Of a stretch of DNA of 64,000 nt, positions 1 to 64,000 are shown one piece after another. The notes under the pieces are model-generated. The model saw only the letters and a list, made by a program, of their open reading frames with translations, did no database searches and was not told the origin of the DNA. Each line of letters opens with the position of its first letter. The first letter of the stretch is position 1. Source of the DNA: Xiashengella succiniciproducens (GTDB lineage Bacteria > Bacteroidota > Bacteroidia > Bacteroidales > Marinilabiliaceae); NCBI RefSeq assembly GCF_023674465.1, contig NZ_CP098400.1, positions 3,004,801 to 3,068,800 of the forward strand, written 5' to 3'. Position numbers and translations under genes: made by a program.

Positions 1-528
1 AAAGGAGTACATGTTGAACCTCTATTTGTGACAAGAATAGAAGACCGCTACGGCAACGTGATTGAGAGCTTCACTCCAAAGAAAAATGAAGCCATCAACG
101 AACATAATGCCTATCTGATGATTAACCTGCTTCAGGGTGTAGTCAATACGGGAACGGGGGTACGTCTTAGATTAAAATACGGACTCAAAGGAAGCATTGG
201 CGGAAAGACCGGTACCACACAAAATAATTCAGACGGTTGGTTTATTGGTGTTACACCTAACCTGGTGACCGGGGTTTGGGTTGGTGGTGAAGAAAGAGAT
301 ATTCACTTCGATAATATTTCTTTGGGACAGGGTGCAAATCTTGCCCTTCCAATCTGGGCCTTATACATGACCCCGGCATATAATAATCCGGAGCTGCCCT
401 ACTCTCTTGAAGATAGCTTCGAGGCACCGGCAGGGTTCAACATAAATCTTTTCTGTCCTGATGAGTATGTACCGGTATCAGAAGAAGAGATTGAGATTGA
501 AACAGTAATGGGTGACGAACTATATTAA
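1..528 (+). CDS. Penicillin-binding protein 1A-type peptidoglycan synthase, C-terminal part
   Basis: The reading frame is already open at base 1, so this is the 3' end of a longer gene. It encodes the end of a class A penicillin-binding protein transpeptidase domain, which cross-links peptidoglycan stem peptides in the periplasm. The KTGTT motif, followed by a DGWFIG segment and the 'VTGVWVGG' strand, is the third conserved box of this domain. The SxxK and SxN boxes and the glycosyltransferase domain lie outside the window. An acidic C-terminal tail ends the protein. It converges on radA. The fold call is firm; the choice of PBP1A over another class A type is inferred. Confidence 0.9.
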   Translation, partial: KGVHVEPLFVTRIEDRYGNVIESFTPKKNEAINEHNAYLMINLLQGVVNTGTGVRLRLKYGLKGSIGGKTGTTQNNSDGWFIGVTPNLVTGVWVGGEERDIHFDNISLGQGANLALPIWALYMTPAYNNPELPYSLEDSFEAPAGFNINLFCPDEYVPVSEEEIEIETVMGDELY

Positions 529-607
529 CAATCAATTTATTACTGCGAAAGGTTCTGCCATAGAATGCGATAATTTATAAAGGCAGGCATTGAGGCAACA
601 AAAATAT

Positions 608-647
608 GAGGCATTCCGGATCAGCTGAATAAGCTCCGGAATGCCTC
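608..647 (-). terminator. Hairpin terminator between converging PBP and radA genes
   Basis: A perfect 13-bp inverted repeat (608-620 with 635-647) has the radA stop codon in its loop. On the minus strand the stem is followed by ATATTTTTG, so it fits as the radA terminator. It may also stop the converging plus-strand transcript. Confidence 0.75.
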
Positions 648-1991
648 TTCTATTTTGCCGCACTGCTGTATACGTATCTCAAACTTGTTGAAGTTAATCC
701 CCTTGTTATAACGAGGGATTATTATCGTTTTAAAACCCAGCTTTTCGGCTTCAATAATACGCTGCTCAATTCTGGTTACAGGTCTTATCTCACCTGACAG
801 ACCGACCTCTCCTGTCAGACAAAGATCCCGCGAAACAGGCAGATCTGTATTGGATGACAGAATGGCACTCACAACAGCCAGGTCAATTGCAGGGTCGGTT
901 ACCTTCAGCCCACCTGCAATATTAAGGAAGACATCCTTTGCAGCCAGTTTGAACCCGGCACGCTTTTCAAGTACAGCCAGTAACATATTAAGTCTGCGCA
1001 AGTCAAACCCAGTTGATGATCTTTGTGGCGTACCATAGGCTGCAGTACTTGCCAATGCCTGAACCTCTATCAGAAATGGACGAACCCCCTCCAAGGCAGC
1101 ACAGATCGCTATTCCGCTCATTTCCTCATCCTGATGGGCAAGCAGCATTTCGCTGGGATTGGTTACCTCCCTCAACCCTCCGCTTTCCATCTCAAAAATT
1201 CCTATCTCCGAAGTTGAACCAAAACGGTTCTTTACTGATCGGATGATGCGATACATATAATGACGGTCGCCTTCAAATTGCAGCACAACATCCACCATGT
1301 GCTCAAGTACCTTGGGACCGGCCAGACTGCCTTCCTTGTTGATGTGTCCAATGAGCAAAACCGGTAGGTTTTGCTCCTTAGCAACCCTAAGAATAGCAGC
1401 AGATGATTCTCGTACCTGGGTAACACTTCCCGGAGCTGATTCTACACCTTCCCTTTCAAGTGTTTGGATTGAATCAATTATCAGAATGTCAGGTTTCTCA
1501 TTATATATATGAGCGATAATCTGCTCAACCGATGTTTCGCATAATATCAGGCAATGGTCTCCATGATCAGGCAAGAGACGGTCAGCCCTTAGTTTGATTT
1601 GCCCCGGACTTTCCTCACCTGATACATATAGCACCTTATACCTACTTAGTCTCAGTGCCATTTGCAGGACAAGGGTTGACTTCCCTATACCCGGTTCGCC
1701 ACCCAAAAGAATAAGTGATCCGGGAACCATCCCACCTCCAAGCACCCTGTTTAATTCCTCAATACCTGTGTCAATCCTGGGCAGACGTTGTGTATCTATT
1801 CCGCTTACCGGGAGTGGCGTTGCCCTGGTTATCTCACCTGGCAAAGGCTGCGACCTCAGACTATTCTTTCCGGTCTGAACGACCTCTTCAACAAAAGTAT
1901 TCCACTCACCACAAGAAAAGCATTTTCCTATCCACTTGGGAGATTCAGTACCACAGTTACTACAGATATATACAGTTTTAGTCTTGGCCAT
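621..1991 (-). CDS. radA: DNA repair protein RadA (branch-migration ATPase)
   Basis: RadA (Sms) processes recombination intermediates by promoting branch migration. The 456-residue protein is full length. It has an N-terminal zinc finger (Cys10, Cys13, Cys24, Cys27), a Walker A motif at about 97-105 (GGEPGIGKS), a Walker B strand ending at Asp173, the RadA-specific KNRFGS motif at 254-259, and a C-terminal Lon-protease-like domain. It starts at an ATG and is followed by a hairpin terminator. It is divergent from nothing close by: panD upstream is on the same strand but separated by its own terminator, so radA is probably a single transcription unit. Confidence 0.97.
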   Translation of the reverse strand: MAKTKTVYICSNCGTESPKWIGKCFSCGEWNTFVEEVVQTGKNSLRSQPLPGEITRATPLPVSGIDTQRLPRIDTGIEELNRVLGGGMVPGSLILLGGEPGIGKSTLVLQMALRLSRYKVLYVSGEESPGQIKLRADRLLPDHGDHCLILCETSVEQIIAHIYNEKPDILIIDSIQTLEREGVESAPGSVTQVRESSAAILRVAKEQNLPVLLIGHINKEGSLAGPKVLEHMVDVVLQFEGDRHYMYRIIRSVKNRFGSTSEIGIFEMESGGLREVTNPSEMLLAHQDEEMSGIAICAALEGVRPFLIEVQALASTAAYGTPQRSSTGFDLRRLNMLLAVLEKRAGFKLAAKDVFLNIAGGLKVTDPAIDLAVVSAILSSNTDLPVSRDLCLTGEVGLSGEIRPVTRIEQRIIEAEKLGFKTIIIPRYNKGINFNKFEIRIQQCGKIEEAFRSLFS

Positions 1992-2071
1992 CTATTAAGT
2001 AAGTTTATCTCTCCTGCAATTTACAAATAGTTTCAGACTTGTGAATGAGGTATGGTGATCAGGTATGGACA

Positions 2072-2116
2072 TAAAAAGAGCTTTAACTGCACCATCATGA
2101 TGGTTCAGTTAAAGCT
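2072..2116 (-). terminator. Terminator of the panC-panD operon
   Basis: An almost perfect 38-nt palindrome at 2079-2116 has an 11-bp outer stem, one C/T mismatch and a 7-bp inner stem with essentially no loop. On the minus strand it is followed by a T-rich run. It lies 68 nt after the panD stop codon. Confidence 0.8.
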
Positions 2117-2183
2117 TATTAGTTTTAACCCTTCTCTATGAAAACATCGCGCCTTCCTCAATTCAAAGAAAGACAGCAGGCCT

Positions 2184-2534
2184 TTAGATAAGCCTGTTGG
2201 TAGCCGTGTCGGGAAAGACAAAGATAGGCTTGTGTCCCTTAGCCTCATCAACCGGAATTATAGCATAGGTGATAATTATTACAACATCACCTACTGCAAC
2301 CTTACGAGCTGCAGCGCCATTCAGGCATATTACTCCGGAACCTCTCTCGCCCTTAATAACGTAGGTCTCAATTCTCTCACCATTGTTATTATTAACCACC
2401 TGAACCTTTTCGTTCTCGAAAATATTGGCGGCTTCCATCAGCTCCTCATCGATAGTAATACTACCGACATAGTTGAGATTTGCCTCCGTTACAGTTACGT
2501 TATGCAACTTAGATTTAACAACGTGGATAAGCAT
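2184..2534 (-). CDS. panD: Aspartate 1-decarboxylase
   Basis: PanD makes beta-alanine from L-aspartate for pantothenate and coenzyme A synthesis. It is a pyruvoyl enzyme: the chain cleaves itself between Gly24 and Ser25, and both residues are present here in the sequence VGS. Length (116 aa) is normal for the family. The start codon is two bases beyond the panC stop codon, so the two genes form one operon that supplies both the substrate (PanD) and the ligase (PanC) of the last step in pantothenate synthesis. Confidence 0.96.
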
Positions 2535-2536
2535 GA

Positions 2537-3385
2537 TTAAGCTTTTTTGTAAACAACATTATCAATAAGTCTTATCTCACCGGTATGCACTGCAATACAT
2601 CCCACAATATAATCGCTTTCATCCCATGAAGACACCTCCTGAAGTGTATTTCCATCAACAATTGAAAAATACTCAGTCTTCAACTCCGGTGTAGCATCGA
2701 CACTATCAATAACATATTTTACCGTATCCCCAACATTATGAGTTGCGGCAAATTTACAAGATTCAAATAATGTTCGCGCAATAAAAGGCGCACTATTTCT
2801 CTGCTTTTCGTTCAAAAGCAGATTTCTGGAACTCATGGCAAGTCCGTCAGCTTCCCTGACTATAGGGCAGGCAACGATCTCCACCTCCAACTTCAACTGC
2901 CTTACCATCTCCCTGATCACCGCAAGTTGTTGGAAATCTTTTTCCCCAAAAAATGCCTTGTGGGGTTTAACAATATCAAACAACCTGCTGACTACCTGCG
3001 CAACCCCGTTAAAATGACCCGGTCTGTACTTTCCTTCCATCACCTTGTCAATCAACCCGAAATCAAATACCCTGGTATCGGGTTCGGGGTATATATCCTG
3101 AACAGTCGGTGCGAAAATAAGTTCACAGCGCGTTTCTGAAAGTAACTTCGCATCCTTTTGAAGGTCACGAGGATAACGTTCCAGATCTTTTGGATCATTA
3201 AACTGGGTAGGGTTAACAAAAACACTTACAACAACAACATCGCAATGGCCGGATGCTATTCTTACAAGCGAGAGGTGACCTTCATGCAAGGCTCCCATAG
3301 TGGGAACAAAGCCGATTGTTTTCCCTGCCGTTTTTAACTCTTCAACCTTTGAAGAGATTGAAGATGAAGTTGTAATTATTTCCAT
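2537..3385 (-). CDS. panC: Pantothenate synthetase (pantoate--beta-alanine ligase)
   Basis: PanC joins pantoate to beta-alanine using ATP. The 282-residue protein shows the nucleotidyltransferase signature [10 protein letters not shown] at residues 28-37 and the GEKDFQQ segment at about 147-153, both of the ATP/pantoate site. I start it at the ATG at 3383-3385; the open frame extends two codons further to a TTG, which is unlikely to be used. It is first in a two-gene operon with panD. A promoter-like element lies about 95 bases upstream. Confidence 0.96.
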
Positions 3386-3481
3386 TAACAATCAAAAAGA
3401 AAAACGCGGCAAAATAAAGGAATAAATACCAAACAATAAAAATTAGACATTAAAAAAAACCAAAAATCGAACCCCTCGTGC

Positions 3482-3512
3482 CAAATATACGGTAATAAGC
3501 AAGCAGACACAA
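3482..3512 (-). promoter_or_regulatory. Bacteroidota-type promoter for panC-panD
   Basis: Read on the minus strand, TATATTTG (3482-3489) matches the TAnnTTTG box. A TTG lies 20 bp upstream of it (3510-3512). The predicted leader is about 90 nt. Confidence 0.5.
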
Positions 3513-3523
3513 GGATAACAGGC

Positions 3524-3555
3524 TTTGTTTTAGTAGCATATTTTTTGTACTTTTG
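3524..3555 (+). promoter_or_regulatory. Bacteroidota-type promoter for the glycogen synthase-like gene
   Basis: TTTG at 3524-3527 is followed after 20 bp by TACTTTTG at 3548-3555, an exact match to TAnnTTTG. The ATG chosen for the next gene lies 28 nt further on. This placement excludes the longer open frame that begins at 3545. Confidence 0.7.
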
Positions 3556-3583
3556 TCAGAAACTTACATTTTTTTATAGTACA

Positions 3584-4384
3584 ATGGAAAAAAGCAAAGT
3601 CCTATTTATCTCCCAGGAAATTACTCCTTTCCTTCCAGAAAACGAGCAATCAGTACTGGCACGCAATCTTCCGCAGGGGATCCAGGAAAGGGGCAAAGAG
3701 ATCAGAACCTTTATGCCGCGCTTTGGTTCCATAAATGAAAGAAGAAATCAACTTCACGAAGTAATTCGCCTTTCGGGAATGAACCTTATTATAAATGATA
3801 CCGATCACCCACTCATTATAAAAGTTGCTTCACTTCAAGCTGCAAGAATGCAGGTTTACTTCATTGATAACGATGACTATTTTCAAAGGAAATACACGAC
3901 AGCAGACGATGATGGCACTGAATTTGCAGATAACGATGAACGTGCCTTATTCTTTGCCCGTGGGGTTTTGGAGACAATCAAGAAACTTAGATGGGCCCCT
4001 GATGTAGTTCATTGTAATGGATGGTTCACTGCACTTGCGCCGGTTCTTATCAAGAAGACCATGCATGATGACCCTTTCTTTTCAAAGGCCAAAGTTGTAT
4101 ACACTCTATACAATGATGCTTTTACACAGCCTTTGGATAAGGGGATCAAAGCAAAAATTAAAGCCATGGGAGTTTCGGAGAAGGACCTGAAATTGCTTGA
4201 GGACCCAACATATGCAAGCCTGAGCAAACTGGCAATAAATATGTCTGATGGCGTTATAAAGGCCAGTAGTATAGTGGATCCTGATGTTGAGAAATACGCA
4301 AAGGAATGCGGCAAACCATTCCTTGACTACCAGGGAGAAGAAGATTATGTTGATGCTTACAATGATTTTTACGACGCGTTGTAA
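3584..4384 (+). CDS. Half-length glycogen/starch synthase-like protein (GT5 N-terminal domain)
   Basis: This 266-residue protein resembles only the first (N-terminal) Rossmann domain of GT5 glycogen synthases: it opens with a KVLFISQEITPF strand and has a 'DVVHCNGWFTAL' segment like the conserved DVVHxHDWxxxL. The family's KTGGL loop, which binds the ADP-glucose phosphate, is absent (ENEQSVLARNLP stands in its place), and the whole C-terminal nucleotide-binding domain is missing. The gene ends cleanly and is followed closely by a DUF4270 gene, so it is not an obvious frameshift. It is probably not a working synthase. A role in binding or regulation is a guess. Start chosen at the ATG 28 nt after a good promoter. 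Confidence 0.75.
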   Translation: MEKSKVLFISQEITPFLPENEQSVLARNLPQGIQERGKEIRTFMPRFGSINERRNQLHEVIRLSGMNLIINDTDHPLIIKVASLQAARMQVYFIDNDDYFQRKYTTADDDGTEFADNDERALFFARGVLETIKKLRWAPDVVHCNGWFTALAPVLIKKTMHDDPFFSKAKVVYTLYNDAFTQPLDKGIKAKIKAMGVSEKDLKLLEDPTYASLSKLAINMSDGVIKASSIVDPDVEKYAKECGKPFLDYQGEEDYVDAYNDFYDAL

Positions 4385-4434
4385 GTTGTTAGAGCGGAGA
4401 CAGGAGACTAAATCAATAAAACTAACAAGACTAT

Positions 4435-5868
4435 ATGTCAAACAAAATGTCTGGGCTTATCAAACTGGCAGCATTAAGCCTGTTGCCTGCTTTTTTCTCT
4501 TCTTGTAATAATGACCCTGCAAATATAGGGCTTGATACATTGCCCAAATCGGATATCATTCAGGGTAATAGTATCAGTAAAGCCTTTTATGCCAAAAATG
4601 TGATACCCGACAGGGTTATTACTGACAGTCACTCGAGCGGAGCTACTGCTATCCTTGGATATTTCAGCGATCCTATCTTTGGTCCTGTAAAGGCCGACTT
4701 TGTTACAGAGTTTTCATTATCGAAAGCAGGTATTGATCCTTTCTATTATGATCCGGATACAAAAGCCCCTGCACAAGAGAAAATGTTTCCTGACTCGGTA
4801 ATTCTCCGACTTCCATATTTCTATCAGGACTGGTTTGGAAAATTGGATGCCAAACAAAAGTTACAGGTATATGAGTTAAGCGAGAAACTCGAAAAAGCAT
4901 CTTCCGAAGCCAGATACTATAACGACTTTGAAATAATGGGTAAATACTATGCCAATCTGCTTGCAGAGAAGGAATATACTGTACACGGTGGAATTGGCGA
5001 TACCCTGACTGACTCAATATGGAATACGTTACAAGGTCTATATCCGATGGAAATAAGACTTGCTGACGAAGTTGCCAACAAGCTATTCAACCTGACATCT
5101 GAACAGCTAAGCAGTGATGAGCTTTTCAAGGAAGCCTTTAATGGTCTTTATATAACAACTCCTTTAAATCCTTCATCAGCAGGATCTCTACTGCTGTTTA
5201 ACCTCTATAACAGGGATGCGAAACTGGTTTTGTATTACCACAAGCAGGTTACCAATGACTCTATAAAAAAATATAACTACGAATTCGTTATAGATCGTTC
5301 TTCAAGATTCTTCAACAGGTACTCTCATACATTCTCTGGTTCTATTGTAACCGGAACGACTGATGCTTCGATGTTGATGATCCAGGGACTGGCCGGCAGT
5401 TATGCTGAATTTGATATCAGCTCTTTAATATATGAGTGGAAGGATTCCTTGAAAAATAACTCAGGAGACTTACAAATAGGCATAAGTGGAGTAGATCTGA
5501 TTTTCACGGCTGATACACTTACGAAAGTTGACGGGCTGTTTACCCCGGCCAGCAATGTACTACAGATAAAAATGAAGGACAGCAGGGGAATAATGAAAAA
5601 TCCCACCTATATAGATAGTGATGGCGATGAAGTTGCAATGTTTATAACCTCTGCTGCTGCCTTTGATGAAAGTAGCCTTAGCTATACATTCAAACTTAAT
5701 CAGGCATTTTTTGAAGATGCGGCTTTAGGAAAAGTTGAAGTACCTGTTCTATACCTTCAGCTTCCTTCCTCGCAATTCAATTTTAACAGGGTAGTACTAT
5801 ATAATAATGTGGCAGCAGCCAACCCTGTGTTTAAAGTGAAATATGTAAAGCACAGGAGGCTTGATTAA
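4435..5868 (+). CDS. DUF4270 family lipoprotein
   Basis: The 477-residue protein begins with a hydrophobic signal ending in FFSSC (Cys about residue 23), a lipobox-like site, followed by NNDPANIGLD, typical of DUF4270 proteins in Bacteroidota. The rest looks like a beta-rich exported domain. No enzymatic motif is visible and the function is unknown. It lies 50 bp downstream of the glycogen synthase-like gene on the same strand, and the two are probably cotranscribed. I recall this pairing from other Bacteroidota genomes but could not check it here. It would be anchored in the outer or inner membrane, facing the periplasm or surface. Confidence 0.85.
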   Translation: MSNKMSGLIKLAALSLLPAFFSSCNNDPANIGLDTLPKSDIIQGNSISKAFYAKNVIPDRVITDSHSSGATAILGYFSDPIFGPVKADFVTEFSLSKAGIDPFYYDPDTKAPAQEKMFPDSVILRLPYFYQDWFGKLDAKQKLQVYELSEKLEKASSEARYYNDFEIMGKYYANLLAEKEYTVHGGIGDTLTDSIWNTLQGLYPMEIRLADEVANKLFNLTSEQLSSDELFKEAFNGLYITTPLNPSSAGSLLLFNLYNRDAKLVLYYHKQVTNDSIKKYNYEFVIDRSSRFFNRYSHTFSGSIVTGTTDASMLMIQGLAGSYAEFDISSLIYEWKDSLKNNSGDLQIGISGVDLIFTADTLTKVDGLFTPASNVLQIKMKDSRGIMKNPTYIDSDGDEVAMFITSAAAFDESSLSYTFKLNQAFFEDAALGKVEVPVLYLQLPSSQFNFNRVVLYNNVAAANPVFKVKYVKHRRLD

Positions 5869-5872
5869 ACTC

Positions 5873-6481
5873 TCAGGAATTCCTGAGAGCCATAATCCGG
5901 CTAATGTATTTCCCTACTATATCAAATTCCAGGTTAACAACAGTACCCGGTTTGATTTGATGGAAATTGGTATGGCAATAAGTATAGGGAATTATCGCAA
6001 CTGAGAAGCTGTCTATACGGCTGTTTACCACTGTCAGGCTAACACCGTTCACGCAAACTGAGCCTTTCTCAACAGTCATATATCCCTGTTCTGCCTTAGC
6101 TTTATCAAAGTCGTATCTAAAAGTAAAATACCAGCTTCCATCAGCTTCCTTTACTTCGGTACAAACAGCAGTCTGATCGACATGGCCTTGAACTATATGG
6201 CCGTCAAGGCGGCCATTCATTGGCATGCTACGCTCAAGATTGACCTTATCCCCTATTGAAAGTAAACCGAGATTTGACTTTTGTAAGGTTTCGGCAATAG
6301 CTGTAACAGTATAAACATCGCCAACAGTCTTTACAACCGTAAGACAGACTCCATTATGCGCTACGCTCTGGTCTATTTTAAGCTCGCTGGTAAACGAACT
6401 CTTCAGGCTTATATGTAGATTGCCCTCTTCCCTTTCCAATGCAACAACTGTTGCAGCCTCTTCAACTATTCCGGAAAACAT
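5873..6481 (-). CDS. ribE: Riboflavin synthase, alpha subunit
   Basis: Riboflavin synthase dismutates two molecules of 6,7-dimethyl-8-ribityllumazine to riboflavin. The 202-residue protein is the usual length and is made of two homologous lumazine-binding beta-barrel halves: the first begins MFSGIVEE and holds 'NGVCLTV', the second begins at 'LDGHIVQGHVD' and repeats 'VNGVSLTV'. It converges tightly with the DUF4270 gene (4 bp between stops) and is divergent from the dehydrogenase gene at 6575. Confidence 0.96.
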   Translation of the reverse strand: MFSGIVEEAATVVALEREEGNLHISLKSSFTSELKIDQSVAHNGVCLTVVKTVGDVYTVTAIAETLQKSNLGLLSIGDKVNLERSMPMNGRLDGHIVQGHVDQTAVCTEVKEADGSWYFTFRYDFDKAKAEQGYMTVEKGSVCVNGVSLTVVNSRIDSFSVAIIPYTYCHTNFHQIKPGTVVNLEFDIVGKYISRIMALRNS

Positions 6482-6574
6482 ATATTCTGGGTTTAATCAA
6501 TTTCGACTTTAGAACAACCGAATTATTTTATTTGCTAATTTAGTAACAATTTCTGAAACAGTTAAACTGAGGTT

Positions 6575-7579
6575 ATGATATTAGTAAGCGGCGGCACAGG
6601 ATTGGTAGGTTCACATCTGTTATTTCTTCTCACTGAAAAGGGCTATCCTGTCAGAGCAATTTACAGAAATAGAAAAAACATCAGTGAAACAGAAAGAATC
6701 TTCAGGTTCTATAAGGAAGATGCACAGCAACAGCTTGATCTTATAGAATGGGTTGAAGCAGATGTTACCGACTATTATGCCCTTGTTGATGCACTGCAAG
6801 GTGTTAAACACGTATATCATGCTGCTGCCAGGGTGTCATTCAATCCCGGCGAATCTGAACTGATGCTTCAGGTAAATACCGAGGGGACGGCCAATCTGAT
6901 GAATGCCTGCCTCCAGGTAGGCATTGAAAAAGTCTGCTACGTTAGTTCGGTTTCCTCCCTTGGCAAGAATCTTGAAAGCAACATTATTGACGAAAACGTG
7001 GAATGGCAACCTGATGATTACCGCTCTGCGTATTCATACAGTAAGTTCAGGGCCGAAATGGAGGTGTGGCGCGCATCCAAGGAAGGACTTCCTGTAGTAA
7101 TAGTCAATCCCTCCGTTGTAATAGGTCCGGTAAACTGGAAAAGAAGCAGTGGACGTCTCTTTTACTCTGTCAAAAAAGGGATGCCATTCTACACTAACGG
7201 AGGTGCAGGTTTTGTCGATGTGCGTGATGTAGCCCGTGCTGCTGTAATGCTTATGGAGAGTGATGTGGTCAACGAACGCTACATCCTCAACAGCGAAAAC
7301 CTGACATACAAGGAATTCTTTACCATAGTAGCAAAAGCACTTGGTAAACGACCTCCCTTTATTAGAGCCAGTAAATGGATTACAGAACTGGGATGGAGAA
7401 TTAATCTTGTATTATGTGCCATTGCAGGCAAGGCTCCAGCTATTACCAAGGATACAGCCCGAACTGCACACTCAGTATCATACTACTCAGCGGAAAAGTT
7501 TTCTACGCAGTTTAACTATAAATTTCTGCCGATAAGTGAGGCTGTCGAGAATGCTTCAAGATGGTTTAAGAAGCAGTAA
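6575..7579 (+). CDS. NAD(P)-dependent epimerase/dehydratase (extended SDR family)
   Basis: A 334-residue extended short-chain dehydrogenase/reductase. The dinucleotide-binding loop GGTGLVG is at residues 6-12, the catalytic Tyr153-x3-Lys157 lies in 'AYSYSK', and the upstream serines of 'YVSSVSS' complete the active site. The layout is closest to dihydroflavonol reductase/3-beta-hydroxysteroid dehydrogenase-like enzymes, but the substrate cannot be read from sequence. It converges on an acetyltransferase gene with 6 bp between stop codons. Confidence 0.85.
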   Translation: MILVSGGTGLVGSHLLFLLTEKGYPVRAIYRNRKNISETERIFRFYKEDAQQQLDLIEWVEADVTDYYALVDALQGVKHVYHAAARVSFNPGESELMLQVNTEGTANLMNACLQVGIEKVCYVSSVSSLGKNLESNIIDENVEWQPDDYRSAYSYSKFRAEMEVWRASKEGLPVVIVNPSVVIGPVNWKRSSGRLFYSVKKGMPFYTNGGAGFVDVRDVARAAVMLMESDVVNERYILNSENLTYKEFFTIVAKALGKRPPFIRASKWITELGWRINLVLCAIAGKAPAITKDTARTAHSVSYYSAEKFSTQFNYKFLPISEAVENASRWFKKQ

Positions 7580-7585
7580 AGGTCT

Positions 7586-8068
7586 CTATCTGTAAACAAA
7601 CACCAGCTCAGGAGCTCCCTTGTGCTTGCGTCTCTTCAAAAATTTAAATCCCAGCTTGCCGGCCAGGGCAAGTGAGGCTTTGTTTTCAGGATCCGACACC
7701 AGTCTGAGACGGGACTTTTTATCTTCATCCAGTGCATCAACAAAAGCCCTTACTGAACGGACAGCAAAGCCCTTTCCATGGAAGGCAGGGTTGAAATGAT
7801 ATCCAAGATAGTAGTAAAGACGCTTTCTCTCAATAGTGATTACCCCTATCATCTTGTTGTCGGGTTGCAGATAGACGCCATATTCCTGTATGCGGCTCTC
7901 ATCTGTCTGCCTTATCAGACGTGCCATATCCGCAACCAGGTCATCACTGGTAATAGGTTGAAAATCATCGTACCTGGCAACCTCAGGGTTCCCAAAAATC
8001 TCAAGATAAGAATCGGCATCGTCAAGGTTGATGTCTCGCACACAAAGTTCCCCGGCTATTATCTTCAT
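7586..8068 (-). CDS. GNAT family N-acetyltransferase (RimJ/RimL-like)
   Basis: About 160 residues with the GNAT fold pattern: an N-terminal 'LCVRDINLDDADSYLEI' strand-helix, the beta4-like 'YLGYHFNPAFHGKGFAVRSVRAFVD' region holding a loosened acetyl-CoA pyrophosphate loop (HGKGFA), and the late 'NKASLALAGKLGFK' segment. This resembles RimJ/RimL acetyltransferases that modify small molecules or protein N-termini; the substrate is unknown. I start at the ATG at 8066-8068 because the family similarity begins there. An in-frame ATG nine codons upstream (8093-8095) is also possible. Confidence 0.8.
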   Translation of the reverse strand: MKIIAGELCVRDINLDDADSYLEIFGNPEVARYDDFQPITSDDLVADMARLIRQTDESRIQEYGVYLQPDNKMIGVITIERKRLYYYLGYHFNPAFHGKGFAVRSVRAFVDALDEDKKSRLRLVSDPENKASLALAGKLGFKFLKRRKHKGAPELVFVYR

Positions 8069-8123
8069 TATGCCTGATTTATTCCAACAAAACATCCAAA
8101 TAGGCTGGAGGCTGGAGCCCAGG

Positions 8124-9413
8124 TCAGAGGCTTAGGTATTCCAGACCAATATCTCTTTTGCGGAAGGCTCCTTTGATATCAACAAAGAGTCCGTTTTCAA
8201 CACAAAGATTTTTGAACTCTTCATCGCTTAACTTGAGGAATTCGTTGTGGTTGACGGCAACCACAACAGCATGGTATTTGCCTGTTGGTGCATCAACAAG
8301 TCCAAAACCGTATTCTTTTATCAACTCTTTTGATGAAGCATGCGGATCAACAACATCAACATTGACACTAAAAGATTTCAGCTCATATACCATATCGGCA
8401 ACTTTAGAATTGCGGATATCACTAACATTTTCCTTAAAGGTAGCACCCATAACTAGTACTCTTGAGCCATTGATTGCATGACCGGCTGAAATCAGACGCT
8501 TTACTATCTGGTTAGCAATATACGATGCCATATCGTCATTGATCATGCGTCCACCATTTATAATCCTTGAGTGAATACCTAGTTCGTTAGCCTTGTAGGT
8601 CAGGTAATAAGGATCCACACCAATACAGTGTCCACCTACAAGACCAGGAGAGAACTTAAGGAAGTTCCACTTTGTACCTGCTGCTTCAAGCACCTCGTAA
8701 GTATTAATATTAAGCTTGTTGAATATAAGCGAGAGTTCGTTCATCAACGCGATATTGACATCACGTTGAGTGTTCTCTATAATTTTAGCAGCCTCGGCAA
8801 CTTTAATAGAACTGGCCTCATAGATACCAGCCTTAATAATTGCACCATAGACCTTGGATATTTCCCTGAGAGCCTCCTCATCGCTTCCGGATACGATCTT
8901 TAAAATTTTCGTTAGCGTATGCTCTTTATCACCCGGGTTAATGCGCTCAGGAGAATAGCCTACCTTAAAATCCTTATTGAGTTTGAATCCTGATTCTCTC
9001 TCCAGGATTGGGACACAGTCATCTTCGGTGCAACCAGGATATACAGTTGATTCAAACACAACATAGTCACCCTTTTTCAGCGCCCTTCCAACAGATGTGG
9101 TAGCACCCAACAAAGGCTTGAGATCAGGCAGTTTGTGTTCATTAATAGGAGTAGGTACAGCCACAACATGAAAACTGGCCTTTGCCAAATCTGCTGGATT
9201 GCTTGTAAACTCGATATCACAACCTTCGAATGCAGATGCATCCAATTCGTTGCTGGGATCTATATGCTTGCGCATAAGTTCGACCCTTTCGCTGTTTAAG
9301 TCAAATCCTATTACCTTCATTTTACGTGCAAATTCAAGCGCAATAGGAAGTCCTACATATCCAAGACCAGTTACGGACAATACTGCCTTTTTCTCAATTA
9401 ACTGTTGAAACAT
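8124..9413 (-). CDS. UDP-N-acetylhexosamine 6-dehydrogenase (nucleotide-sugar dehydrogenase)
   Basis: A 429-residue member of the UDP-glucose/GDP-mannose dehydrogenase superfamily, which oxidises C6 of a nucleotide sugar to a uronic acid using two NAD+. The N-terminal NAD loop GLGYVGLP is at 16-23, the middle domain has 'YSPERINPGD', and the catalytic Cys263 sits in GGHCIGVDPYY, the form typical of the TviB/WbpO (UDP-GlcNAc/GalNAc) branch. The product would feed capsule or O-antigen synthesis, but no other surface-sugar genes are adjacent. Substrate assignment is inferred from motif style. Confidence 0.88.
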   Translation of the reverse strand: MFQQLIEKKAVLSVTGLGYVGLPIALEFARKMKVIGFDLNSERVELMRKHIDPSNELDASAFEGCDIEFTSNPADLAKASFHVVAVPTPINEHKLPDLKPLLGATTSVGRALKKGDYVVFESTVYPGCTEDDCVPILERESGFKLNKDFKVGYSPERINPGDKEHTLTKILKIVSGSDEEALREISKVYGAIIKAGIYEASSIKVAEAAKIIENTQRDVNIALMNELSLIFNKLNINTYEVLEAAGTKWNFLKFSPGLVGGHCIGVDPYYLTYKANELGIHSRIINGGRMINDDMASYIANQIVKRLISAGHAINGSRVLVMGATFKENVSDIRNSKVADMVYELKSFSVNVDVVDPHASSKELIKEYGFGLVDAPTGKYHAVVVAVNHNEFLKLSDEEFKNLCVENGLFVDIKGAFRKRDIGLEYLSL

Positions 9414-9496
9414 AATCTCCTTTTTGATTTTATGAGGGGCAAGTTACAAAATTGCCTTTACTAAGACCGAAAATAAAATCCATGCTTTGATGAACG

Positions 9497-10540
9497 TCAT
9501 AAATCGTTATATACACCAAGCTCTTTGATGCGGTCAAGCAACGAAACAAAGAAGATTTCTTCCTTGTTCAGTGAATCCTTTACGACCTCCATCGCAAAAG
9601 GACTCATGTTCTTCAGGTTGATAACAACCTGTGAATAAGGTCTGCTATTTGTGTACAGATACCTCCACCTTATTGCATCAGTGCCTTCAGCACTAAACAT
9701 ATAATACCGGCTACCAAGCTTTGACCACAAATGGCCTGATTGCTCCTTCTTTAAGAAACCCAGTCGCTTACCGTCTCCGTAAGTACCCTTGTTGGTATGA
9801 ACAAAATTCCAAAGTATATAAAACTGGGCCCTCCTGTAAAAGGGAACCTTTACGGTACCTTTAGGTAACTCCCAGAAATATCCGTCCTTAGACTCCTTAA
9901 GCACACTGCTGTCAAACCTGTAATGAATCCCTGCAGGCATCTTCCTGTAGTCAAAATAGAACTCCGGACTATAGCTTTCCATGCCATAGGCTGCTGAAGA
10001 GTCCACCTTTATCCCGTTTTGCTTAAGGGCTGCTGCAATCTTTCCAAAGGGTTCGACTCTGTATCCCCCGGCCCGGAATACCCTGACCTTGTAGTCAGGG
10101 ATAGTCTTCCGGGCTATTTCCTCAAGTAGAATACGGCACTGGGTGATACAACCTGTTATAGTGTTTATATCAGTTTCATCTTCCTCGTCCCAGAGGCGGT
10201 GAATTGTAAAACGATTGTATGAAAAGTGCCACTTATTGTTCTCCCACCTGGCATCCAACCAGTGTGGATGAATGTTCATCTGAATATCATGGCCCCTTTT
10301 CAGGAGAACTGACACCTGCTTATCAATCAGCTCACGGTCAAAACGAAGGTCGGGAACTTCCCGTTCCAACTCCTTTAACCTGTAATAATGCATCACATCA
10401 ATAAAGACCGTCATTTTTGACCCACTTGGCTCCAATATTTCCATCAAGTGGTTTAACGGCCGGATCATACAGTTCTCAACGGTACCTGCATCATCCCCGA
10501 AAAACAACTCATAGTCAACCGATAGTAACAGAGGCTTCAT
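9497..10540 (-). CDS. Polysaccharide deacetylase-like protein (divergent NodB fold)
   Basis: About 347 residues, starting 'MKPLLLSVDYELFFG'. The DYE motif near the N-terminus, the later 'HDIQMNIHPHW' histidine motif and the 'VFRAGGYRVEPF' arginine motif are spaced as the metal and catalytic motifs of carbohydrate esterase family 4, but all are unusual variants. A relaxed or different reaction on cell-surface glycans is possible. No signal peptide is evident. Two further in-frame ATGs lie 2 and 6 codons upstream (10546, 10558). The gene lies 78 bp downstream of metK on the same strand. Confidence 0.65.
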   Translation of the reverse strand: MKPLLLSVDYELFFGDDAGTVENCMIRPLNHLMEILEPSGSKMTVFIDVMHYYRLKELEREVPDLRFDRELIDKQVSVLLKRGHDIQMNIHPHWLDARWENNKWHFSYNRFTIHRLWDEEDETDINTITGCITQCRILLEEIARKTIPDYKVRVFRAGGYRVEPFGKIAAALKQNGIKVDSSAAYGMESYSPEFYFDYRKMPAGIHYRFDSSVLKESKDGYFWELPKGTVKVPFYRRAQFYILWNFVHTNKGTYGDGKRLGFLKKEQSGHLWSKLGSRYYMFSAEGTDAIRWRYLYTNSRPYSQVVINLKNMSPFAMEVVKDSLNKEEIFFVSLLDRIKELGVYNDL

Positions 10541-10617
10541 AAGCATAAAATTATGCATAATCTGTCATAATTGTCAGCTTAAAATACGCCAATCTTTGAA
10601 TTTGTATATAATGCCTC

Positions 10618-11868
10618 TTACAATCCAAATTCCTTCTTTATTGAATCAACGTAATCAAGCTTCTCCCATGTAAAGAATTCAACTTCTTTCTTAACCTCCT
10701 TGCCATTCTCAATGAAGGTAACGAGGTCCGTATATGGCTTGCGTCCCATATGCCCATAAGCAGCAGTAGCCTCAAAAATCGGGTTCTTTAGTCCCAGGCG
10801 ACGTATTATCATACCAGGACGAAGGTCAAATAGCTTCTGAACATGGGTGGCAATTTCACCATCAGTCAACTTAACCTTTGACGTTCCATATGTATTGACA
10901 TATACACCTACAGGCTGAGCCACTCCAATAGCATATGCTATCTGAACAAGCATTTCGTCTGCCACTCCAGCTGCCACCATATTCTTGGCAATGTGACGTG
11001 CTGCATAGGCTGCTGAACGGTCCACCTTGGAACAATCTTTACCTGAGAAAGCGCCTCCACCGTGGGCTCCTTTGCCTCCATATGTGTCAACAATAATCTT
11101 ACGACCTGTAAGTCCGGTATCTCCATGTGGACCACCAATTACAAATTTACCTGTAGGATTGACATGGAGGATAAAGTCCCTGAACAAACCGGCAATTGAA
11201 GAATTAAGTTTTTTGATTACCCTTGGGATCAGAATATTCTGTACATCTTCCTTGATCTTTGCAAGCATCCTCTCCTCATCGTCATCAAATGGATCGTGCT
11301 GAGTAGACACTACTATAGTGTGAACCCTTACCGGCCTGTTATCATCTGAATATTCCAAGGTCACCTGCGACTTGGAGTCCGGTCTAAGATAGGTCATTTG
11401 CTTAGCCTCACGACGTATGGCAGCCAGCTCTAAAAGCAACAGGTGTGACAGATGAAGTGCAAGTGGCATATAATCCTCAGTATCCTTGCATGCATAACCA
11501 AACATCATTCCCTGGTCACCAGCCCCCTGATTCTCCTCCGAATCACGGTCAACTCCTCTGTTGATATCTTCTGATTGTTCATGAATAACAGAAATAATAC
11601 CACATGAACCGGCATCAAACTTATACTCAGATTTGTTGTAACCTATACGCTCAATAACACGCCTTACAACCTTCTGCACCGGAACATAACCACTGGTTTT
11701 GATCTCACCACCAACTACAACCAAACCTGTTGTAACAAAGGTCTCGCATGCCACACGTGAATGCGGATCCTGGCGAAGCAGTTCATCAAGAATTGCGTCT
11801 GAAATCTGATCTGCTACTTTGTCCGGATGGCCTTCTGAAACAGACTCTGAAGTGAATAAATATCCCAT
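10618..11868 (-). CDS. metK: S-adenosylmethionine synthetase
   Basis: MetK makes S-adenosylmethionine from methionine and ATP. The 416-residue protein opens with the conserved '[13 protein letters not shown]' and contains the '[12 protein letters not shown]' hexapeptide region and the 'GGGAFSGKD' loop, all substrate-site signatures. Length is slightly over the usual 385-400. Its ATG lies about 90 nt downstream of a SAM-II-like riboswitch and about 20 nt after a strong hairpin, so expression is probably feedback-controlled by its own product. Confidence 0.97.
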
Positions 11869-11887
11869 AACGAAAATACATTATAGT

Positions 11888-11909
11888 CTTTTGACCAGCA
11901 GGTCAAAAG
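11888..11909 (-). promoter_or_regulatory. Perfect hairpin just upstream of the metK start
   Basis: A perfect 9-bp inverted repeat (11888-11896 with 11901-11909) with a 4-nt loop sits 20-41 nt before the metK ATG, between the riboswitch-like element and the gene. It has no T-run after it, so it is not a standard terminator. It may be part of the expression platform or an mRNA-stabilising structure. Confidence 0.5.
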
Positions 11910-11957
11910 CTTAGTTAAACAAAATTTTCCAAGGGATTTATAAGTCGATAGGCAAAA

Positions 11958-12013
11958 AGATGCGTTTTAGCATTTTTTTTGAGTGGTTGCAATCGGCCAA
12001 ATCCCTCCACTTT
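11958..12013 (-). ncRNA. SAM-II-like (SAM-alpha) riboswitch upstream of metK
   Basis: On the minus strand a 5-bp stem AGTGG/CCACT (12007-12011 with 11982-11986) encloses a 20-nt loop containing GATTTGGCCGATTGCA. An A-rich linker follows, then ATGCTAAAACG (11960-11973 region). SAM-II riboswitches have the same order: a P1 stem, a loop like GATTTaaCCGtaTTGCA, then an A-rich strand with GCTAAAA that folds back as a pseudoknot. Location before metK agrees. The identification is from memory of the consensus, without a covariance-model search. Confidence 0.7.
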
Positions 12014-12113
12014 TAGTTTGACACAAAGGAATAAAAAAATAATTAAACCAGCGGTATTTTAGATCATAAATATGTCAAGCTTACTGTGAAGTCATTTGCG
12101 TCCTTCTAAATAA

Positions 12114-12908
12114 TCAGTACTTGCAGCAGGCTAACTTTGATGCTGCACCCTTGTCAAGAATAAATTCAGTATCCTTATGTTTTTGAAGGAAAGACGCTGG
12201 CACCTCAATACCAACTTGCCCTTCAATTGCCTTAGCAAGTATCTCAGTCTTCTTCTCTCCCCATCCCAGTAGAAAGACCTTTCTGGCTTCCATAATAGTC
12301 CTGACACCCATGGTCAAAGCTTTCCTTGGTACAAACTCAGCTCCACCAAAATCCCCAGCTGCGTCACTTATGGTCAAAGGATTCAGTGTCACAAGACGAG
12401 TAATATCATTAAGCTGAGATCCGGGTTCATTAAAACCAATGTGACCGGCACGTCCTATTCCTAGTATCTGTATGTCAATACCGCCGGCTTCCCTGATCAT
12501 CCTTTCGTAACCTTCACAGTACTCATTAATCATATGTTCAGCCAAAGTGCCTACTGGTATATGAACATTTGCCCTGTCTATATCTATATGTGAGAAAAGA
12601 TGCTTGAACATGAAGTAGTGATAGCTATTTACATCGTCAGGTGATATTGGATAATATTCATCCAGATTGAAACTAATCACTTTTTTAAAACTCAATCCCT
12701 CCTCTTTGTGAAGCCTAACAAGTTCCATATAAAGTGGTATTGGAGTATTTCCAGTAGCAAGGCCCAATACCGTGGGCAATCCTTCACTGTTCCTCTTATT
12801 TATAAATGCAGCAATTTTGGCAGCTACATACCTTGCGCCTTCCTCGGGAGTATCGAAAATTTGAGTGTTAACCTTTGTTTGCTGTCCGACAATAGTTTGA
12901 TTCTCCAT
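12114..12908 (-). CDS. nagB: Glucosamine-6-phosphate deaminase-like protein (NagB family, variant active site)
   Basis: NagB converts glucosamine-6-phosphate to fructose-6-phosphate and ammonia. This 264-residue protein keeps the FNLDEY motif (Asp83, equivalent to E. coli Asp72), His156 and Glu161 of 'GHIGFNEPGS', but Ala154 stands where E. coli has catalytic Asp141. The 'GIGRxGHIGFNEPGS' pattern matches, as I recall, the NagB domain of long Bacteroidota proteins fused to a LmbE-like domain; that second domain is absent here. Start is the ATG at 12906-12908; the TTG three codons upstream is unlikely. Activity is therefore uncertain. Confidence 0.82.
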   Translation of the reverse strand: MENQTIVGQQTKVNTQIFDTPEEGARYVAAKIAAFINKRNSEGLPTVLGLATGNTPIPLYMELVRLHKEEGLSFKKVISFNLDEYYPISPDDVNSYHYFMFKHLFSHIDIDRANVHIPVGTLAEHMINEYCEGYERMIREAGGIDIQILGIGRAGHIGFNEPGSQLNDITRLVTLNPLTISDAAGDFGGAEFVPRKALTMGVRTIMEARKVFLLGWGEKKTEILAKAIEGQVGIEVPASFLQKHKDTEFILDKGAASKLACCKY

Positions 12909-12970
12909 GATAATCAAAGCTTTAGGTTATGGCCAATCTAATGTTTACTAAAATGAGACAAATAAAATAA

Positions 12971-12978
12971 CAAAGGTA
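12971..12978 (-). promoter_or_regulatory. Possible -7 box for nagB
   Basis: TACCTTTG on the minus strand matches TAnnTTTG and lies 62 nt before the nagB ATG. I see no convincing upstream TTG box at the right spacing. Confidence 0.35.
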
Positions 12979-13085
12979 AAAGACTGGAGCTAAAGGTGTA
13001 CCCAAGAGGCCCCAATTTTTGACCAACATCATAAAAGCTTCATTGACTTGCCTATAAGTAAAAATCAACTTTTTTGTTTCTTAAA

Positions 13086-13116
13086 TTTGGAAGAAAACAA
13101 ATTTGATATATCTTTG
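13086..13116 (+). promoter_or_regulatory. Promoter of the tRNA-Glu/rpsT unit
   Basis: TTTG (13086-13089), 19-bp spacer, then TATCTTTG (13109-13116), an exact match to the Bacteroidota consensus. The first tRNA-Glu begins 42 nt later. Confidence 0.75.
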
Positions 13117-13157
13117 CATCCGCAATTGAAAAACGATTTTCTATTGCATTCATTTTT

Positions 13158-13229
13158 GGTCCCTTCGTCTAGGGGTTAGGACGCCAGATTTTCATTCTGG
13201 AAACAGGGGTTCGATTCCCCTAGGGACTA
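13158..13229 (+). tRNA. tRNA-Glu (TTC), copy 1
   Basis: A complete cloverleaf of 72 nt with a 7-bp acceptor stem (first pair G-U), D-arm, anticodon stem CCAGA/TCTGG around loop TTTTCAT (anticodon TTC) and T-arm AGGGG-TTCGATT-CCCCT. CCA is not encoded. An identical copy lies 379 bp downstream, on the far side of rpsT. Confidence 0.95.
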
Positions 13230-13267
13230 CAGGTAAAAACAATTAGAACTTTATTTAAACAATTGAG

Positions 13268-13522
13268 ATGGCAAATCATCAATCATCAAAGAAGAGGATC
13301 AGGCAGACCGTTACCCGTAATCTGAGGAACAGGTATTACGCAAAAACTACACGTAATGCTATCAAGGCTCTGCGTCTGACCACGGAGAAAGCTGCTGCAT
13401 CAGAGCTTTATCCGAAAGTGGCGTCCATGATTGACAAATTGGCTAAGAAGAATATTATTCACAAGAATAAAGCTGCAAACCTGAAGGCCAGTTTGGCAAA
13501 CCATATTAATTCCCTGGCTTAA
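13268..13522 (+). CDS. rpsT: 30S ribosomal protein S20
   Basis: An 84-residue, very basic protein with the S20 pattern: N-terminal [14 protein letters not shown] followed by long amphipathic helices, and '[19 protein letters not shown]' near the C-terminus. S20 binds 16S rRNA early in small-subunit assembly. The gene sits between two identical tRNA-Glu genes, 38 bp after the first and 14 bp before the second, with a promoter before the first and a terminator after the second, so all three are probably transcribed together. Confidence 0.97.
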
Positions 13523-13536
13523 TCGTCCGGGAAACC

Positions 13537-13608
13537 GGTCCCTTCGTCTAGGGGTTAGGACGCCAGATTTTCATTCTGGAAACAGGGGTTCGATTCCCCT
13601 AGGGACTA
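13537..13608 (+). tRNA. tRNA-Glu (TTC), copy 2
   Basis: All 72 bases are identical to the copy at 13158-13229, including anticodon TTC. It follows rpsT by 14 bp and precedes a hairpin terminator. Confidence 0.95.
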
Positions 13609-13616
13609 CAAAAACA

Positions 13617-13645
13617 GGCTGTCTTTTTAAGACGGCCTTTGTTGT
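13617..13645 (+). terminator. Terminator of the tRNA-Glu/rpsT/tRNA-Glu unit
   Basis: A 9-bp stem with one G-T pair (GGCTGTCTT with AAGACGGCC) and a 3-nt loop is followed by TTTGTTGTTTT. It ends 8 nt after the second tRNA begins its downstream sequence. Confidence 0.75.
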
Positions 13646-13810
13646 TTTCTTCTAACCCAGTTTCTCTAAGGCAGCAATTAACTGCTCTTCTTAAATATCA
13701 TCTATTCTCAATCGCAAGGTACGATATTTAAATCGGGGACATTTGAGCCAACCTCATCTCCATTGCCAATTATTTGCAAATTTATTAGCTTGAATGGCAA
13801 AACTTTAACC

Positions 13811-14509
13811 ATGGCTCAATACTCAAAACTTACAATTAAGGACCTTGCAGTGGAGGACCGTCCGCGCGAAAAACTGCTACACAAAGGAATGGCCTCACTT
13901 TCAGATGCAGAACTTCTTGCAATACTTATTGGATCCGGAAGCCGAAAAGAATCCGCTGTTGACCTTGCCAGGAAAATAATGGCCGGGTTCAACAATAACC
14001 TAAATGAACTAGGTAAGGCTGAGGTGAATGAGCTTACCGGACGCTTTCATGGCATTGGAGAAGCAAAGGCAGTTACAATAGTTGCCGCAATGGAACTCGG
14101 CAGAAGACGCAGGCTTGAGGAATCACTCGAAAAACCGACTATCAGAAGCAGCACTGATGCCTTCAACATAATGAATCCACTAATTGGCGACCTGCCTCAT
14201 GAAGAGTTTTGGATACTTATGCTTAGTCGATCCAACAGACTGATTCACCAGTACAACCTGAGCAAGGGTGGAATGACAGGTACTGTCATAGATGTAAGAA
14301 TGGTTATGAAACGAGCTCTAGAGACAAGAGCATCTTCTCTGATTCTGGTACACAATCACCCCTCAGGCAATATCAGGCCAAGTGATGCTGACATCAGGAT
14401 AACAGAAAAACTCAGGGATGCCGGCAAAATTATGGAGGTCCCTGTAATAGACCACATCATTGTCACGGATAATTCCTACTTTAGCTTTGCTGACGAAAAT
14501 CTGCTATAG
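13811..14509 (+). CDS. radC: RadC family JAMM/MPN+ protein
   Basis: A 232-residue RadC protein. The N-terminal helix-hairpin-helix-like part (about 20-100) is followed by a JAB1/MPN+ metalloprotease-type domain with Glu131/132, His181, His183, Ser191 and Asp194 in 'HNHPSGNIRPSDAD', so the metal site is intact. Historically linked to DNA repair, its true biochemical role is unsettled. I chose the ATG at 13811 because the family begins 'MAQYSKLTIKDL'; an ATG 16 codons upstream is open but adds an atypical extension. The FemAB-like gene follows by 15 bp. Confidence 0.93.
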   Translation: MAQYSKLTIKDLAVEDRPREKLLHKGMASLSDAELLAILIGSGSRKESAVDLARKIMAGFNNNLNELGKAEVNELTGRFHGIGEAKAVTIVAAMELGRRRRLEESLEKPTIRSSTDAFNIMNPLIGDLPHEEFWILMLSRSNRLIHQYNLSKGGMTGTVIDVRMVMKRALETRASSLILVHNHPSGNIRPSDADIRITEKLRDAGKIMEVPVIDHIIVTDNSYFSFADENLL

Positions 14510-14524
14510 TCACCGTGATTACTA

Positions 14525-15571
14525 ATGGACCTAAGATTTCTAAAAAACAAGGAGATAAACAGGGAGCTTTGGGACAAGGGAATAGCTTCCTCCCACCATC
14601 CTTTAATCTATGCCGAAAGCTGGTATCTTGATATTTGCTCTCCGGATTGGTCCGCCATAGTCGACGTCGACTATGGCTTCCTTTTCCCGCTACCAGTCAA
14701 TCGTTCAATTGGTCTTTCTCTGGTTATGCAGCCCCTGTTTGTCCAACAGCTTGGTATTTTCTCCAAGGAAGTTCCTTATCCGATGACCCTTATAGACACA
14801 TTGCAAAAAATTTGCTATCCCGTTGTCAATCTCAACGGGAACTCTTCTATGATGGTTGGTTCTGCCAAACAGAGGTCTGAAAACTTACCCGGTATTCCAG
14901 AGTATAACTCCACAAAAGGTGTTATATCCCAATTAGGCAGATCTGTCAGACTAAAGGAAAACTGCATTTTGCCTCTTACCAGCACCTATGAGCAGTTGGC
15001 CGTAAACTTCTCGGATAATTGCAGACGCAATCTGAAAATATCCAAACAGAAATCATTTGGTACTGGACCTTGCAACTCTTCAGATCAGTTCATTGACTTT
15101 ACAAAAAAGCACCTGAACTATAGCATCTCAGATAAAGATCTACGTTTGCTTAAGGGAATAGTTGATGAGGCACTACAGCGCAGTTGCGGGTTTATTATTT
15201 CATGTGACAATTCCAAGGGAGAGCCCTTGGCCATGGCATTCTTCCTCAATAAATACGGGCGTCTGACCTTTCTTTCGGGCAGCTCTTCGCTACAAGGCCT
15301 CGAATACCGAAGTATGTTTGCCATAATTGACAATGTAATCAGAGAATATGCGGGAACTGGTATTATCCTTGACTTTGAGGGTTCAGACCTCTCAGGAGTA
15401 AGACGTTTTTACGAGGGCTTCGGATCACAGAAAGAATATTACCCTGCATTTGAAAACCACCTCCTTCTGCGATTATGGAATTTATTCAGACGAGTAAAAA
15501 AACAACACAAAAAATCAGGTGTACGTCTGAGTTTTAATATTTCAAACTACCTTTGCAATAAAAACCGATGA
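14525..15571 (+). CDS. FemAB/GNAT-like protein of unknown substrate
   Basis: A 348-residue soluble protein. The second half, 'NCRRNLKISKQKSFG' followed by 'PLAMAFFLNKYGRLTFLSGSS' and 'ILDFEGSDLSGVRRFYEGFGS', follows the acetyltransferase-fold pattern of FemABX-like proteins, which transfer amino acids or acyl groups. The C-terminus is basic and hydrophobic and may touch the membrane. It overlaps the upp start by four bases (ATGA), implying translational coupling. A perfect 24-bp palindrome lies inside the coding sequence at 14654-14677. No specific function can be given. Confidence 0.65.
   Translation: MDLRFLKNKEINRELWDKGIASSHHPLIYAESWYLDICSPDWSAIVDVDYGFLFPLPVNRSIGLSLVMQPLFVQQLGIFSKEVPYPMTLIDTLQKICYPVVNLNGNSSMMVGSAKQRSENLPGIPEYNSTKGVISQLGRSVRLKENCILPLTSTYEQLAVNFSDNCRRNLKISKQKSFGTGPCNSSDQFIDFTKKHLNYSISDKDLRLLKGIVDEALQRSCGFIISCDNSKGEPLAMAFFLNKYGRLTFLSGSSSLQGLEYRSMFAIIDNVIREYAGTGIILDFEGSDLSGVRRFYEGFGSQKEYYPAFENHLLLRLWNLFRRVKKQHKKSGVRLSFNISNYLCNKNR
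14654..14677. repeat. Perfect 24-bp palindrome inside the FemAB-like gene
   Basis: The sequence GCCATAGTCGAC is followed directly by its exact reverse complement GTCGACTATGGC. It encodes the residues Ala-Ile-Val-Asp-Val-Asp-Tyr-Gly in frame. It holds two SalI-type GTCGAC hexamers. No function is evident. Confidence 0.85.
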
Positions 15572-16221
15572 AGATCAACATAATTAACAAACCTGCGTCG
15601 ATTTTCAACCAATTCATAGCTGAATTAAGGGATAGGGACATCCAGACCGATCCCATGCGCTTTCGCCGCAATCTTGAACGTATTGGTGAAATCTTTGCCT
15701 ACGAAGTAAGTAAGGTTCTTAGCTACAAAGAAAAGGACATCCAAACCCCGCTGGGAATAGCAAAAGAATCCGTTTTGACTGACAATGTAGTAATTGCATC
15801 AATCCTTCGTGCCGGAATCCCTTTACACAACGGAATCCTCAACATTTTCGACCGTAGCGAGAATGCATTTGTTTCAGCATACAGGAAGTATGATGAGGCT
15901 GGAAAGTTTGAGATTCACATAGAGTATATTTCATCTCCCGATCTTAATGGGAAAACCGTTATCCTAGCAGATCCAATGCTAGCAACAGGGGCTTCACTTG
16001 AGCTGGCATACAGAGCTCTGCTTTCAAAGGGTACCCCGGCTCATGTACATATTGTCAGCATAATTGCAAGTCAGGCAGGTGTGGATTACATATGCAAGGC
16101 TATGGAAAGAGAACCTGTCACATTGTGGCTTGCTGCTGTAGATGAGGAACTGAATGCAAAATCCTATATAGTACCCGGTCTGGGAGATGCTGGAGACCTT
16201 GCTTATGGTTCCAAACTATGA
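15568..16221 (+). CDS. upp: Uracil phosphoribosyltransferase
   Basis: Upp salvages uracil by joining it to PRPP to give UMP. The 217-residue protein has the PRPP-binding strand-loop 'VILADPMLATGAS' at about 131-143 and the uracil-binding C-terminal 'YIVPGLGDAGDLAYG'. It starts within the stop codon of the FemAB-like gene and converges on folK, whose coding sequence it overlaps by 19 bases. Full length. Confidence 0.95.
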   Translation: MKINIINKPASIFNQFIAELRDRDIQTDPMRFRRNLERIGEIFAYEVSKVLSYKEKDIQTPLGIAKESVLTDNVVIASILRAGIPLHNGILNIFDRSENAFVSAYRKYDEAGKFEIHIEYISSPDLNGKTVILADPMLATGASLELAYRALLSKGTPAHVHIVSIIASQAGVDYICKAMEREPVTLWLAAVDEELNAKSYIVPGLGDAGDLAYGSKL

Positions 16222-16703
16222 GAATGGAGTTTGACCATACCCTGATCTTCACAGTCCTGTAACAGATCACCGACTGTTTTACCAAATACCGGATGAAGCC
16301 ATCCGGCCCACAATTCATTTAGTGGTAACAGGGTAAAACGTCGTAGGTGAAGACGAGGATGGGGAACTATTAAAGCATCAGAGTCAATTACAAGATTATC
16401 AATAAACAGGATATCAATATCTATTGGCCGGGAGGCATAACCAATGCCTTCCGGCCTTTTTCGTCCAAGCTCTCCCTCAACTTTAAGAAGTGTATCAAGT
16501 AAGACCTCAGGTTCCAAAGTTGTCTCTAGTTCCAGTACACAATTGAGGAAATTCCTCTTTGCCTCAAATCCCCAGGGACTGCTTTCATACAGGGAAGATA
16601 CAGCAACAACCCTGCCTGCCCTTCTGGCTATCAACTCAATAGCCAACTGGAATATAGTAGGAGTATCTCCTTCATTTCCCCCAAGCAGAATTAATACTTT
16701 CAT
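16203..16703 (-). CDS. folK: 6-hydroxymethyl-7,8-dihydropterin pyrophosphokinase
   Basis: FolK transfers pyrophosphate from ATP to 6-hydroxymethyl-dihydropterin in folate synthesis. The 166-residue protein begins 'MKVLILLGGNEGD', the family's start, and has 'SSLYESSPWGF' and the metal-binding 'RPIDIDILFID' followed by 'VPHPRLHLRRFTLLPL'. I use the ATG at 16701-16703; the frame is open 28 codons further upstream but that part is not family-like. Its 3' end overlaps upp on the other strand by 19 bases. Confidence 0.94.
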   Translation of the reverse strand: MKVLILLGGNEGDTPTIFQLAIELIARRAGRVVAVSSLYESSPWGFEAKRNFLNCVLELETTLEPEVLLDTLLKVEGELGRKRPEGIGYASRPIDIDILFIDNLVIDSDALIVPHPRLHLRRFTLLPLNELWAGWLHPVFGKTVGDLLQDCEDQGMVKLHSHSLEP

Positions 16704-16809
16704 AATAATCAAAAAATCACCATTAGCCAACAAAAATGACAGGCTATCCGATTGATTTAATTCAATTTTGTACCTTAGCAATTCCAAAACTCAAAATTAA
16801 AAAGAAATT

Positions 16810-18579
16810 ATGAATAAGTTTTTTAAGTATTTCCTGGCAGTAATAGCTGGAGCCCTGGTATCTGTATTCATCCTTACCATGGGCTTCTTCATGATCATCA
16901 GCAGTCTGGCTTCTTCAGCAAGTCAGGAGGTCAAGGTTAAAGATAATTCTATCCTTGTACTGGACCTTAATGGTGCTATTACTGAAAGAAACAGTAATGA
17001 TATTTTGGCAGATTTGACAGCTGAGCTAACCGGAAGCGAACCTTCAGTAGGTCTTAACCAGGTCCTTAAAGCCATCAAACAGGCAAAGGACGACGATCGC
17101 ATCAAAGGAATTTACCTGGAGAGTGGAATGCCAAGTACAGGCTATGCCACGATCGAAGAGATCAGAAATGCCCTTCTGGATTTTCGCGCCTCAGGCAAGT
17201 TTATTTATAGCTTCAATTCAACATATTCTCAAAAAGGATACTATCTGGCTACAGCAGGTGATAAGGTATATCTTAATCCTGAAGGAATGCTTGATTTTCA
17301 AGGCCTTGCAGGCTCTTACACTTTCTACAAAGGACTACTTGAAAAACTTGGTGTTGAAGTGCAAGTATTCAAGCATGGTGAGTTCAAGTCTGCTGTTGAG
17401 CCGTACATTCTTGACAAGATGAGCGATCCAGCCCGTCTGCAGGCTGAAGTATACCTTAATTCTATGTGGAACCATATCCTTAATTCAATTTCGGCTAGTC
17501 GTGGGCTAACAGTTGAGGAACTCAACAGCGCTGCATCAATGGTACCAGTAATGTTGCCTGGTGAACAGCTGTTAGATCTCAAACTTATTGATGGCCTCAG
17601 GTACAAGGATGAAGTTATCAGTGAATTAAAGGCTCTTACCAACACTGAGGACAACGATGACCTCAATGCTATAGGTGTAAGAGCATATAGTTCGGTATAT
17701 CTGCCAAAAGAAAAGAAAAAAGGTCTTGAAAAGAACAAGATTGCCGTTATCTATGCCGAAGGTGCAATTGACGATGCAAGTTCATCTGGTGGCATTGACT
17801 CAGAAGAACTCTCACGTACTATCCGCGAAGCACGTCGCGATAGCAGCATTAAGGCTATAGTATTCAGGATTAACTCTCCCGGCGGTTCAGGCCTGGGCTC
17901 AGAAATCATCTGGAGAGAAGTAAAACTCGCAAAGGAGACTAAGCCAGTTGTTGTATCCATGGGTGATTATGCAGCATCAGGAGGTTACTATATTGCGTGT
18001 GCTGCCGATACCATTATTGCGCATCCTACAACTCTTACAGGTAGTATTGGGGTCTTCAGCATAGTACCCAACGCTCAAAAGCTGATCAACAAGATTGGTA
18101 TTACTACAGACAGAGTTGTAACCAACGAGTTTGCTGATTTCCCATCATTGGATCGTCCATTTAATGCTGATGAAAGGCGAATCATGCAAGCTTATATCGA
18201 ACGCTTCTATGAAGTATTTCTGACCCGTTGCGCAGATGGAAGAAGTGTTGAAAAAGAAGCCATCGGTAAGATTGGTGAAGGTCGTGTCTGGAGCGGTGAG
18301 AATGCAATTGGAATTAACCTTGTGGACAAACTTGGTGGTATTGATGATGCTATAGCCGTTGCAGCAAATATGGCCGGTATTGAAACCTATAGGATAGTCG
18401 AACTTCCTGAACAGTTATCATCAATTGAACAGCTAATGAAAAGCTTCTCTGGTAATGCCACTGCTAAAATTATGGAGACCCTGCTTGGAGAAGAATACAA
18501 AGTACTGAAAACAGTTAAATCTCTTGAGAATGCCTATCCTATTCAGGCAAGGATCCCATACGAGATTTCAGTTAACTAA
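16810..18579 (+). CDS. sppA: Signal peptide peptidase A (protease IV)
   Basis: SppA degrades signal peptides left in the membrane after protein export. The 589-residue protein has one N-terminal membrane anchor (about residues 6-32) and the two tandem ClpP-like domains of the long form. The catalytic dyad is visible: Lys193 in 'HGEFKSAVEP' of the first domain and Ser390 in 'DYAASGGYYI' of the second. A 12-bp hairpin follows. A weak promoter-like TACCTTAG sits about 32 nt before the ATG. Confidence 0.95.
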   Translation: MNKFFKYFLAVIAGALVSVFILTMGFFMIISSLASSASQEVKVKDNSILVLDLNGAITERNSNDILADLTAELTGSEPSVGLNQVLKAIKQAKDDDRIKGIYLESGMPSTGYATIEEIRNALLDFRASGKFIYSFNSTYSQKGYYLATAGDKVYLNPEGMLDFQGLAGSYTFYKGLLEKLGVEVQVFKHGEFKSAVEPYILDKMSDPARLQAEVYLNSMWNHILNSISASRGLTVEELNSAASMVPVMLPGEQLLDLKLIDGLRYKDEVISELKALTNTEDNDDLNAIGVRAYSSVYLPKEKKKGLEKNKIAVIYAEGAIDDASSSGGIDSEELSRTIREARRDSSIKAIVFRINSPGGSGLGSEIIWREVKLAKETKPVVVSMGDYAASGGYYIACAADTIIAHPTTLTGSIGVFSIVPNAQKLINKIGITTDRVVTNEFADFPSLDRPFNADERRIMQAYIERFYEVFLTRCADGRSVEKEAIGKIGEGRVWSGENAIGINLVDKLGGIDDAIAVAANMAGIETYRIVELPEQLSSIEQLMKSFSGNATAKIMETLLGEEYKVLKTVKSLENAYPIQARIPYEISVN

Positions 18580-18597
18580 TAGTAGGAGTATTATTTC

Positions 18598-18625
18598 ATT
18601 GGGAACAGAGCAATCTGTTCCCAAT
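18598..18625 (+). terminator. Hairpin between sppA and lpxK
   Basis: A 12-bp stem (18598-18609 with 18614-18625) and GCAA tetraloop, followed by ACATTTTTG. It ends 13 nt before the lpxK ATG, so it could either end the sppA transcript or shape the lpxK ribosome-binding region. Confidence 0.65.
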
Positions 18626-18638
18626 ACATTTTTGTACC

Positions 18639-19709
18639 ATGCAATTGTTTCGATTGTTTCTGCTCCCATTCTCCTTTGTCTATTGTGCTGTCAGCACGAT
18701 CCGAAACAAGCTTTTCGATTTGGGAATACTCAAGTCTCAATCATACAAACTTCCATTAATTTCCATAGGCAATATCACAGTTGGAGGCACCGGGAAAACA
18801 CCGGTTACCGAACTGCTATTACACACTCTGGGTGATAAATACAAATGTGCCACCCTGTCAAGGGGCTATGGAAGGAAGACGAAAGGAGTTATTCTTGCCG
18901 GAGATGCAGATAATTGCAATACAATTGGCGATGAGCCAATGCAGATGAAGCTCAAATTCCCCGGTATTACAGTGGCTGTAGCTGAGAAAAGAGTGGAAGG
19001 TATGGCCAGGCTTTTAAATCGTGACGAAAAACCCGAAGTCATCCTACTGGATGATGCTTTCCAACACAGATATGTAAAACCTGGTCTGTCAATCCTTGTA
19101 ATTGACTACAACAGACCTCCGTGGAAGGATTTCTGTCTTCCTGCAGGGAATCTCAGGGAACCAATATCTGCACTCAAACGTTCCGACATAATCCTTGTAA
19201 ACAAATGCCCTCACAACCTGAGTAAAGAAAAAGCTGAGCTAATCCGCAATAAGCTGAGGCCTGCATCCCACCACAAACTGTTTTTCAGCGTTATACAATA
19301 TGAAGAGCCCCTTTGTTTGGGAAACACCAACAATAAGCTTAGCTTTAGGGATAAACTTGCAGAGAACGGAGAGGCATTGGTAGCAGTGGCTGGAATTGGA
19401 AATCCCCAGCCCTTCTATGAGAGTCTCAGACAATTTGGTGTACCTTTGAGGACCCTTAGCTTTAGAGATCATCACAACTTTAGTCAAGCCGATCTTAAAA
19501 AGATAGAAGAAGAGGGATGCAATAAAAACACTAGGCGACCAGAGGTGATAACAACAGAAAAAGATGCCGTTCGCATGATATCATCAGGATTCTTAACTGA
19601 GTCACTTAAGGAGCGTCTCTGGTATTTGCCCATAAGAATTGAGGTATTATTTGATCAACAGGATATTTTTGAAAAGATAATTACAGATTATGTTGAAAGC
19701 CATTATTGA
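18639..19709 (+). CDS. lpxK: Tetraacyldisaccharide 4'-kinase (lipid A synthesis)
   Basis: LpxK phosphorylates the lipid A disaccharide at the 4' position, at the inner-membrane surface. The 356-residue protein has an N-terminal hydrophobic segment (about 3-20) that binds the membrane and the P-loop 'VGGTGKTPV' at about 48-56, followed by 'LSRGYGRK'. The '[13 protein letters not shown]' motif supplies the metal-binding acidic residues. It shows that the organism makes lipid A. Its last 20 bases overlap the start of the purine nucleoside phosphorylase gene. Confidence 0.95.
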
Positions 19710-20502
19710 AACTGCAGATTTTCTAAGATCACTGCAGACATTGAATCCCGAGATAGGGATAATACTTGGAACAGGGTTAGGTGGACTAGTTAAGGAGATT
19801 GAAATAGACACAAGTATTTCATACAGCAGGATTCCAAATTTCCCCGTATCCACTGTAGAAGGACATCAGGGGCGACTTATTTTTGGTCGTATCAAAGGGA
19901 AGCCTGTAATAGCAATGCAGGGACGTTTCCATTACTATGAAGGATACAATATGCAACAGGTTACCTTCCCTGTAAGAGTAATGAAGCAAATGGGAATTAA
20001 GACTCTGGTCGTATCAAATGCTTCAGGTGGACTGAATCCTTCATTTAAGGTGGGTGATCTGATGATAATTGATGACCACATAAATATGTTTGGCAACAAC
20101 CCTCTCATAGGTCCCAACCTTGCAGAGTTTGGACCCCGCTTCCCCGATATGAGTGAGCCCTATAGCAAGGAGCTGATAGCAAGGGTTCATGATATTGCTG
20201 CTAAGGAAGGAATTGAAGTAAAGCAGGGAGTCTATGTAGGTACTGCAGGTCCTACTTTCGAGACTCCAGCCGAATATAAATTCTTCAGAATTATTGGAGG
20301 AGATGCAGTGGGAATGTCAACAGTCCCGGAAGTTATCGTTGCCCGTCACAGTGGTCTTACATGCTTTGGAATCTCAATAATTACAGACTCAGGAGTTCCC
20401 GGCCAAATCGTTGAGGTATCCCACGAAGAAGTTCAAAAGGTTGCTTCAGAAGCAGAGCCCAAAATGACCAAGCTTATCGCAGAACTTGTAGGTACTCTGT
20501 AG
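19690..20502 (+). CDS. punA: Purine nucleoside phosphorylase
   Basis: A 270-residue trimeric-type (class I) phosphorylase, which cleaves guanosine/inosine-type nucleosides with phosphate for purine salvage. Conserved segments are '[12 protein letters not shown]', '[10 protein letters not shown]', 'GRFHYYEGY', '[12 protein letters not shown]' and '[13 protein letters not shown]'. It overlaps lpxK by 20 bases in a different frame, suggesting coupled translation of two unrelated functions. A strong hairpin ends the unit. Confidence 0.94.
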
Positions 20503-20539
20503 AATAGGTATACAAGTATATAGCCTGCCCAATGATTAG

Positions 20540-20582
20540 CCACAGCCCTGTCAGAGACCAGTAGTCTCTGACAGGGCTGTGG
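20540..20582. terminator. Perfect 19-bp hairpin between converging genes
   Basis: A perfect 19-bp inverted repeat (20540-20558 with 20564-20582) with a 5-nt loop lies between the phosphorylase gene and the converging lamin-tail gene. No T-run follows on either strand. I take it as a bidirectional stop or transcript-end stabiliser. Confidence 0.65.
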
Positions 20583-20638
20583 AATTTCTGAATCTGATCA
20601 GTCCATTAAAACCTATATCTCCTCAATTGGGAAAACCC

Positions 20639-22978
20639 CTATTTCTTAGGACTTATACCAAGCACTGCAGCCTTTTTAGTTTCATACCCTGAACCTCCTT
20701 CCGGGTTAAAGCAACGGATAAAGACGATATAAATCCCTGAAGGTGCAAGAGCCCCAATTTCATTTGTTCCATCCCAGTAACAGCTTCCATCAACTGAAAC
20801 AGGCTCATTGTTAAGCAGGCTGCGAACAAGTCTTCCTGCCCTGTCGTATATCCTGATAGTGCAGCAATATCCGGGTATATCAAACTTGTATCTAATAACA
20901 AAGAGGTCGTCCACGCCGTCACCGTCAGGTGTAAAGATTTCCGGTGCGATACTAAAGCCATCTCCCTCCTCATTTTTAGGGGTCACTGACTGCGAATTCC
21001 TTTTCCCCGGAGTCGCATACCCATGTTCTCCAGATGCTGAGTGCCAGTTATACCTACTACTGCTCTCTGCATATGGGTCTATCCTCTCAAGTGATACTCC
21101 CTTGGTTAATCTCAACAGGGGCATATGAAACTCATTACTATAGACAAAAGCATCAATAGTCTGCCCCCTGTTATCAGTCAGTAGCACAGTCCCACCTGAG
21201 TTCACATAGTTTGGCATCCCATCCGGTTCTACTACCTCTGCATTATCACCTACCTCATAGCGATCTATGACCCACGCCTTATCTGCAGTAATAACCAAAT
21301 AAGCTCCTGGCAGTAATGCCCTTCGGTACTGGCATAGCTTAATAAGCTTCTCAGGAACACCTGTTGCATCCCCTCTTGCTATATAGAGTGATGACAAGTC
21401 AATTAGCTTTTGAGAGCGATTATATAGCTCCACAAAATCACTTCCACCTTCTGGTGGATCATAGAGCAGCTCATTAATCACCACATCCCCAGCCTCAGCA
21501 GGCAGTGGAATACCAAACATGATAAATGATTGTCCACGCAAGGTGTTACCACCCAGATCTGAAGGTAGTACTCCAAAATCCAACCTATAACCTCTGTTGA
21601 CAAGCAGTGCGGCCTCAAAAACAATTCTAAGTTCGTTATAGAAAACTCCCTGTAGTCTGAGATCTGCAAGCTCCGGAGTAGATGCTGCCTCTATGCTTGA
21701 AATATGAATATCGCTTACAGAGGTACTATCCATCGCTTCCGAAAAAACCAGGACCAACACTGAATCACTTTCAATATAGTGAGATAGAAGTGTTGGGGAA
21801 TTAAGATCAGGGTAAATTTCAGCTATCGAATTTGCCCTACCAGGAGTTCCTCCTGAAATATCAACAGAAAATCCCCAGTTTGCCGGATCCCCCGATATAT
21901 TATCCGGGTCCTTGATCTCAAGGGCCCAGCCACCATCTTTTTTAAAACCTTCACTACCATAATCCCTGCTATACTGCACAGCACTAATCTGCATTCCGAA
22001 GCTGTCCTTCATCACCAATACCCCACCCCCATCAGGCAAAGAGGACCATGTTGCAGCCTCAACAACATTTTCAATAAAGCCCCAATCAGCCCCTTTACCC
22101 TGAGGAATGACAAGAATATACTCTCCTGGGAAAAGCAGGTATTTCCCGAGTGTAATACTACCGGAACTTGTTTCGACCCTACACCCGGCAAGATTGACAA
22201 CCTCATCACCCCTGTTGAAAAGTTCGATATATTCAGTAGCAGGTAGCCCAACAGCAGGGCTAGGATCAGCCATCACCTCTGTGACAACCACAGCATTAAG
22301 TTTGGCTTGATATGGAAGAGGCTCAGGAGGAAGGGTGTCGGTAAAAGCCTCCCCACATACACTGAGATTCTCATACCAAAAAAGCTTGCTGCGGGTAGCT
22401 GTATAAACCGAGGCCACACCAAAGTACTGCGACTCAAAGCCCTCAACCCTGGCACGTCCTTCCTCACGATAACCCTCGCCAAGGTCAGTTTCCAGTATTG
22501 TCTCACCACCTTTAAACCTTGTAACCCTAATTGCAGCTGAAGGTGCAGAATTATCCAGAATTTTCTCCACACCTGCTATTAGCAGCTCTTTCTTACCATC
22601 CTTAACCTTCCATAGGGAAATATTATCGGCAGTGGATCCAATAACCAGGTACAGTCCATTTTGCGCCTCATCTCTGGAAGGGGCATCCATGGCAAGCCAG
22701 ACCTGTGCATAGTTGGATGACGAAGGGTTGAACCCAAAACTAAAGCGCAGTTCCCATCTGGCATCTTCAACGGCATCAAGCTTTGTATATATCCAAGATG
22801 CTCCAGCTTCTGCAGGAGCGTCAAGCCTAAAGCTCTGATTGCCTTCTTCAAATAGATAAAAATCAGTCTCACCATGCCATTCGGGTGCTGAAAGAACATT
22901 TCCATGACATACGTCATAGTTGCTTTGACCCTCAAGATTTAAGCAACTGATCAAAAAGAGGATAAAAACTTTCAACAT
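20639..22978 (-). CDS. Secreted lamin-tail domain protein with type IX-style C-terminal domain
   Basis: A 779-residue exported protein with an N-terminal signal peptide (about 1-18). After an N-terminal beta-rich domain come two lamin-tail-like (LTD) domains: about 228-345, starting 'VVTEVMADPSPA', and about 515-640, starting 'VVINELLYDPPEGGSDF', with an Ig-like bacterial domain between them ('FSEAMDSTS'). The C-terminus, from 'IAPEIFTPDGDGVDD' on, is the gliding motility-associated (CHU_C) type B sorting domain used by the type IX secretion system. Surface placement or secretion is likely; the ligand is unknown. Confidence 0.85.
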   Translation of the reverse strand: MLKVFILFLISCLNLEGQSNYDVCHGNVLSAPEWHGETDFYLFEEGNQSFRLDAPAEAGASWIYTKLDAVEDARWELRFSFGFNPSSSNYAQVWLAMDAPSRDEAQNGLYLVIGSTADNISLWKVKDGKKELLIAGVEKILDNSAPSAAIRVTRFKGGETILETDLGEGYREEGRARVEGFESQYFGVASVYTATRSKLFWYENLSVCGEAFTDTLPPEPLPYQAKLNAVVVTEVMADPSPAVGLPATEYIELFNRGDEVVNLAGCRVETSSGSITLGKYLLFPGEYILVIPQGKGADWGFIENVVEAATWSSLPDGGGVLVMKDSFGMQISAVQYSRDYGSEGFKKDGGWALEIKDPDNISGDPANWGFSVDISGGTPGRANSIAEIYPDLNSPTLLSHYIESDSVLVLVFSEAMDSTSVSDIHISSIEAASTPELADLRLQGVFYNELRIVFEAALLVNRGYRLDFGVLPSDLGGNTLRGQSFIMFGIPLPAEAGDVVINELLYDPPEGGSDFVELYNRSQKLIDLSSLYIARGDATGVPEKLIKLCQYRRALLPGAYLVITADKAWVIDRYEVGDNAEVVEPDGMPNYVNSGGTVLLTDNRGQTIDAFVYSNEFHMPLLRLTKGVSLERIDPYAESSSRYNWHSASGEHGYATPGKRNSQSVTPKNEEGDGFSIAPEIFTPDGDGVDDLFVIRYKFDIPGYCCTIRIYDRAGRLVRSLLNNEPVSVDGSCYWDGTNEIGALAPSGIYIVFIRCFNPEGGSGYETKKAAVLGISPKK

Positions 22979-23005
22979 CGGGTAGCGGTTATGGTTATAA
23001 ATGCC

Positions 23006-23013
23006 TACATTTG
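23006..23013 (+). promoter_or_regulatory. Possible -7 box for asd
   Basis: TACATTTG matches TAnnTTTG exactly and lies 94 nt before the asd ATG. The upstream box is not clear. Confidence 0.4.
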
Positions 23014-23106
23014 TTTTTCTTGGCTATACTAATCGTAAGCAATAACAACAAAAATTTAAGCATTTTTTTAGTTGATGTAAACAAACCTAAATTAGTTTAA
23101 CAGAAA

Positions 23107-24117
23107 ATGAGAGCAGCAATTGTAGGAGCTAGTGGAGCGGTAGGACAAGAATTCCTCCGTGTTTTGGAAGAAAGAAACTTCCCCTTGGACGAGTTGGTAT
23201 TATTTGGTTCAACCCGTAGTGCAGGTACAAAGTACACATTCAGAGGTAAAGAACTGACCGTTAAGGAGCTCAAACACAATGACGACTTTAAAGGAATAGA
23301 TTTAGTCTGGACATCTGCCGGAGCATCAACATCTAAAGAATATGAAAAAACAATCACAAAATACGGTGCAGTAATGATTGACAATTCAAGCGCATTCCGC
23401 ATGGATAATGATGTGCCCTTGATTGTACCTGAAGTTAATGCAGAACAGTGCAGAAATATTCCCCGAAATGTGATTGCTAATCCAAACTGTACAACTATCC
23501 AACTTGTAGTTGCACTGAAGGCTATTGAGGATATTGCCCATATCAAAAAAGTACATGTGTCTACATATCAGGCAGCAAGTGGTGCAGGTGCAGCTGCGAT
23601 GGATGAACTATTAAAACAGACTGAACAGCTTGTAAAGGGTGAAGAACCTACTGTAAGCAAGTTCAAGTATCAACTTGCAATGAACCTGATTCCCCAGGTT
23701 GATGTCTTTACAGACAATGGTTATACAAAGGAAGAGATGAAAATGTATAACGAATCTCGCAAGATTATGGGTACCGATATCGAAGTCAGCGCAACTTGTA
23801 TCAGGGTACCTGTAATGCGTGCTCACTCTGAAGCCACCTGGATTGAAACAGAACGCCCGATAAGCATTGAAGAGGCCCGTGAGGCTTTCGCAAAAGCCAA
23901 GGGCGTAATCGTAATTGATGATACAGCCAATAGCCAGTACCCTATGCCTTTGTTCCTTGCCGGACGTGACGAGGTATTTGTAGGCCGTATCCGCAAAGAT
24001 CTAACAAATCCCAACGGACTGACATTCTGGACTGTTTCTGACCAGATCAAGAAAGGTGCTGCACTTAATGCAGTTCAAATAGCAGAGTACATGCTTGAAC
24101 AAGGACTGTTGAAATAA
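23107..24117 (+). CDS. asd: Aspartate-semialdehyde dehydrogenase
   Basis: Asd reduces aspartyl phosphate to aspartate semialdehyde, the branch point to lysine, diaminopimelate, threonine and methionine. The 336-residue protein has the NADP-binding loop '[15 protein letters not shown]' at the N-terminus, the '[10 protein letters not shown]' segment, the catalytic Cys in 'NPNCTTIQ', and '[10 protein letters not shown]' with the substrate-binding Arg and His. Full length, ATG start, followed by two hairpins. Confidence 0.96.
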
Positions 24118-24154
24118 GTCCATTTTGCAAAGCGTGACTAACATATTTTCAAAG

Positions 24155-24180
24155 CCCTGAAATACTCCGGTATTTCAGGG
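24155..24180 (+). terminator. First hairpin after asd
   Basis: A perfect 11-bp stem (24155-24165 with 24170-24180) with a TCCG loop, 38 nt after the asd stop. No T-run follows, and a canonical terminator comes 5 nt later. Confidence 0.5.
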
Positions 24181-24184
24181 ATAC

Positions 24185-24224
24185 AAAAAGAGGTTGCCAT
24201 AGAAGTATGGCAGCCTCTTTTTTT
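24185..24224 (+). terminator. Rho-independent terminator after asd
   Basis: A stem of about 17 bp with A/T flanks (core GAGGTTGCCATA with TATGGCAGCCTC), GAAG loop, then a run of T. It belongs to the GAGGTTGCC/GAGGCTG hairpin group that recurs in the window. Confidence 0.85.
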
Positions 24225-24258
24225 GTACCTTTCGGATTGAATAAGTAAACAAAACGGT

Positions 24259-25929
24259 ATGCTGTCGGATTTGGAAATTGCTCAAAGCGCTAAAATCAAA
24301 AATATCAAGGAGATTGCAGGCAAACTTGGAATTCCTGAATCAATGCTGGAACCATATGGCCACTACAAAGCCAAACTCCCCCTTTCTCTTATAGATCCTG
24401 AAAAGATAAACGGTAAGAAACTTATCCTTGTTTCTGCAATTTCTCCCACTCCGGCAGGAGAAGGCAAGACAACTGTTTCCATCGGACTTTGCGAAGGACT
24501 AAACCAGATAGGGAAAAAAACTACTGTAGTACTCCGCGAACCTAGTCTGGGACCGGTATTTGGCATCAAGGGAGGAGCCGCAGGAGGAGGCTATGCTCAG
24601 GTAGTTCCAATGGAGGATATCAACCTCCACTTCACAGGAGATTTTCCTGCTATAGAGAAAGCAAACAACCTGCTGGCTGCGCTAATCGACAATAATATCC
24701 AAAACAAGAACAGCACTCTTGGAATAGACCCCCGAACCGTACATTGGAAAAGGGTGATGGACATGAATGACCGTGCCCTTAGACACATAATAATAGGTCT
24801 TGGAGGTACCACCTCAGGTGTGCCAAGGGAAACCGGCTTTGATATTACTGCTGCATCTGAAATCATGGCTATCCTTTGTCTAAGTGAGAATTTCGACGAT
24901 CTGAAAAAGAGGATGGGCAATATCTTTGTCGGATTCACCTATGACAAGAAACCAGTCTTTGCACGTGACCTGAAGGCTGAAGGCGCCATGGCCGCACTTT
25001 TAAAGGATGCTATAAAACCCAATCTGGTACAAACTCTTGAAGGAAATCCAGCTATCATTCACGGAGGGCCTTTTGCAAATATTGCCCAGGGAACAAATTC
25101 AGTTCTGGCAACCAAGATGGGACTTTCACTTTCTGACTATGTAGTTACTGAGGCTGGTTTTGGCTTTGACCTTGGCGCAGAAAAATTCCTTGACATCAAA
25201 TGCGTTTCTTCAGGTTTGAAACCTGGTGTTGCTGTTCTCGTTGCCACTATCAGAGCTCTTAAATACCATGGTGGGGTAAAGCTTGACGAGATCAAAAAAC
25301 CTAATGCCCAGGCTGTTGAGAACGGACTCGAAAACCTTGAAAAACATATAGAAAACATTCGCAAGTTCAACATCTGCCCAGTTGTTGCTATCAACAAATT
25401 CGCTGATGATACTGTAGAAGAGCTAGAGGTTGTAAAGAACCTTTGCAATAAACTAGGAATCAGATCTGCAATTACAACAGCTCATGCAGAAGGTGGTCGT
25501 GGTGCAGTACAACTTGCAGAAGCAGTTGTTGAGGTATTAAATGAATGTAAATCTGACTTCAAACCGCTCTATGACTGGGGCTGGAGCGTTGAGCGTAAGA
25601 TTGAGACAATAGCCAAACAAATCTACGGTGCCAATGCCATAGACTATACTGCTCAGGCAAAAGATGACCTGAAGAAGATTGAAAGCCTGAACCTTGACAA
25701 ACTACCTGTCTGCATTGCCAAGACACAGAAATCGCTTTCAGACAATCCAAAACTTCTGGGAAGACCGGAAAACTTTATAGTCACTGTCAGGGAAATAGAA
25801 ATAGCTGCAGGAGCCGGATTTGTGATACCAATCACAGGTAACATAATGCGTATGCCTGGTTTACCAGAGTATCCGGCTGCAGAAAAGATTGATATTGATT
25901 CAGAAGGCCGGATTAAAGGACTATTCTAG
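24259..25929 (+). CDS. fhs: Formate--tetrahydrofolate ligase
   Basis: Fhs makes 10-formyltetrahydrofolate from formate, tetrahydrofolate and ATP, feeding one-carbon units into purine and other synthesis. The 556-residue protein has the P-loop-like 'TPAGEGKTT' at about 64-72, the 'LREPSLGPVFGIKGGAAGGGYAQV' region of the folate/formyl-phosphate site (first 20 residues quoted as separate motifs LREPSLGP and GGAAGGG), and 'TAHAEGGRGA' further on. Full length. The terminator-like structure starts inside the last codons. Confidence 0.96.
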   Translation: MLSDLEIAQSAKIKNIKEIAGKLGIPESMLEPYGHYKAKLPLSLIDPEKINGKKLILVSAISPTPAGEGKTTVSIGLCEGLNQIGKKTTVVLREPSLGPVFGIKGGAAGGGYAQVVPMEDINLHFTGDFPAIEKANNLLAALIDNNIQNKNSTLGIDPRTVHWKRVMDMNDRALRHIIIGLGGTTSGVPRETGFDITAASEIMAILCLSENFDDLKKRMGNIFVGFTYDKKPVFARDLKAEGAMAALLKDAIKPNLVQTLEGNPAIIHGGPFANIAQGTNSVLATKMGLSLSDYVVTEAGFGFDLGAEKFLDIKCVSSGLKPGVAVLVATIRALKYHGGVKLDEIKKPNAQAVENGLENLEKHIENIRKFNICPVVAINKFADDTVEELEVVKNLCNKLGIRSAITTAHAEGGRGAVQLAEAVVEVLNECKSDFKPLYDWGWSVERKIETIAKQIYGANAIDYTAQAKDDLKKIESLNLDKLPVCIAKTQKSLSDNPKLLGRPENFIVTVREIEIAAGAGFVIPITGNIMRMPGLPEYPAAEKIDIDSEGRIKGLF

Positions 25930-25946
25930 TCCCCAAAGGCCTTTTT
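25903..25946 (+). terminator. Composite terminator over the fhs stop codon
   Basis: An inner GGACTA/TAGTCC hairpin (25918-25923 with 25927-25932) surrounds the TAG stop. An outer AAGGCC/GGCCTT pairing (25904-25909 with 25938-25943) is followed by TTTTTC. Confidence 0.5.
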
Positions 25947-26027
25947 TCACCAATCCTAATACAAGATTATTTTCAGGAGACGCAGATATGAATCTAAGCT
26001 TCATCAAGATATGGTAGAACAAGCACC

Positions 26028-27287
26028 CTAAGAATCTAATTCCTCTGAGTCATTATCCCCTGTATCTTCCAATCCAAGTTCTTCAGGATTCAGATTAGGA
26101 AATAAAAAGTCATTGTATGGGAACCTTGTAACATGAATCTTCATAACCTCGCTATATACCAGATCCCTGAATTCATCAAAATTATCCTTTTTCAAGGCCG
26201 AAATAAAAACAGAGGTAGCCTTGTTCATCCAGGTCCTTTTCAGGTCCTCAATCGTTATATTCTCACGCCTGACAGGAGTCAGATCATCAGCTTCCTTTTC
26301 AACATGAGAGAAAGCATCTACCTTATTGAAAACCATTATTACGGGCTTATCCCTGTCATCAATCTCCCTTAAGGTTGATTCAACAACTTTGATCTGATCC
26401 TCAAAACCCGGGTGAGAAATATCCACTACATGAAGCAGGAGGTCAGCTTCACGTACCTCATCAAGTGTCGACTTAAAGGATTCTACTAGGTGGTGAGGCA
26501 GCTTTCTGATAAATCCCACAGTGTCGGTAAGCAGAAATGGAAGATTGCGTACGACTACCTTTCTCACAGTCGTATCAAGGGTAGCAAACAGCTTGTTCTC
26601 TGCAAATACCTCACTCTTGCTAAGGGCATTCATAAGAGTGGATTTGCCTACATTTGTATAACCTACAAGAGCAACCCTGACAAGCTTTCCACGATTCTTC
26701 CTCTGAGTTGCCATCTGCCTGTCTATCTTTTCCAGGTCTTTCTTAAGCTTGGCAATAATATCTCTGATGATACGACGGTCAGTCTCAAGTTCCTTTTCAC
26801 CGGGTCCCCTCATATTAATCCCTCCTCGTTGGCGTTCAAGGTGAGTCCACATACGAGTCAGTCTTGGCAACATATACTGATACTGAGCCAGCTCAACCTG
26901 AGTCTTAGCATGAGCAGTCCTTGCCCTCATGGCAAAGATTATCAGGATCAGGCCTGTCCTGTCGATAATTTTTACCTTTAGCTCGTTTTCAATATTCTTT
27001 AATTGCGATGGAGATAGTTCATCGTCAAAGATAACAGCAGTAATATCCTCATTCATCAGCAGGAAGGTTTTAACTTCCTGAAGTTTACCGCTCCCCAGAT
27101 AGGTCCGGTTGTCAGGCATTGGCAGTGCCTGAACATAACGCTTTACGGTTAATGCCCCGGCAGTCTCAGCAAGAAAAGCAAGTTCATCCAAATGTTCATT
27201 GACCGTACCCTCCGAAAGGTCAGGAGTACGTACAGCAGCTAATATAACTTTTTCAAGGTCCTTATCAATGGAAAGTAGTTCACCCAT
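26028..27287 (-). CDS. hflX: Ribosome-associated GTPase HflX
   Basis: HflX is a GTPase that binds the 50S subunit and can split stalled or hibernating ribosomes. The 419-residue protein has the HflX N-terminal nucleotide-binding-like domain (about 15-120), a coiled linker with 'RGGINMRGPGEKELETDRR', and a Ras-like G domain: G1 'GYTNVGKS' at 209-216, G3 'DTVGF', G4 'NKVD'. An acidic tail ends the protein. A possible -7 box (TATTTTTG on the minus strand, 27305-27312) is close to the ATG. Confidence 0.94.
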   Translation of the reverse strand: MGELLSIDKDLEKVILAAVRTPDLSEGTVNEHLDELAFLAETAGALTVKRYVQALPMPDNRTYLGSGKLQEVKTFLLMNEDITAVIFDDELSPSQLKNIENELKVKIIDRTGLILIIFAMRARTAHAKTQVELAQYQYMLPRLTRMWTHLERQRGGINMRGPGEKELETDRRIIRDIIAKLKKDLEKIDRQMATQRKNRGKLVRVALVGYTNVGKSTLMNALSKSEVFAENKLFATLDTTVRKVVVRNLPFLLTDTVGFIRKLPHHLVESFKSTLDEVREADLLLHVVDISHPGFEDQIKVVESTLREIDDRDKPVIMVFNKVDAFSHVEKEADDLTPVRRENITIEDLKRTWMNKATSVFISALKKDNFDEFRDLVYSEVMKIHVTRFPYNDFLFPNLNPEELGLEDTGDNDSEELDS

Positions 27288-27382
27288 CTGTAAATCAGTT
27301 TGCCCAAAAATACTTCAAAAAATACGACTAGCCCTTTGTTTATGGTAATTATTGCAATATTAATACCATCAAAGCTTGTTTC

Positions 27383-27425
27383 AAAAAAGAACAGAAGGCT
27401 GTTCTTGTGTGAAACAGCCTTCTGT
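27383..27425 (-). terminator. Terminator after the first TonB-like gene
   Basis: A perfect 13-bp stem (27391-27403 with 27413-27425). On the minus strand it is followed by TCTTTTTTG. It ends the TonB-like gene that stops at 27448. Confidence 0.8.
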
Positions 27426-27447
27426 TTAGTTCTATTAAAAGAGCTTA

Positions 27448-28134
27448 TTATTCAAGTTTGAAGTTGACCGGTAGAGTAATAGATACTTTAACTGCCTTGT
27501 TCCTTTGTTTACCTGGCTTCCAGTTAGGCATAGCCTGAACAACACGAAGCGCCTCACGGTCAAGATTAGGATCAACACCACGAATTACTCTGGGATTTGT
27601 CACTGCCCCTTTTTCATTTACTACAAATTCTACGTAAACGCGACCTTGAATTCCATTTTCCTTGGCCATCATAGGATATCTAATATTCTCAGCGATAAAT
27701 CTCTGCATAGCTTCCTGTCCGCCAGGAAATTGAGGCATTTCCTCTGCAAACACAAAGATTTCATTGCTTTCATCCCTCTCTTCCTCAAGCGACTGATACA
27801 CCTGGGTATAGTCAATTGCAGCTGACTGATCAAGTTCTGAATCAAAAATCTCAAGTTCATCATCCAGGTCCATATTATTCTCCACAATATTGAGAATATC
27901 TGCAGCAGCTGGTGGTGGCGGTGGAGGAGGCGGAGTGTCATCCTGACGGGTAATAGGTATAATCTCTTCCTCTACAGCAGCATCATTATCAGAAAGATTT
28001 ATGTCTACGTTGTAATCGGACCATGTCCATTCAAAAGCAATAAGCACAATACTAAGAACCACAACAAGCCCGATCTGAGTAAAAACCGCTTTCTTGCCTT
28101 CAAGGTTTGCTTTTGGTGATTTCTTAACTTCCAT
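27448..28134 (-). CDS. TonB-type energy transducer (paralogue 1 of 3)
   Basis: A 228-residue TonB-like protein. It has a basic N-terminus, one membrane anchor (about 18-36, ending FEWTWSDYNVD), a proline run, an acidic linker and a C-terminal TonB domain with 'EMPQFPGGQEAMQRFIAENIRYP', 'GRVYVEFVVNEKG' and 'NWKPGKQRNKAVKVSITLPVNFKL'. Such proteins couple the proton gradient, through ExbB/ExbD, to TonB-dependent outer-membrane transporters; no exbB/exbD is nearby. It is the last of three adjacent paralogues, each with its own hairpin terminator. Confidence 0.93.
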   Translation of the reverse strand: MEVKKSPKANLEGKKAVFTQIGLVVVLSIVLIAFEWTWSDYNVDINLSDNDAAVEEEIIPITRQDDTPPPPPPPPAAADILNIVENNMDLDDELEIFDSELDQSAAIDYTQVYQSLEEERDESNEIFVFAEEMPQFPGGQEAMQRFIAENIRYPMMAKENGIQGRVYVEFVVNEKGAVTNPRVIRGVDPNLDREALRVVQAMPNWKPGKQRNKAVKVSITLPVNFKLE

Positions 28135-28179
28135 ATAAAAAAGTAAAATTTAAAAATAAAAACAGCTCATCAAAACAAA

Positions 28180-28202
28180 AGAGGCTGTCCTATCGACAGC
28201 CC
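28180..28202 (-). terminator. Terminator after the second TonB-like gene
   Basis: A 7-bp stem (GGCTGTC/GACAGCC) with a 5-nt loop. On the minus strand it is followed by TCTTTTGTTTT. It separates paralogues 1 and 2. Confidence 0.65.
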
Positions 28203-28227
28203 ATTTTGTCAATAATTTCAATTTGGG

Positions 28228-28929
28228 TTACCTTTGTTGAAGGACAAAGTTAACAGGAATAATAAATGCCACCTTGACATACATATTCCTTTGTTTTCCG
28301 GGCTTCCATCTGGGCATTGACTGAACTACACGCAATGCTTCACGATCTAGGTGTGGATCAACCCCACGGAATAACTCAACATTTGTAACCTCACCCTTCT
28401 CATTTACAACAAACTGAACATACACCTTTCCATAAATACCGTTTTCCTCAGCAATTATTGGATACCTGATGTTGTCAGCTATGTACTTGTAAAGAGCCTG
28501 TTCACCACCAGGAAACTCAGGCATTTGCTCTACAATCCTAAAAATCTCATCACTTTCTTCTCTGGCATCTTCAACTGCAGGCTGATAAATCTGTGTAAAA
28601 TCAACAGCTGCATCTTCAGAAAACTCAGAGGTCAGAATTTCGAAATCTTCATCAATGTCAACGAGATCGTCAACTATGTTAAGCACATCCAGTGCCCTTG
28701 GCATTTCAGGAGTTGGAGGAGGAGTATTATCTTCCTGGCGGGTTATTGGGACAATCTCTTCTTCAACCTGAACCAAATTGTCATTCGCTTTGACGTTTAC
28801 ATTGACATCTGTCCATGTCCATTCAAAGGCAACAAGCACCAAAGAAAGGACAACTATAAGGCCGATCTCAGTAAAGACTGGTTTCCGCTTTTCCAGATCA
28901 GCTTCCGGTGATTTCTTTACTTCTATCAT
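28228..28929 (-). CDS. TonB-type energy transducer (paralogue 2 of 3)
   Basis: A 233-residue paralogue with the same layout: basic start MIEVKKSPEADLEKRK, membrane anchor, short proline stretch (PPPTPEMP, less regular than its neighbours), acidic linker, and C-terminal TonB domain with 'EMPEFPGGEQALYKYIADNIRYP' and 'RWKPGKQRNMYVKVAFIIPVNFVL'. The start is the ATG at 28927-28929; an in-frame TTG three codons upstream is unlikely. It is the most divergent of the three in its linker, which may set partner or transporter choice. Confidence 0.92.
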   Translation of the reverse strand: MIEVKKSPEADLEKRKPVFTEIGLIVVLSLVLVAFEWTWTDVNVNVKANDNLVQVEEEIVPITRQEDNTPPPTPEMPRALDVLNIVDDLVDIDEDFEILTSEFSEDAAVDFTQIYQPAVEDAREESDEIFRIVEQMPEFPGGEQALYKYIADNIRYPIIAEENGIYGKVYVQFVVNEKGEVTNVELFRGVDPHLDREALRVVQSMPRWKPGKQRNMYVKVAFIIPVNFVLQQR

Positions 28930-29078
28930 GACGCTCAAACTTTATAGGGTTAACTCCTGATCAAACAGGAACCATACAAACAATTGGGTCTTGATACTTG
29001 TATTAATATACGAAATCTAAACCGAAAAGTAAACAAAAACTGAACAAAAAAATCAACTTTTTGTTCGAATCCCTGCAC

Positions 29079-29112
29079 AAAAAGGGGCTGACCCTTAAGG
29101 CAGCCCCTTTTT
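29079..29112 (-). terminator. Terminator after the third TonB-like gene
   Basis: A 12-bp stem (AAAAAGGGGCTG with CAGCCCCTTTTT) and 10-nt loop, symmetrical with A and T runs on both sides, 26 nt past the stop codon of the gene that ends at 29138. Confidence 0.85.
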
Positions 29113-29137
29113 AGTATCTAAAACCTGGGAATCAGGT

Positions 29138-29833
29138 CTATCGTTGCCTTAGTACAAAGTTAACCGGAAGCACACATGATACCCTTACAGGAACATTCCT
29201 TTGCTTTCCAGGCTTCCATTTTGGCATAGCCTGAATCACACGAAGAGCCTCACGGTCAAGGTGAGTGTCAACACCACGCATTACAGTAGCATTGGTTACT
29301 TCACCCTTTTGATTTACAACGAAGCTGACAAATACACGACCTTGAATACCGTTTTCCTCAGCAATAACGGGATAACTAATGTTCTCAGCAAGGTATTTCT
29401 GAAGAGCCTCTTGTCCACCTGGAAACTCAGGCATCTCCTCAACAATCATAAAAATCTCACCTTCATTATCACGTTCTTCCGGAGTATTATCATACACTTG
29501 AGTGAAGTCGATCATTGCAGATTCATCCAACTCAGAGTCGAAGATTTCCAGCTCAACATCAATATCAGCATCGTCTTCTACAATGTTAAGAACATCTGTA
29601 ACTGCCGGTGGTGGCGGTGGCGGTGGCGGTGTCTCATCCTGACGGGTAATAGGAATTATTTCTTCCTCAACTGTAACCTCGTCAGTAGTCTGTTCCAGGT
29701 CGACATTTACGTCGGTCCATGTCCATTCAAATGCAACAAGAACCAATGACAGAACAACAACAAGCCCAATCTGTGTAAAGATAGGCTTCTTGCTCTCCAA
29801 ATTGGCTTTTGGCGACTTCTTAAGCTCTAGCAT
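29138..29833 (-). CDS. TonB-type energy transducer (paralogue 3 of 3)
   Basis: A 231-residue paralogue: basic start MLELKKSPKANLESKK, membrane anchor at about 18-36, an eight-proline run coded by a GGCGGT repeat on the plus strand, an acidic linker and the C-terminal TonB domain ending 'LPVNFVLRQR'. It is close to paralogue 1 in the anchor and linker. The tandem set probably arose by duplication. About 295 bp without a gene lie upstream; on the plus strand that stretch ends in the tRNA-Ala promoter, and I see nothing else in it. Confidence 0.93.
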   Translation of the reverse strand: MLELKKSPKANLESKKPIFTQIGLVVVLSLVLVAFEWTWTDVNVDLEQTTDEVTVEEEIIPITRQDETPPPPPPPPAVTDVLNIVEDDADIDVELEIFDSELDESAMIDFTQVYDNTPEERDNEGEIFMIVEEMPEFPGGQEALQKYLAENISYPVIAEENGIQGRVFVSFVVNQKGEVTNATVMRGVDTHLDREALRVIQAMPKWKPGKQRNVPVRVSCVLPVNFVLRQR

Positions 29834-30082
29834 AATAAAATGGTAATTTGTTTATACACAATAACAATACCGGATCTCTCCTAATTCTCCCAAAAATCCC
29901 TCTATGTAAAGAGAGCATAAAATTAAACTTTATGCTTACATATTACAAGCAATTGAACCTAAAATTAGATTCAGGCCTGTTTTTTAAAATTAATTAACTA
30001 GTGTAAATGTTACCTTAATCAGCAGCTACTATTACTACATTAGCAAAACAACAGCCTGTATAAAATAAATTCGACAGAATAT

Positions 30083-30113
30083 TTTGCTACTTATCACGAA
30101 AAAAATATATTTG
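30083..30113 (+). promoter_or_regulatory. Promoter of tRNA-Ala
   Basis: TTTG (30083-30086), 19-bp spacer, TATATTTG (30106-30113). The tRNA begins 16 nt later. Confidence 0.75.
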
Positions 30114-30128
30114 CAAGCGCAAAAACAT

Positions 30129-30202
30129 GGGGGCATAGCTCAGTTGGCTAGAGCGTTTGGCTGGCAGCCAAAAGGTCAGGGGTTCGACTCCCCTTGTCTC
30201 CA
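30129..30202 (+). tRNA. tRNA-Ala (GGC)
   Basis: A 74-nt cloverleaf. The anticodon loop CTGGCAG gives anticodon GGC. The acceptor stem carries the G3-U70 wobble pair that alanyl-tRNA synthetase requires. CCA is not encoded. Confidence 0.95.
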
Positions 30203-30228
30203 CAAAATCAAGAGGCAAAATAAAGATT

Positions 30229-30255
30229 AAAGCCCGTCAGTACGACGGGCTTTTT
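30229..30255 (+). terminator. Terminator of tRNA-Ala
   Basis: A perfect 10-bp stem (AAAGCCCGTC with GACGGGCTTT), 5-nt loop, followed by TT and then CGTTTT, 26 nt past the tRNA. Confidence 0.85.
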
Positions 30256-30369
30256 CGTTTTGCACAAACAATTACTACACAGAATTTGTTAAGGAATAAC
30301 ACTGCAGATACAACGGGATACCATCTCTTGTAGTCTACAAATTGTTTTCCGCTACAAGAACACCAGAAG

Positions 30370-31437
30370 ATGACTGATAACTCAGCAAAGATCCTAAAAA
30401 GCATAAATCCAGTACGTATTATCCTGCCAGTTGCAATAGGAATTGCTGTTACCGCTTATCTGATGTACAGGGAGTACGAACCCGGATCACTTAACCTACT
30501 GACTTTCAGTATTCAAACAGCTTTTTGGCTTTTTGTTTCAATACTTCTGATGGCTACACGCGACTTTGGTTATATGCTCCGCTTGCGCATACTGAGTGAA
30601 AAAAGCCTAAGCTGGAAGAAGGTCTTTAACATCATTATGTTATGGGAGTTCACTTCAGCTATCACTCCATCTGCTGTCGGGGGAACCAGCGTAGCTGTAT
30701 TCTTCATAAACAAGGAAGGAATCAGATTGGGAAAAAGTACGGCAATAGTATTACTAACTTCCTTTCTTGATGAATTATACTTTATTCTGTCTTTCCCTGC
30801 ATTAATTATTATCGCAGGAGGGCTTACCCTATTCTCCATCAGTCCTGAAGCCACAGCCCTGACTTGGTACAAGAATCCGTTTATCCTGTTTGCCTTGCTC
30901 GGTTACAGCATCAAACTAATCTACATTCTAGCATTATCGTACGGGCTTTTTGTGAATCCCAGAGGACTGAAATTACTGCTGTTGTGGATATTTAAGCTAT
31001 CCTTCATACGAAAATGGAGGCCACAGGCAAATGAATCAGGTTCAGAACTGATTCAGGCATCAAATGAGTTCAAACATTGGCCAATCAAGAAATGGATCAG
31101 AGCATTCATGGCAACAGCTGTCAGTTGGACAGCCCGCTATTGGCTGGTCAATACAATAATCATTGCATTTTTTGGACTCCGCATCCTTGATCCTGAAGGT
31201 CACTTCCTTGTCTTTGGGAAACAACTTGTAATATGGATTATGATGCTTGTAAGTCCTACTCCCGGAGGAAGCGGATTTGCCGAATATGCTTTTCACGGTT
31301 TTCTTGGTTATTTAATTCCCGCCGGGACAGGTATTGCAATGGCTTTTATTTGGAGACTTATAAGCTACTATTCCTATCTTATTATTGGAGTATTTATTCT
31401 GCCCAAGTGGATTAAGAAGCACATTACCAAACAATAA
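30370..31437 (+). CDS. Lysylphosphatidylglycerol synthase/UPF0104-type flippase-like membrane protein
   Basis: A 355-residue polytopic membrane protein with about eight hydrophobic segments. 'WEFTSAITPSAVGGTSVAVFFINKEG' and 'MMLVSPTPGGSGFAEYAF' are the paired motifs of the LPG synthase transmembrane (YbhN/AglD-like) family, which includes lipid flippase-type domains. There is no C-terminal lysyltransferase domain. It probably moves or handles a lipid or glycolipid in the inner membrane; the substrate is unknown. It stands alone between tRNA-Ala and the sensor pair. Confidence 0.85.
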   Translation: MTDNSAKILKSINPVRIILPVAIGIAVTAYLMYREYEPGSLNLLTFSIQTAFWLFVSILLMATRDFGYMLRLRILSEKSLSWKKVFNIIMLWEFTSAITPSAVGGTSVAVFFINKEGIRLGKSTAIVLLTSFLDELYFILSFPALIIIAGGLTLFSISPEATALTWYKNPFILFALLGYSIKLIYILALSYGLFVNPRGLKLLLLWIFKLSFIRKWRPQANESGSELIQASNEFKHWPIKKWIRAFMATAVSWTARYWLVNTIIIAFFGLRILDPEGHFLVFGKQLVIWIMMLVSPTPGGSGFAEYAFHGFLGYLIPAGTGIAMAFIWRLISYYSYLIIGVFILPKWIKKHITKQ

Positions 31438-31537
31438 ATTCGATAATTTTTGACAAATAATCGGTTTTTGGTGATAAAACAGAGGCATTTTGTTTCCCCT
31501 TTGCCTAATTTGCATAAGACAATGTATTCAAGGCAAG

Positions 31538-31645
31538 TATCCGGTCACTAAAATCTCTTTCGTCATAATACGATTTTGGGTCTTTGAAACGTTAATAGTT
31601 TCAGAAGATGTGTGCTGACAATGCTTTTTACCATTTGACCGGATA
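31538..31645. promoter_or_regulatory. Spaced 10-bp inverted repeat upstream of the sensor gene pair
   Basis: TATCCGGTCA (31538-31547) and its exact reverse complement TGACCGGATA (31636-31645) flank 88 bp in the 245-bp gap before the binding lipoprotein gene. They could be paired operator half-sites or the base of a long RNA stem. The second copy ends 37 nt before the ATG. Confidence 0.45.
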
Positions 31646-31682
31646 TGTTGCGTGTTAAACTTTTTGAGGATTTGGGGAAACT

Positions 31683-32561
31683 ATGGATAAAGCTCTTAGA
31701 TGCATTATATCTAAGTTGTTTGCCGGACTGATCATTACGGTATTGATTTTTTGCATTCATGCCTGCGGGACAAAAAACAAGGAATCCGACAGACAGGCTC
31801 AGGAAACCAGAGTTCCTGAGCTGGTATTATATTGTGAGAATGGGGTATCAGCTCCTTTGGATTCGATTTGCAAACAATTTGAAAGGATGTACAAATGCCG
31901 TATCACAATACAAAACGGCAACATCAGAAACCTTGTGAGCATAATAGCAGACACTCAAACCGGCGACCTGTTTATCCCGGACATAAGATCAGGATTTGAC
32001 ATCCTTAGGGAGATACAACCAAACATAATTGGGGATTCTTTATACATAGGGACCAATACCTTGGTCTTTATCGTTCCCAAAGGCAATCCCGAAGGATTCA
32101 ATGGAGATATTATCTCTATGCAAGATGAGAAATATGCAGTTATTATAGCAAACCCGGAAACCAGTTCGCTTGGTTCAGTCACAAGACAGATACTAAGTAC
32201 TGCAGGAGTTTATTCTGAAGTGCTAAACAACAGCATAGCCTTATCTGTTGATAACAGAGGAATAATTAGAAGGATTCATAACGGAGAGGCAAGCCTGGGT
32301 CTGGATTGGATTTCAAGCTTTTACTATAACGGGAACATTGGAAAAGTTGACACTGTACATCTGAGCATTCCTGATACTAGATACGATGTATATGCATCAG
32401 TACTTAAAACATCTAGGTACCCCGGACTTGCTCATACTTTTTTGTCTATGCTAAACTCTCCTGTTGGAGCCGACATTTTCAGATTACATGGAATTTACAG
32501 AAAAAGTCAACTTGAATTACAAAGCAACTTAATACCTGAAGATGGTAAAAGCAGGAATTAG
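31683..32561 (+). CDS. Substrate-binding lipoprotein (ModA-like periplasmic binding fold)
   Basis: A 292-residue exported protein. The signal sequence ends at a lipobox-like IHAC (Cys28; His at -2 is unusual). The mature part looks like a type II periplasmic binding protein of the molybdate/tungstate-binding ModA group: '[24 protein letters not shown]', '[10 protein letters not shown]', '[10 protein letters not shown]', '[19 protein letters not shown]' and '[11 protein letters not shown]'. No permease or ATPase gene is adjacent. Its last 20 bases overlap the hybrid kinase gene, so it is more likely a ligand sensor for that kinase than a transporter part. Confidence 0.8.
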
Positions 32562-35500
32562 AACGAGACTTGCATCAAGCAGGAGGCTCTATAAGCTAAA
32601 GTACAGGGACAGTCTGTTGCCGTTCATTAAGGAACCTGTAATCAATAAGCTGTTCTGGTTACTTGGTATCTTTCTGTTTACCATTTTCATGATTCTTTTT
32701 ATAGAAAACTACTTTGACAAAAACTACACGCTGCGGTATCAGCAAATGATACGCAATCAGGAACAAAAACAGAAACTAGACTTCATACTTAAGGAACAGC
32801 TACTCAACACCCAGATTGCGTTTACTACATACCTGTCAGCGACACATCCACAACAATTAGCAAACATACATACTCAGATAGGTCAAAAGATAGAAGAATG
32901 TCTCGACATCTTAAGAATTCTGGATCAGGGAGGGATGTATGAGTACCACAATTCTGCCAATCTGGCCTCAGCAGATGAAATAATCGAGATGATAGTATAT
33001 GAAGCCGACTGGTACACTGGCACTATTAGCGAGGTGAGACAACTATACCCGGCAATTAGTGACCTTCAGTCACTTTCCTCACGTATTAATGCAACTATTA
33101 AGGCAGCATCCGACAGTGCAGTAAACGGCAGAGATCAGATTAATGAAACTCTTGCCTTTTATATGAAGCAGGTCGATGGGATCTTCAACCGTATCTTCGA
33201 GATAGAAAGGAAAATTTCTTTTGACATTCAGAAAAATGTACTGTCTGTTAGTGAGACTAGTGTTAAAGTGCTGAAGCGATACAACAGACTTAAATACATA
33301 AGCCTTATCCTCTTCACATTTTTCGCAGGTGGTATCACCTACATAGTTATTATTCAGATTTCAAAGGTCATCCTCAACAGGCAAAAGGCTGAGCTCAACA
33401 GCAAGAAGTTGCTAATGGCTGTAGAACAAAGCCCTGTGGCTATAATGATTACCAATACCAGAGGTGTAACTGAATACGTCAATGAAAGTTATGTCTTAAA
33501 AACCGGATATGTCAAAGAAGAAGTTATTGGTACACGACCATACTTCTTCAGCAACAATGGGATCTACGACTTTTCTGAAATAGTCATGGCCACTATTCAG
33601 GTAGGTAACACATGGAGCGGCGAAATTGAAACACGTAACAAGGCTGGATTGACATACTGGGAAAGAGTCCAGATCTCTCCGGTGTTTAATGAATCAAATA
33701 CAATATCCAACTTTATTATTATCAGGGAGGATATCACAGAAAAACGATTGCTGACAGAGTCTCTCAATGAATCCATTGAAAATCTGAAGAATATAACTGA
33801 GAATTTACCTGTAGGTATAATGGTAGTCGATGATAAGCAGAGAGTTATAGAGATAAACCAGACAGCTGCCAAAACAATGGGTTTTGACAGTATAGATGAT
33901 GCCCGCCATTACATTAACACTCATTCATACAGCCAGTTTTTCGAGGTGAATTCTGAAAATCATTATCATCAGATTAACTCGGGTCTGAACGTTCAAACCC
34001 GTGAAGAACGTCTTTCAGTCCCAGAAAACAATGTTTCCCGCACTGTACTCAAGAATATTATTCCAATTAAGCTAAACAACGAGTCAGTTAGACTTGAAGC
34101 CTTTATGGATATTACAGCTCAAAAGGAACTACAACAGAAGGAAGCTGAAGCCAACAAGGCTAAATCTGAGTTCCTGGCCAATATGAGCCATGAGATTCGT
34201 ACCCCAATGAATGGTATTGTAGGTGCTACCGAGCTGTTGGCAAATACAGATCTTGAGAAGGAGCAACGAAATATACTGTCTGTGATATCCAAATCATGCG
34301 ATAATTTGATCTCAATCATCAATGATATCCTTGATTTCTCAAAGATAGAAGCCGGTAAGATGAAGATTGAGAATCTGCCTTTCAATATCCACGATACTGT
34401 TGAGTTCCTGCTTGACCAGATTTCTTTCAAAGCAAATGAAAAGGGCCTCGAGATCAACGTCGACCTTGATGAAGATATCCCTTCAATCCTTATAGGCGAT
34501 GAGGGACGCCTTGTCCAGGTACTCACCAATCTCTTGGGCAACTCTGTAAAGTTTACAGACCAGGGTGAAGTAATTCTCTCTGTCGGCATAGTATCACGTA
34601 AAGGTGATGATATAAGCCTCCATTTCAAGGTTCAGGATTCGGGAATAGGAATACCTCCGGAAAAAATAGAAAAAGTATTTGACTCCTTTACCCAGCTCGA
34701 CGGATCAACCACCAGGAAATATGGAGGAACCGGACTTGGTACCAGCATCTCCAAGATGCTGGTCGAACTTATGCATGGAAAAATATGGATAGAGAGTCCA
34801 AATCCTGTCCATGCATCATCCAAAACAAACCCAGGTAGTGTGTTCCACTTTATACTGCCTTTCAAAACAGCTATTAACATTCCTATTATCAATTCATATA
34901 AGGATAGGTTCAGCGGACTTAATGTATTAGTTGTTGATGATCACGAAACCAATATTCAGCTGTTAAATAAGACCCTCACAATTTGGGGAATGAATGTAAC
35001 TACCGCTGCAACTGTCAATGATGGTGTCCAGATTATCAAAAGGTACCCTAATTTTCACATGCTGATAGCAGATAATCACCTGCTAAGAGATATTGAGAAC
35101 AAATTTATCCAGGAGGTAAAGGAATTATCTCCCGCTATTAAGGCTTTGCTTCTGGTAGCCAACCCTAAAACCATCACCCCTCATAATTTTAAAGGATTTG
35201 ATAAGATATTGCACAAACCTGTAAAGCATTCCACGCTTTATGCTGCAACTGCAGAGCTTTTCGATAAAGGAACAGATCAACAGGAAGATAAAAGTGTAGA
35301 ATCTGAGCCTGAAGATGTAAATACAGATCTGGGCAGGAAGCAAATCCTTCTTGTTGAGGACAACCCGATAAACCAGAAGATTGCAGAAAAAATGCTTTTA
35401 AGGTTGGACTACCATGTTACTATTGTGTCCAACGGAAGAGAAGCTGTTGATGTTATGGACAATAAAGGTAGTGAGTTCAGCCTTATACTAATGGATGTTC

Positions 35501-35706
35501 AGATGCCGGAACTTAATGGCCTGGATGCAACAAAGGAGCTTAGATCTAAAGGCTTTAAATTGCCCGTGATTGCTATGACTGCAAATGCCCTAAAGGGTGA
35601 CAGGGAAATTTGCATTGAAGCTGGCATGAATGATTATATTGGAAAACCTGTACGCTTTGAGACTCTGGAAAGTATAGTAAGCAAATGGATCAAGAAACAG
35701 AGCTAG
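32542..35706 (+). CDS. Hybrid histidine kinase with periplasmic domain and two receiver domains
   Basis: A 1054-residue inner-membrane sensor. TM1 is at about 37-55, a mostly helical periplasmic domain at 56-252, TM2 at about 253-274, PAS domains at about 288-400 and 412-530, HisKA with His550 in '[12 protein letters not shown]', HATPase at about 650-775 ('[11 protein letters not shown]', 'GGTGLG'), a first receiver at about 793-910 (Asp799/800, Asp844, Lys892) and a second at about 934-1050 (Asp985). It starts inside the lipoprotein gene. No separate response regulator follows. The layout is like TorS, which reads the binding protein TorT. Confidence 0.93.
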
Positions 35707-36689
35707 TAAAGAAAAAACTGTCCAGCTACAGTGACCAGAATAAAAAAGAGGAATACAATTTCTCTTACCTTGTTACGCTGAATTACTTCAAACCATTTCG
35801 TGACAACCACCGCAAGTGCACTTACCGATAGAGGCATAAGTTCCATTGAAAAAAACGGACTCATTACAGCAGCAGCATTAATAAGTATAATCCATATAAA
35901 GATCCTGAAATAACGCCTTACGATTATTTTCTGAACATTCATCTGCCTTATGCATACCAGAATGGAAATGGTGGTTATCAATATCAGAAATGCCATATAA
36001 ATCCTGGAGTAGAAGGTATGACTATATTGTCCGGGATTCGCAACCAGGTTTTCTATCAATATCTCATAAAAGGCAGCTCCTTTGTCAATGAAAAGATAAT
36101 AGGCAAAACTCATTGCAAAAGGGAAAAGAAGTCCCATCAAAGATGCAGCTAGTGCCCTGAATGAATATAGTCGTAATACTCCCATTGCAAGAATATACAA
36201 GGGGAAAAAGAATAACCCTTTGGCATATAATAACGAACCAAGACCTAGCAATAATCCCGCATCAAAACACTTCACAGAAGGATTACGCCTATCAACTGCG
36301 CCAAACAGGATGTCCAGTCCAAGGACAAAAAACACAACAAATATCCAAACAGGACTAAGTTTTTGTACTGATAGGAAAGCTGAGCTAAGCATTGCATATA
36401 TCAACAGTACTATAAGGCTCTGCCGCTGTAGCAATGCATACCTAGCTGCCATTCTATTAAGAAACAACCCAGTAAGAAAAACAAGCCCCAGCGATGACAA
36501 TGCTGCAGTAAAAGCCGAGTAACCAAACAGGGGGCTAACAACAGCATCCCAAAGCGGCATTGATGGATTATCAATGGCAGTAAAGTGCGTAATATCAACC
36601 ACAAAATATCTCAGCCATAAAAACACCACACCAACGGAAGTAAGTAGGGCTGCATTTATCGAGTTATTATGTAGAGATTTAAACAGCAT
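35703..36689 (-). CDS. Polytopic membrane protein (DUF6427-like)
   Basis: A 328-residue protein that is almost entirely hydrophobic, with about ten predicted membrane helices. It resembles a family found in Bacteroidota (DUF6427); I recall that name but could not check it. No catalytic motif is visible. It lies 8 bp downstream of purD on the same strand, so it is probably cotranscribed with purD and the deacetylase/DUF2723 genes. Its TAG stop shares the four bases CTAG with the stop of the converging hybrid kinase gene. Confidence 0.7.
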
Positions 36690-36697
36690 TGTTGTAA

Positions 36698-37972
36698 CTA
36701 ATCTAAAAGGTCAAAACCAATATCTCTCCTGTAGTACTTGTTTTCATAATTAATCAGGGACGCATTTTTACGGGACAGTTCAGAAGCCTCGACAATATCA
36801 TCCCCAAAAGAAGTAACTGCCATCAGACGTCCTCCATCAGTCAGTATTGAGCTACCTGAAAGCTTTGTACCTGCATGGAATACCAGACTACCATCCACCT
36901 TGTCAAGTCCTGTAATCTCAAATCCCTTTTCAAAATGTCCGGGATAACCACCCGAGACCATAACTATAGTTACTGCTGTGCGATAATCATGCTCTGCCAC
37001 AAGGCCTCCCAGTTTACCCTCAGCAGTTGCCTGAAGGAGCTCAACAAGATCATTCATGAGACGAGGCATCACCACCTCGGTTTCGGGATCTCCCATCCTT
37101 ACATTGTATTCTATTACATATGGCTCATCACCGACTTTTATAAGCCCGAAAAAGATAAACCCTTTATAATACAGCCCTTCTTTCTTTATTCCTTCAATAG
37201 TGGGTTTGATAATTTTCTCCTCTACTTTTAACTTAAACTCATCAGTTGCAAAAGGAACAGGAGATACAGCTCCCATTCCGCCTGTATTAAGGCCCTGATC
37301 TCCCTCGCCAACCCTTTTATAATCCTTTGCTTCAGGAAGCAGGAAATAATCTTTCCCATCTGTCAGGACAAACATAGAGAGTTCGATCCCACTAAGGAAT
37401 TCTTCAATTACCACCTTGTTACCAGCGGCACCAAACTTACCCCCGAGAATCCTGTTAAGTTCCTCACAGGCCTCATCATAATCATTTATTATTAGTACAC
37501 CCTTACCTGCTGCAAGACCATCTGCCTTCAGTACATAAGGCGCCGACAAAGAAGCCATAAAGATCCTACCTTCTGCTACAGTATCGGGTGTCACAGTAAG
37601 ATAACGGGCAGTAGGTATATTGTACTTCTGCATAAACTGCTTGGCAAAGTCCTTGCTACCTTCAAGTGCAGCAGCTTTAGAGTCAGGCCCAATAATCTTG
37701 ATCCCGGATAGAGATGGTTCTGATTTGAAATAATCAACAATTCCCCTTACTAGTGGTTCTTCCGGACCAACTATAACAAGCTTAATATCATTCTTAAGGA
37801 CAGCATACCTGATAGCATCAAAATCATTTGCTGAAATGGAAAGATTCTCACCAATAGCTGCAGTTCCGGCATTTCCAGGAGCGAAGAAAAGTTTGTCAGT
37901 CAAAGGACTACGTTTTAAATGCCAGCCAAATGCATGTTCGCGACCGCCTGAACCTACTATAAGAATATTCAT
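36698..37972 (-). CDS. purD: Phosphoribosylamine--glycine ligase
   Basis: PurD joins phosphoribosylamine and glycine with ATP in the second step of purine synthesis. The 424-residue protein shows the ATP-grasp pattern: N-terminal 'MNILIVGSGGREHAFGW', 'PYVLKADGLAAGKGVLI', 'EEFLSGIELSMFVL' and the metal-binding 'EYNVRMGDPETEVVMPRL'. Full length, ATG start. It is followed by the membrane protein gene after 8 bp. Confidence 0.97.
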   Translation of the reverse strand: MNILIVGSGGREHAFGWHLKRSPLTDKLFFAPGNAGTAAIGENLSISANDFDAIRYAVLKNDIKLVIVGPEEPLVRGIVDYFKSEPSLSGIKIIGPDSKAAALEGSKDFAKQFMQKYNIPTARYLTVTPDTVAEGRIFMASLSAPYVLKADGLAAGKGVLIINDYDEACEELNRILGGKFGAAGNKVVIEEFLSGIELSMFVLTDGKDYFLLPEAKDYKRVGEGDQGLNTGGMGAVSPVPFATDEFKLKVEEKIIKPTIEGIKKEGLYYKGFIFFGLIKVGDEPYVIEYNVRMGDPETEVVMPRLMNDLVELLQATAEGKLGGLVAEHDYRTAVTIVMVSGGYPGHFEKGFEITGLDKVDGSLVFHAGTKLSGSSILTDGGRLMAVTSFGDDIVEASELSRKNASLINYENKYYRRDIGFDLLD

Positions 37973-38022
37973 CAGTTAAAAGATTTATGTTGTCCTTAAT
38001 GGTTTATTAATAATTAAATTCC

Positions 38023-38640
38023 TTAAAGTAATTCGAAAGAATAGCCCTCACTTATCAGATAATCCAGTGCTTTTGGCAGAGCTTTTTCAAGTCTGGGCCA
38101 GGCCTTAAGTGAGTCATGAAAGACAATCACAGATCCTGGTCTTACAAACTTAACAACTCGTTTAACAATATCCTCCGCATCCAAATCTTTCCTGTAATCT
38201 TCAGTGATTAGGTCCCACATCACAATCTTCTCAAACTTCTTCTTTAACCGTGGCAGATACCATGGATACAACTGTCCATGAGGGGGTCTGAAAAACTTTG
38301 AATCCACAAGTTTCTGGGCTCTGTCAATGTCTTCAAAGTATTTGCCCTTACCCATAGAGAAGGCCCTGGAATGAGAATAGGTGTGGTTTCCTGTCTGCAT
38401 TCCATGCTCAGCAAGCATGGAATATACCTCAGGATGTTTTTCAACATTTTCACCAACACAGAAAAAAGTAGCTTTCGCACCCCTACTGCCAAGTATTTCC
38501 AGTACTGCCGGAGTTACTTCAGGTATAGGGCCGTCGTCAAAGGTTAAGTAAACGCAGCTCCGGCATTTTTCACCACGCCAGATCACACCTCTATATAGCA
38601 ACCTAAACCACCAGGGTGGTCTTATCTTAGACTTATTCAC
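38023..38640 (-). CDS. Polysaccharide deacetylase (carbohydrate esterase family 4)
   Basis: A 205-residue NodB-type deacetylase, which removes acetyl groups from N-acetylated glycans. All five family motifs are present: TFDDGP, NHTYSHS, 'FRPPHGQLYPWY', 'MWDLITEDY' and 'SVIVFHDS'. No clear signal peptide; the basic N-terminus with 'WFRLLYRG' may be a short anchor. It starts at a GTG placed directly after the TAG of the DUF2723 gene, with no base between, which implies coupled translation. Confidence 0.9.
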   Translation of the reverse strand: MNKSKIRPPWWFRLLYRGVIWRGEKCRSCVYLTFDDGPIPEVTPAVLEILGSRGAKATFFCVGENVEKHPEVYSMLAEHGMQTGNHTYSHSRAFSMGKGKYFEDIDRAQKLVDSKFFRPPHGQLYPWYLPRLKKKFEKIVMWDLITEDYRKDLDAEDIVKRVVKFVRPGSVIVFHDSLKAWPRLEKALPKALDYLISEGYSFELL

Positions 38641-41600
38641 CTACTTACGCAAAAATGATAATCCACTGAACACTGCCTCATAGCCTAAGCCAAGCTCATT
38701 CCTCAGTTCCTCCCTATTATAGCTCTCAAGCATATCTAGGATATTGGCATAAATAGCCAAACCTAACTGAAAATCGTCTGAATCATTGACCTGGAATGAT
38801 CTGCCTAAGGCAGCGAAGAACCTAAGCTCCTGCAGATTCTCTTCGGCAAGTTCCCTCATTACCTGATCTCCTTTTTCAGGTTCTCCTGCTTTGTAATAGT
38901 TTTCAGCGATAAACAATGAGAAGAAATTATGAGGAACCCTGTCATGAGGCATAATAGCAACAGTTTTGTCAAGTACTTCAACTGCCTTTGCAGTATCACC
39001 CTCACTTAAGAGTGCACTTGCAAGTCTTGTCAAATTATTGCGCAAATTCAATCCCATCCTTCTGTGGTTCTCATCCAGATATACCCTTGGATCATCCCAG
39101 CCAGTAAAGATGTATTTGTTCATTACATTGTCATACATCTTTTGTGTATCAACCCTGCCATACTGTCCGTCCCTTGATTGGGCATCTATCGGCACTATCT
39201 GATATCCAAAACCTTCAAGCTGGAAGTATCTTTCAAGTCCAACATAATTGTCACTGCCTACAGTAACAGCGTAATATATTGGTCTGTTAAAATCATTCGT
39301 AGCAAGCATATCAAGAACCATCACTTCATTCTTGAGCAACCGCTCCTTATTCAGAGTTATCCTGATTTCTGGTTTAATCAGGCTTGTATAGCGGCTGCTT
39401 ACCATTCCGCTTTCAGCAACTCTTGCGGAGTCAACTTTCATTACAAACTTCTTGGCAGGCAGGTGATCAACCAGGCCATAGTTAGGAATGTTCTTGGTAC
39501 GTGGATCGTCGCTAGCAAGGAACTTTAGAGCTTCCTTTAAGTCAGTATCACCCTGAACCCTATCCAGTAAGTAAACTACATCTCTTTTGCCCTGCACATA
39601 CTGCTTCCTTTCCATAGAAATCGGCAATGGCTCAGATTTATATGCAGGTCGCTTCATCTGGTCAATGTACCAGTCAGTCTGCAGATAGCTGAGGTTGCAA
39701 ACCCTAACATCAGTCCTAACTCCTTCAACTTCCTGAGCATACCAGAGAGGGAAGGTGTCATTATCCCCATTAGTAAATATCACACCGTTTTCTCCAACAG
39801 TATTTAAATAGTTGTAGGCAAAGTCACGTGCAATTGTACGGTGAGACCTGTCATGATCATCCCAGTTTTCTGCAGCCATAATTCCGGGAACAATCAGGGC
39901 TACTAAAGATACTGCTGATGCTGTTACAACGCCAGGTACTTTATTGTTTTTGAGTATGTCAATAAGCTGGAGGACTCCTAGTCCAATCCATATAGAGAAG
40001 GCATAAAAAGAACCTGCATAAGCATAATCCCTTTCACGCGGTTGAAGTGGAGTCTGATTCAGATATATCACAATAGCCAGTCCTGTAAAGAAGAACAGCA
40101 ACATAACAACCGAGAAGTCTCTCTTGCCCCTAGTTCCAGCACCCACCTGATAGAATAAGCCTATCAGTCCCAACAATAGGGGAAGCATATAGTACTTATT
40201 TCGTCCGGGATTATTCTTATAGGAGTCAGGTAGGAGATCCTGATCTCCATAGAGCAAATTGTCTATAAAAGGAATACCAGATATCCAGTTACCCTTATGA
40301 ATCTCACCATGACCCTGTATATCGTTTTGCCTACCAGCAAAATTCCACATAAAGTACCTCAGGTACATATGACCAACCTGATAGCTAATAAAGAATCTCA
40401 GGTTTTCTATAAAGGTAGGCAATTCTACAGCCTCTCTCTTACCTGATGCATCAGTTACAATAATTGTCTTCCCTTTTACCCTACCCCAGGCTTTATACTC
40501 ATTTATATGTGAGGGATCACTGCTGTACATCCGGGGGAATAAGGTTGTAGTGCGTTCATTAAACTTGTAATCCGGCCTGTGGTCGACAATATCATACTTT
40601 CCATCTCCTTTCACATAGACCGGCTTACCCTTATCAGCCTTAATTGCATCCCAATCTAGTGGAGAACTATAGTATTGGCCAGAAATCAAAGGTTTGTTAC
40701 CGTATTGCTCCCTGTTAAGATACCCCATCAGAGAAAAGACATCCTCAGGGGAGTTCTGGTCCATAGTCGGATTAGCATGGGATCTGATAACGATAGTAGC
40801 ATATGAGGAATAACCCAATATTATCACTGCAAAAGCAGTAATTATGGTATTAGCAACTGGTAATTCCCTTACGTAGGTTATATAGATTCCAAAGATAACA
40901 GCAGCAATGAGTAATAAAGCAAAAAATGCCACTCCACTGTTGAAGGGCAGACCAAAGCTATTTACAAATATCAACTCAAACTTGGAAGCAATGTTTACAA
41001 TCATTGGGATTACGCCATACAACACGACTCCAAGAATTACAAATGATAAAAGTAAGGCTTTGAAAGCCCCATTAAGTGACACGTCATACTTTCTGAAGTA
41101 GTATACCATTACAATTGCAGGTATTGTCAACAGGTTCAATAAGTGAACACCTATAGACAACCCCATCAGATATGCAATAAGTATTAACCAGCGGTTGGAA
41201 TGAGGTTCATCAGCCACATTTTCCCACTTGAGAATACACCAGAAGACAACAGCAGTAAATAATGAAGAAAGTGCATAGACTTCACCCTCAACAGCTGAAA
41301 ACCAGAATGTATCAGAAAATGTATAGACCATAGCCCCTACAAATCCAGCACCCATCACAGCAATAATCCTCCATGGTTCGGCATTCTCAACTGCATCAAT
41401 AAACACCTTACGTGCAAGATGTGTGATAGTCCAGAACAGGAACATGATTGTAAATGCACTGGCAAGAGCTGACATAACATTCATTGTAAGTGCAACCCTG
41501 GATGGATCGCCTGCAAACAAAGTAAAGAAACGACCCAGTAACATAAAGAAGGGTGCACCCGGGGGATGTCCGACAAGTAGCTTATATGCTGAGGAGATAA

Positions 41601-41715
41601 ACTCACCGCAATCCCAAAAACTGGTAGTTGGTTCAATGGTCAGGATGTATACAACTGCCGAAACCACAAAGGCGAGCCATCCAAACAGATTATTCAAACG
41701 ATTATAATGCTGCAT
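38641..41715 (-). CDS. DUF2723 (TMEM260-like) membrane glycosyltransferase
   Basis: A 1024-residue protein. The N-terminal half has a dozen or so membrane helices and opens with 'AVVYILTIEPTTSFWDCGEFISSAYKL' and 'GHPPGAPFF', the DUF2723 signature. The GT-C-fold family includes human TMEM260, an O-mannosyltransferase, which suggests transfer of a lipid-linked sugar outside the membrane. The C-terminal soluble part has helical repeats that look TPR-like (about 880-1000, 'GDTAKAVEVLDKTVAI'). It is translated just ahead of the deacetylase, so the two may act on the same glycan; this is inference. Confidence 0.85.
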   Translation of the reverse strand: MQHYNRLNNLFGWLAFVVSAVVYILTIEPTTSFWDCGEFISSAYKLLVGHPPGAPFFMLLGRFFTLFAGDPSRVALTMNVMSALASAFTIMFLFWTITHLARKVFIDAVENAEPWRIIAVMGAGFVGAMVYTFSDTFWFSAVEGEVYALSSLFTAVVFWCILKWENVADEPHSNRWLILIAYLMGLSIGVHLLNLLTIPAIVMVYYFRKYDVSLNGAFKALLLSFVILGVVLYGVIPMIVNIASKFELIFVNSFGLPFNSGVAFFALLLIAAVIFGIYITYVRELPVANTIITAFAVIILGYSSYATIVIRSHANPTMDQNSPEDVFSLMGYLNREQYGNKPLISGQYYSSPLDWDAIKADKGKPVYVKGDGKYDIVDHRPDYKFNERTTTLFPRMYSSDPSHINEYKAWGRVKGKTIIVTDASGKREAVELPTFIENLRFFISYQVGHMYLRYFMWNFAGRQNDIQGHGEIHKGNWISGIPFIDNLLYGDQDLLPDSYKNNPGRNKYYMLPLLLGLIGLFYQVGAGTRGKRDFSVVMLLFFFTGLAIVIYLNQTPLQPRERDYAYAGSFYAFSIWIGLGVLQLIDILKNNKVPGVVTASAVSLVALIVPGIMAAENWDDHDRSHRTIARDFAYNYLNTVGENGVIFTNGDNDTFPLWYAQEVEGVRTDVRVCNLSYLQTDWYIDQMKRPAYKSEPLPISMERKQYVQGKRDVVYLLDRVQGDTDLKEALKFLASDDPRTKNIPNYGLVDHLPAKKFVMKVDSARVAESGMVSSRYTSLIKPEIRITLNKERLLKNEVMVLDMLATNDFNRPIYYAVTVGSDNYVGLERYFQLEGFGYQIVPIDAQSRDGQYGRVDTQKMYDNVMNKYIFTGWDDPRVYLDENHRRMGLNLRNNLTRLASALLSEGDTAKAVEVLDKTVAIMPHDRVPHNFFSLFIAENYYKAGEPEKGDQVMRELAEENLQELRFFAALGRSFQVNDSDDFQLGLAIYANILDMLESYNREELRNELGLGYEAVFSGLSFLRK

Positions 41716-41759
41716 AACTGAAAGTTTACAAATTCGATAAACTAAAACCGCATGTCTGC

Positions 41760-41767
41760 CAAAAATA
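41760..41767 (-). promoter_or_regulatory. Possible -7 box for the DUF2723 operon
   Basis: TATTTTTG on the minus strand matches TAnnTTTG and lies 45 nt before the DUF2723 ATG. No matching upstream TTG box at 19-20 bp. The rest of the 270-bp gap up to tRNA-Gln shows no gene. Confidence 0.35.
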
Positions 41768-41924
41768 CAATATTCTTATAAAAGATGAGGGCTAAACAAC
41801 CATGAATAAGCCATTCAGGGCAAATAAGCTCAGTAGGGATCTAAAATAAAACCACATTTTCAGGCTGTATCACAGTCAGATAAAACAAAATTAGCCTGAT
41901 GAAAGCATTTTTAGCAGATTTTTT

Positions 41925-41956
41925 TTTGAAAGATTTGGTAAAACCATCTATATTTG
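41925..41956 (+). promoter_or_regulatory. Promoter of tRNA-Gln
   Basis: TTTG (41925-41928), 20-bp spacer, TATATTTG (41949-41956). The tRNA begins 33 nt later. Confidence 0.7.
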
Positions 41957-41988
41957 CATCGCTTTTGACAAAACAAAAGCGGACAAAT

Positions 41989-42059
41989 TGTCCTGTGGTG
42001 TAATGGTAGCACAGATGGTTTTGGTCCATCTAGTCAGGGTTCGAATCCTTGCGGGACAA
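41989..42059 (+). tRNA. tRNA-Gln (TTG)
   Basis: A 71-nt cloverleaf. The anticodon stem GATGG/CCATC encloses TTTTGGT, anticodon TTG. The acceptor stem TGTCCTG pairs with CGGGACA (one T-G pair). CCA is not encoded. Confidence 0.95.
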
Positions 42060-42060
42060 C

Positions 42061-42096
42061 AAAGAGGCTGACTCAGCAGAGTCAGCCTCTTTTTGC
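42061..42096 (+). terminator. Terminator of tRNA-Gln
   Basis: A perfect 14-bp stem (AAAGAGGCTGACTC with GAGTCAGCCTCTTT), AGCA loop, T-run. It is another member of the GAGGCTG hairpin group. Confidence 0.9.
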
Positions 42097-42126
42097 ATTT
42101 ATAAATTGCGATAATTTCAGGAAATC

Positions 42127-42735
42127 TCAAATTTCACTTAGTAACCTGTCAATTATTTTATAGGCATTCCTAGAATCCCAACGGGCAGCTCCTGTCTTGT
42201 ACATCACAAGGTTTCCACCTTTACTTATCAGTATTGTAGTAGGGATAGTAGAGGTAATCAAGGCTTCCGGGATTTCCCCGGCAGTAGTATATACCGGGAA
42301 GTCGTAGGAATTCTTTTCCAAATATTTCGCTGCATCTATGTGTGATTCTGTAGAAATAAAAATGAAGTTGACGGAGTCCTTATATTTGTCGTAAAGATTA
42401 CTAATAGAGGGCATCTCAGCTACACAGGGAGGGCACCAACTTGCCCAGTAATTAATAAAGATTGGTTTTCCACGAAAATCTGACAAGGTCACAAGTCGCC
42501 CTTCTCTATCCTGCAACTTCATGTCCCAATCATCCTTACCTAGTATAAATGTGTTTGATGATTCCCGGGGGGCTAACAAGGTCTGTCTCACAACAAAGGA
42601 TGAAATACTCTTCCTGCTCTGGGGTATAAGCATGCCTACAATAAGCACCAGAAAAATAAAATCAAACAGGATACTCCACCAGCGCTTCCTTTTTCTGTAC
42701 TTATTCCATCGCTCTTTTAGTATGCCCTTTTTCAT
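42127..42735 (-). CDS. TlpA-like membrane-anchored thioredoxin
   Basis: A 202-residue protein with a basic cytoplasmic start, one membrane anchor (about 19-38) and a thioredoxin-fold domain. The active site WCPPC (Cys101, Cys104) lies in 'FINYWASWCPPCVAEMPS', typical of TlpA/ResA-type reductases that act in the periplasm on cytochrome maturation or oxidised proteins. The 'TTAGEIPEAL' and 'STIPTTILISKGG' (cis-Pro) segments agree. It starts right behind the stop of a small membrane protein gene and is probably cotranscribed with it. Confidence 0.9.
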   Translation of the reverse strand: MKKGILKERWNKYRKRKRWWSILFDFIFLVLIVGMLIPQSRKSISSFVVRQTLLAPRESSNTFILGKDDWDMKLQDREGRLVTLSDFRGKPIFINYWASWCPPCVAEMPSISNLYDKYKDSVNFIFISTESHIDAAKYLEKNSYDFPVYTTAGEIPEALITSTIPTTILISKGGNLVMYKTGAARWDSRNAYKIIDRLLSEI

Positions 42736-42736
42736 C

Positions 42737-43402
42737 TTACTCAGCCTTAAAAATTACCAACCATCTGGGCAATGACAGAGATCTGAATCTCTCTCCAGTC
42801 GTTGTTTCAATCGAGGCCCCTACCCTCTTATAATGCTCCAATCCTGCGACCTTATCCCAGAATTGTTCCACGTCAATCAGCATTATATGTGAGCTTCCGG
42901 AAGGAAGTGTAAGAGGGAAGTATTCATTTCGAAGAACGAAATTTCTGATTTTTGCCCCCTTCTTAAAAAACACATGAGGGGCATTAAAAGTTTTGCTCTG
43001 AGGAGTATTGTTAAAGAACGATATCCTCATCAGAAGTCGTCCTGTTTTCCGACTCCTGCGCAGGGATGCTTTGAAGTGCACCACCTGAGGCATAAGGTAG
43101 GCAAACCAGCCCTTTTTAAAGCCAAACTTCACAAATAAAATCAGGGCCATTGCCAGTACCAGGATCCTGATAAAGGAACTATCATCAGAACGACTTTTTG
43201 TCTCTTTATACTTTTCGATTTCCTCGAGACTCAAAGGCCGATATTGACTATCCTCAGTAACTACAGTACCGGCAGGTTCCTTCTTTTCCGAATCAGTATC
43301 AGTGGTCAGGACTCTATTACAAAGTACCAATAAAAAAAGGCCAGCAAACAGGACAAGAACAAAATTCCTGTTCTTGTGCCAGAACTCCATTGCTCTGCTC
43401 AT
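42737..43402 (-). CDS. Membrane protein of unknown function (TlpA-like operon partner)
   Basis: A protein of about 221 residues I do not recognise. It has two membrane segments, near the N-terminus (FVLVLFAGLFLLVLC) and about 50 residues later (IRILVLAMALILFVKFGF), and a C-terminal soluble domain rich in basic and beta-prone segments. The first helix holds a single Cys. I start at the ATG at 43400-43402; the frame is open to a TTG at 43447, and another ATG lies at 43390. One base separates its stop from the TlpA-like start, so it may be a partner of that protein. Confidence 0.6.
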   Translation of the reverse strand: MSRAMEFWHKNRNFVLVLFAGLFLLVLCNRVLTTDTDSEKKEPAGTVVTEDSQYRPLSLEEIEKYKETKSRSDDSSFIRILVLAMALILFVKFGFKKGWFAYLMPQVVHFKASLRRSRKTGRLLMRISFFNNTPQSKTFNAPHVFFKKGAKIRNFVLRNEYFPLTLPSGSSHIMLIDVEQFWDKVAGLEHYKRVGASIETTTGERFRSLSLPRWLVIFKAE

Positions 43403-43463
43403 ATCTCGGATTGAATTGTAAACTGCTGCCTCTATTTTCTCAGGCAAGGGCTTTACCCCAATT

Positions 43464-43471
43464 CAAAAATA
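43464..43471 (-). promoter_or_regulatory. Possible -7 box for the membrane protein/TlpA-like pair
   Basis: TATTTTTG on the minus strand, 62 nt before the chosen ATG. The upstream box is not convincing. Confidence 0.3.
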
Positions 43472-43550
43472 CATTTCTTTTTCAGTTCTCAAACCCCGTC
43501 TGATTCAATATTTTTAACTCAAAATAAGGAGGAGCCTCCCTAAAAGGATG

Positions 43551-43558
43551 TAACTTTG
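43551..43558 (+). promoter_or_regulatory. -7-like box directly before a start codon
   Basis: TAACTTTG matches TAnnTTTG exactly but ends only 4 nt before the ATG of the next gene. If used, transcription would start at or near the ATG and give a leaderless or nearly leaderless mRNA. No good TTG box lies upstream. Confidence 0.35.
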
Positions 43559-43562
43559 CAGT

Positions 43563-43997
43563 ATGTGGTTGACTATATTAATCATTCTCGCAGTTGGGAT
43601 ACTCGCCTATACATGGAGTAAGGCATCAGCATCATCAAAGGAGGGAAGCACTACCGGCGCTACCGCAGTTGCTAGCGACGATAGCGAAGGCTGTTGTGGA
43701 GCACATGAGGTATGCGATAAAGATAGTCTGCTTGCAACTTCTGCGACTGTCGTTTATTATGATGATGAGGAACTTGACAAGTATGCAGGTATGAGGCCTG
43801 AAGATTACCGAAAAGACCAGATCGATGAATTCAAGGAGATACTCTATACCATGCGCGATGAAGATGTTGCAGGCTGGCTACGTAGTCTGCAGGTGAGAAA
43901 CATCAACCTGCCATACGAAGTACGCGAAGAAGCCCTTATGATAGTTGCCGATATCAGGGATATCATCAGAGGGGATAGAAAAATGGCAGGAGTCTGA
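43563..43997 (+). CDS. Small membrane-anchored protein with CCGAHEVC motif
   Basis: A 144-residue protein with an N-terminal membrane helix (about 2-18), a low-complexity Ser/Thr/Ala linker, then 'EGCCGAHEVCDKDSLL' with three cysteines and a histidine, then an acidic helical domain ('YYDDEELDKYAGMRPEDYR', 'REEALMIVADIRDIIRG'). I recall similar small proteins in other Bacteroidota, sometimes labelled phospholipase on no clear ground. The Cys/His cluster could bind a metal. Function unknown. Confidence 0.7.
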   Translation: MWLTILIILAVGILAYTWSKASASSKEGSTTGATAVASDDSEGCCGAHEVCDKDSLLATSATVVYYDDEELDKYAGMRPEDYRKDQIDEFKEILYTMRDEDVAGWLRSLQVRNINLPYEVREEALMIVADIRDIIRGDRKMAGV

Positions 43998-44027
43998 TTC
44001 AGAAACCTGCCATAATTATTTAATTTA

Positions 44028-44735
44028 TCAGGTGTGCACAAGGGTCCCTATTTTATCACCAGAGAGCACTTTCTTCAGGTTTCCCTTTACATCCATATTA
44101 AACACAAGTACAGGCAGTTTATTCTCCTTACACATAGCTGTTGCAGTAAGATCCATAATTTTGAGCCCCCTTGTATATACTTCGTCAAATGATATTTTGT
44201 CAAACCTTGTGGCTGTAGGATCTTTTTCCGGATCAGCAGTATAGACACCGTCAACTCTGGTCCCTTTCAGCATAACATCAGCTTCAATCTCTATCCCTCT
44301 GAGAGCAGAACCTGTATCCGTGGTAAAATAAGGATTACCTGTACCTCCGGCCAATATTACCACCTCACCGGCATTTAGAGCCTCCATAGCTCTTGGCTTT
44401 GAATAATATTCCCCGACAGGCTCCATACGAATGGCTGTCAAGACACGGGCTTTAGTGCCAATCGCATTCAATGCAGAGGCCAGAGCCAGTGCATTAATAA
44501 CTGTGGCCAACATGCCCATCTGGTCACCCTTGTATCGGTCGAAGCCCTTTGAAGCCCCACTCAGGCCTCTAAAGATGTTTCCCCCTCCGATCACTATACC
44601 GATCTGAACCCCCATAGCAGCAATCTCAGCCACCTGCTCAGCATAATCATTTAGCCTTTGGGCATCAATTCCGTAGCCTTGTTCACCCATGAGCGATTCA
44701 CCGCTCAACTTCAAAAGTATCCTCTTGTATTGCAT
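44028..44735 (-). CDS. pyrH: Uridylate kinase
   Basis: PyrH phosphorylates UMP to UDP and is normally essential. The 235-residue protein belongs to the amino acid kinase family: 'RILLKLSGESLMGEQGYGID', 'VGIVIGGGNIFRG' (written here as IGIVIGGGNIFRG), 'DQMGMLATVINALAL' and 'GTGNPYFTTDTGSALRGIEI' are the conserved phosphate- and UMP-binding segments. Full length, ATG start. It is separated from tsf by about 300 bp. Confidence 0.96.
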   Translation of the reverse strand: MQYKRILLKLSGESLMGEQGYGIDAQRLNDYAEQVAEIAAMGVQIGIVIGGGNIFRGLSGASKGFDRYKGDQMGMLATVINALALASALNAIGTKARVLTAIRMEPVGEYYSKPRAMEALNAGEVVILAGGTGNPYFTTDTGSALRGIEIEADVMLKGTRVDGVYTADPEKDPTATRFDKISFDEVYTRGLKIMDLTATAMCKENKLPVLVFNMDVKGNLKKVLSGDKIGTLVHT

Positions 44736-44980
44736 GTTATCTTGTTATAGTTAGCTTCTCTTATTCAAAAATAGCCCGTTTTTCGGAGAATATATATCTC
44801 CTGCTGATTCATTTTACATAGACCGGTAAACATAGCAAGTAAAGAACCGTATCTAACTAGTATAAACTTGTCTTTCTACAAGAATAGTAAAAATACAAGC
44901 CAAGTTCAAGCATCTAAGAACCCGGTTCAAGCATATTCCATTCCAAACCATTAACTAGTGTTGCGTTCCTCGGGTTATAA
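44736..44980. other. Gene-free stretch between pyrH and tsf
   Basis: About 250 bp of AT-rich sequence upstream of pyrH. It holds two copies of GTTCAAGCAT about 21 bp apart (near 44903 and 44924). I see no open frame, tRNA or clear promoter consensus. The tsf terminator begins just after it. Confidence 0.5.
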
Positions 44981-45018
44981 AACAAAAAGAGGTTGTCCAA
45001 TTAAGGGCAACCTCTTTT
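44980..45018 (-). terminator. Terminator of the ribosomal protein cluster (after tsf)
   Basis: On the minus strand GAGGTTGCCC pairs with GGACAACCTC (one mismatch/wobble) and is followed by TTTTTGTTTT. The 30 bases at 44989-45018 recur exactly, as the reverse complement, at 56886-56915, the right end of the insertion sequence. Confidence 0.85.
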
Positions 45019-45037
45019 ATTTAATTCCTTATCAGAA

Positions 45038-45865
45038 TTAGTTATTCAGAGAATAACGTCTGAATTCAGTTACTGTAAGCTCCTTGTCAGCCTTTTGGAT
45101 ATATTCTTTAACGCTGATCTTTCCGTCTTTAACGAAGATTTGCTCAAGCAAAGTGCTTTCCTTGAAGAACTTGCTAAGACGACCAAGAGCAATTTTTTCA
45201 ACCATCTCTTCGGGCTTACCTTCAAGACGGGTTTGTTCCTTGGCAATTTCAAGTTCCTTGTCGATAACTGACTGAGGTACTGAGTCACGATTCGCTGAAA
45301 CCGGATTCATGGCAGCAACCTGCATAGCTACGTCACGACCAACCTGAACTTCAACACCACCTTTGTTAAATCCAACTAAGGTAGCAAGTTTGTTACCTGG
45401 GTGAATATAAGCTACAACACTTTCAGCCTTGATAACATCATAGTAGGGTAAATCAAGCTTTTCACCGATAACACCAATTTGATGTGTAATAACATCCTTA
45501 ACAGCTATGCCGTCAAGAGTAAGACCCATTACATCTTCAACATTTGCAGCGTTGCTGCTAAGTGCAAGATCAAGGATTGATTGTGCCAGAGCAATAAAGC
45601 TTTCATTCTTTGCAACAAAGTCAGTTTCGCAATTCAAAACCAGAATTGCACCCTTCTTTCCGTCAGCAGTTACCCTGCTAAGGACAACACCTTCAGAAGC
45701 ATCGCGGTCTGAACGCTTGTTGGCAATAGCCTGTCCTTTTTTGCGAATGATATCGATTGCTGCATCGAAATCGCCGTTGGCTTCGGTGAGGGCCTTTTTG
45801 CAGTCCATCATACCTGCGCCGGTCATTTTCCTGAGTTTGCTTACGTCTGCTGCTGTAATAGCCAT
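45038..45865 (-). CDS. tsf: Elongation factor Ts
   Basis: EF-Ts recycles EF-Tu by exchanging GDP for GTP. The 275-residue protein opens with the UBA-like 'ADVSKLRKMTGAGMMDCKKALTEANGDFDAAIDIIRKKG' region (short motifs TGAGMMDCKKAL and NGDFDAAI) and has 'LNCETDFVAKNESF', the EF-Tu-contacting core. It is the last gene of the rplM-rpsI-rpsB-tsf cluster and follows rpsB by 84 bp, which contain a strong hairpin. Confidence 0.97.
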   Translation of the reverse strand: MAITAADVSKLRKMTGAGMMDCKKALTEANGDFDAAIDIIRKKGQAIANKRSDRDASEGVVLSRVTADGKKGAILVLNCETDFVAKNESFIALAQSILDLALSSNAANVEDVMGLTLDGIAVKDVITHQIGVIGEKLDLPYYDVIKAESVVAYIHPGNKLATLVGFNKGGVEVQVGRDVAMQVAAMNPVSANRDSVPQSVIDKELEIAKEQTRLEGKPEEMVEKIALGRLSKFFKESTLLEQIFVKDGKISVKEYIQKADKELTVTEFRRYSLNN

Positions 45866-45887
45866 AATATCTCCTTTTTAAGATGAT

Positions 45888-45915
45888 AAGTTTGGGGAGG
45901 TGACTCCCCAAACTT
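45888..45915 (-). promoter_or_regulatory. Hairpin between rpsB and tsf
   Basis: A perfect 12-bp stem (45888-45899 with 45904-45915) and 4-nt loop. No T-run follows on the minus strand, so it is not a simple terminator. It may set the rpsB/tsf ratio by partial termination or RNA processing. Confidence 0.55.
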
Positions 45916-45949
45916 TTATTTTTAAGTAAATAGTAGAATCACAAAGAGT

Positions 45950-46807
45950 TTATTCCTGATCCGCGGCATCAATATCGTCAGCCTTATCTTCAGCTTCGAT
46001 TTCTACGGCCTCATCAGCTTCTTCCTCTTCCTTGCGACCTTTTACTCTGGCTTTAGATTCGCCTTTTCTACCTCCCTTAGAGCTCTTATCCTTAGCAGGA
46101 GCTTCATTTTCCTTGTCAGCTTTGCGCTCGGCAAGACCTTCCTTGATGGCATCAACCATTGCTCCAACGATTAGTTCGATAGAGTTGGAAGCATCATCAT
46201 TAGCAGGAATCACGAAGTCTACGTTACCTGGATCTGAGTTTGTATCAACCATTGCGAAAACAGGGATACCCAAACGGATAGCTTCTTTAACTGCAATGTG
46301 TTCTTTCATTACATCCACTACAAACATAGCAGCTGGAAGTCTGTTAAGCTCAGCAATACTACCAAGGTTCTTTTCCAGCTTAGCACGTTGACGTGAAATT
46401 TGAAGCTTCTCCCTCTTTGAAAGGCTGGTCCAGCTTGTATCAGTCATCATTCTGTCGATAGAAGTCATCTTCTTGACTGCCTTGCGGATAGTTGGGAAGT
46501 TGGTAAGCATACCACCCGGCCAACGTTCAACAACATAAGGCATATTGACAGAACCAACTTTATTGGCAATTATTTCCTTAGCCTGTTTCTTAGTGGCTAC
46601 GAACAAAATTTTACGTCCCGATTTTGCAATTTGTTTTAGCGCTGCAGCAGCTTCGTCAATCTTTGCAGCTGTCTTGTGCAGGTCAATAATATGGATACCG
46701 TTGCGCTCCATAAATATGTAAGGAGCCATTGCTGGGTTCCACTTTCTTGTAAGGTGGCCGAAATGTACTCCGGCATCAAGTAATTCTTGAAATCCTATTT
46801 TTGGCAT
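45950..46807 (-). CDS. rpsB: 30S ribosomal protein S2
   Basis: The 285-residue protein has the S2 core: 'LLDAGVHFGHLTRKWNPAMAPYIF', 'FVATKKQAKEII', 'RWPGGMLTNFPTIRKA' and 'IPVFAMVDTNSDPG'. The last 60 or so residues form a Lys/Glu-rich, low-complexity tail (ADKENEAPAKDK then acidic EAED repeats), longer than in E. coli S2. It lies between rpsI and tsf, 103 bp after rpsI. Confidence 0.97.
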   Translation of the reverse strand: MPKIGFQELLDAGVHFGHLTRKWNPAMAPYIFMERNGIHIIDLHKTAAKIDEAAAALKQIAKSGRKILFVATKKQAKEIIANKVGSVNMPYVVERWPGGMLTNFPTIRKAVKKMTSIDRMMTDTSWTSLSKREKLQISRQRAKLEKNLGSIAELNRLPAAMFVVDVMKEHIAVKEAIRLGIPVFAMVDTNSDPGNVDFVIPANDDASNSIELIVGAMVDAIKEGLAERKADKENEAPAKDKSSKGGRKGESKARVKGRKEEEEADEAVEIEAEDKADDIDAADQE

Positions 46808-46910
46808 TGTTTTTTAATTAAGTCGTTTACATTCTTTTAATCAGGCAACCGATAAGTAGTCCCATATAAGAAATCTCACCGGTTTAGATACTAAACGCAC
46901 CTGTGCCGTA

Positions 46911-47297
46911 TTATCTCTTGCTGAACTGGAATCTCTTACGAGCCTTCGGACGACCCGGCTTCTTCCTTTCAACCACTCTTGAGTCACGGGTAAGAAACCC
47001 TTTGGCACGAAGAGATGGTTTAACTTCGGCATTGATCTTTACAAGTGCACGTGCAATAGCTAAACGAAGTGCTTCGGCCTGACCCTTGACGCCTCCTCCA
47101 TCAAGGTTTGCCTTGATATCATAGTTACCGGCTACACCAAGTAGTTCCAAAGGTTGTTTAACTATAAATTGCAGTGTTTGGTCAGGAAAATATTCTTCCA
47201 GTCCACGCTTGTTTATTCTGATATCTCCCTTGCCTTCACTTAGATAAATGCGGGCTACGGCAGTCTTTCTTCTTCCAATGGCATTAATTACTTCCAT
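46911..47297 (-). CDS. rpsI: 30S ribosomal protein S9
   Basis: A 128-residue basic protein starting 'MEVINAIGRRKTAVARIYL' with the C-terminal 'RKKPGRPKARKRFQFSKR' tail that reaches the ribosomal P site. I start at the second ATG (47295-47297), which fits the family. An ATG three codons upstream overlaps the rplM TGA as ATGA and is also possible; either way the two genes are translationally coupled. Confidence 0.96.
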   Translation of the reverse strand: MEVINAIGRRKTAVARIYLSEGKGDIRINKRGLEEYFPDQTLQFIVKQPLELLGVAGNYDIKANLDGGGVKGQAEALRLAIARALVKINAEVKPSLRAKGFLTRDSRVVERKKPGRPKARKRFQFSKR

Positions 47298-47302
47298 AAC
47301 AA

Positions 47303-47758
47303 TCATTTAATAGTGTTCAAATCAATAGCCCTTGGTTGCTGAGCCTCATGCTTATGCTCAGGGCCGGAATAAACAAATAGATTAGACAAAACCTTCCTGC
47401 CCAATTTGCTCTTGGGCAACATTCCCTTTACAGTGCGCAGAACCAGTTGCTCCGGACTCTTAGCAAAAAGCATAGCAGGAGTTACTTCCCTTTGTCCACC
47501 GGGATAACCGCTATGGTAGAAAAATACTCTGTCGCTCCATTTCTTGCCTGTAAGTTTTACCTTGTCGGCGTTGATAATGATAACGTTGTCGCCACAATCC
47601 AGGTTGGGCGTATAATTGGGCTTATGTTTCCCTCTCAGGATATTAGCCACCTTTGTTCCGAGTCTGCCAAGTACCTGGTCAGTCGCATCAACTACAAGCC
47701 ATTCCTTCTGAATACTTGCCTTTGTTGCAGATTCGGTCTTAAAACTTAAGGTATCCAC
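47303..47758 (-). CDS. rplM: 50S ribosomal protein L13
   Basis: A 151-residue protein with the L13 signature: 'EWLVVDATDQVLGRLGTKVANILRGKHKPNYTPNLDCGD' (motifs VVDATDQVLGRL and DCGDNVIIINADK), 'YHSGYPGGQREVT' and 'VKGMLPKSKLGRKVL'. It starts at a GTG (47756-47758). It opens the rplM-rpsI-rpsB-tsf cluster, behind a long structured leader and a good promoter. Confidence 0.96.
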   Translation of the reverse strand: MDTLSFKTESATKASIQKEWLVVDATDQVLGRLGTKVANILRGKHKPNYTPNLDCGDNVIIINADKVKLTGKKWSDRVFFYHSGYPGGQREVTPAMLFAKSPEQLVLRTVKGMLPKSKLGRKVLSNLFVYSGPEHKHEAQQPRAIDLNTIK

Positions 47759-47812
47759 TTTCTCTTTTCAATTTTAGATTCGACCTACTTATAATTAAAA
47801 CAATTGCAATCA

Positions 47813-47898
47813 GTGTAAACCATATCTCCCTCCCCGCACAACAGTCGGGCACTGCTGTTCGAGCTGGTGAAAACTCCTGAGATACAGTCCACTTACAC
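47813..47898 (-). ncRNA. Structured 5' leader of the rplM operon (candidate autoregulatory element)
   Basis: On the minus strand GTGTAA (47893-47898) pairs with TTACAC (47813-47818); inside it TATCTC (47879-47884) pairs with GAGATA (47823-47828), and an inner hairpin AACAG/CTGTT (47855-47859 with 47840-47844) caps it. Three nested stems in a leader of about 160 nt suggest feedback control by L13 or S9, as is known for other ribosomal protein operons. No covariance test was done. Confidence 0.55.
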
Positions 47899-47922
47899 TT
47901 GTGTATGGATAATAATCGGCCG

Positions 47923-47953
47923 CAAAATTAGCACTAATTTTTTTAACTGCCAA
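47923..47953 (-). promoter_or_regulatory. Promoter of rplM-rpsI-rpsB-tsf
   Basis: On the minus strand TTG (47951-47953), 20-bp spacer, TAATTTTG (47923-47930). This fits the consensus and would give a leader of about 160 nt. The rest of the gap to 48065 shows nothing. Confidence 0.7.
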
Positions 47954-48065
47954 TGCATTAAGCAATAAATTGATGAATCAAATCCAAATAGTTATGCATT
48001 GCCAACCATGCCAATGCATCCCATCCAGGCTTATCAGAATCCAGCTTAATATTATGTTTAGGCAG

Positions 48066-49163
48066 TTATAATGCGAAGCTTATATGTAAACCCCAGCCAT
48101 AGTCGAATTGACTACGTCTGGTGTCGTAGTAGGAATCCAGCAATAGTGAAAAGACAGCCCTTTCTGTTACGAATCTGCTCCACATTAACTGAGACCGAAG
48201 CATCTCACGCTTGCTCAAATCAAGGTAGGGTTTATAATCTGATGCCGAACCAAACATTGGGTTACCTTGAGTTGAAATAAAGTCCTTTCCACTCCAGTAT
48301 GCAACCAGGAACTCGAACGAACCGGCTCCAAGGTTAACGCCTCCAAAAAAGCCATTGCCTTTGTTGATTCCCATAGAATTCTCTTCTTTCAGATCTTTAT
48401 ATATAAGATAGTGAACAAACAACTCAAGATAATCAAGCCTTCCATTCAAGTCCTTGCCGGCTTCTATGCCACCAAGCAGGTTGATAATGCTGGCTCCCTT
48501 TTCTGAGAAATCACTTATCTGACCGCCCCTATGAAAAGCCGTCATCTGAAGTGGGACATCAATATTCCACCCGCTTTCACTTTTTAAAAGGGTAGGTCTT
48601 AGATTTGCTCCTGCCGTGAATATCTCAGGTATTGTATCACCCTTTCTGATAAACTGATCCCAGCTTATCCAGGCACTTCCTTTGAAGGAGCCTCCCAGAT
48701 AGCGCAACTGAAACCCGTTGTTAACAGGATCCCTGTAATTATCTTCTTTATAAACAAGAATGTCTGAAAGGTCATAATCAGTATTGGCATCAATCCCACC
48801 CATCGTAAGCTCCAGTTTCTCATTAAACCTAATGGTTGCCGCCAATACCGGATAGAACTCAGCATCTTCATCCATGCCGTAATACTTTAAAATATTGAAA
48901 CCGGCTTTAAGGCTAAAATAATCAGACAGATTGTACTTTGCATAAGGCTCAACATAATGTCCAGGCATCGTGTAGCCTTCTACTATGTCTCCGAAATACT
49001 CATTGTTTATAAAAAACATTGAACCGTTTACGCCAAAGTATAGCCTTCCAATATCATTCTTCTCTCTACCTGGAGCCAAAGGATGCCATAGATCCGACCA
49101 TGCCATTAGGTCGGATACACAAAGAGCAAGTGTCAGGGTAATAATCGCTAAAGCTTTCTTCAT
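48066..49163 (-). CDS. Outer-membrane beta-barrel-like protein of unknown function
   Basis: A 365-residue exported protein with a signal peptide (about 1-21, ending at LMAW). The mature part is rich in aromatic and alternating residues ('YAKYNLSDYFSLKAGFNIL', 'RFNEKLELTMGG') and ends in 'YGWGLHISFAL', with a terminal aliphatic residue, as beta-barrel proteins do. I do not recognise the family. It lies 7 bp downstream of the cytidylate kinase-like gene on the same strand, so the two are probably cotranscribed. Confidence 0.7.
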   Translation of the reverse strand: MKKALAIITLTLALCVSDLMAWSDLWHPLAPGREKNDIGRLYFGVNGSMFFINNEYFGDIVEGYTMPGHYVEPYAKYNLSDYFSLKAGFNILKYYGMDEDAEFYPVLAATIRFNEKLELTMGGIDANTDYDLSDILVYKEDNYRDPVNNGFQLRYLGGSFKGSAWISWDQFIRKGDTIPEIFTAGANLRPTLLKSESGWNIDVPLQMTAFHRGGQISDFSEKGASIINLLGGIEAGKDLNGRLDYLELFVHYLIYKDLKEENSMGINKGNGFFGGVNLGAGSFEFLVAYWSGKDFISTQGNPMFGSASDYKPYLDLSKREMLRSQLMWSRFVTERAVFSLLLDSYYDTRRSQFDYGWGLHISFAL

Positions 49164-49170
49164 TCTTCTA

Positions 49171-49794
49171 TTATTTCAATCCGAAACGATCTACGGCAAG
49201 TTGGTAAATAAGTTCTGCAGATTTTTCAATTCCAAACTCGGAAGTGTTAATACACAGGTTATATGATGAAGCATGCCCCCACTCCTTGTTGCTGAAATAG
49301 TTGTAGTAAGACCTCCTCTTTTTGTCCGATCTGGCTACCCACTCCCTAGCTTTATTCTCATTTATATCCATATACTCAGACATCCTTTTGATCCTATCGG
49401 GCAAATATGCTGTCACAAATACACTCATCAACCCCGGATGATCATTCAATACATAATCTGCACAGCGTCCCAGAAATATTGCCGATTCCTGCTCTGCAAT
49501 CTTCCTTATTACATCACTCTGGATTTTAAAGAAGGTTTCGTTACTCAGATAGTAACCTGAATACATATCATCAGTAACGTTGTCCTGCATACCAAACCAG
49601 CTGCCAAAAATGCTGAAGCTGGCCTTTTCATCAAATTTCTCAAAGAACTCTCTGTTGAGCCCGCTCTCTCTGGACGCAATATTCAGCAAATTCTTATCAT
49701 AGACCTTGTAACCCAGCTTCTCTGAAAGACGGGCGGCAATCAATCTCCCACCACTGCCTGGCTCACGACCTATTGTTATAATATTTGTTGACAT
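49171..49794 (-). CDS. Cytidylate kinase-like protein
   Basis: A 207-residue P-loop protein. 'ITIGREPGSGGRLIAARLSEKLGYKVYDKNLL' holds a P-loop variant (GREPGSGGR) typical of the cytidylate kinase-like family rather than of true Cmk (which has GPxGSGKS). 'AIFLGRCADYVL' and 'VFVTAYLPDRIKRM' fit a nucleotide or small-molecule kinase. The substrate is unknown. It is followed closely by the barrel protein gene and preceded by a MATE exporter gene on the same strand, 23 bp away. Confidence 0.85.
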   Translation of the reverse strand: MSTNIITIGREPGSGGRLIAARLSEKLGYKVYDKNLLNIASRESGLNREFFEKFDEKASFSIFGSWFGMQDNVTDDMYSGYYLSNETFFKIQSDVIRKIAEQESAIFLGRCADYVLNDHPGLMSVFVTAYLPDRIKRMSEYMDINENKAREWVARSDKKRRSYYNYFSNKEWGHASSYNLCINTSEFGIEKSAELIYQLAVDRFGLK

Positions 49795-49817
49795 GATATA
49801 TACTTTTTGCTAGGGAA

Positions 49818-51167
49818 CTAATTATACTTCTTCGATTTACGGAACTGAATTATAAGAAAGGTCAGTGCAACACTGAAAGATAAAAGGTCTGCAGTTCGCA
49901 TACTAAACCACACACCATTAACCCCGTAAATATTTGGAAGAATGATCATCAATGGCAACAGGAATAACACCTGGCGAGTAAGCGAAAGGAAAATTGCCGG
50001 ACCTGACTTTCCGATACTCTGAAAGAGATTGGATACCACCATCTGGATGCTTATAAGGGGAAAGAAAGTCAACACTATTAAAAGTCCTGAGGAAGCCAGC
50101 CCAATGAGTTCTTCGTCATTTGTAAACAATTCTGCAATCTGTCTTGGGAAGGCCTTTCCAATAATATAGCCAAGCGCCAGAACACAGAAAGCCAGTAAAA
50201 GTGTCCTTCCAAATGCACTCTTAACCCTACCGATATTACCCGCACCATAATTGTAACCAACAATAGGCTGCATTCCCTGGTTAAGTCCCATAACAATCAT
50301 GGCAAATAGCATTACGAAACGATTAATAATTCCATAAGCACCGATTGCCATATCACCACCATTGACAGCCAGCTGCCTGTTGACAAAGATCACGACAAGT
50401 GATGCTGCGGCATTCATCAGAAACGGTGAAAGACCTATAACAAGAGAGGTCTCAACAATCTTCTTCTTAAGCCTGAATGTATCCCTCTGCAGGTGTATAA
50501 ATTCCCTTTTATCACTGAAGATGGCTATCTGCCAGATTAGCATCAATATCTGCGAAATAACAGTAGCAAGTGCTGCACCCTTGATTCCCCATTTAAAAAC
50601 AAAGATAAAGAGAGCCGTCAGACCTATATTGATAATCACTGAGCAGATAGTAGTCAGCATTGATATCTTTGGCTTTCCCGTTGCCCTCAAAAGAGCATTC
50701 AGCCCAAGGAACATATGAGTGAAAATATTACCCAGCGAGATTATAACCATATAATCTCGGGCATAGGGAAGGGAAGCATCGCTGGCCCCAAAGAAATGCA
50801 GAATGGGATTCATAAAAAGTAGAATCGCCACAGTATAGGCTATACCAATTATCAGATTTAGCACAAATACGTTTCCAAGTATGGAGTTGGCCGAGTCATA
50901 GTCTTTCTGACCAAGCCGCAACGACATAAGGGTAGAGGCTCCAACACCAACCAGGGAACCGAAAGCAGCACCAAGGTTCATCAAAGGGAAGGTCACCGCG
51001 AGACCGGCAATTGCCAATGCGCCTACTCCTTTACCAATGAAAATACTACCAGTAATATTGTAAAGGGAAGTGGATGTCATCGCAATAACCGATGGTACCG
51101 CATATTGAATCAGCAGGGGCCAGATATTCTTAGTGCCAAGCTCGACGGGACTGGAATTATTTGACAT
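49818..51167 (-). CDS. MATE family efflux transporter
   Basis: A 449-residue membrane protein with twelve predicted helices in two homologous halves, starting near 'LLIQYAVPSVIAMTSTSLYNI' and near 'LSPFLMNAAASLVVIFVNRQL'. This is the MATE layout: Na+- or H+-driven export of drugs or metabolites through the inner membrane. The 'GLNQGMQPIVGYNYGAG' segment is typical. A -7 box lies 29 nt upstream. Substrates cannot be predicted. Confidence 0.93.
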   Translation of the reverse strand: MSNNSSPVELGTKNIWPLLIQYAVPSVIAMTSTSLYNITGSIFIGKGVGALAIAGLAVTFPLMNLGAAFGSLVGVGASTLMSLRLGQKDYDSANSILGNVFVLNLIIGIAYTVAILLFMNPILHFFGASDASLPYARDYMVIISLGNIFTHMFLGLNALLRATGKPKISMLTTICSVIINIGLTALFIFVFKWGIKGAALATVISQILMLIWQIAIFSDKREFIHLQRDTFRLKKKIVETSLVIGLSPFLMNAAASLVVIFVNRQLAVNGGDMAIGAYGIINRFVMLFAMIVMGLNQGMQPIVGYNYGAGNIGRVKSAFGRTLLLAFCVLALGYIIGKAFPRQIAELFTNDEELIGLASSGLLIVLTFFPLISIQMVVSNLFQSIGKSGPAIFLSLTRQVLFLLPLMIILPNIYGVNGVWFSMRTADLLSFSVALTFLIIQFRKSKKYN

Positions 51168-51195
51168 ATAACAGATTTACTGCTTAAAACTTCCG

Positions 51196-51203
51196 CAAAA
51201 GTA
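51196..51203 (-). promoter_or_regulatory. Possible -7 box for the MATE gene
   Basis: TACTTTTG on the minus strand matches TAnnTTTG and lies 29 nt before the ATG. No TTG box at the usual spacing. Confidence 0.4.
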
Positions 51204-51314
51204 GAACTAATAACTCGTATTGGTACTAATAACAAATATCCAAAAAATATTCACTATTGACTCAATTATTTAAAATCAAGCGATATACGGCCGTGTTAAA
51301 TATGACTGCCTGAA

Positions 51315-51355
51315 GTTAAAAAACAATTCCCCGGCAGCTAGAGCTGCCGGGGAAT
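51315..51355 (-). terminator. Terminator of the sdhCAB operon
   Basis: A perfect 14-bp GC-rich stem (51326-51339 with 51342-51355) with a 2-nt gap at its centre is followed on the minus strand by TGTTTTTT. It lies 26 nt past the sdhB stop codon. Confidence 0.9.
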
Positions 51356-51380
51356 CATTGATATTGGTATTTCAGCGTTG

Positions 51381-52136
51381 TTAATCTTTGATCTTGGCTG
51401 AAAGATATTCTCGGTTGAGACGGGCGATATTGGCAATTGAAATACCCTTGGGACATTCAACCTCGCAGGCACCAGTATTAGTACAGTTACCGAAACCAAG
51501 TTCGTCCATACGGGCAACCATAGCCTTAGCCCTTCTAGCGGCCTCTACCCTACCTTGTGGCAGCAAAGCAAGCTGGCTTACCTTGGCTGATACAAACAAC
51601 ATGGCGGAACCGTTCTTACAGGCAGCTACACAAGCACCACAACCAATGCATGATGCAGCATCCATTGCTTCATCAGCAGCATCTTTGGGAATCGGTATTG
51701 CATTTGCATCAGGTACACCACCGGTACTTACAGAAACGTATCCACCTGCCATAATGATCTTGTCAAATGCAGAACGGTCTACGATAAGATCCTTAATTAC
51801 AGGGAATGCAGCTGAACGCCAAGGTTCAATAGTAATTACATCACCATCCTTGAACTTACGCATGTGCAACTGGCAGGTAGTAACACCTTCATCAGGTCCG
51901 TGTGGGTGACCATTGATATATAGTGAGCACATACCACAGATACCCTCACGGCAATCGTGGTCAAATGCTACTGGTTCCTTTCCTTCATTGATAAGCTGTT
52001 CATTCAGGATGTCCATCATTTCAAGGAAGGAGCTGTCTGTTGATATGTTTGACAACTTAAAGGTTTCGAAATGCCCTTTCTCACGGGCATTCTTTTGCCT
52101 CCAGACTTTAAGCGTGATATTTATCATTTTTTCCAT
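51381..52136 (-). CDS. sdhB: Succinate dehydrogenase/fumarate reductase iron-sulfur subunit
   Basis: The 251-residue protein carries the three clusters that pass electrons between flavin and quinone: a [2Fe-2S] site in '[18 protein letters not shown]' plus the later 'TCQLH' cysteine, a [4Fe-4S] site in '[16 protein letters not shown]', and a [3Fe-4S]-type site in '[12 protein letters not shown]'. It is the last gene of a C-A-B operon. Whether the complex runs as succinate dehydrogenase or fumarate reductase cannot be told from sequence; anaerobic Bacteroidota often use it as the latter. Confidence 0.95.
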
Positions 52137-52174
52137 AATCGATACTCCAGTTAAAATTGAACTTGCTTACCGTA

Positions 52175-54115
52175 CTATTTGTAGTTACGTTGAGCCACCT
52201 TGATTTCTTCATACTTAAGCTCTTCCTTGTGCATTTCTGGCTCTTGGTTGTCACCCTTGAATTCCCAGCATGACACATAGGCAAACTTATCATCATGTCT
52301 CAAAGCCTCACCGTCTTCGGTTTGGTGCTCTTCACGGAAGTGGCCACCACAAGACTCTTCTCGTTTCAGTGCATCCAATGCCATCAACTCGCCGATTTCA
52401 ATGAAGTCAGCAAGGCGGTTGGCCTTTTCAAGTTCAATATTCATTCCGTCGTTAGATCCCGGGATACGAACATTAGTCCAGAATTCCTTCTTAATCTCCC
52501 TAATCCTTTCAAGAGCCTTCTTAAGACCTTCCTCATTGCGGGCCATACCTACGAAGTCCCACATTACAAGACCCAGCTCCTTGTGAATACTATCGACAGA
52601 ACGCTTACCATTTACAGAAAGCAGCTTTGTAAGTCTTTCAGCAGACTCTTTCTCTGCTTCAACAAACTCATTTTCATTGGTGGTCATGCGAGGAATGCGG
52701 ATTTGGTCAGCCAGATAGTTCTGTACTGTATAAGGCAGTACGAAGTATCCGTCAGCCAGACCCTGCATCAAGGCTGATGCTCCAAGACGGTTTGCACCGT
52801 GATCAGAGAAATTGGCCTCACCTGCGCAGAACAGACCAGGTATAGTTGTTTGCAGTTCATAGTCAACCCAGATACCACCCATTGTGTAGTGAATAGCTGG
52901 ATAGATCATCATTGGGGTTTCATATGGATTGTCGTCAACAATCTTTTCATACATCTGGAAGAGGTTACCATATCTTGCACGGATTGCATCGATACCTAGA
53001 CGTTCGATAGATTCTTTGAAGTCAAGATATACCGCCAGACCTGTTGCACCCACACCGTAACCGGCATCACAACGCTCCTTAGCTGCACGTGATGCAACGT
53101 CACGTGGAACAAGGTTACCGAATGCAGGGTAACGGCGTTCCAGATAGTAATCACGATCTTCTTCGGCTATTTCGGTAGGCTTCAGTTTACCTGCACGGAT
53201 AGCTTCAGCATCTTCTTTTTTCTTGGGAACCCAGATACGTCCGTCATTACGAAGTGATTCAGACATAAGGGTAAGCTTGCTTTGGAACTCACCATGTACT
53301 GGAATACATGTGGGGTGAATCTGAGCAAAGCAGGGGTTTGCAAATAGAGCACCCTTCTGATATGCACGAAGGGCTGCAGAACCATTAGAACCAATTGCAT
53401 TTGTTGACAGGAAGAATGTATTACCGTAACCACCTGTAGCAAGGACTACCGCATGACCAAAGTGACGTTGCAGTTTACCAGTTACAAGGTCGCGGCTAAT
53501 AATACCCCTTGCCCTACCGTCAACGATAACTATGTTGACAAGTTCGTTACGTGTGTAAAGGGTTACTTTTTTTAGCTCTACCTGCCTCATCAGTGCCTGA
53601 TATGCACCCAACAGAAGCTGCTGACCAGTCTGTCCCTTTGCATAGAAGGTACGGCTTACCTGAGCACCACCGAAAGAACGGTTATCAAGCAGACCACCAT
53701 ATTCACGTGCGAAAGGTACACCTTGCGCAACGCACTGGTCTATTATTGAGTTACTTACCTCGGCAAGACGATATACGTTTGCCTCACGTGCACGGTAGTC
53801 ACCACCCTTGATTGTATCGTAGAAAAGTCTCCTTACGGAGTCTCCGTCATTGGGATAGTTCTTTGCAGCGTTGATACCACCCTGAGCAGCAATTGAGTGA
53901 GCGCGGCGAGGAGAATCCTGGATAGTAAACACTTTTACATTGAATCCCATTTCAGCAAATGAAGCTGCTGCTGAAGCACCTGCCAGTCCGGTACCAACAA
54001 CAATGATATCCAGCTTCCTCTTATTGGCAGGGTTAACAAGTTTTTGACTTGCCTTATAGTTGGTCCATTTCAGAGCCAATGGCCCTTCTGGTATTTTAGC
54101 ATCTAACTTTACCAT
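52175..54115 (-). CDS. sdhA: Succinate dehydrogenase/fumarate reductase flavoprotein subunit
   Basis: The 646-residue catalytic subunit interconverts succinate and fumarate with covalent FAD. It has the N-terminal FAD-binding '[15 protein letters not shown]', the flavin-linking His in '[16 protein letters not shown]', the substrate-site 'HPTCIP' and '[10 protein letters not shown]' regions, and '[37 protein letters not shown]' (motif HGANRLGAS) for the flavin ribityl chain. Length and motifs fit the Bacteroidota/Wolinella-like type with a single di-haem cytochrome partner. Confidence 0.96.
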
Positions 54116-54139
54116 AATCAGCGAAGATTAATAATTAGC

Positions 54140-54835
54140 TTAATAACAAATGTATTGGACAAGCGCTATTACTGAGAAGCCTAAACCGACTACCCATGCA
54201 TAAGCACAGCCGAGAACAGTAAGGCGTTTGCGCCATATCTGGTTGCTCATACCAATGGTTTGGAAAGCTGACCAGAATCCATGCGAGAGGTGCAATGCAA
54301 GTCCTATACCGGCAATTACATAGATAACAACAATCCACAGATAGCTGAAAGCAGTGTTAACCAAGGCATAGGCATTCTCAACCTGAGTATCAACACCACC
54401 AATGTTCACAGTCACATGCTCAAGTAGCGGATCACCTGTTAGCTTCATCTTTACCCAGAAATTGGCAAGGTGAATAATCAAAAAGGCCAGAATTGTTATT
54501 CCCAGAACCAACATGTTCTTTGACGCCCAGGCTACGTCATTTGTAGCGTTACCAGATGCATAACGAACATTTCCTCTTGCCCTGCGATTTTCCAGAGTAA
54601 GAATAAAAGCCCATATAATGTGAATAACAAAGCCTATACCAAGTACCGGTTCAACAATCTTGATCAAAGGATTTGTAGCCATAAAATGGGCAGCAGCGTT
54701 ATAAGTATCCCCGCCGTCGGGAATCAAAAGCATTGCATTCACTGTTAGGTGAATCAAAAGAAACATCATCAGAAAAAGCCCAGAGATACTCATCACAAGC
54801 TTCTTCCCAATGGAAGACTTAAGAAAACTGCTCAT
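54140..54835 (-). CDS. sdhC: Succinate dehydrogenase/fumarate reductase cytochrome b subunit
   Basis: A 231-residue protein with five membrane helices, the layout of the b-type di-haem cytochrome subunit of the one-anchor (type B) enzymes. Histidines in 'LLIHLTVNAM', 'FVIHIIWAF', 'LIIHLANFW' and 'ALHLSHGFWSAF' are spaced to bind two haems. It anchors the A and B subunits and passes electrons to or from menaquinone. First gene of the operon; sdhA follows by 24 bp. Confidence 0.93.
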   Translation of the reverse strand: MSSFLKSSIGKKLVMSISGLFLMMFLLIHLTVNAMLLIPDGGDTYNAAAHFMATNPLIKIVEPVLGIGFVIHIIWAFILTLENRRARGNVRYASGNATNDVAWASKNMLVLGITILAFLIIHLANFWVKMKLTGDPLLEHVTVNIGGVDTQVENAYALVNTAFSYLWIVVIYVIAGIGLALHLSHGFWSAFQTIGMSNQIWRKRLTVLGCAYAWVVGLGFSVIALVQYICY

Positions 54836-55106
54836 AAAGTATTTGTTTTTAAATTATTCCAATTATTTAAATAGGATTATACTTTAGCAAACTCAGCATA
54901 ATTGACATTTCCGTGCAAATGTAGCTTCTAGCAATACTATTTGAAAATAATATAAAGAAAAAGTTCTCTATTTATAAATGGTCTAATTTGCACGCAGGGC
55001 AGGTCAAAGTACTTGGTACAAGTTAGGCTATTTTAACCAAAAAAACCAAAGCAAAAATAGCAACCCTTTAAAGATATAGTCCCCGGTATTAAGTTGCAAT
55101 AAAGAT
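54836..55106. other. Gene-free stretch between sdhC and the insertion sequence
   Basis: About 270 AT-rich bases, before the left hairpin of the insertion sequence. On the minus strand it includes the -7 box TACATTTG at 54916-54923, 81 nt before the sdhC ATG, likely the sdhCAB promoter; the upstream TTG box is unclear. A weak inverted repeat GCTATTTT/AAAATAGC (near 55028 and 55054) is also present. I see no open frame. Confidence 0.5.
54916..54923 (-). promoter_or_regulatory. Possible -7 box of sdhCAB
   Basis: TACATTTG on the minus strand, an exact match to TAnnTTTG. The predicted leader is about 75 nt. Confidence 0.45.
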
Positions 55107-55143
55107 GAGGCTGTCTAAAAAGATTAGGCAGTCTCTTTTTTTG
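55107..55143 (+). terminator. Left-end hairpin of the insertion sequence
   Basis: A 10-bp stem with two G-T pairs (55107-55116 with 55126-55135) followed by a T-run. It would stop outside transcription from entering the transposase gene, a common protection in insertion sequences. Confidence 0.6.
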
Positions 55144-55215
55144 TTTGATTTTCTTCCTGAAAAAGTTGGTTATATAATTGATATATAGTATATTAATGCT
55201 ATAAATCAATCCATA

Positions 55216-56880
55216 ATGAAAAAAGTTGTTTTCAAAGAGCTTCCAAACAATCAAGCTCAGTTATTCCCTGAAAACCTCTTGGATCGCATACCAGCAGACC
55301 ATCCAGTTCGTCTGGTTGATAAGGTTGTAGATCAACTGGATATCTCTTCTATACTAAATAAATACAAAGGTGGTGGTGCTAGCAGTTTTCATCCAAGAAT
55401 GATGGTTAAAATACTGTTTTACAGCTATTTAAACAACATATTTTCGTGCAGAAAGATTGAAAAGGCTTTACAAGAGAATATTCATTTTATCTGGTTATCA
55501 AAGGGCTGTGTTCCAGACTTTAGAACAATCAATTATTTTAGGAGTACCCGTTTGCAGGGAGAAATTAAGACCATCTTTGCAGAAGTAGTTAGATTACTGC
55601 ATGGTATGGGGTTTGTAAGTCTTCAGGTACAGTATGTTGATGGAACAAAAATAGAAGCTACCTCAAACAGGTACACCTTTGTATGGCGAGGTACAGTTGA
55701 GAAAAACAAAGCAAAACTGGAAGAAAGGATAAGGAGTATTCTTAAAGATATTGATAGTCAAATTAAAGAGGACTCAAAAACTCTCAACAAAGAAGATTTG
55801 CCCCAATCAATAGACTCAGATTTATTAAAAAGCAAAATAGCTGAGCTTAACACCAGGCTTAAGGATACAAATAAGTCCACATCTAAGCAACTAAAGCAAT
55901 TACAGGAGGAACACCTGCCACGGTTGGAGAAATACGAGAAGCAACTTGACACTCTGGGGGATCGCAACAGTTTTAGCAAGACAGACGAGGATGCTACTTT
56001 CATGCGAATGAAAGAAGATCATATGAAGAATGGGCAGTTGAAACCAGCTTATAATCCTCAGATTAGTACAGAGAACCAGATTATTACCCATTACAGTATC
56101 CATCAAACCCCAGGTGATACAAGAACATTAAAGTGTCATCTGGAGGGATTTAAAAACCAATATGGAAGTCATAGCTCTACGGTCGTTGCAGACGCCGGCT
56201 ACGGAAGCGAGGAGAATTATGAATACCTGGAAGCAAATAATATAGAGTACTTTGTCAAGTACAACTACTTCCACAAAGAACAGAAAAGAGCATTTAAAAA
56301 GAATGCATTTCTAAGCCAAAACCTATATTACAACGAACATGAAGATTATTATGTATGCCCGATGGGACAGCATATGACCAATAAAGGTGAAAGAAAAGTG
56401 ACTTCTGAGAATGGGTATGTATCAAAGGTGACACGTTATCAAGCGCAAAACTGTACTGGATGCCCGTTGCGCGGACTTTGTTTTCAAGCTACCGGTAATC
56501 GAATAATAGAGATCAATCACAGGTTAAGGATCCTAAAAAAGAAGGCCAGGGAACAGCTATTAAGTGAACAGGGCCTATATCACAGAAGTAGACGCCCAAT
56601 AGAACCGGAAGCAGTGTTTGGACAAATAAAACACAACAACAAGTTCACCAGATTTACACTGAAAGGCCTTAAGAAAGTTGAAATCGAGTTTGGCCTGATA
56701 GCTATTGCTCATAACTTAAGAAAAATCATAGGCAAAGGTGCGTGTGTTTCAAAAACAGTACTCCAAAATGCAATTTTCTTCTTGTTTGAACCCCTATATG
56801 CAAAAATCCAAAAAGGAATATGGAATTTTCGTAAACATGTTCATCTAAAAATAGAAATCTATTCTTATCAACTTGCTTAA
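55216..56880 (+). CDS. IS1182 family transposase
   Basis: A 554-residue DDE transposase. The N-terminal DUF772-like part runs to about residue 110, and an inserted coiled-coil (about 165-245) splits the catalytic core. Acidic residues expected of the triad are Asp142 in 'YVDGTKIEA', Asp326 in '[13 protein letters not shown]' and Glu463 or Glu465 in '[14 protein letters not shown]'. A cysteine set (Cys381, Cys413, Cys416, Cys422; [14 protein letters not shown]) probably binds zinc. The gene is intact, with no frameshift, so the element may still move. Confidence 0.92.
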
Positions 56881-56884
56881 ATTG

Positions 56885-56915
56885 AAAAAGAGGTTGCCCT
56901 TAATTGGACAACCTC
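56885..56915 (+). repeat. Right-end hairpin of the insertion sequence, identical to the tsf terminator
   Basis: The 30 bases at 56886-56915 are the exact reverse complement of 44989-45018. Here the hairpin follows the transposase stop by 5 nt but is followed by AAAGGAGG rather than a T-run. Confidence 0.8.
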
Positions 56916-56981
56916 AAAGGAGGAATCAACAACAAAAAACCGGGGTTTTCGTTTACTTGATACACAGTTTGACTTTATATT

Positions 56982-57458
56982 ATGACACTAAGACTGACAG
57001 CCACTATTTTTTCCCTTGTACTGGCAACTACCTTATATTGCCAGAAAGTTGACAAAGAACTGATACTAGAGGAGATCAACAAAGCCAGAGCTAAAAGCTG
57101 CAAGTGTGGCGATCAACGATTTAAGGCCGCCCCTCCTCTTGCCTGGGATGAGAGGCTTGAGCAGGCTGCCAGGCTGCATGCTGAGGATATGATGAAAAAT
57201 GACTTTTTCAGCCATACGGACTCAAAAGGAACAGCACCAGCTGAAAGGGTTACGAATGCAGGGTTTGAATGGCGTATGGTCGGGGAGAATATTGCAAAGG
57301 GTGAGTTGGACGAAGTCGAAGTAATTCAGGGATGGCTTAATAGTCCCAATCACTGCAAAAACATTATGGAGCCAGGTTTTACCCATGTGGCTGTTGCAGT
57401 AAGTAGTGACGGACTCTACTGGGTACAGGTCTTTGGTACACCTATGCCTACACAGTGA
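56982..57458 (+). CDS. Exported CAP/SCP-domain protein
   Basis: A 158-residue protein with a signal peptide (about 1-20, ending TLYCQ). The mature part is one CAP domain: 'RLEQAARLHAEDMMKNDFFSH' with the conserved His and Glu, 'RVTNAGFEWRMVGENIAKG' and 'IIQGWLNSPNHCKNIMEP' (seen here as VIQGWLNSPNHC). Bacterial CAP proteins are extracytoplasmic and mostly of unknown role. It starts 67 bp after the insertion sequence end, so its original promoter may have been replaced. Confidence 0.88.
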   Translation: MTLRLTATIFSLVLATTLYCQKVDKELILEEINKARAKSCKCGDQRFKAAPPLAWDERLEQAARLHAEDMMKNDFFSHTDSKGTAPAERVTNAGFEWRMVGENIAKGELDEVEVIQGWLNSPNHCKNIMEPGFTHVAVAVSSDGLYWVQVFGTPMPTQ

Positions 57459-57484
57459 TAAAAGGGGCAAGCCCAAAAGTACTT

Positions 57485-57523
57485 CAACATGCATAGCCCC
57501 AAATATGGATCCTGTGCATGTTG
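57485..57523. terminator. Hairpin between converging CAP and DedA-like genes
   Basis: A 12-bp stem with one G-T pair (57485-57496 with 57512-57523) and a 15-nt loop. No T-run on the plus strand. Probably a shared stop. Confidence 0.5.
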
Positions 57524-57529
57524 CAGGGC

Positions 57530-57982
57530 TCAGATACAGCTAAACAACTTTATCCCTTCCACAGTGATATAGGTCCACACTGCATAGCGGGCACCCTTCC
57601 CAATAAGCATCCAGAATGCGGTATTGAGAAAATTAGCCCTCATCAGACCAAGGGCGATTGCTATCGGGTCACCTATTCCCGGCAGCCATGTAAAAAGAGC
57701 TATCCACCCTTCCTTGCCCAGGATCTTATTTCGTGCCTTTTCTATCTTTTCCTTTTTGACACGAAAGTACTTCTCAATCCATTCAAGTTTTCCAAGTCTT
57801 CCAAGCCAGTATGAGGACAGGCCTCCCATCCAGTTGCCTACAGTAGCACAAGCAAGTGTCAGAATGGGATTAAAACCAGCTGCAAGCATTGCAATAAGGA
57901 AGACTTCCGAACTTAAGGGGATAACCGTAGCTGCAGCAAAGGATGCCAAAAAAAGCGCAAAATACCCAAGTTCCCATTCCAT
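57530..57982 (-). CDS. DedA/YqaA-like membrane protein
   Basis: A 150-residue membrane protein of the DedA/SNARE-associated superfamily, YqaA-like branch. 'FAAATVIPLSSEVFLIAMLAAGFNP' is the family's re-entrant segment with the conserved acidic residue, followed by 'GNWMGGLSSYWLGRLG' and 'FTWLPGIGDPIAIALGLMR'. DedA proteins act in lipid (undecaprenyl phosphate) flipping and membrane homeostasis. A -7 box TATATTTG (58007-58014, minus strand) lies 25 nt before the ATG. Confidence 0.88.
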   Translation of the reverse strand: MEWELGYFALFLASFAAATVIPLSSEVFLIAMLAAGFNPILTLACATVGNWMGGLSSYWLGRLGKLEWIEKYFRVKKEKIEKARNKILGKEGWIALFTWLPGIGDPIAIALGLMRANFLNTAFWMLIGKGARYAVWTYITVEGIKLFSCI

Positions 57983-58006
57983 GTGACAAAAGCAGTTTAT
58001 CTATTT

Positions 58007-58014
58007 CAAATATA
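58007..58014 (-). promoter_or_regulatory. Possible -7 box for the DedA-like gene
   Basis: TATATTTG on the minus strand, an exact match; no clear upstream box. Confidence 0.4.
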
Positions 58015-58021
58015 TGCAAAC

Positions 58022-58064
58022 TCCAAAATAAAACAGGAGAAGCGCCATTAAGTCACTTCTCCTG
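58022..58064 (-). terminator. Terminator of tRNA-Arg
   Basis: A 9-bp stem (58034-58042 with 58056-58064) followed on the minus strand by TTTTATTTTGG, 4 nt after the tRNA 3' end. Confidence 0.8.
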
Positions 58065-58067
58065 TAG

Positions 58068-58139
58068 TAGCCTCACCAGGACTCGAACCTGAATCTGAAG
58101 TTTAGGAAACTTCCGTTCTATCCCTTGAACTATGAGGCC
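58068..58139 (-). tRNA. tRNA-Arg (CCT)
   Basis: A 72-nt cloverleaf on the minus strand. The anticodon stem GAAGT/ACTTC encloses TTCCTAA, anticodon CCT. The acceptor stem GGCCTCA pairs with TGAGGCT (first pair G-T). Confidence 0.93.
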
Positions 58140-58152
58140 GTAATTTCCGCGG

Positions 58153-58160
58153 CAAAATTA
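58153..58160 (-). promoter_or_regulatory. Possible -7 box of tRNA-Arg
   Basis: TAATTTTG on the minus strand, 14 nt before the tRNA 5' end. No TTG box at 19-20 bp. Confidence 0.45.
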
Positions 58161-58205
58161 TTAAAAATCCCCTTACATGAAAATTATTCAGTCATTTTTT
58201 TCAAT

Positions 58206-59345
58206 CTACAAGCAGCCCAGTATATCTACTGCCTTTTCAAGTTCATCATTGGGTCTGGCAAAATTGATTCTTATCAGATTTCGCTTCTGCTTGTCATGAA
58301 AAAAGGCACTATAAGGAGCTACTGCAATACCATATTGCTCTAGCAGCATACTTGCAAAATCAGTATCTCTTGCTGTTGACACCTGCGAGTAGTCCAGCAG
58401 TACGAAACAGCCTGCCAGTGAGTTCAGAGCTGTTAAACGAGTCCTTTCAGTTATAGCATTTACAAAATACTCCTTCTTCTTCCTGTAATAAGCAGCCAGT
58501 CCCCCAATCCTGCTCCTGTCAGGCACCATGTGAGTCATCGCTTTTTGCAGGGGAACAAAATGTCCACCGTCTGAGAAATGCAGCACCTTACGTATTTTTT
58601 TCATCATCTCTGCAGGTGCTGCACAAAAGCCTGACTGGACCATTAAACCCATTCCTATATTAAGAGAACTGATAACTATTCCACAATCAGCAAGCTTGGG
58701 AAACATTGCAATACTTTGGTGCATAGCAGTATCATATACCAGGTCTTTGTAAGTCTCGTCACTCACAACAATGATGCGAGTCCCATTGATAAGCCTTTGC
58801 AGTCTTAGCATATCAAGTTCTGACATAACCATACCAGTAGGACTATGTGGAGTATTAATAAGTATCATCCTTGTATTGGCATTGACGGCCAGAGTCAGCT
58901 CATCCCAATCTATATGGAAATCCGGTTCTTTGAGAGTAACATATACAGGATTAGCCCTGCAAAGCTGAATAATGGGCAGATAGTATTCAGCTGCTGGCTC
59001 AAAGATAATGACCTCATCATCCTCGCCCAGGAAGGCAAGCAGACAGGCAAACAGGGCCTGAGTCTGACCATGAGTTATAGTGATTTCTTCAGAAGGATCA
59101 TAGGTTCTCTCGTAATTTGACCTAAGATACATTGCTATCTGTTCTCTAAGCTCAGGAAGCCCATATGGAGGAATAAGAGTCCTGATACTGTCATCATCAA
59201 GTTCTCTGAAAAGCTCTGCAGAGGGCTGATAGGGTCCATCAGACAGATAACTGCCTGCCAGGTCAATACCCCCTATCTTTCTGGCCTTTTCACTCAATGA
59301 CACTACAAATCCGGAATCTCCCTGAAAAAATCTCTGAATACTCAT
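58206..59345 (-). CDS. Class I/II aminotransferase-like protein lacking the PLP lysine
   Basis: A 379-residue fold-type I protein similar to kynurenine/methionine aminotransferases: 'YGLPELREQIAMYL', 'ITITHGQTQALFACLLAF', 'VVSDETYKDLVYD' (Asp196, Tyr199) and a C-terminal 'IRINFARP' (Arg359). But where the family has SxSK-x5-GxRxG, it reads SSLNIGMGLMVQSG: the Schiff-base lysine is Asn229 and the nearby Arg is Gln237. The 'NPHNPTG' motif is also changed to TPHSPTG (Ser168). It is full length with no frameshift, so it looks like a conserved-fold pseudo-enzyme, perhaps binding or regulatory, or an enzyme with altered chemistry. Confidence 0.85.
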   Translation of the reverse strand: MSIQRFFQGDSGFVVSLSEKARKIGGIDLAGSYLSDGPYQPSAELFRELDDDSIRTLIPPYGLPELREQIAMYLRSNYERTYDPSEEITITHGQTQALFACLLAFLGEDDEVIIFEPAAEYYLPIIQLCRANPVYVTLKEPDFHIDWDELTLAVNANTRMILINTPHSPTGMVMSELDMLRLQRLINGTRIIVVSDETYKDLVYDTAMHQSIAMFPKLADCGIVISSLNIGMGLMVQSGFCAAPAEMMKKIRKVLHFSDGGHFVPLQKAMTHMVPDRSRIGGLAAYYRKKKEYFVNAITERTRLTALNSLAGCFVLLDYSQVSTARDTDFASMLLEQYGIAVAPYSAFFHDKQKRNLIRINFARPNDELEKAVDILGCL

Positions 59346-59514
59346 GTCCCAAAATCATTAGCATTAATAAGTACAATATATCCTCATTTTTTATAATACA
59401 GTGTTAAAGTTCAAAACCTTTGTCATAAACAAAAGACTGATAGCTTCATAATTCCAGCTGTTGGTCAAAGAAGTCTTGCATCGTTATAAAAACGGGCATT
59501 TTAGGCCTGCGAAG

Positions 59515-60237
59515 TCAAACAAAAAGTTCCTTCAGTACAGAAAGAGATCTAAGTTTTCCTAGCCCGGGCTGGTGTAGTTCGTAAAACCGGATTACGGCAT
59601 CAAGAAGCTTCCTCCGTGTGTCAAGTCTGGCGGCAATATCCGCCAGACCATCACTGTCAAGATTCAGAATCCTGTGCATTTCAAAACTCAGGTCATTGTC
59701 GAGATAATATATATGTGCCGGCTCACGGCTTACATAACAACCTTCATTTAAATCGAACCATTGATATTCGTCATTGTAATTATTACGAGGCTGAAAACCC
59801 AGAAAACTGGCCAGCCTTAGAAGAAACCAGATATGAAAATTCTCTGCTCCCTTACAATTTGAGTCAAGCAATACCACTGCCTCTTCAATAAAATCGAACA
59901 AAGAAAGGTTAGGACCTTCACTTCGCAACACCCTTACCAACACCTCTGTCAGCAGGAAGGCCTGGGCCCGCAACTTCTGCGAGAAAGGAATATTTACAAG
60001 AGCCCGTCTAAGTTTGAACTCACTGATATGCTGTATCTCCTTCCCCTTGCGATCATAGACCTCCATCTCAAGCAGATTGAGAGGCTGCATAAGAATGATT
60101 TTATCCTTGCGGGACTTCCCAAATGCCCCATTGACCATATAACTCTGCATCCCAAGTTCGGATGTATAGACATGAACAATGGCACTACTCTCTCCGTATC
60201 GTGTATGTGTAAGAACTACCCCTCTGGTTTTTAGCAT
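59515..60237 (-). CDS. recO: DNA repair protein RecO
   Basis: RecO helps load RecA onto single-stranded DNA with RecR. The 240-residue protein has the N-terminal OB-fold start 'MLKTRGVVLTHTRYGESSAIVHVYTSELG' (short motifs RGVVLTHTRYGE and YTSELG) and the helical C-terminal domain. The zinc-binding cysteines of some RecO proteins are absent, as usual in this phylum. I start at the ATG at 60235-60237; an ATG three codons upstream (60246) is also possible. Confidence 0.92.
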   Translation of the reverse strand: MLKTRGVVLTHTRYGESSAIVHVYTSELGMQSYMVNGAFGKSRKDKIILMQPLNLLEMEVYDRKGKEIQHISEFKLRRALVNIPFSQKLRAQAFLLTEVLVRVLRSEGPNLSLFDFIEEAVVLLDSNCKGAENFHIWFLLRLASFLGFQPRNNYNDEYQWFDLNEGCYVSREPAHIYYLDNDLSFEMHRILNLDSDGLADIAARLDTRRKLLDAVIRFYELHQPGLGKLRSLSVLKELFV

Positions 60238-60300
60238 AATCCGCATTACTGTTTTGCGTTGTGGAAATATATAAAATATCAGGTCTATTATTCAATTTTA

Positions 60301-60332
60301 TTTGGAGAGAAAAACTGAAAACTCTATATTTG
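60301..60332 (+). promoter_or_regulatory. Promoter of tRNA-Leu
   Basis: TTTG (60301-60304), 20-bp spacer, TATATTTG (60325-60332). The tRNA begins 27 nt later. Confidence 0.75.
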
Positions 60333-60358
60333 CCACGCAAAAATTGACCAGCATCATC

Positions 60359-60442
60359 GCCCAGATGGCGGAATTGGTAGACGCGCTGGTCTCAAACACC
60401 AGTGGTAGCAATATCGTGCCGGTTCGACTCCGGCTCTGGGCA
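60359..60442 (+). tRNA. tRNA-Leu (CAA)
   Basis: An 84-nt cloverleaf with the long variable arm of leucine tRNAs. The anticodon loop CTCAAAC gives CAA. The acceptor stem GCCCAGA pairs with TCTGGGC. Confidence 0.95.
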
Positions 60443-60454
60443 CAGTAAGACAAA

Positions 60455-60480
60455 AAGCCTCCTGATTTTCAGGGGGCTTT
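60455..60480 (+). terminator. Terminator of tRNA-Leu
   Basis: An 11-bp stem with one T-G pair (60455-60465 with 60469-60479), 3-nt loop, followed by TATTGTTTT. Confidence 0.8.
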
Positions 60481-60566
60481 ATTGTTTTCCACTATATTCC
60501 AAACAAATACTATTGTATTTTGTCTTATTGATTAGGGCTTCCCATTCAGGGTCAAAATTCACAAAC

Positions 60567-62828
60567 ATGATAACAGCAAATAGCACTCCAAATATCTCAT
60601 TCGCAGGTTCTATCAAACCTGTTGGAAAAACCGTAAAGGAAAGTTACCCGGTATTGAACCTTAGTTGTGCTTCATGTGCAGCAAGAAGTGAAAAAATAAT
60701 CCGAAGTACAGAAGGCGTTGCAGACTCATCTGTCAACTTTGCCACTTCCGTTCTTACGGTCGAGTACGATCCAGGTAAAACAGGACCTGAAATTTTTAAG
60801 CAAAAACTGTTAGATGCAGGTTACGACCTTGTGATTGCAAAAAGCGAGAACAAGGAGAGCGAACAGGAAGATCTGATACGAAAAAAATACCAGACACTCA
60901 GAAACAGGTCAGTTGCAGCACTAGCACTTTCTGCACCTGTTGTGATAATTGGGATGTTCTTTATGAACATGCCTTATGCCAACCTGCTAATGTTCCTATT
61001 TACAACTCCGGTTGTACTATGGTTTGGAAGAAACTTCTTTTTCAATGCAGTCAGGCTTGCAAGACAGCGTACCTCCAATATGGATACTCTGGTTGCCCTC
61101 AGCACTGGCATTGCGTACATCTTTAGCGTGTTTAACATGCTGTATCCGGAATTCTGGACCTCACGCGGACTGGAATCTCACGTGTATTTTGAAGCTGCAT
61201 CGCTTATTATTGCATTTATTCTATTGGGTAGAACCCTCGAGGAGATGGCCAAAGGCAGTGCCTCATCTGCAATCAAAAAACTGATGAAACTCAGACCAGA
61301 CACTGTTACAATAGAAAATGACAAGGGTGGTGAACAGGAAATAAGCATAGATGCAATTGTTCCGGGGCAAATTGTTATTGTAAAACCAGGGTCAAGGATT
61401 GCTGTAGATGGACAGGTGGTATCAGGCTCATCATATGTGGATGAAAGCATGTTGAGCGGTGAACCAGTACCGGTATTAAAGACAGAAGGTGATTCGGTCT
61501 TTGCTGGTACTATCAACCAGAAAGGCAGTTTTCGTTTCAAAGCCCTTAAAGTGGGCAAGGACACAACACTTGCAAGGATTATAAAAGCAGTGGAGGAAGC
61601 TCAGGGCTCCAAAGCCCCGGTCCAGAAACTGGTTGACAAAGTCGCTGCTGTATTTGTACCGGTAGTAATTGGCATTTCAATTCTCACATTAATTGTGTGG
61701 ATGATATCAGGTGCTGATAATGCAATTGTACACGGACTGCTTTCTGCAATTACAGTTCTGGTTATAGCATGTCCCTGTGCTCTGGGCCTTGCCACGCCAA
61801 CTGCAATAATGGCAGGTATGGGCAGAGGTGCAGAGAACGGCATACTAATAAGAGATGCTGAAAGTCTTGAACTAGCACAGAAGATTGATGTCGTATTAAT
61901 TGATAAAACAGGGACTCTGACTGATGGTAGACCTAAAGTATGTAATTCATATTGGATCAGGGACAATGAGAAAGCAAGGATAATACTATTTAATATTGAA
62001 AAGGAGTCAGAGCATCCACTTGCTGAGGCATTGATTGATCACCTTGGAACACTGGAAAAAGTAAAGATTACCAGATTTGAGAGTCTCACAGGAAAAGGTG
62101 CAAGGGCATGCTATGAAGATCAAACCTATATTATTGGGAACAGAAGGCTGATTTTTGAGAGTGGGGTTAAAATTGATGAAGCTATTGAGCAAAAGGCCTT
62201 TGACTGGAAGAGTCAGATGAATACTGTAGTCTATTTTGCCGACAGTACCGAAGTCCTCGCAATCTTCGCAATTGCAGACACCCTTAAAAACAGCTCATTA
62301 GATGCGGTTAAGGAATTACATGAAATGGGCATTGAAGTTTGCATGGTTACCGGAGACAATAAAGGAACTGCAGAGGTAATAGCAAAGCAGACCGGAATCA
62401 GCCGCTATATCGCAGAAGCACTTCCCGATGATAAGGCTGAATTCGTAAAATCCCTGCAAGGATTAGGAAGGACTGTAGCAATGGTCGGGGATGGAATAAA
62501 TGATACAACTGCACTTGCAACTGCCGATGTAAGTATTGCAATGGGGGGAGGTAGCGACATCGCACTGGATGTTGCAAAAATGACAATAGTTTCATCTGAT
62601 CTTAAGAAAATACCTCAGGCCATAAGACTTTCAAGGAAGACCGTAAGGACAATAAGGCAAAACCTCTTCTGGGCTTTTATTTACAACCTTATCGGGATTC
62701 CAATTGCCGCAGGTTTGCTTTTCCCAGTCAATGGGTTCCTTCTCAATCCGATGCTGGCCGGTGCCGCTATGGCACTTAGCAGCGTATGCGTGGTAAGCAA
62801 CAGCCTCCGACTGAAGTGGCAAAGCTAA
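60567..62828 (+). CDS. copA: Copper-exporting P-type ATPase
   Basis: A 753-residue P1B-type ATPase that pumps Cu(I) out of the cytoplasm. It has an N-terminal heavy-metal domain with 'LSCASCAARS' (Cys34, Cys37), eight membrane helices, the transport motif Cys402-Pro-Cys404, the phosphorylation site Asp446-KTGT, the SEHPLAEA loop (His483-Pro484) and GDGIND. I start at the ATG at 60567, not further upstream, because the open frame before it runs over tRNA-Leu and its terminator. No metal-responsive regulator is adjacent. Confidence 0.94.
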   Translation: MITANSTPNISFAGSIKPVGKTVKESYPVLNLSCASCAARSEKIIRSTEGVADSSVNFATSVLTVEYDPGKTGPEIFKQKLLDAGYDLVIAKSENKESEQEDLIRKKYQTLRNRSVAALALSAPVVIIGMFFMNMPYANLLMFLFTTPVVLWFGRNFFFNAVRLARQRTSNMDTLVALSTGIAYIFSVFNMLYPEFWTSRGLESHVYFEAASLIIAFILLGRTLEEMAKGSASSAIKKLMKLRPDTVTIENDKGGEQEISIDAIVPGQIVIVKPGSRIAVDGQVVSGSSYVDESMLSGEPVPVLKTEGDSVFAGTINQKGSFRFKALKVGKDTTLARIIKAVEEAQGSKAPVQKLVDKVAAVFVPVVIGISILTLIVWMISGADNAIVHGLLSAITVLVIACPCALGLATPTAIMAGMGRGAENGILIRDAESLELAQKIDVVLIDKTGTLTDGRPKVCNSYWIRDNEKARIILFNIEKESEHPLAEALIDHLGTLEKVKITRFESLTGKGARACYEDQTYIIGNRRLIFESGVKIDEAIEQKAFDWKSQMNTVVYFADSTEVLAIFAIADTLKNSSLDAVKELHEMGIEVCMVTGDNKGTAEVIAKQTGISRYIAEALPDDKAEFVKSLQGLGRTVAMVGDGINDTTALATADVSIAMGGGSDIALDVAKMTIVSSDLKKIPQAIRLSRKTVRTIRQNLFWAFIYNLIGIPIAAGLLFPVNGFLLNPMLAGAAMALSSVCVVSNSLRLKWQS

Positions 62829-62969
62829 TCCTTTTCCTTTCATTGACTTTGTTAATAACTAGTTGAAACATTTTATCAAAAAAAGGCAAACCGTGCCACT
62901 ATTTAAATATATTAGCAGTTAATTAGACAGATTAACATTTCTCGGCCGTATACCGGCTGAATTATCAGG

Positions 62970-64000
62970 ATGAGTACCTTGTCAAATAACCGCTGGTTCA
63001 GAACACTTAGGGCATTAATTAACCGACATTTGGGTCCCTCGTCCTTGCCGGGTGAGGGAATCAATTACTGGCGTGACCGTATATTTCACTATTTCTCACT
63101 TGCTGTTATCTTTTTCGGGATAGTTCTTTATCTATACTACGGCTTCAATTTTCTTGTTGCAGGACAATACAAATACCTGGTATTCCTAACTGCTGTTTTC
63201 ATCACCTCAATGCTCGTCCTGGGGGTTGGAGCAATACCTGTAAGGTTCAAAGTAGGCTGGGTGCTGTTTATGCTATATCTATCAGGTACCTTCCTTCTTT
63301 TCATGGGGCCTCATACCAATATTGGAATGCTTTTTCTGCTCGCTTGCTCTGTACTTGCAGTTACTCTTTCTGGTGCACTAATCGGAATCTGGTATACTGC
63401 ACTGCATTTCCTGACATTGGTAGCTGCAGGAATATACTGGCATTCGGGATATATAGCCCATGCTGATCCCCCGGATATCTCCCTTCATACCTATATCAAC
63501 ATATCGATACTATTTATGATGCTCAACATTGTCAGCCTTGCACCGCTAATGTCGCTGCTTAACGGCCTTATGTTTAGCATAAAGAAAGAACACAGGTATC
63601 AGCGCATCTTACGCAGGGAACAGGAAGATCTGGTACTGGCAAGACAAAAGGCAGAGGAATCTGATCGTCTCAAATCAGCATTTCTGTCAAATATGTCGCA
63701 TGAGATAAGGACTCCTATGAATGCAATTCTTGGTTTTTCCAACCTGCTTGCAAATAAGAATATTAGTAACGAGGAAAAACTGGGATTTATCCATCTGATA
63801 CGTCACAATGCCAACAATCTGATGTCGTTGGTAGACGACATCATTGAAATCTCCAAGATAGAAAGTGGTCAGTTTGAACTCCACAACTGTCACTGCCGCC
63901 TTAATCAATTAATGCAGGAGATTAAGGACATGTTTGAAGAGGAACTGATACGTAGAGGTAATAAATCGGTGAAGATCTACCTTAGGGAAGGATTGTCAGA
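62970..64000 (+). CDS. Membrane histidine kinase, 5' part (cut by window end)
   Basis: The frame is open from the ATG at 62970 to the last base. The visible 343 residues hold about five membrane helices (residues ~40-205: FHYFSLAVIFFGIVLYL, YLVFLTAVFITSMLVLG, then further hydrophobic stretches), a coiled linker ('RREQEDLVLARQKAEESDRLK') and a HisKA domain with the phosphoacceptor His in '[16 protein letters not shown]', followed by 'EISKIESGQF'. The ATPase domain and any receiver lie outside. It starts 141 bp after copA. The signal it senses is unknown. Confidence 0.9.
   Translation, partial: MSTLSNNRWFRTLRALINRHLGPSSLPGEGINYWRDRIFHYFSLAVIFFGIVLYLYYGFNFLVAGQYKYLVFLTAVFITSMLVLGVGAIPVRFKVGWVLFMLYLSGTFLLFMGPHTNIGMLFLLACSVLAVTLSGALIGIWYTALHFLTLVAAGIYWHSGYIAHADPPDISLHTYINISILFMMLNIVSLAPLMSLLNGLMFSIKKEHRYQRILRREQEDLVLARQKAEESDRLKSAFLSNMSHEIRTPMNAILGFSNLLANKNISNEEKLGFIHLIRHNANNLMSLVDDIIEISKIESGQFELHNCHCRLNQLMQEIKDMFEEELIRRGNKSVKIYLREGLS

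Follow-up and report, generated by a model that had tools for sequence, protein, structure and literature searches.

An aminotransferase homologue without the Schiff-base lysine, usually encoded beside recO in Marinilabiliaceae, is a putative non-catalytic protein

Introduction

Fold-type-I dehydratases with His in the place of the Schiff-base lysine exist, as in ColD. Proteins of the PLP fold that lack this lysine altogether have also been described: in the available part of PMC3794620, the LCB1/SPTLC1 subunit of serine palmitoyltransferase is kept for a non-catalytic role, and the accessible text of PMC12910592 presents Rv3778c of Mycobacterium tuberculosis as likely noncatalytic and possibly still functional. 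The methionine aminotransferases of the kynurenine-aminotransferase clade, according to PMC9309667, work with omega-amidase. Among the matches listed in a search of titles and summaries in PMC, a collection that mostly leaves out subscription papers, there was neither a Lys-less methionine aminotransferase nor a recO-linked aminotransferase. Here we describe such a gene in a 64,000-nucleotide stretch of the Xiashengella succiniciproducens chromosome (the window, meaning the whole stretch), together with its relatives.

The gene and its active site

The frame is intact over 379 residues, as the first-pass annotation of the window had reported.

58206..59345, minus strand: Lys-less aminotransferase homologue, 379 aa; open frame with ATG start, Aminotran_1_2 E 1.1e-40

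The protein scored 140.4 bits against PF00155 (Aminotran_1_2), above the gathering cut-off of 19.7. Its best NCBIfam families are methionine aminotransferases, both well under their cut-offs (286 vs 420 and 247 vs 481 bits); for NF006569 (methionine aminotransferase, YbdL type) the score was 285.8 bits against a curated cut-off of 420, and Ile230 stands where that enzyme has its Schiff-base lysine. Because the nearest curated family names are those of methionine aminotransferases, automatic annotation may assign to these bacteria a transamination that is impossible for this protein by the known mechanism. By sequence, the nearest solved structure is Escherichia coli YbdL (1u08), and an AlphaFold2 model built from a 90-row alignment (mean pLDDT 90.5, pTM 0.90) matched it with Z 51.1, 30% identity and 2.2 Å over 376 residues (Foldseek TM 0.91), so that the class I aminotransferase fold is predicted to be intact. 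The gene is thereby confirmed as a full-length member of this fold without the Schiff-base lysine.

58656..58658, minus strand: Ile230 (ATA), column of the Schiff-base lysine, by pairwise and multiple alignments and codon
58635..58637, minus strand: Gln237 (CAG), K/R column of the GWK/GWR motif, by alignment and codon
58842..58844, minus strand: Ser168 (AGT), replacing the NPTG asparagine, by alignment and codon
58263..58271, minus strand: Arg359 (kept, 47/52 recO-linked rows) to Asn361 (newly fixed, 43/43 ungapped family rows)

In the profile alignment to YbdL the query SSLNIG stands opposite SSFGKT; this places Ile230 in the lysine column, whereas Asn229 (AAT, 58659-58661) pairs with the Gly preceding the lysine of YbdL. 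The earlier claim that the lysine had been replaced therefore holds, with the named position, Asn229, off by one, and the identities that it gave for Ser168, Asp196, Tyr199, Gln237 and Arg359 all agree with alignment and codons. The residue of column 237 is presumably the PLP-phosphate binder corresponding to Arg266 of aspartate aminotransferase, from which we also took over, as an assumption, the PLP roles of the other compared columns. A lysine elsewhere in the chain is ruled out by the pairwise alignment, the multiple alignment and the fold. Lys is present at the column in none of the 57 Lys-less rows of our alignment, the partial row L136 stopping short of it.

Among the 52 Lys-less rows that are linked to recO (see below), Lys230 and a K/R at column 237 are kept in none, Tyr199 in 4 (mostly Phe instead), Tyr57 in 15, Asn168 in 24 and Asp196 in 32; Gly93 is kept in 51, Ser227 in 49 and Arg359 in 47. 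These counts bear on the earlier proposal of a PLP-binding regulator, here taken as a regulator or carrier that holds PLP or PMP without a covalent bond. The window protein does keep Asp196 and Tyr199, and Gly93 and Ser227 are nearly constant, but the losses at Tyr199, Asn168, Asp196 and column 237 weaken the proposal, which we regard as very unlikely. We do not lean on the erosion of PLP-contact columns alone, because it was not significantly stronger than that of the other fixed columns (Mann-Whitney p 0.18, 103 columns). Two very diverged recO-linked Lys-less copies from family f25 (L143 and L199, with SLNIP and SLNLP) have lost Asp196 and Arg359 as well.

The window genome, a single 3.1-Mb contig, holds one such gene, its five further matches being 20-29% identical, and a plasmid search returned 844 records, every one under 60% identity. 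The first-pass annotation had also offered a pseudo-enzyme partner, that is, the inactive half of a heterodimer whose other subunit is an active aminotransferase, on the model of LCB1 and LCB2. This arrangement has a precedent in LCB1, where, in the portion of PMC3794620 available, the lysine and further residues present in LCB2 are missing. It would call for a close active paralogue, yet a second homologue at E ≤ 1e-40 occurred in none of the 71 genomes of the family (the two matches in G081 are pieces at contig ends), and the remaining aminotransferases of the window genome are as distant as stated above; we judge it highly improbable, though a partner of more distant kinship may exist.

Distribution of the Lys-less state

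We searched 71 Marinilabiliaceae genomes for homologues at E ≤ 1e-40. Homologues were found in 47, and the lysine was absent in all 47, its column holding Glu in 41, Gln in 3 and Ile, Thr and His in 1 each; the residue for G081 comes from a fragment at the end of a contig, that for G021 from an identical copy in L036, a Breznakibacter MAG, and that for G002 from a frame some 300 residues long, the remainder lying in another frame. The other 24 genomes gave no homologue at this threshold, some of them being incomplete. The alignment with orthologues that the first-pass annotation had proposed thus finds Lys missing throughout, and close relatives that keep Lys, which it had named as evidence against its reading, were looked for in the family genomes and not found. 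A sequencing error or one-off mutation is ruled out by the same 47 genomes.

Outside the family, Prolixibacter bellariivorans and P. denitrificans carry Pro at the lysine column and Puteibacter caeruleilacunae carries Ser; Prolixibacter and (per NCBI) Puteibacter are placed in Prolixibacteraceae. Our set of 162 distinct homologues comprised 57 without Lys and 105 with it. When a Glu230-type query was run against the whole class, 332 of 395 genomes gave homologues at E ≤ 1e-60; the best 30 of these 332 all had Lys, and in 26 of the 30 an omega-amidase-type gene lay in the short flanks.

The residue that replaces Lys is relevant to the possibility, raised in the first-pass annotation, of an enzyme with different chemistry, in which the pocket would catalyse without the Schiff-base lysine and Glu230 or another residue would serve as the base. 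The prevalence of Glu in the family, Gln at column 237 in 32 of 45 family rows, the retention of Arg359 and the precedent of ColD-type dehydratases with His for Lys are all in keeping with it. The same clade, however, also shows Q, I, T, H, P, S and L beside E at this column, which is unlike a single catalytic side chain; the variability weakens the suggestion, and we think it unlikely.

Selection and phylogeny

Frames are intact in nearly all listed homologue rows. One exception comes from the genus of the window, where the copy of G002 (C204:123760-124880) changes reading frame near residue 272, through either a true frameshift or an assembly error. A second genome of the genus, G001 (91% complete), shares with the window a colinear stretch that runs from the succinate-dehydrogenase-like genes (identified by eye; the largest shows 91% identity) to beyond the P-type ATPase gene. 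At the colinear place not even a fragment of our gene was found at E ≤ 1. A 623-aa pyruvate-kinase-like protein with the pyruvate-kinase barrel (L239:4742-6613) lies there between the VTT-domain gene and recO, at the place of the pseudo-aminotransferase.

We estimated dN/dS, as the first-pass annotation had advised, on 14 close pairs of Lys-less relatives; the window gene, having no relative near enough for this, is in none of them. In the 8 pairs with measurable dS the values were 0.033, 0.063, 0.052, 0.016, 0.042, 0.020, 0.024 and 0.083, three of these being rough since dS exceeds 1; the remaining 6 pairs were saturated. For comparison, the values were 0.023-0.140 for ten measurable pairs with Lys and 0.035-0.104 for five pairs of recO. 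At 50 loci, 790 of 1225 pairs showed higher similarity for the gene than for recO. The window copy itself is among the faster-evolving ones: of 43 family rows, only one is less conserved relative to recO (mean identity 0.376 vs 0.414). The Lys-less group, judged on close pairs of relatives, is thus under purifying selection. Together with the absence of Lys in all 47 family genomes that have the gene, this supports, for the group, the earlier statement that the gene looks selected rather than decayed, the window copy not being among the pairs.

The opposite reading, that of a relic, a long-inactivated gene drifting at least in the lineage of the window, could appeal to the absence of the gene from G001, the two-frame copy of G002, the fast window copy and the varying replacement of Lys. 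Against it stand the near-universal intact frames, the low dN/dS and four newly fixed columns (below), points that come from the relatives and the group and not from the copy in the window alone; a relic seems improbable to us.

In a quick tree of 98 rows, computed with the motif columns left out and marked by long branches and many weak forks, the Lys-less rows of the family grouped together with support 99, and the tree required 5 changes in the Lys state and 7 in recO linkage overall. Constraining 52 Lys-less rows (the 50 recO-linked ones plus L091 and L095, with L054 and L191 left out) to one clade gave an AU p of 0.79 and a likelihood 16.4 log units above that of the free search. The simplest reading is one old loss of Lys in this clade, with separate losses in L054 and L191. 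The latter two, from a Paludibacter MAG and from G159 respectively, are Lys-less, have no recO nearby and fall outside the clade, and their losses are probably separate. Compared with recO linkage, Lys loss yields 1 independent pair on supported branches, so that the association rests on one clade. Four Lys-containing rows close to the Lys-less clade (L166, L177, L196 and L066) carry other active-site changes and are possible intermediates; in L177, which has recO upstream, Arg359 is replaced by Gly.

Genomic neighbourhood

The window gene has recO upstream and a VTT-domain gene downstream.

59515..60246, minus strand: recO, the upstream neighbour; RecO_N E 1.4e-17, RecO_C E 3.2e-8
59346..59514, minus strand: 169-bp spacer separating the gene from recO; neither promoter-like nor terminator-like sites on this strand

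A same-strand recO was found no more than three genes upstream for 52 of the 57 Lys-less rows vs 4 of the 105 Lys-containing rows (L141, L147, L153 and L177). An omega-amidase-type gene (CN_hydrolase family by Pfam, the finer name being our presumption) was a same-strand neighbour at a distance of at most three genes in 0 of the 57 vs 43 of the 105, and a six-frame scan of such neighbours gave 0 for Lys-less and 45 for Lys-containing rows. The five Lys-less rows without recO are L091 and L137, both at contig starts, L095, L054 and L191; in the genome of L095 (G010) recO lies about 60 kb off on the same contig and is oppositely oriented, the arrangement expected after an inversion. Among the 48 family loci, recO is the next upstream gene in 43 of the 46 that have an upstream gene, the next commonest neighbour being an MFS transporter (20/44), and no downstream neighbour exceeds 4/47.

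The median length of the gap that follows recO is 158 bp. By a rough rule of our own, a hairpin with a T run occurs in 3 of 52 gaps. A Bacteroidales-type promoter was found in 4 of 52 vs 0.93 in shuffles, with none in the window. Co-transcription with recO is possible, and the adjacency may also be inherited gene order only.

An omega-amidase-type gene is present somewhere in 61 of the 71 family genomes (E ≤ 1e-30), and is retained there though the family genomes have no Lys-bearing YbdL-type enzyme at E ≤ 1e-40; the idea that the whole omega-amidase step was lost along with the lysine is therefore unsupported. In the window genome this gene lies away from the present locus, at G000:C1:1171945-1172715 (L235:5937-6719). 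Beside it is a near-identical copy (L235:7578-9242) of a 554-aa DDE transposase gene of the window (55216-56880, plus strand), which looks recently inserted because of this second copy and because none was seen in the colinear stretch of G001.

Newly fixed residues and a possible function

In 35 family rows below 85% identity, E176, R181, Q183 and N361 were the only columns conserved to at least 97% there and to at most 35% in 82 active rows. Three of the four lie on one helix of the AlphaFold2 model, which from the fold type would be exposed.

58788..58820, minus strand: helix 176-186 of the model, with E176, R181 and Q183 (45/45 each in family rows)

As a control, 82 overlapping sets of 35 active rows, less diverged than the family rows (mean identity 0.58-0.64 vs 0.48), gave 0 newly fixed columns in each; smaller sets gave none at size 20 and at most 2 at size 15. 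The recO-linked rows outside the family share these residues incompletely (E176 in 3, R181 in 0, Q183 in 3 and N361 in 2 of 7), so the constraints belong to the family and not to the whole clade.

The lysine is lost, yet the gene is kept in relatives, usually beside a DNA-repair gene, and the protein therefore probably has a new, non-enzymatic job. The reading that we favour, with somewhat better than even confidence, is that of an old, selected, non-catalytic pseudo-aminotransferase acting by binding. The protein would belong to an orthologous group of dead aminotransferases derived from the YbdL-type methionine/glutamine aminotransferase of Bacteroidia, in which transamination has presumably been lost. 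With Arg359 kept, Asn361 new and, in many copies, Glu230 and Gln237, the old pocket may bind a carboxylate without catalysing a reaction, and the E176/R181/Q183 helix may contact a partner protein.

From the neighbourhood, RecO is the first candidate for this partner, though a doubtful one, given that recO and the gene are about 60 kb apart in G010 and that G001, of the genus of the window, has no copy of the gene. In the fuller form of this idea, the Arg359/Asn361 pocket would sense an amino or keto acid and the E176-R181-Q183 helix would bind RecO or the partners of RecO; we give this regulatory version little credence. If true, it would tie recombination repair to amino-acid status.

Comparison with known systems

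Like the protein described here, Rv3778c is a Lys-less PLP-fold protein, but it is a relative of cysteine desulfurases, and the available part of its source mentions no recO link (PMC12910592). LCB1 pairs with an active homologue, unlike the window protein, whose family has none at E ≤ 1e-40 in the 71 genomes. Our favoured reading would make this group a clear example from nature of an enzyme that has become a selected non-enzyme, while its sister enzymes in other Bacteroidia are active; given these sisters, the four new fixed residues and the usual DNA-repair neighbour, the new job should be testable in isolates of Prolixibacter and Puteibacter. With YbdL (1u08) and its Bacteroidia counterparts the window protein shares the fold over 376 residues and the pocket Arg359, and it differs from YbdL in having no Schiff-base lysine and a changed K/R237. 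Unlike the YbdL-type enzymes, the Lys-less group has recO, and not an omega-amidase-type gene, as its usual neighbour, and four other columns have become fixed.
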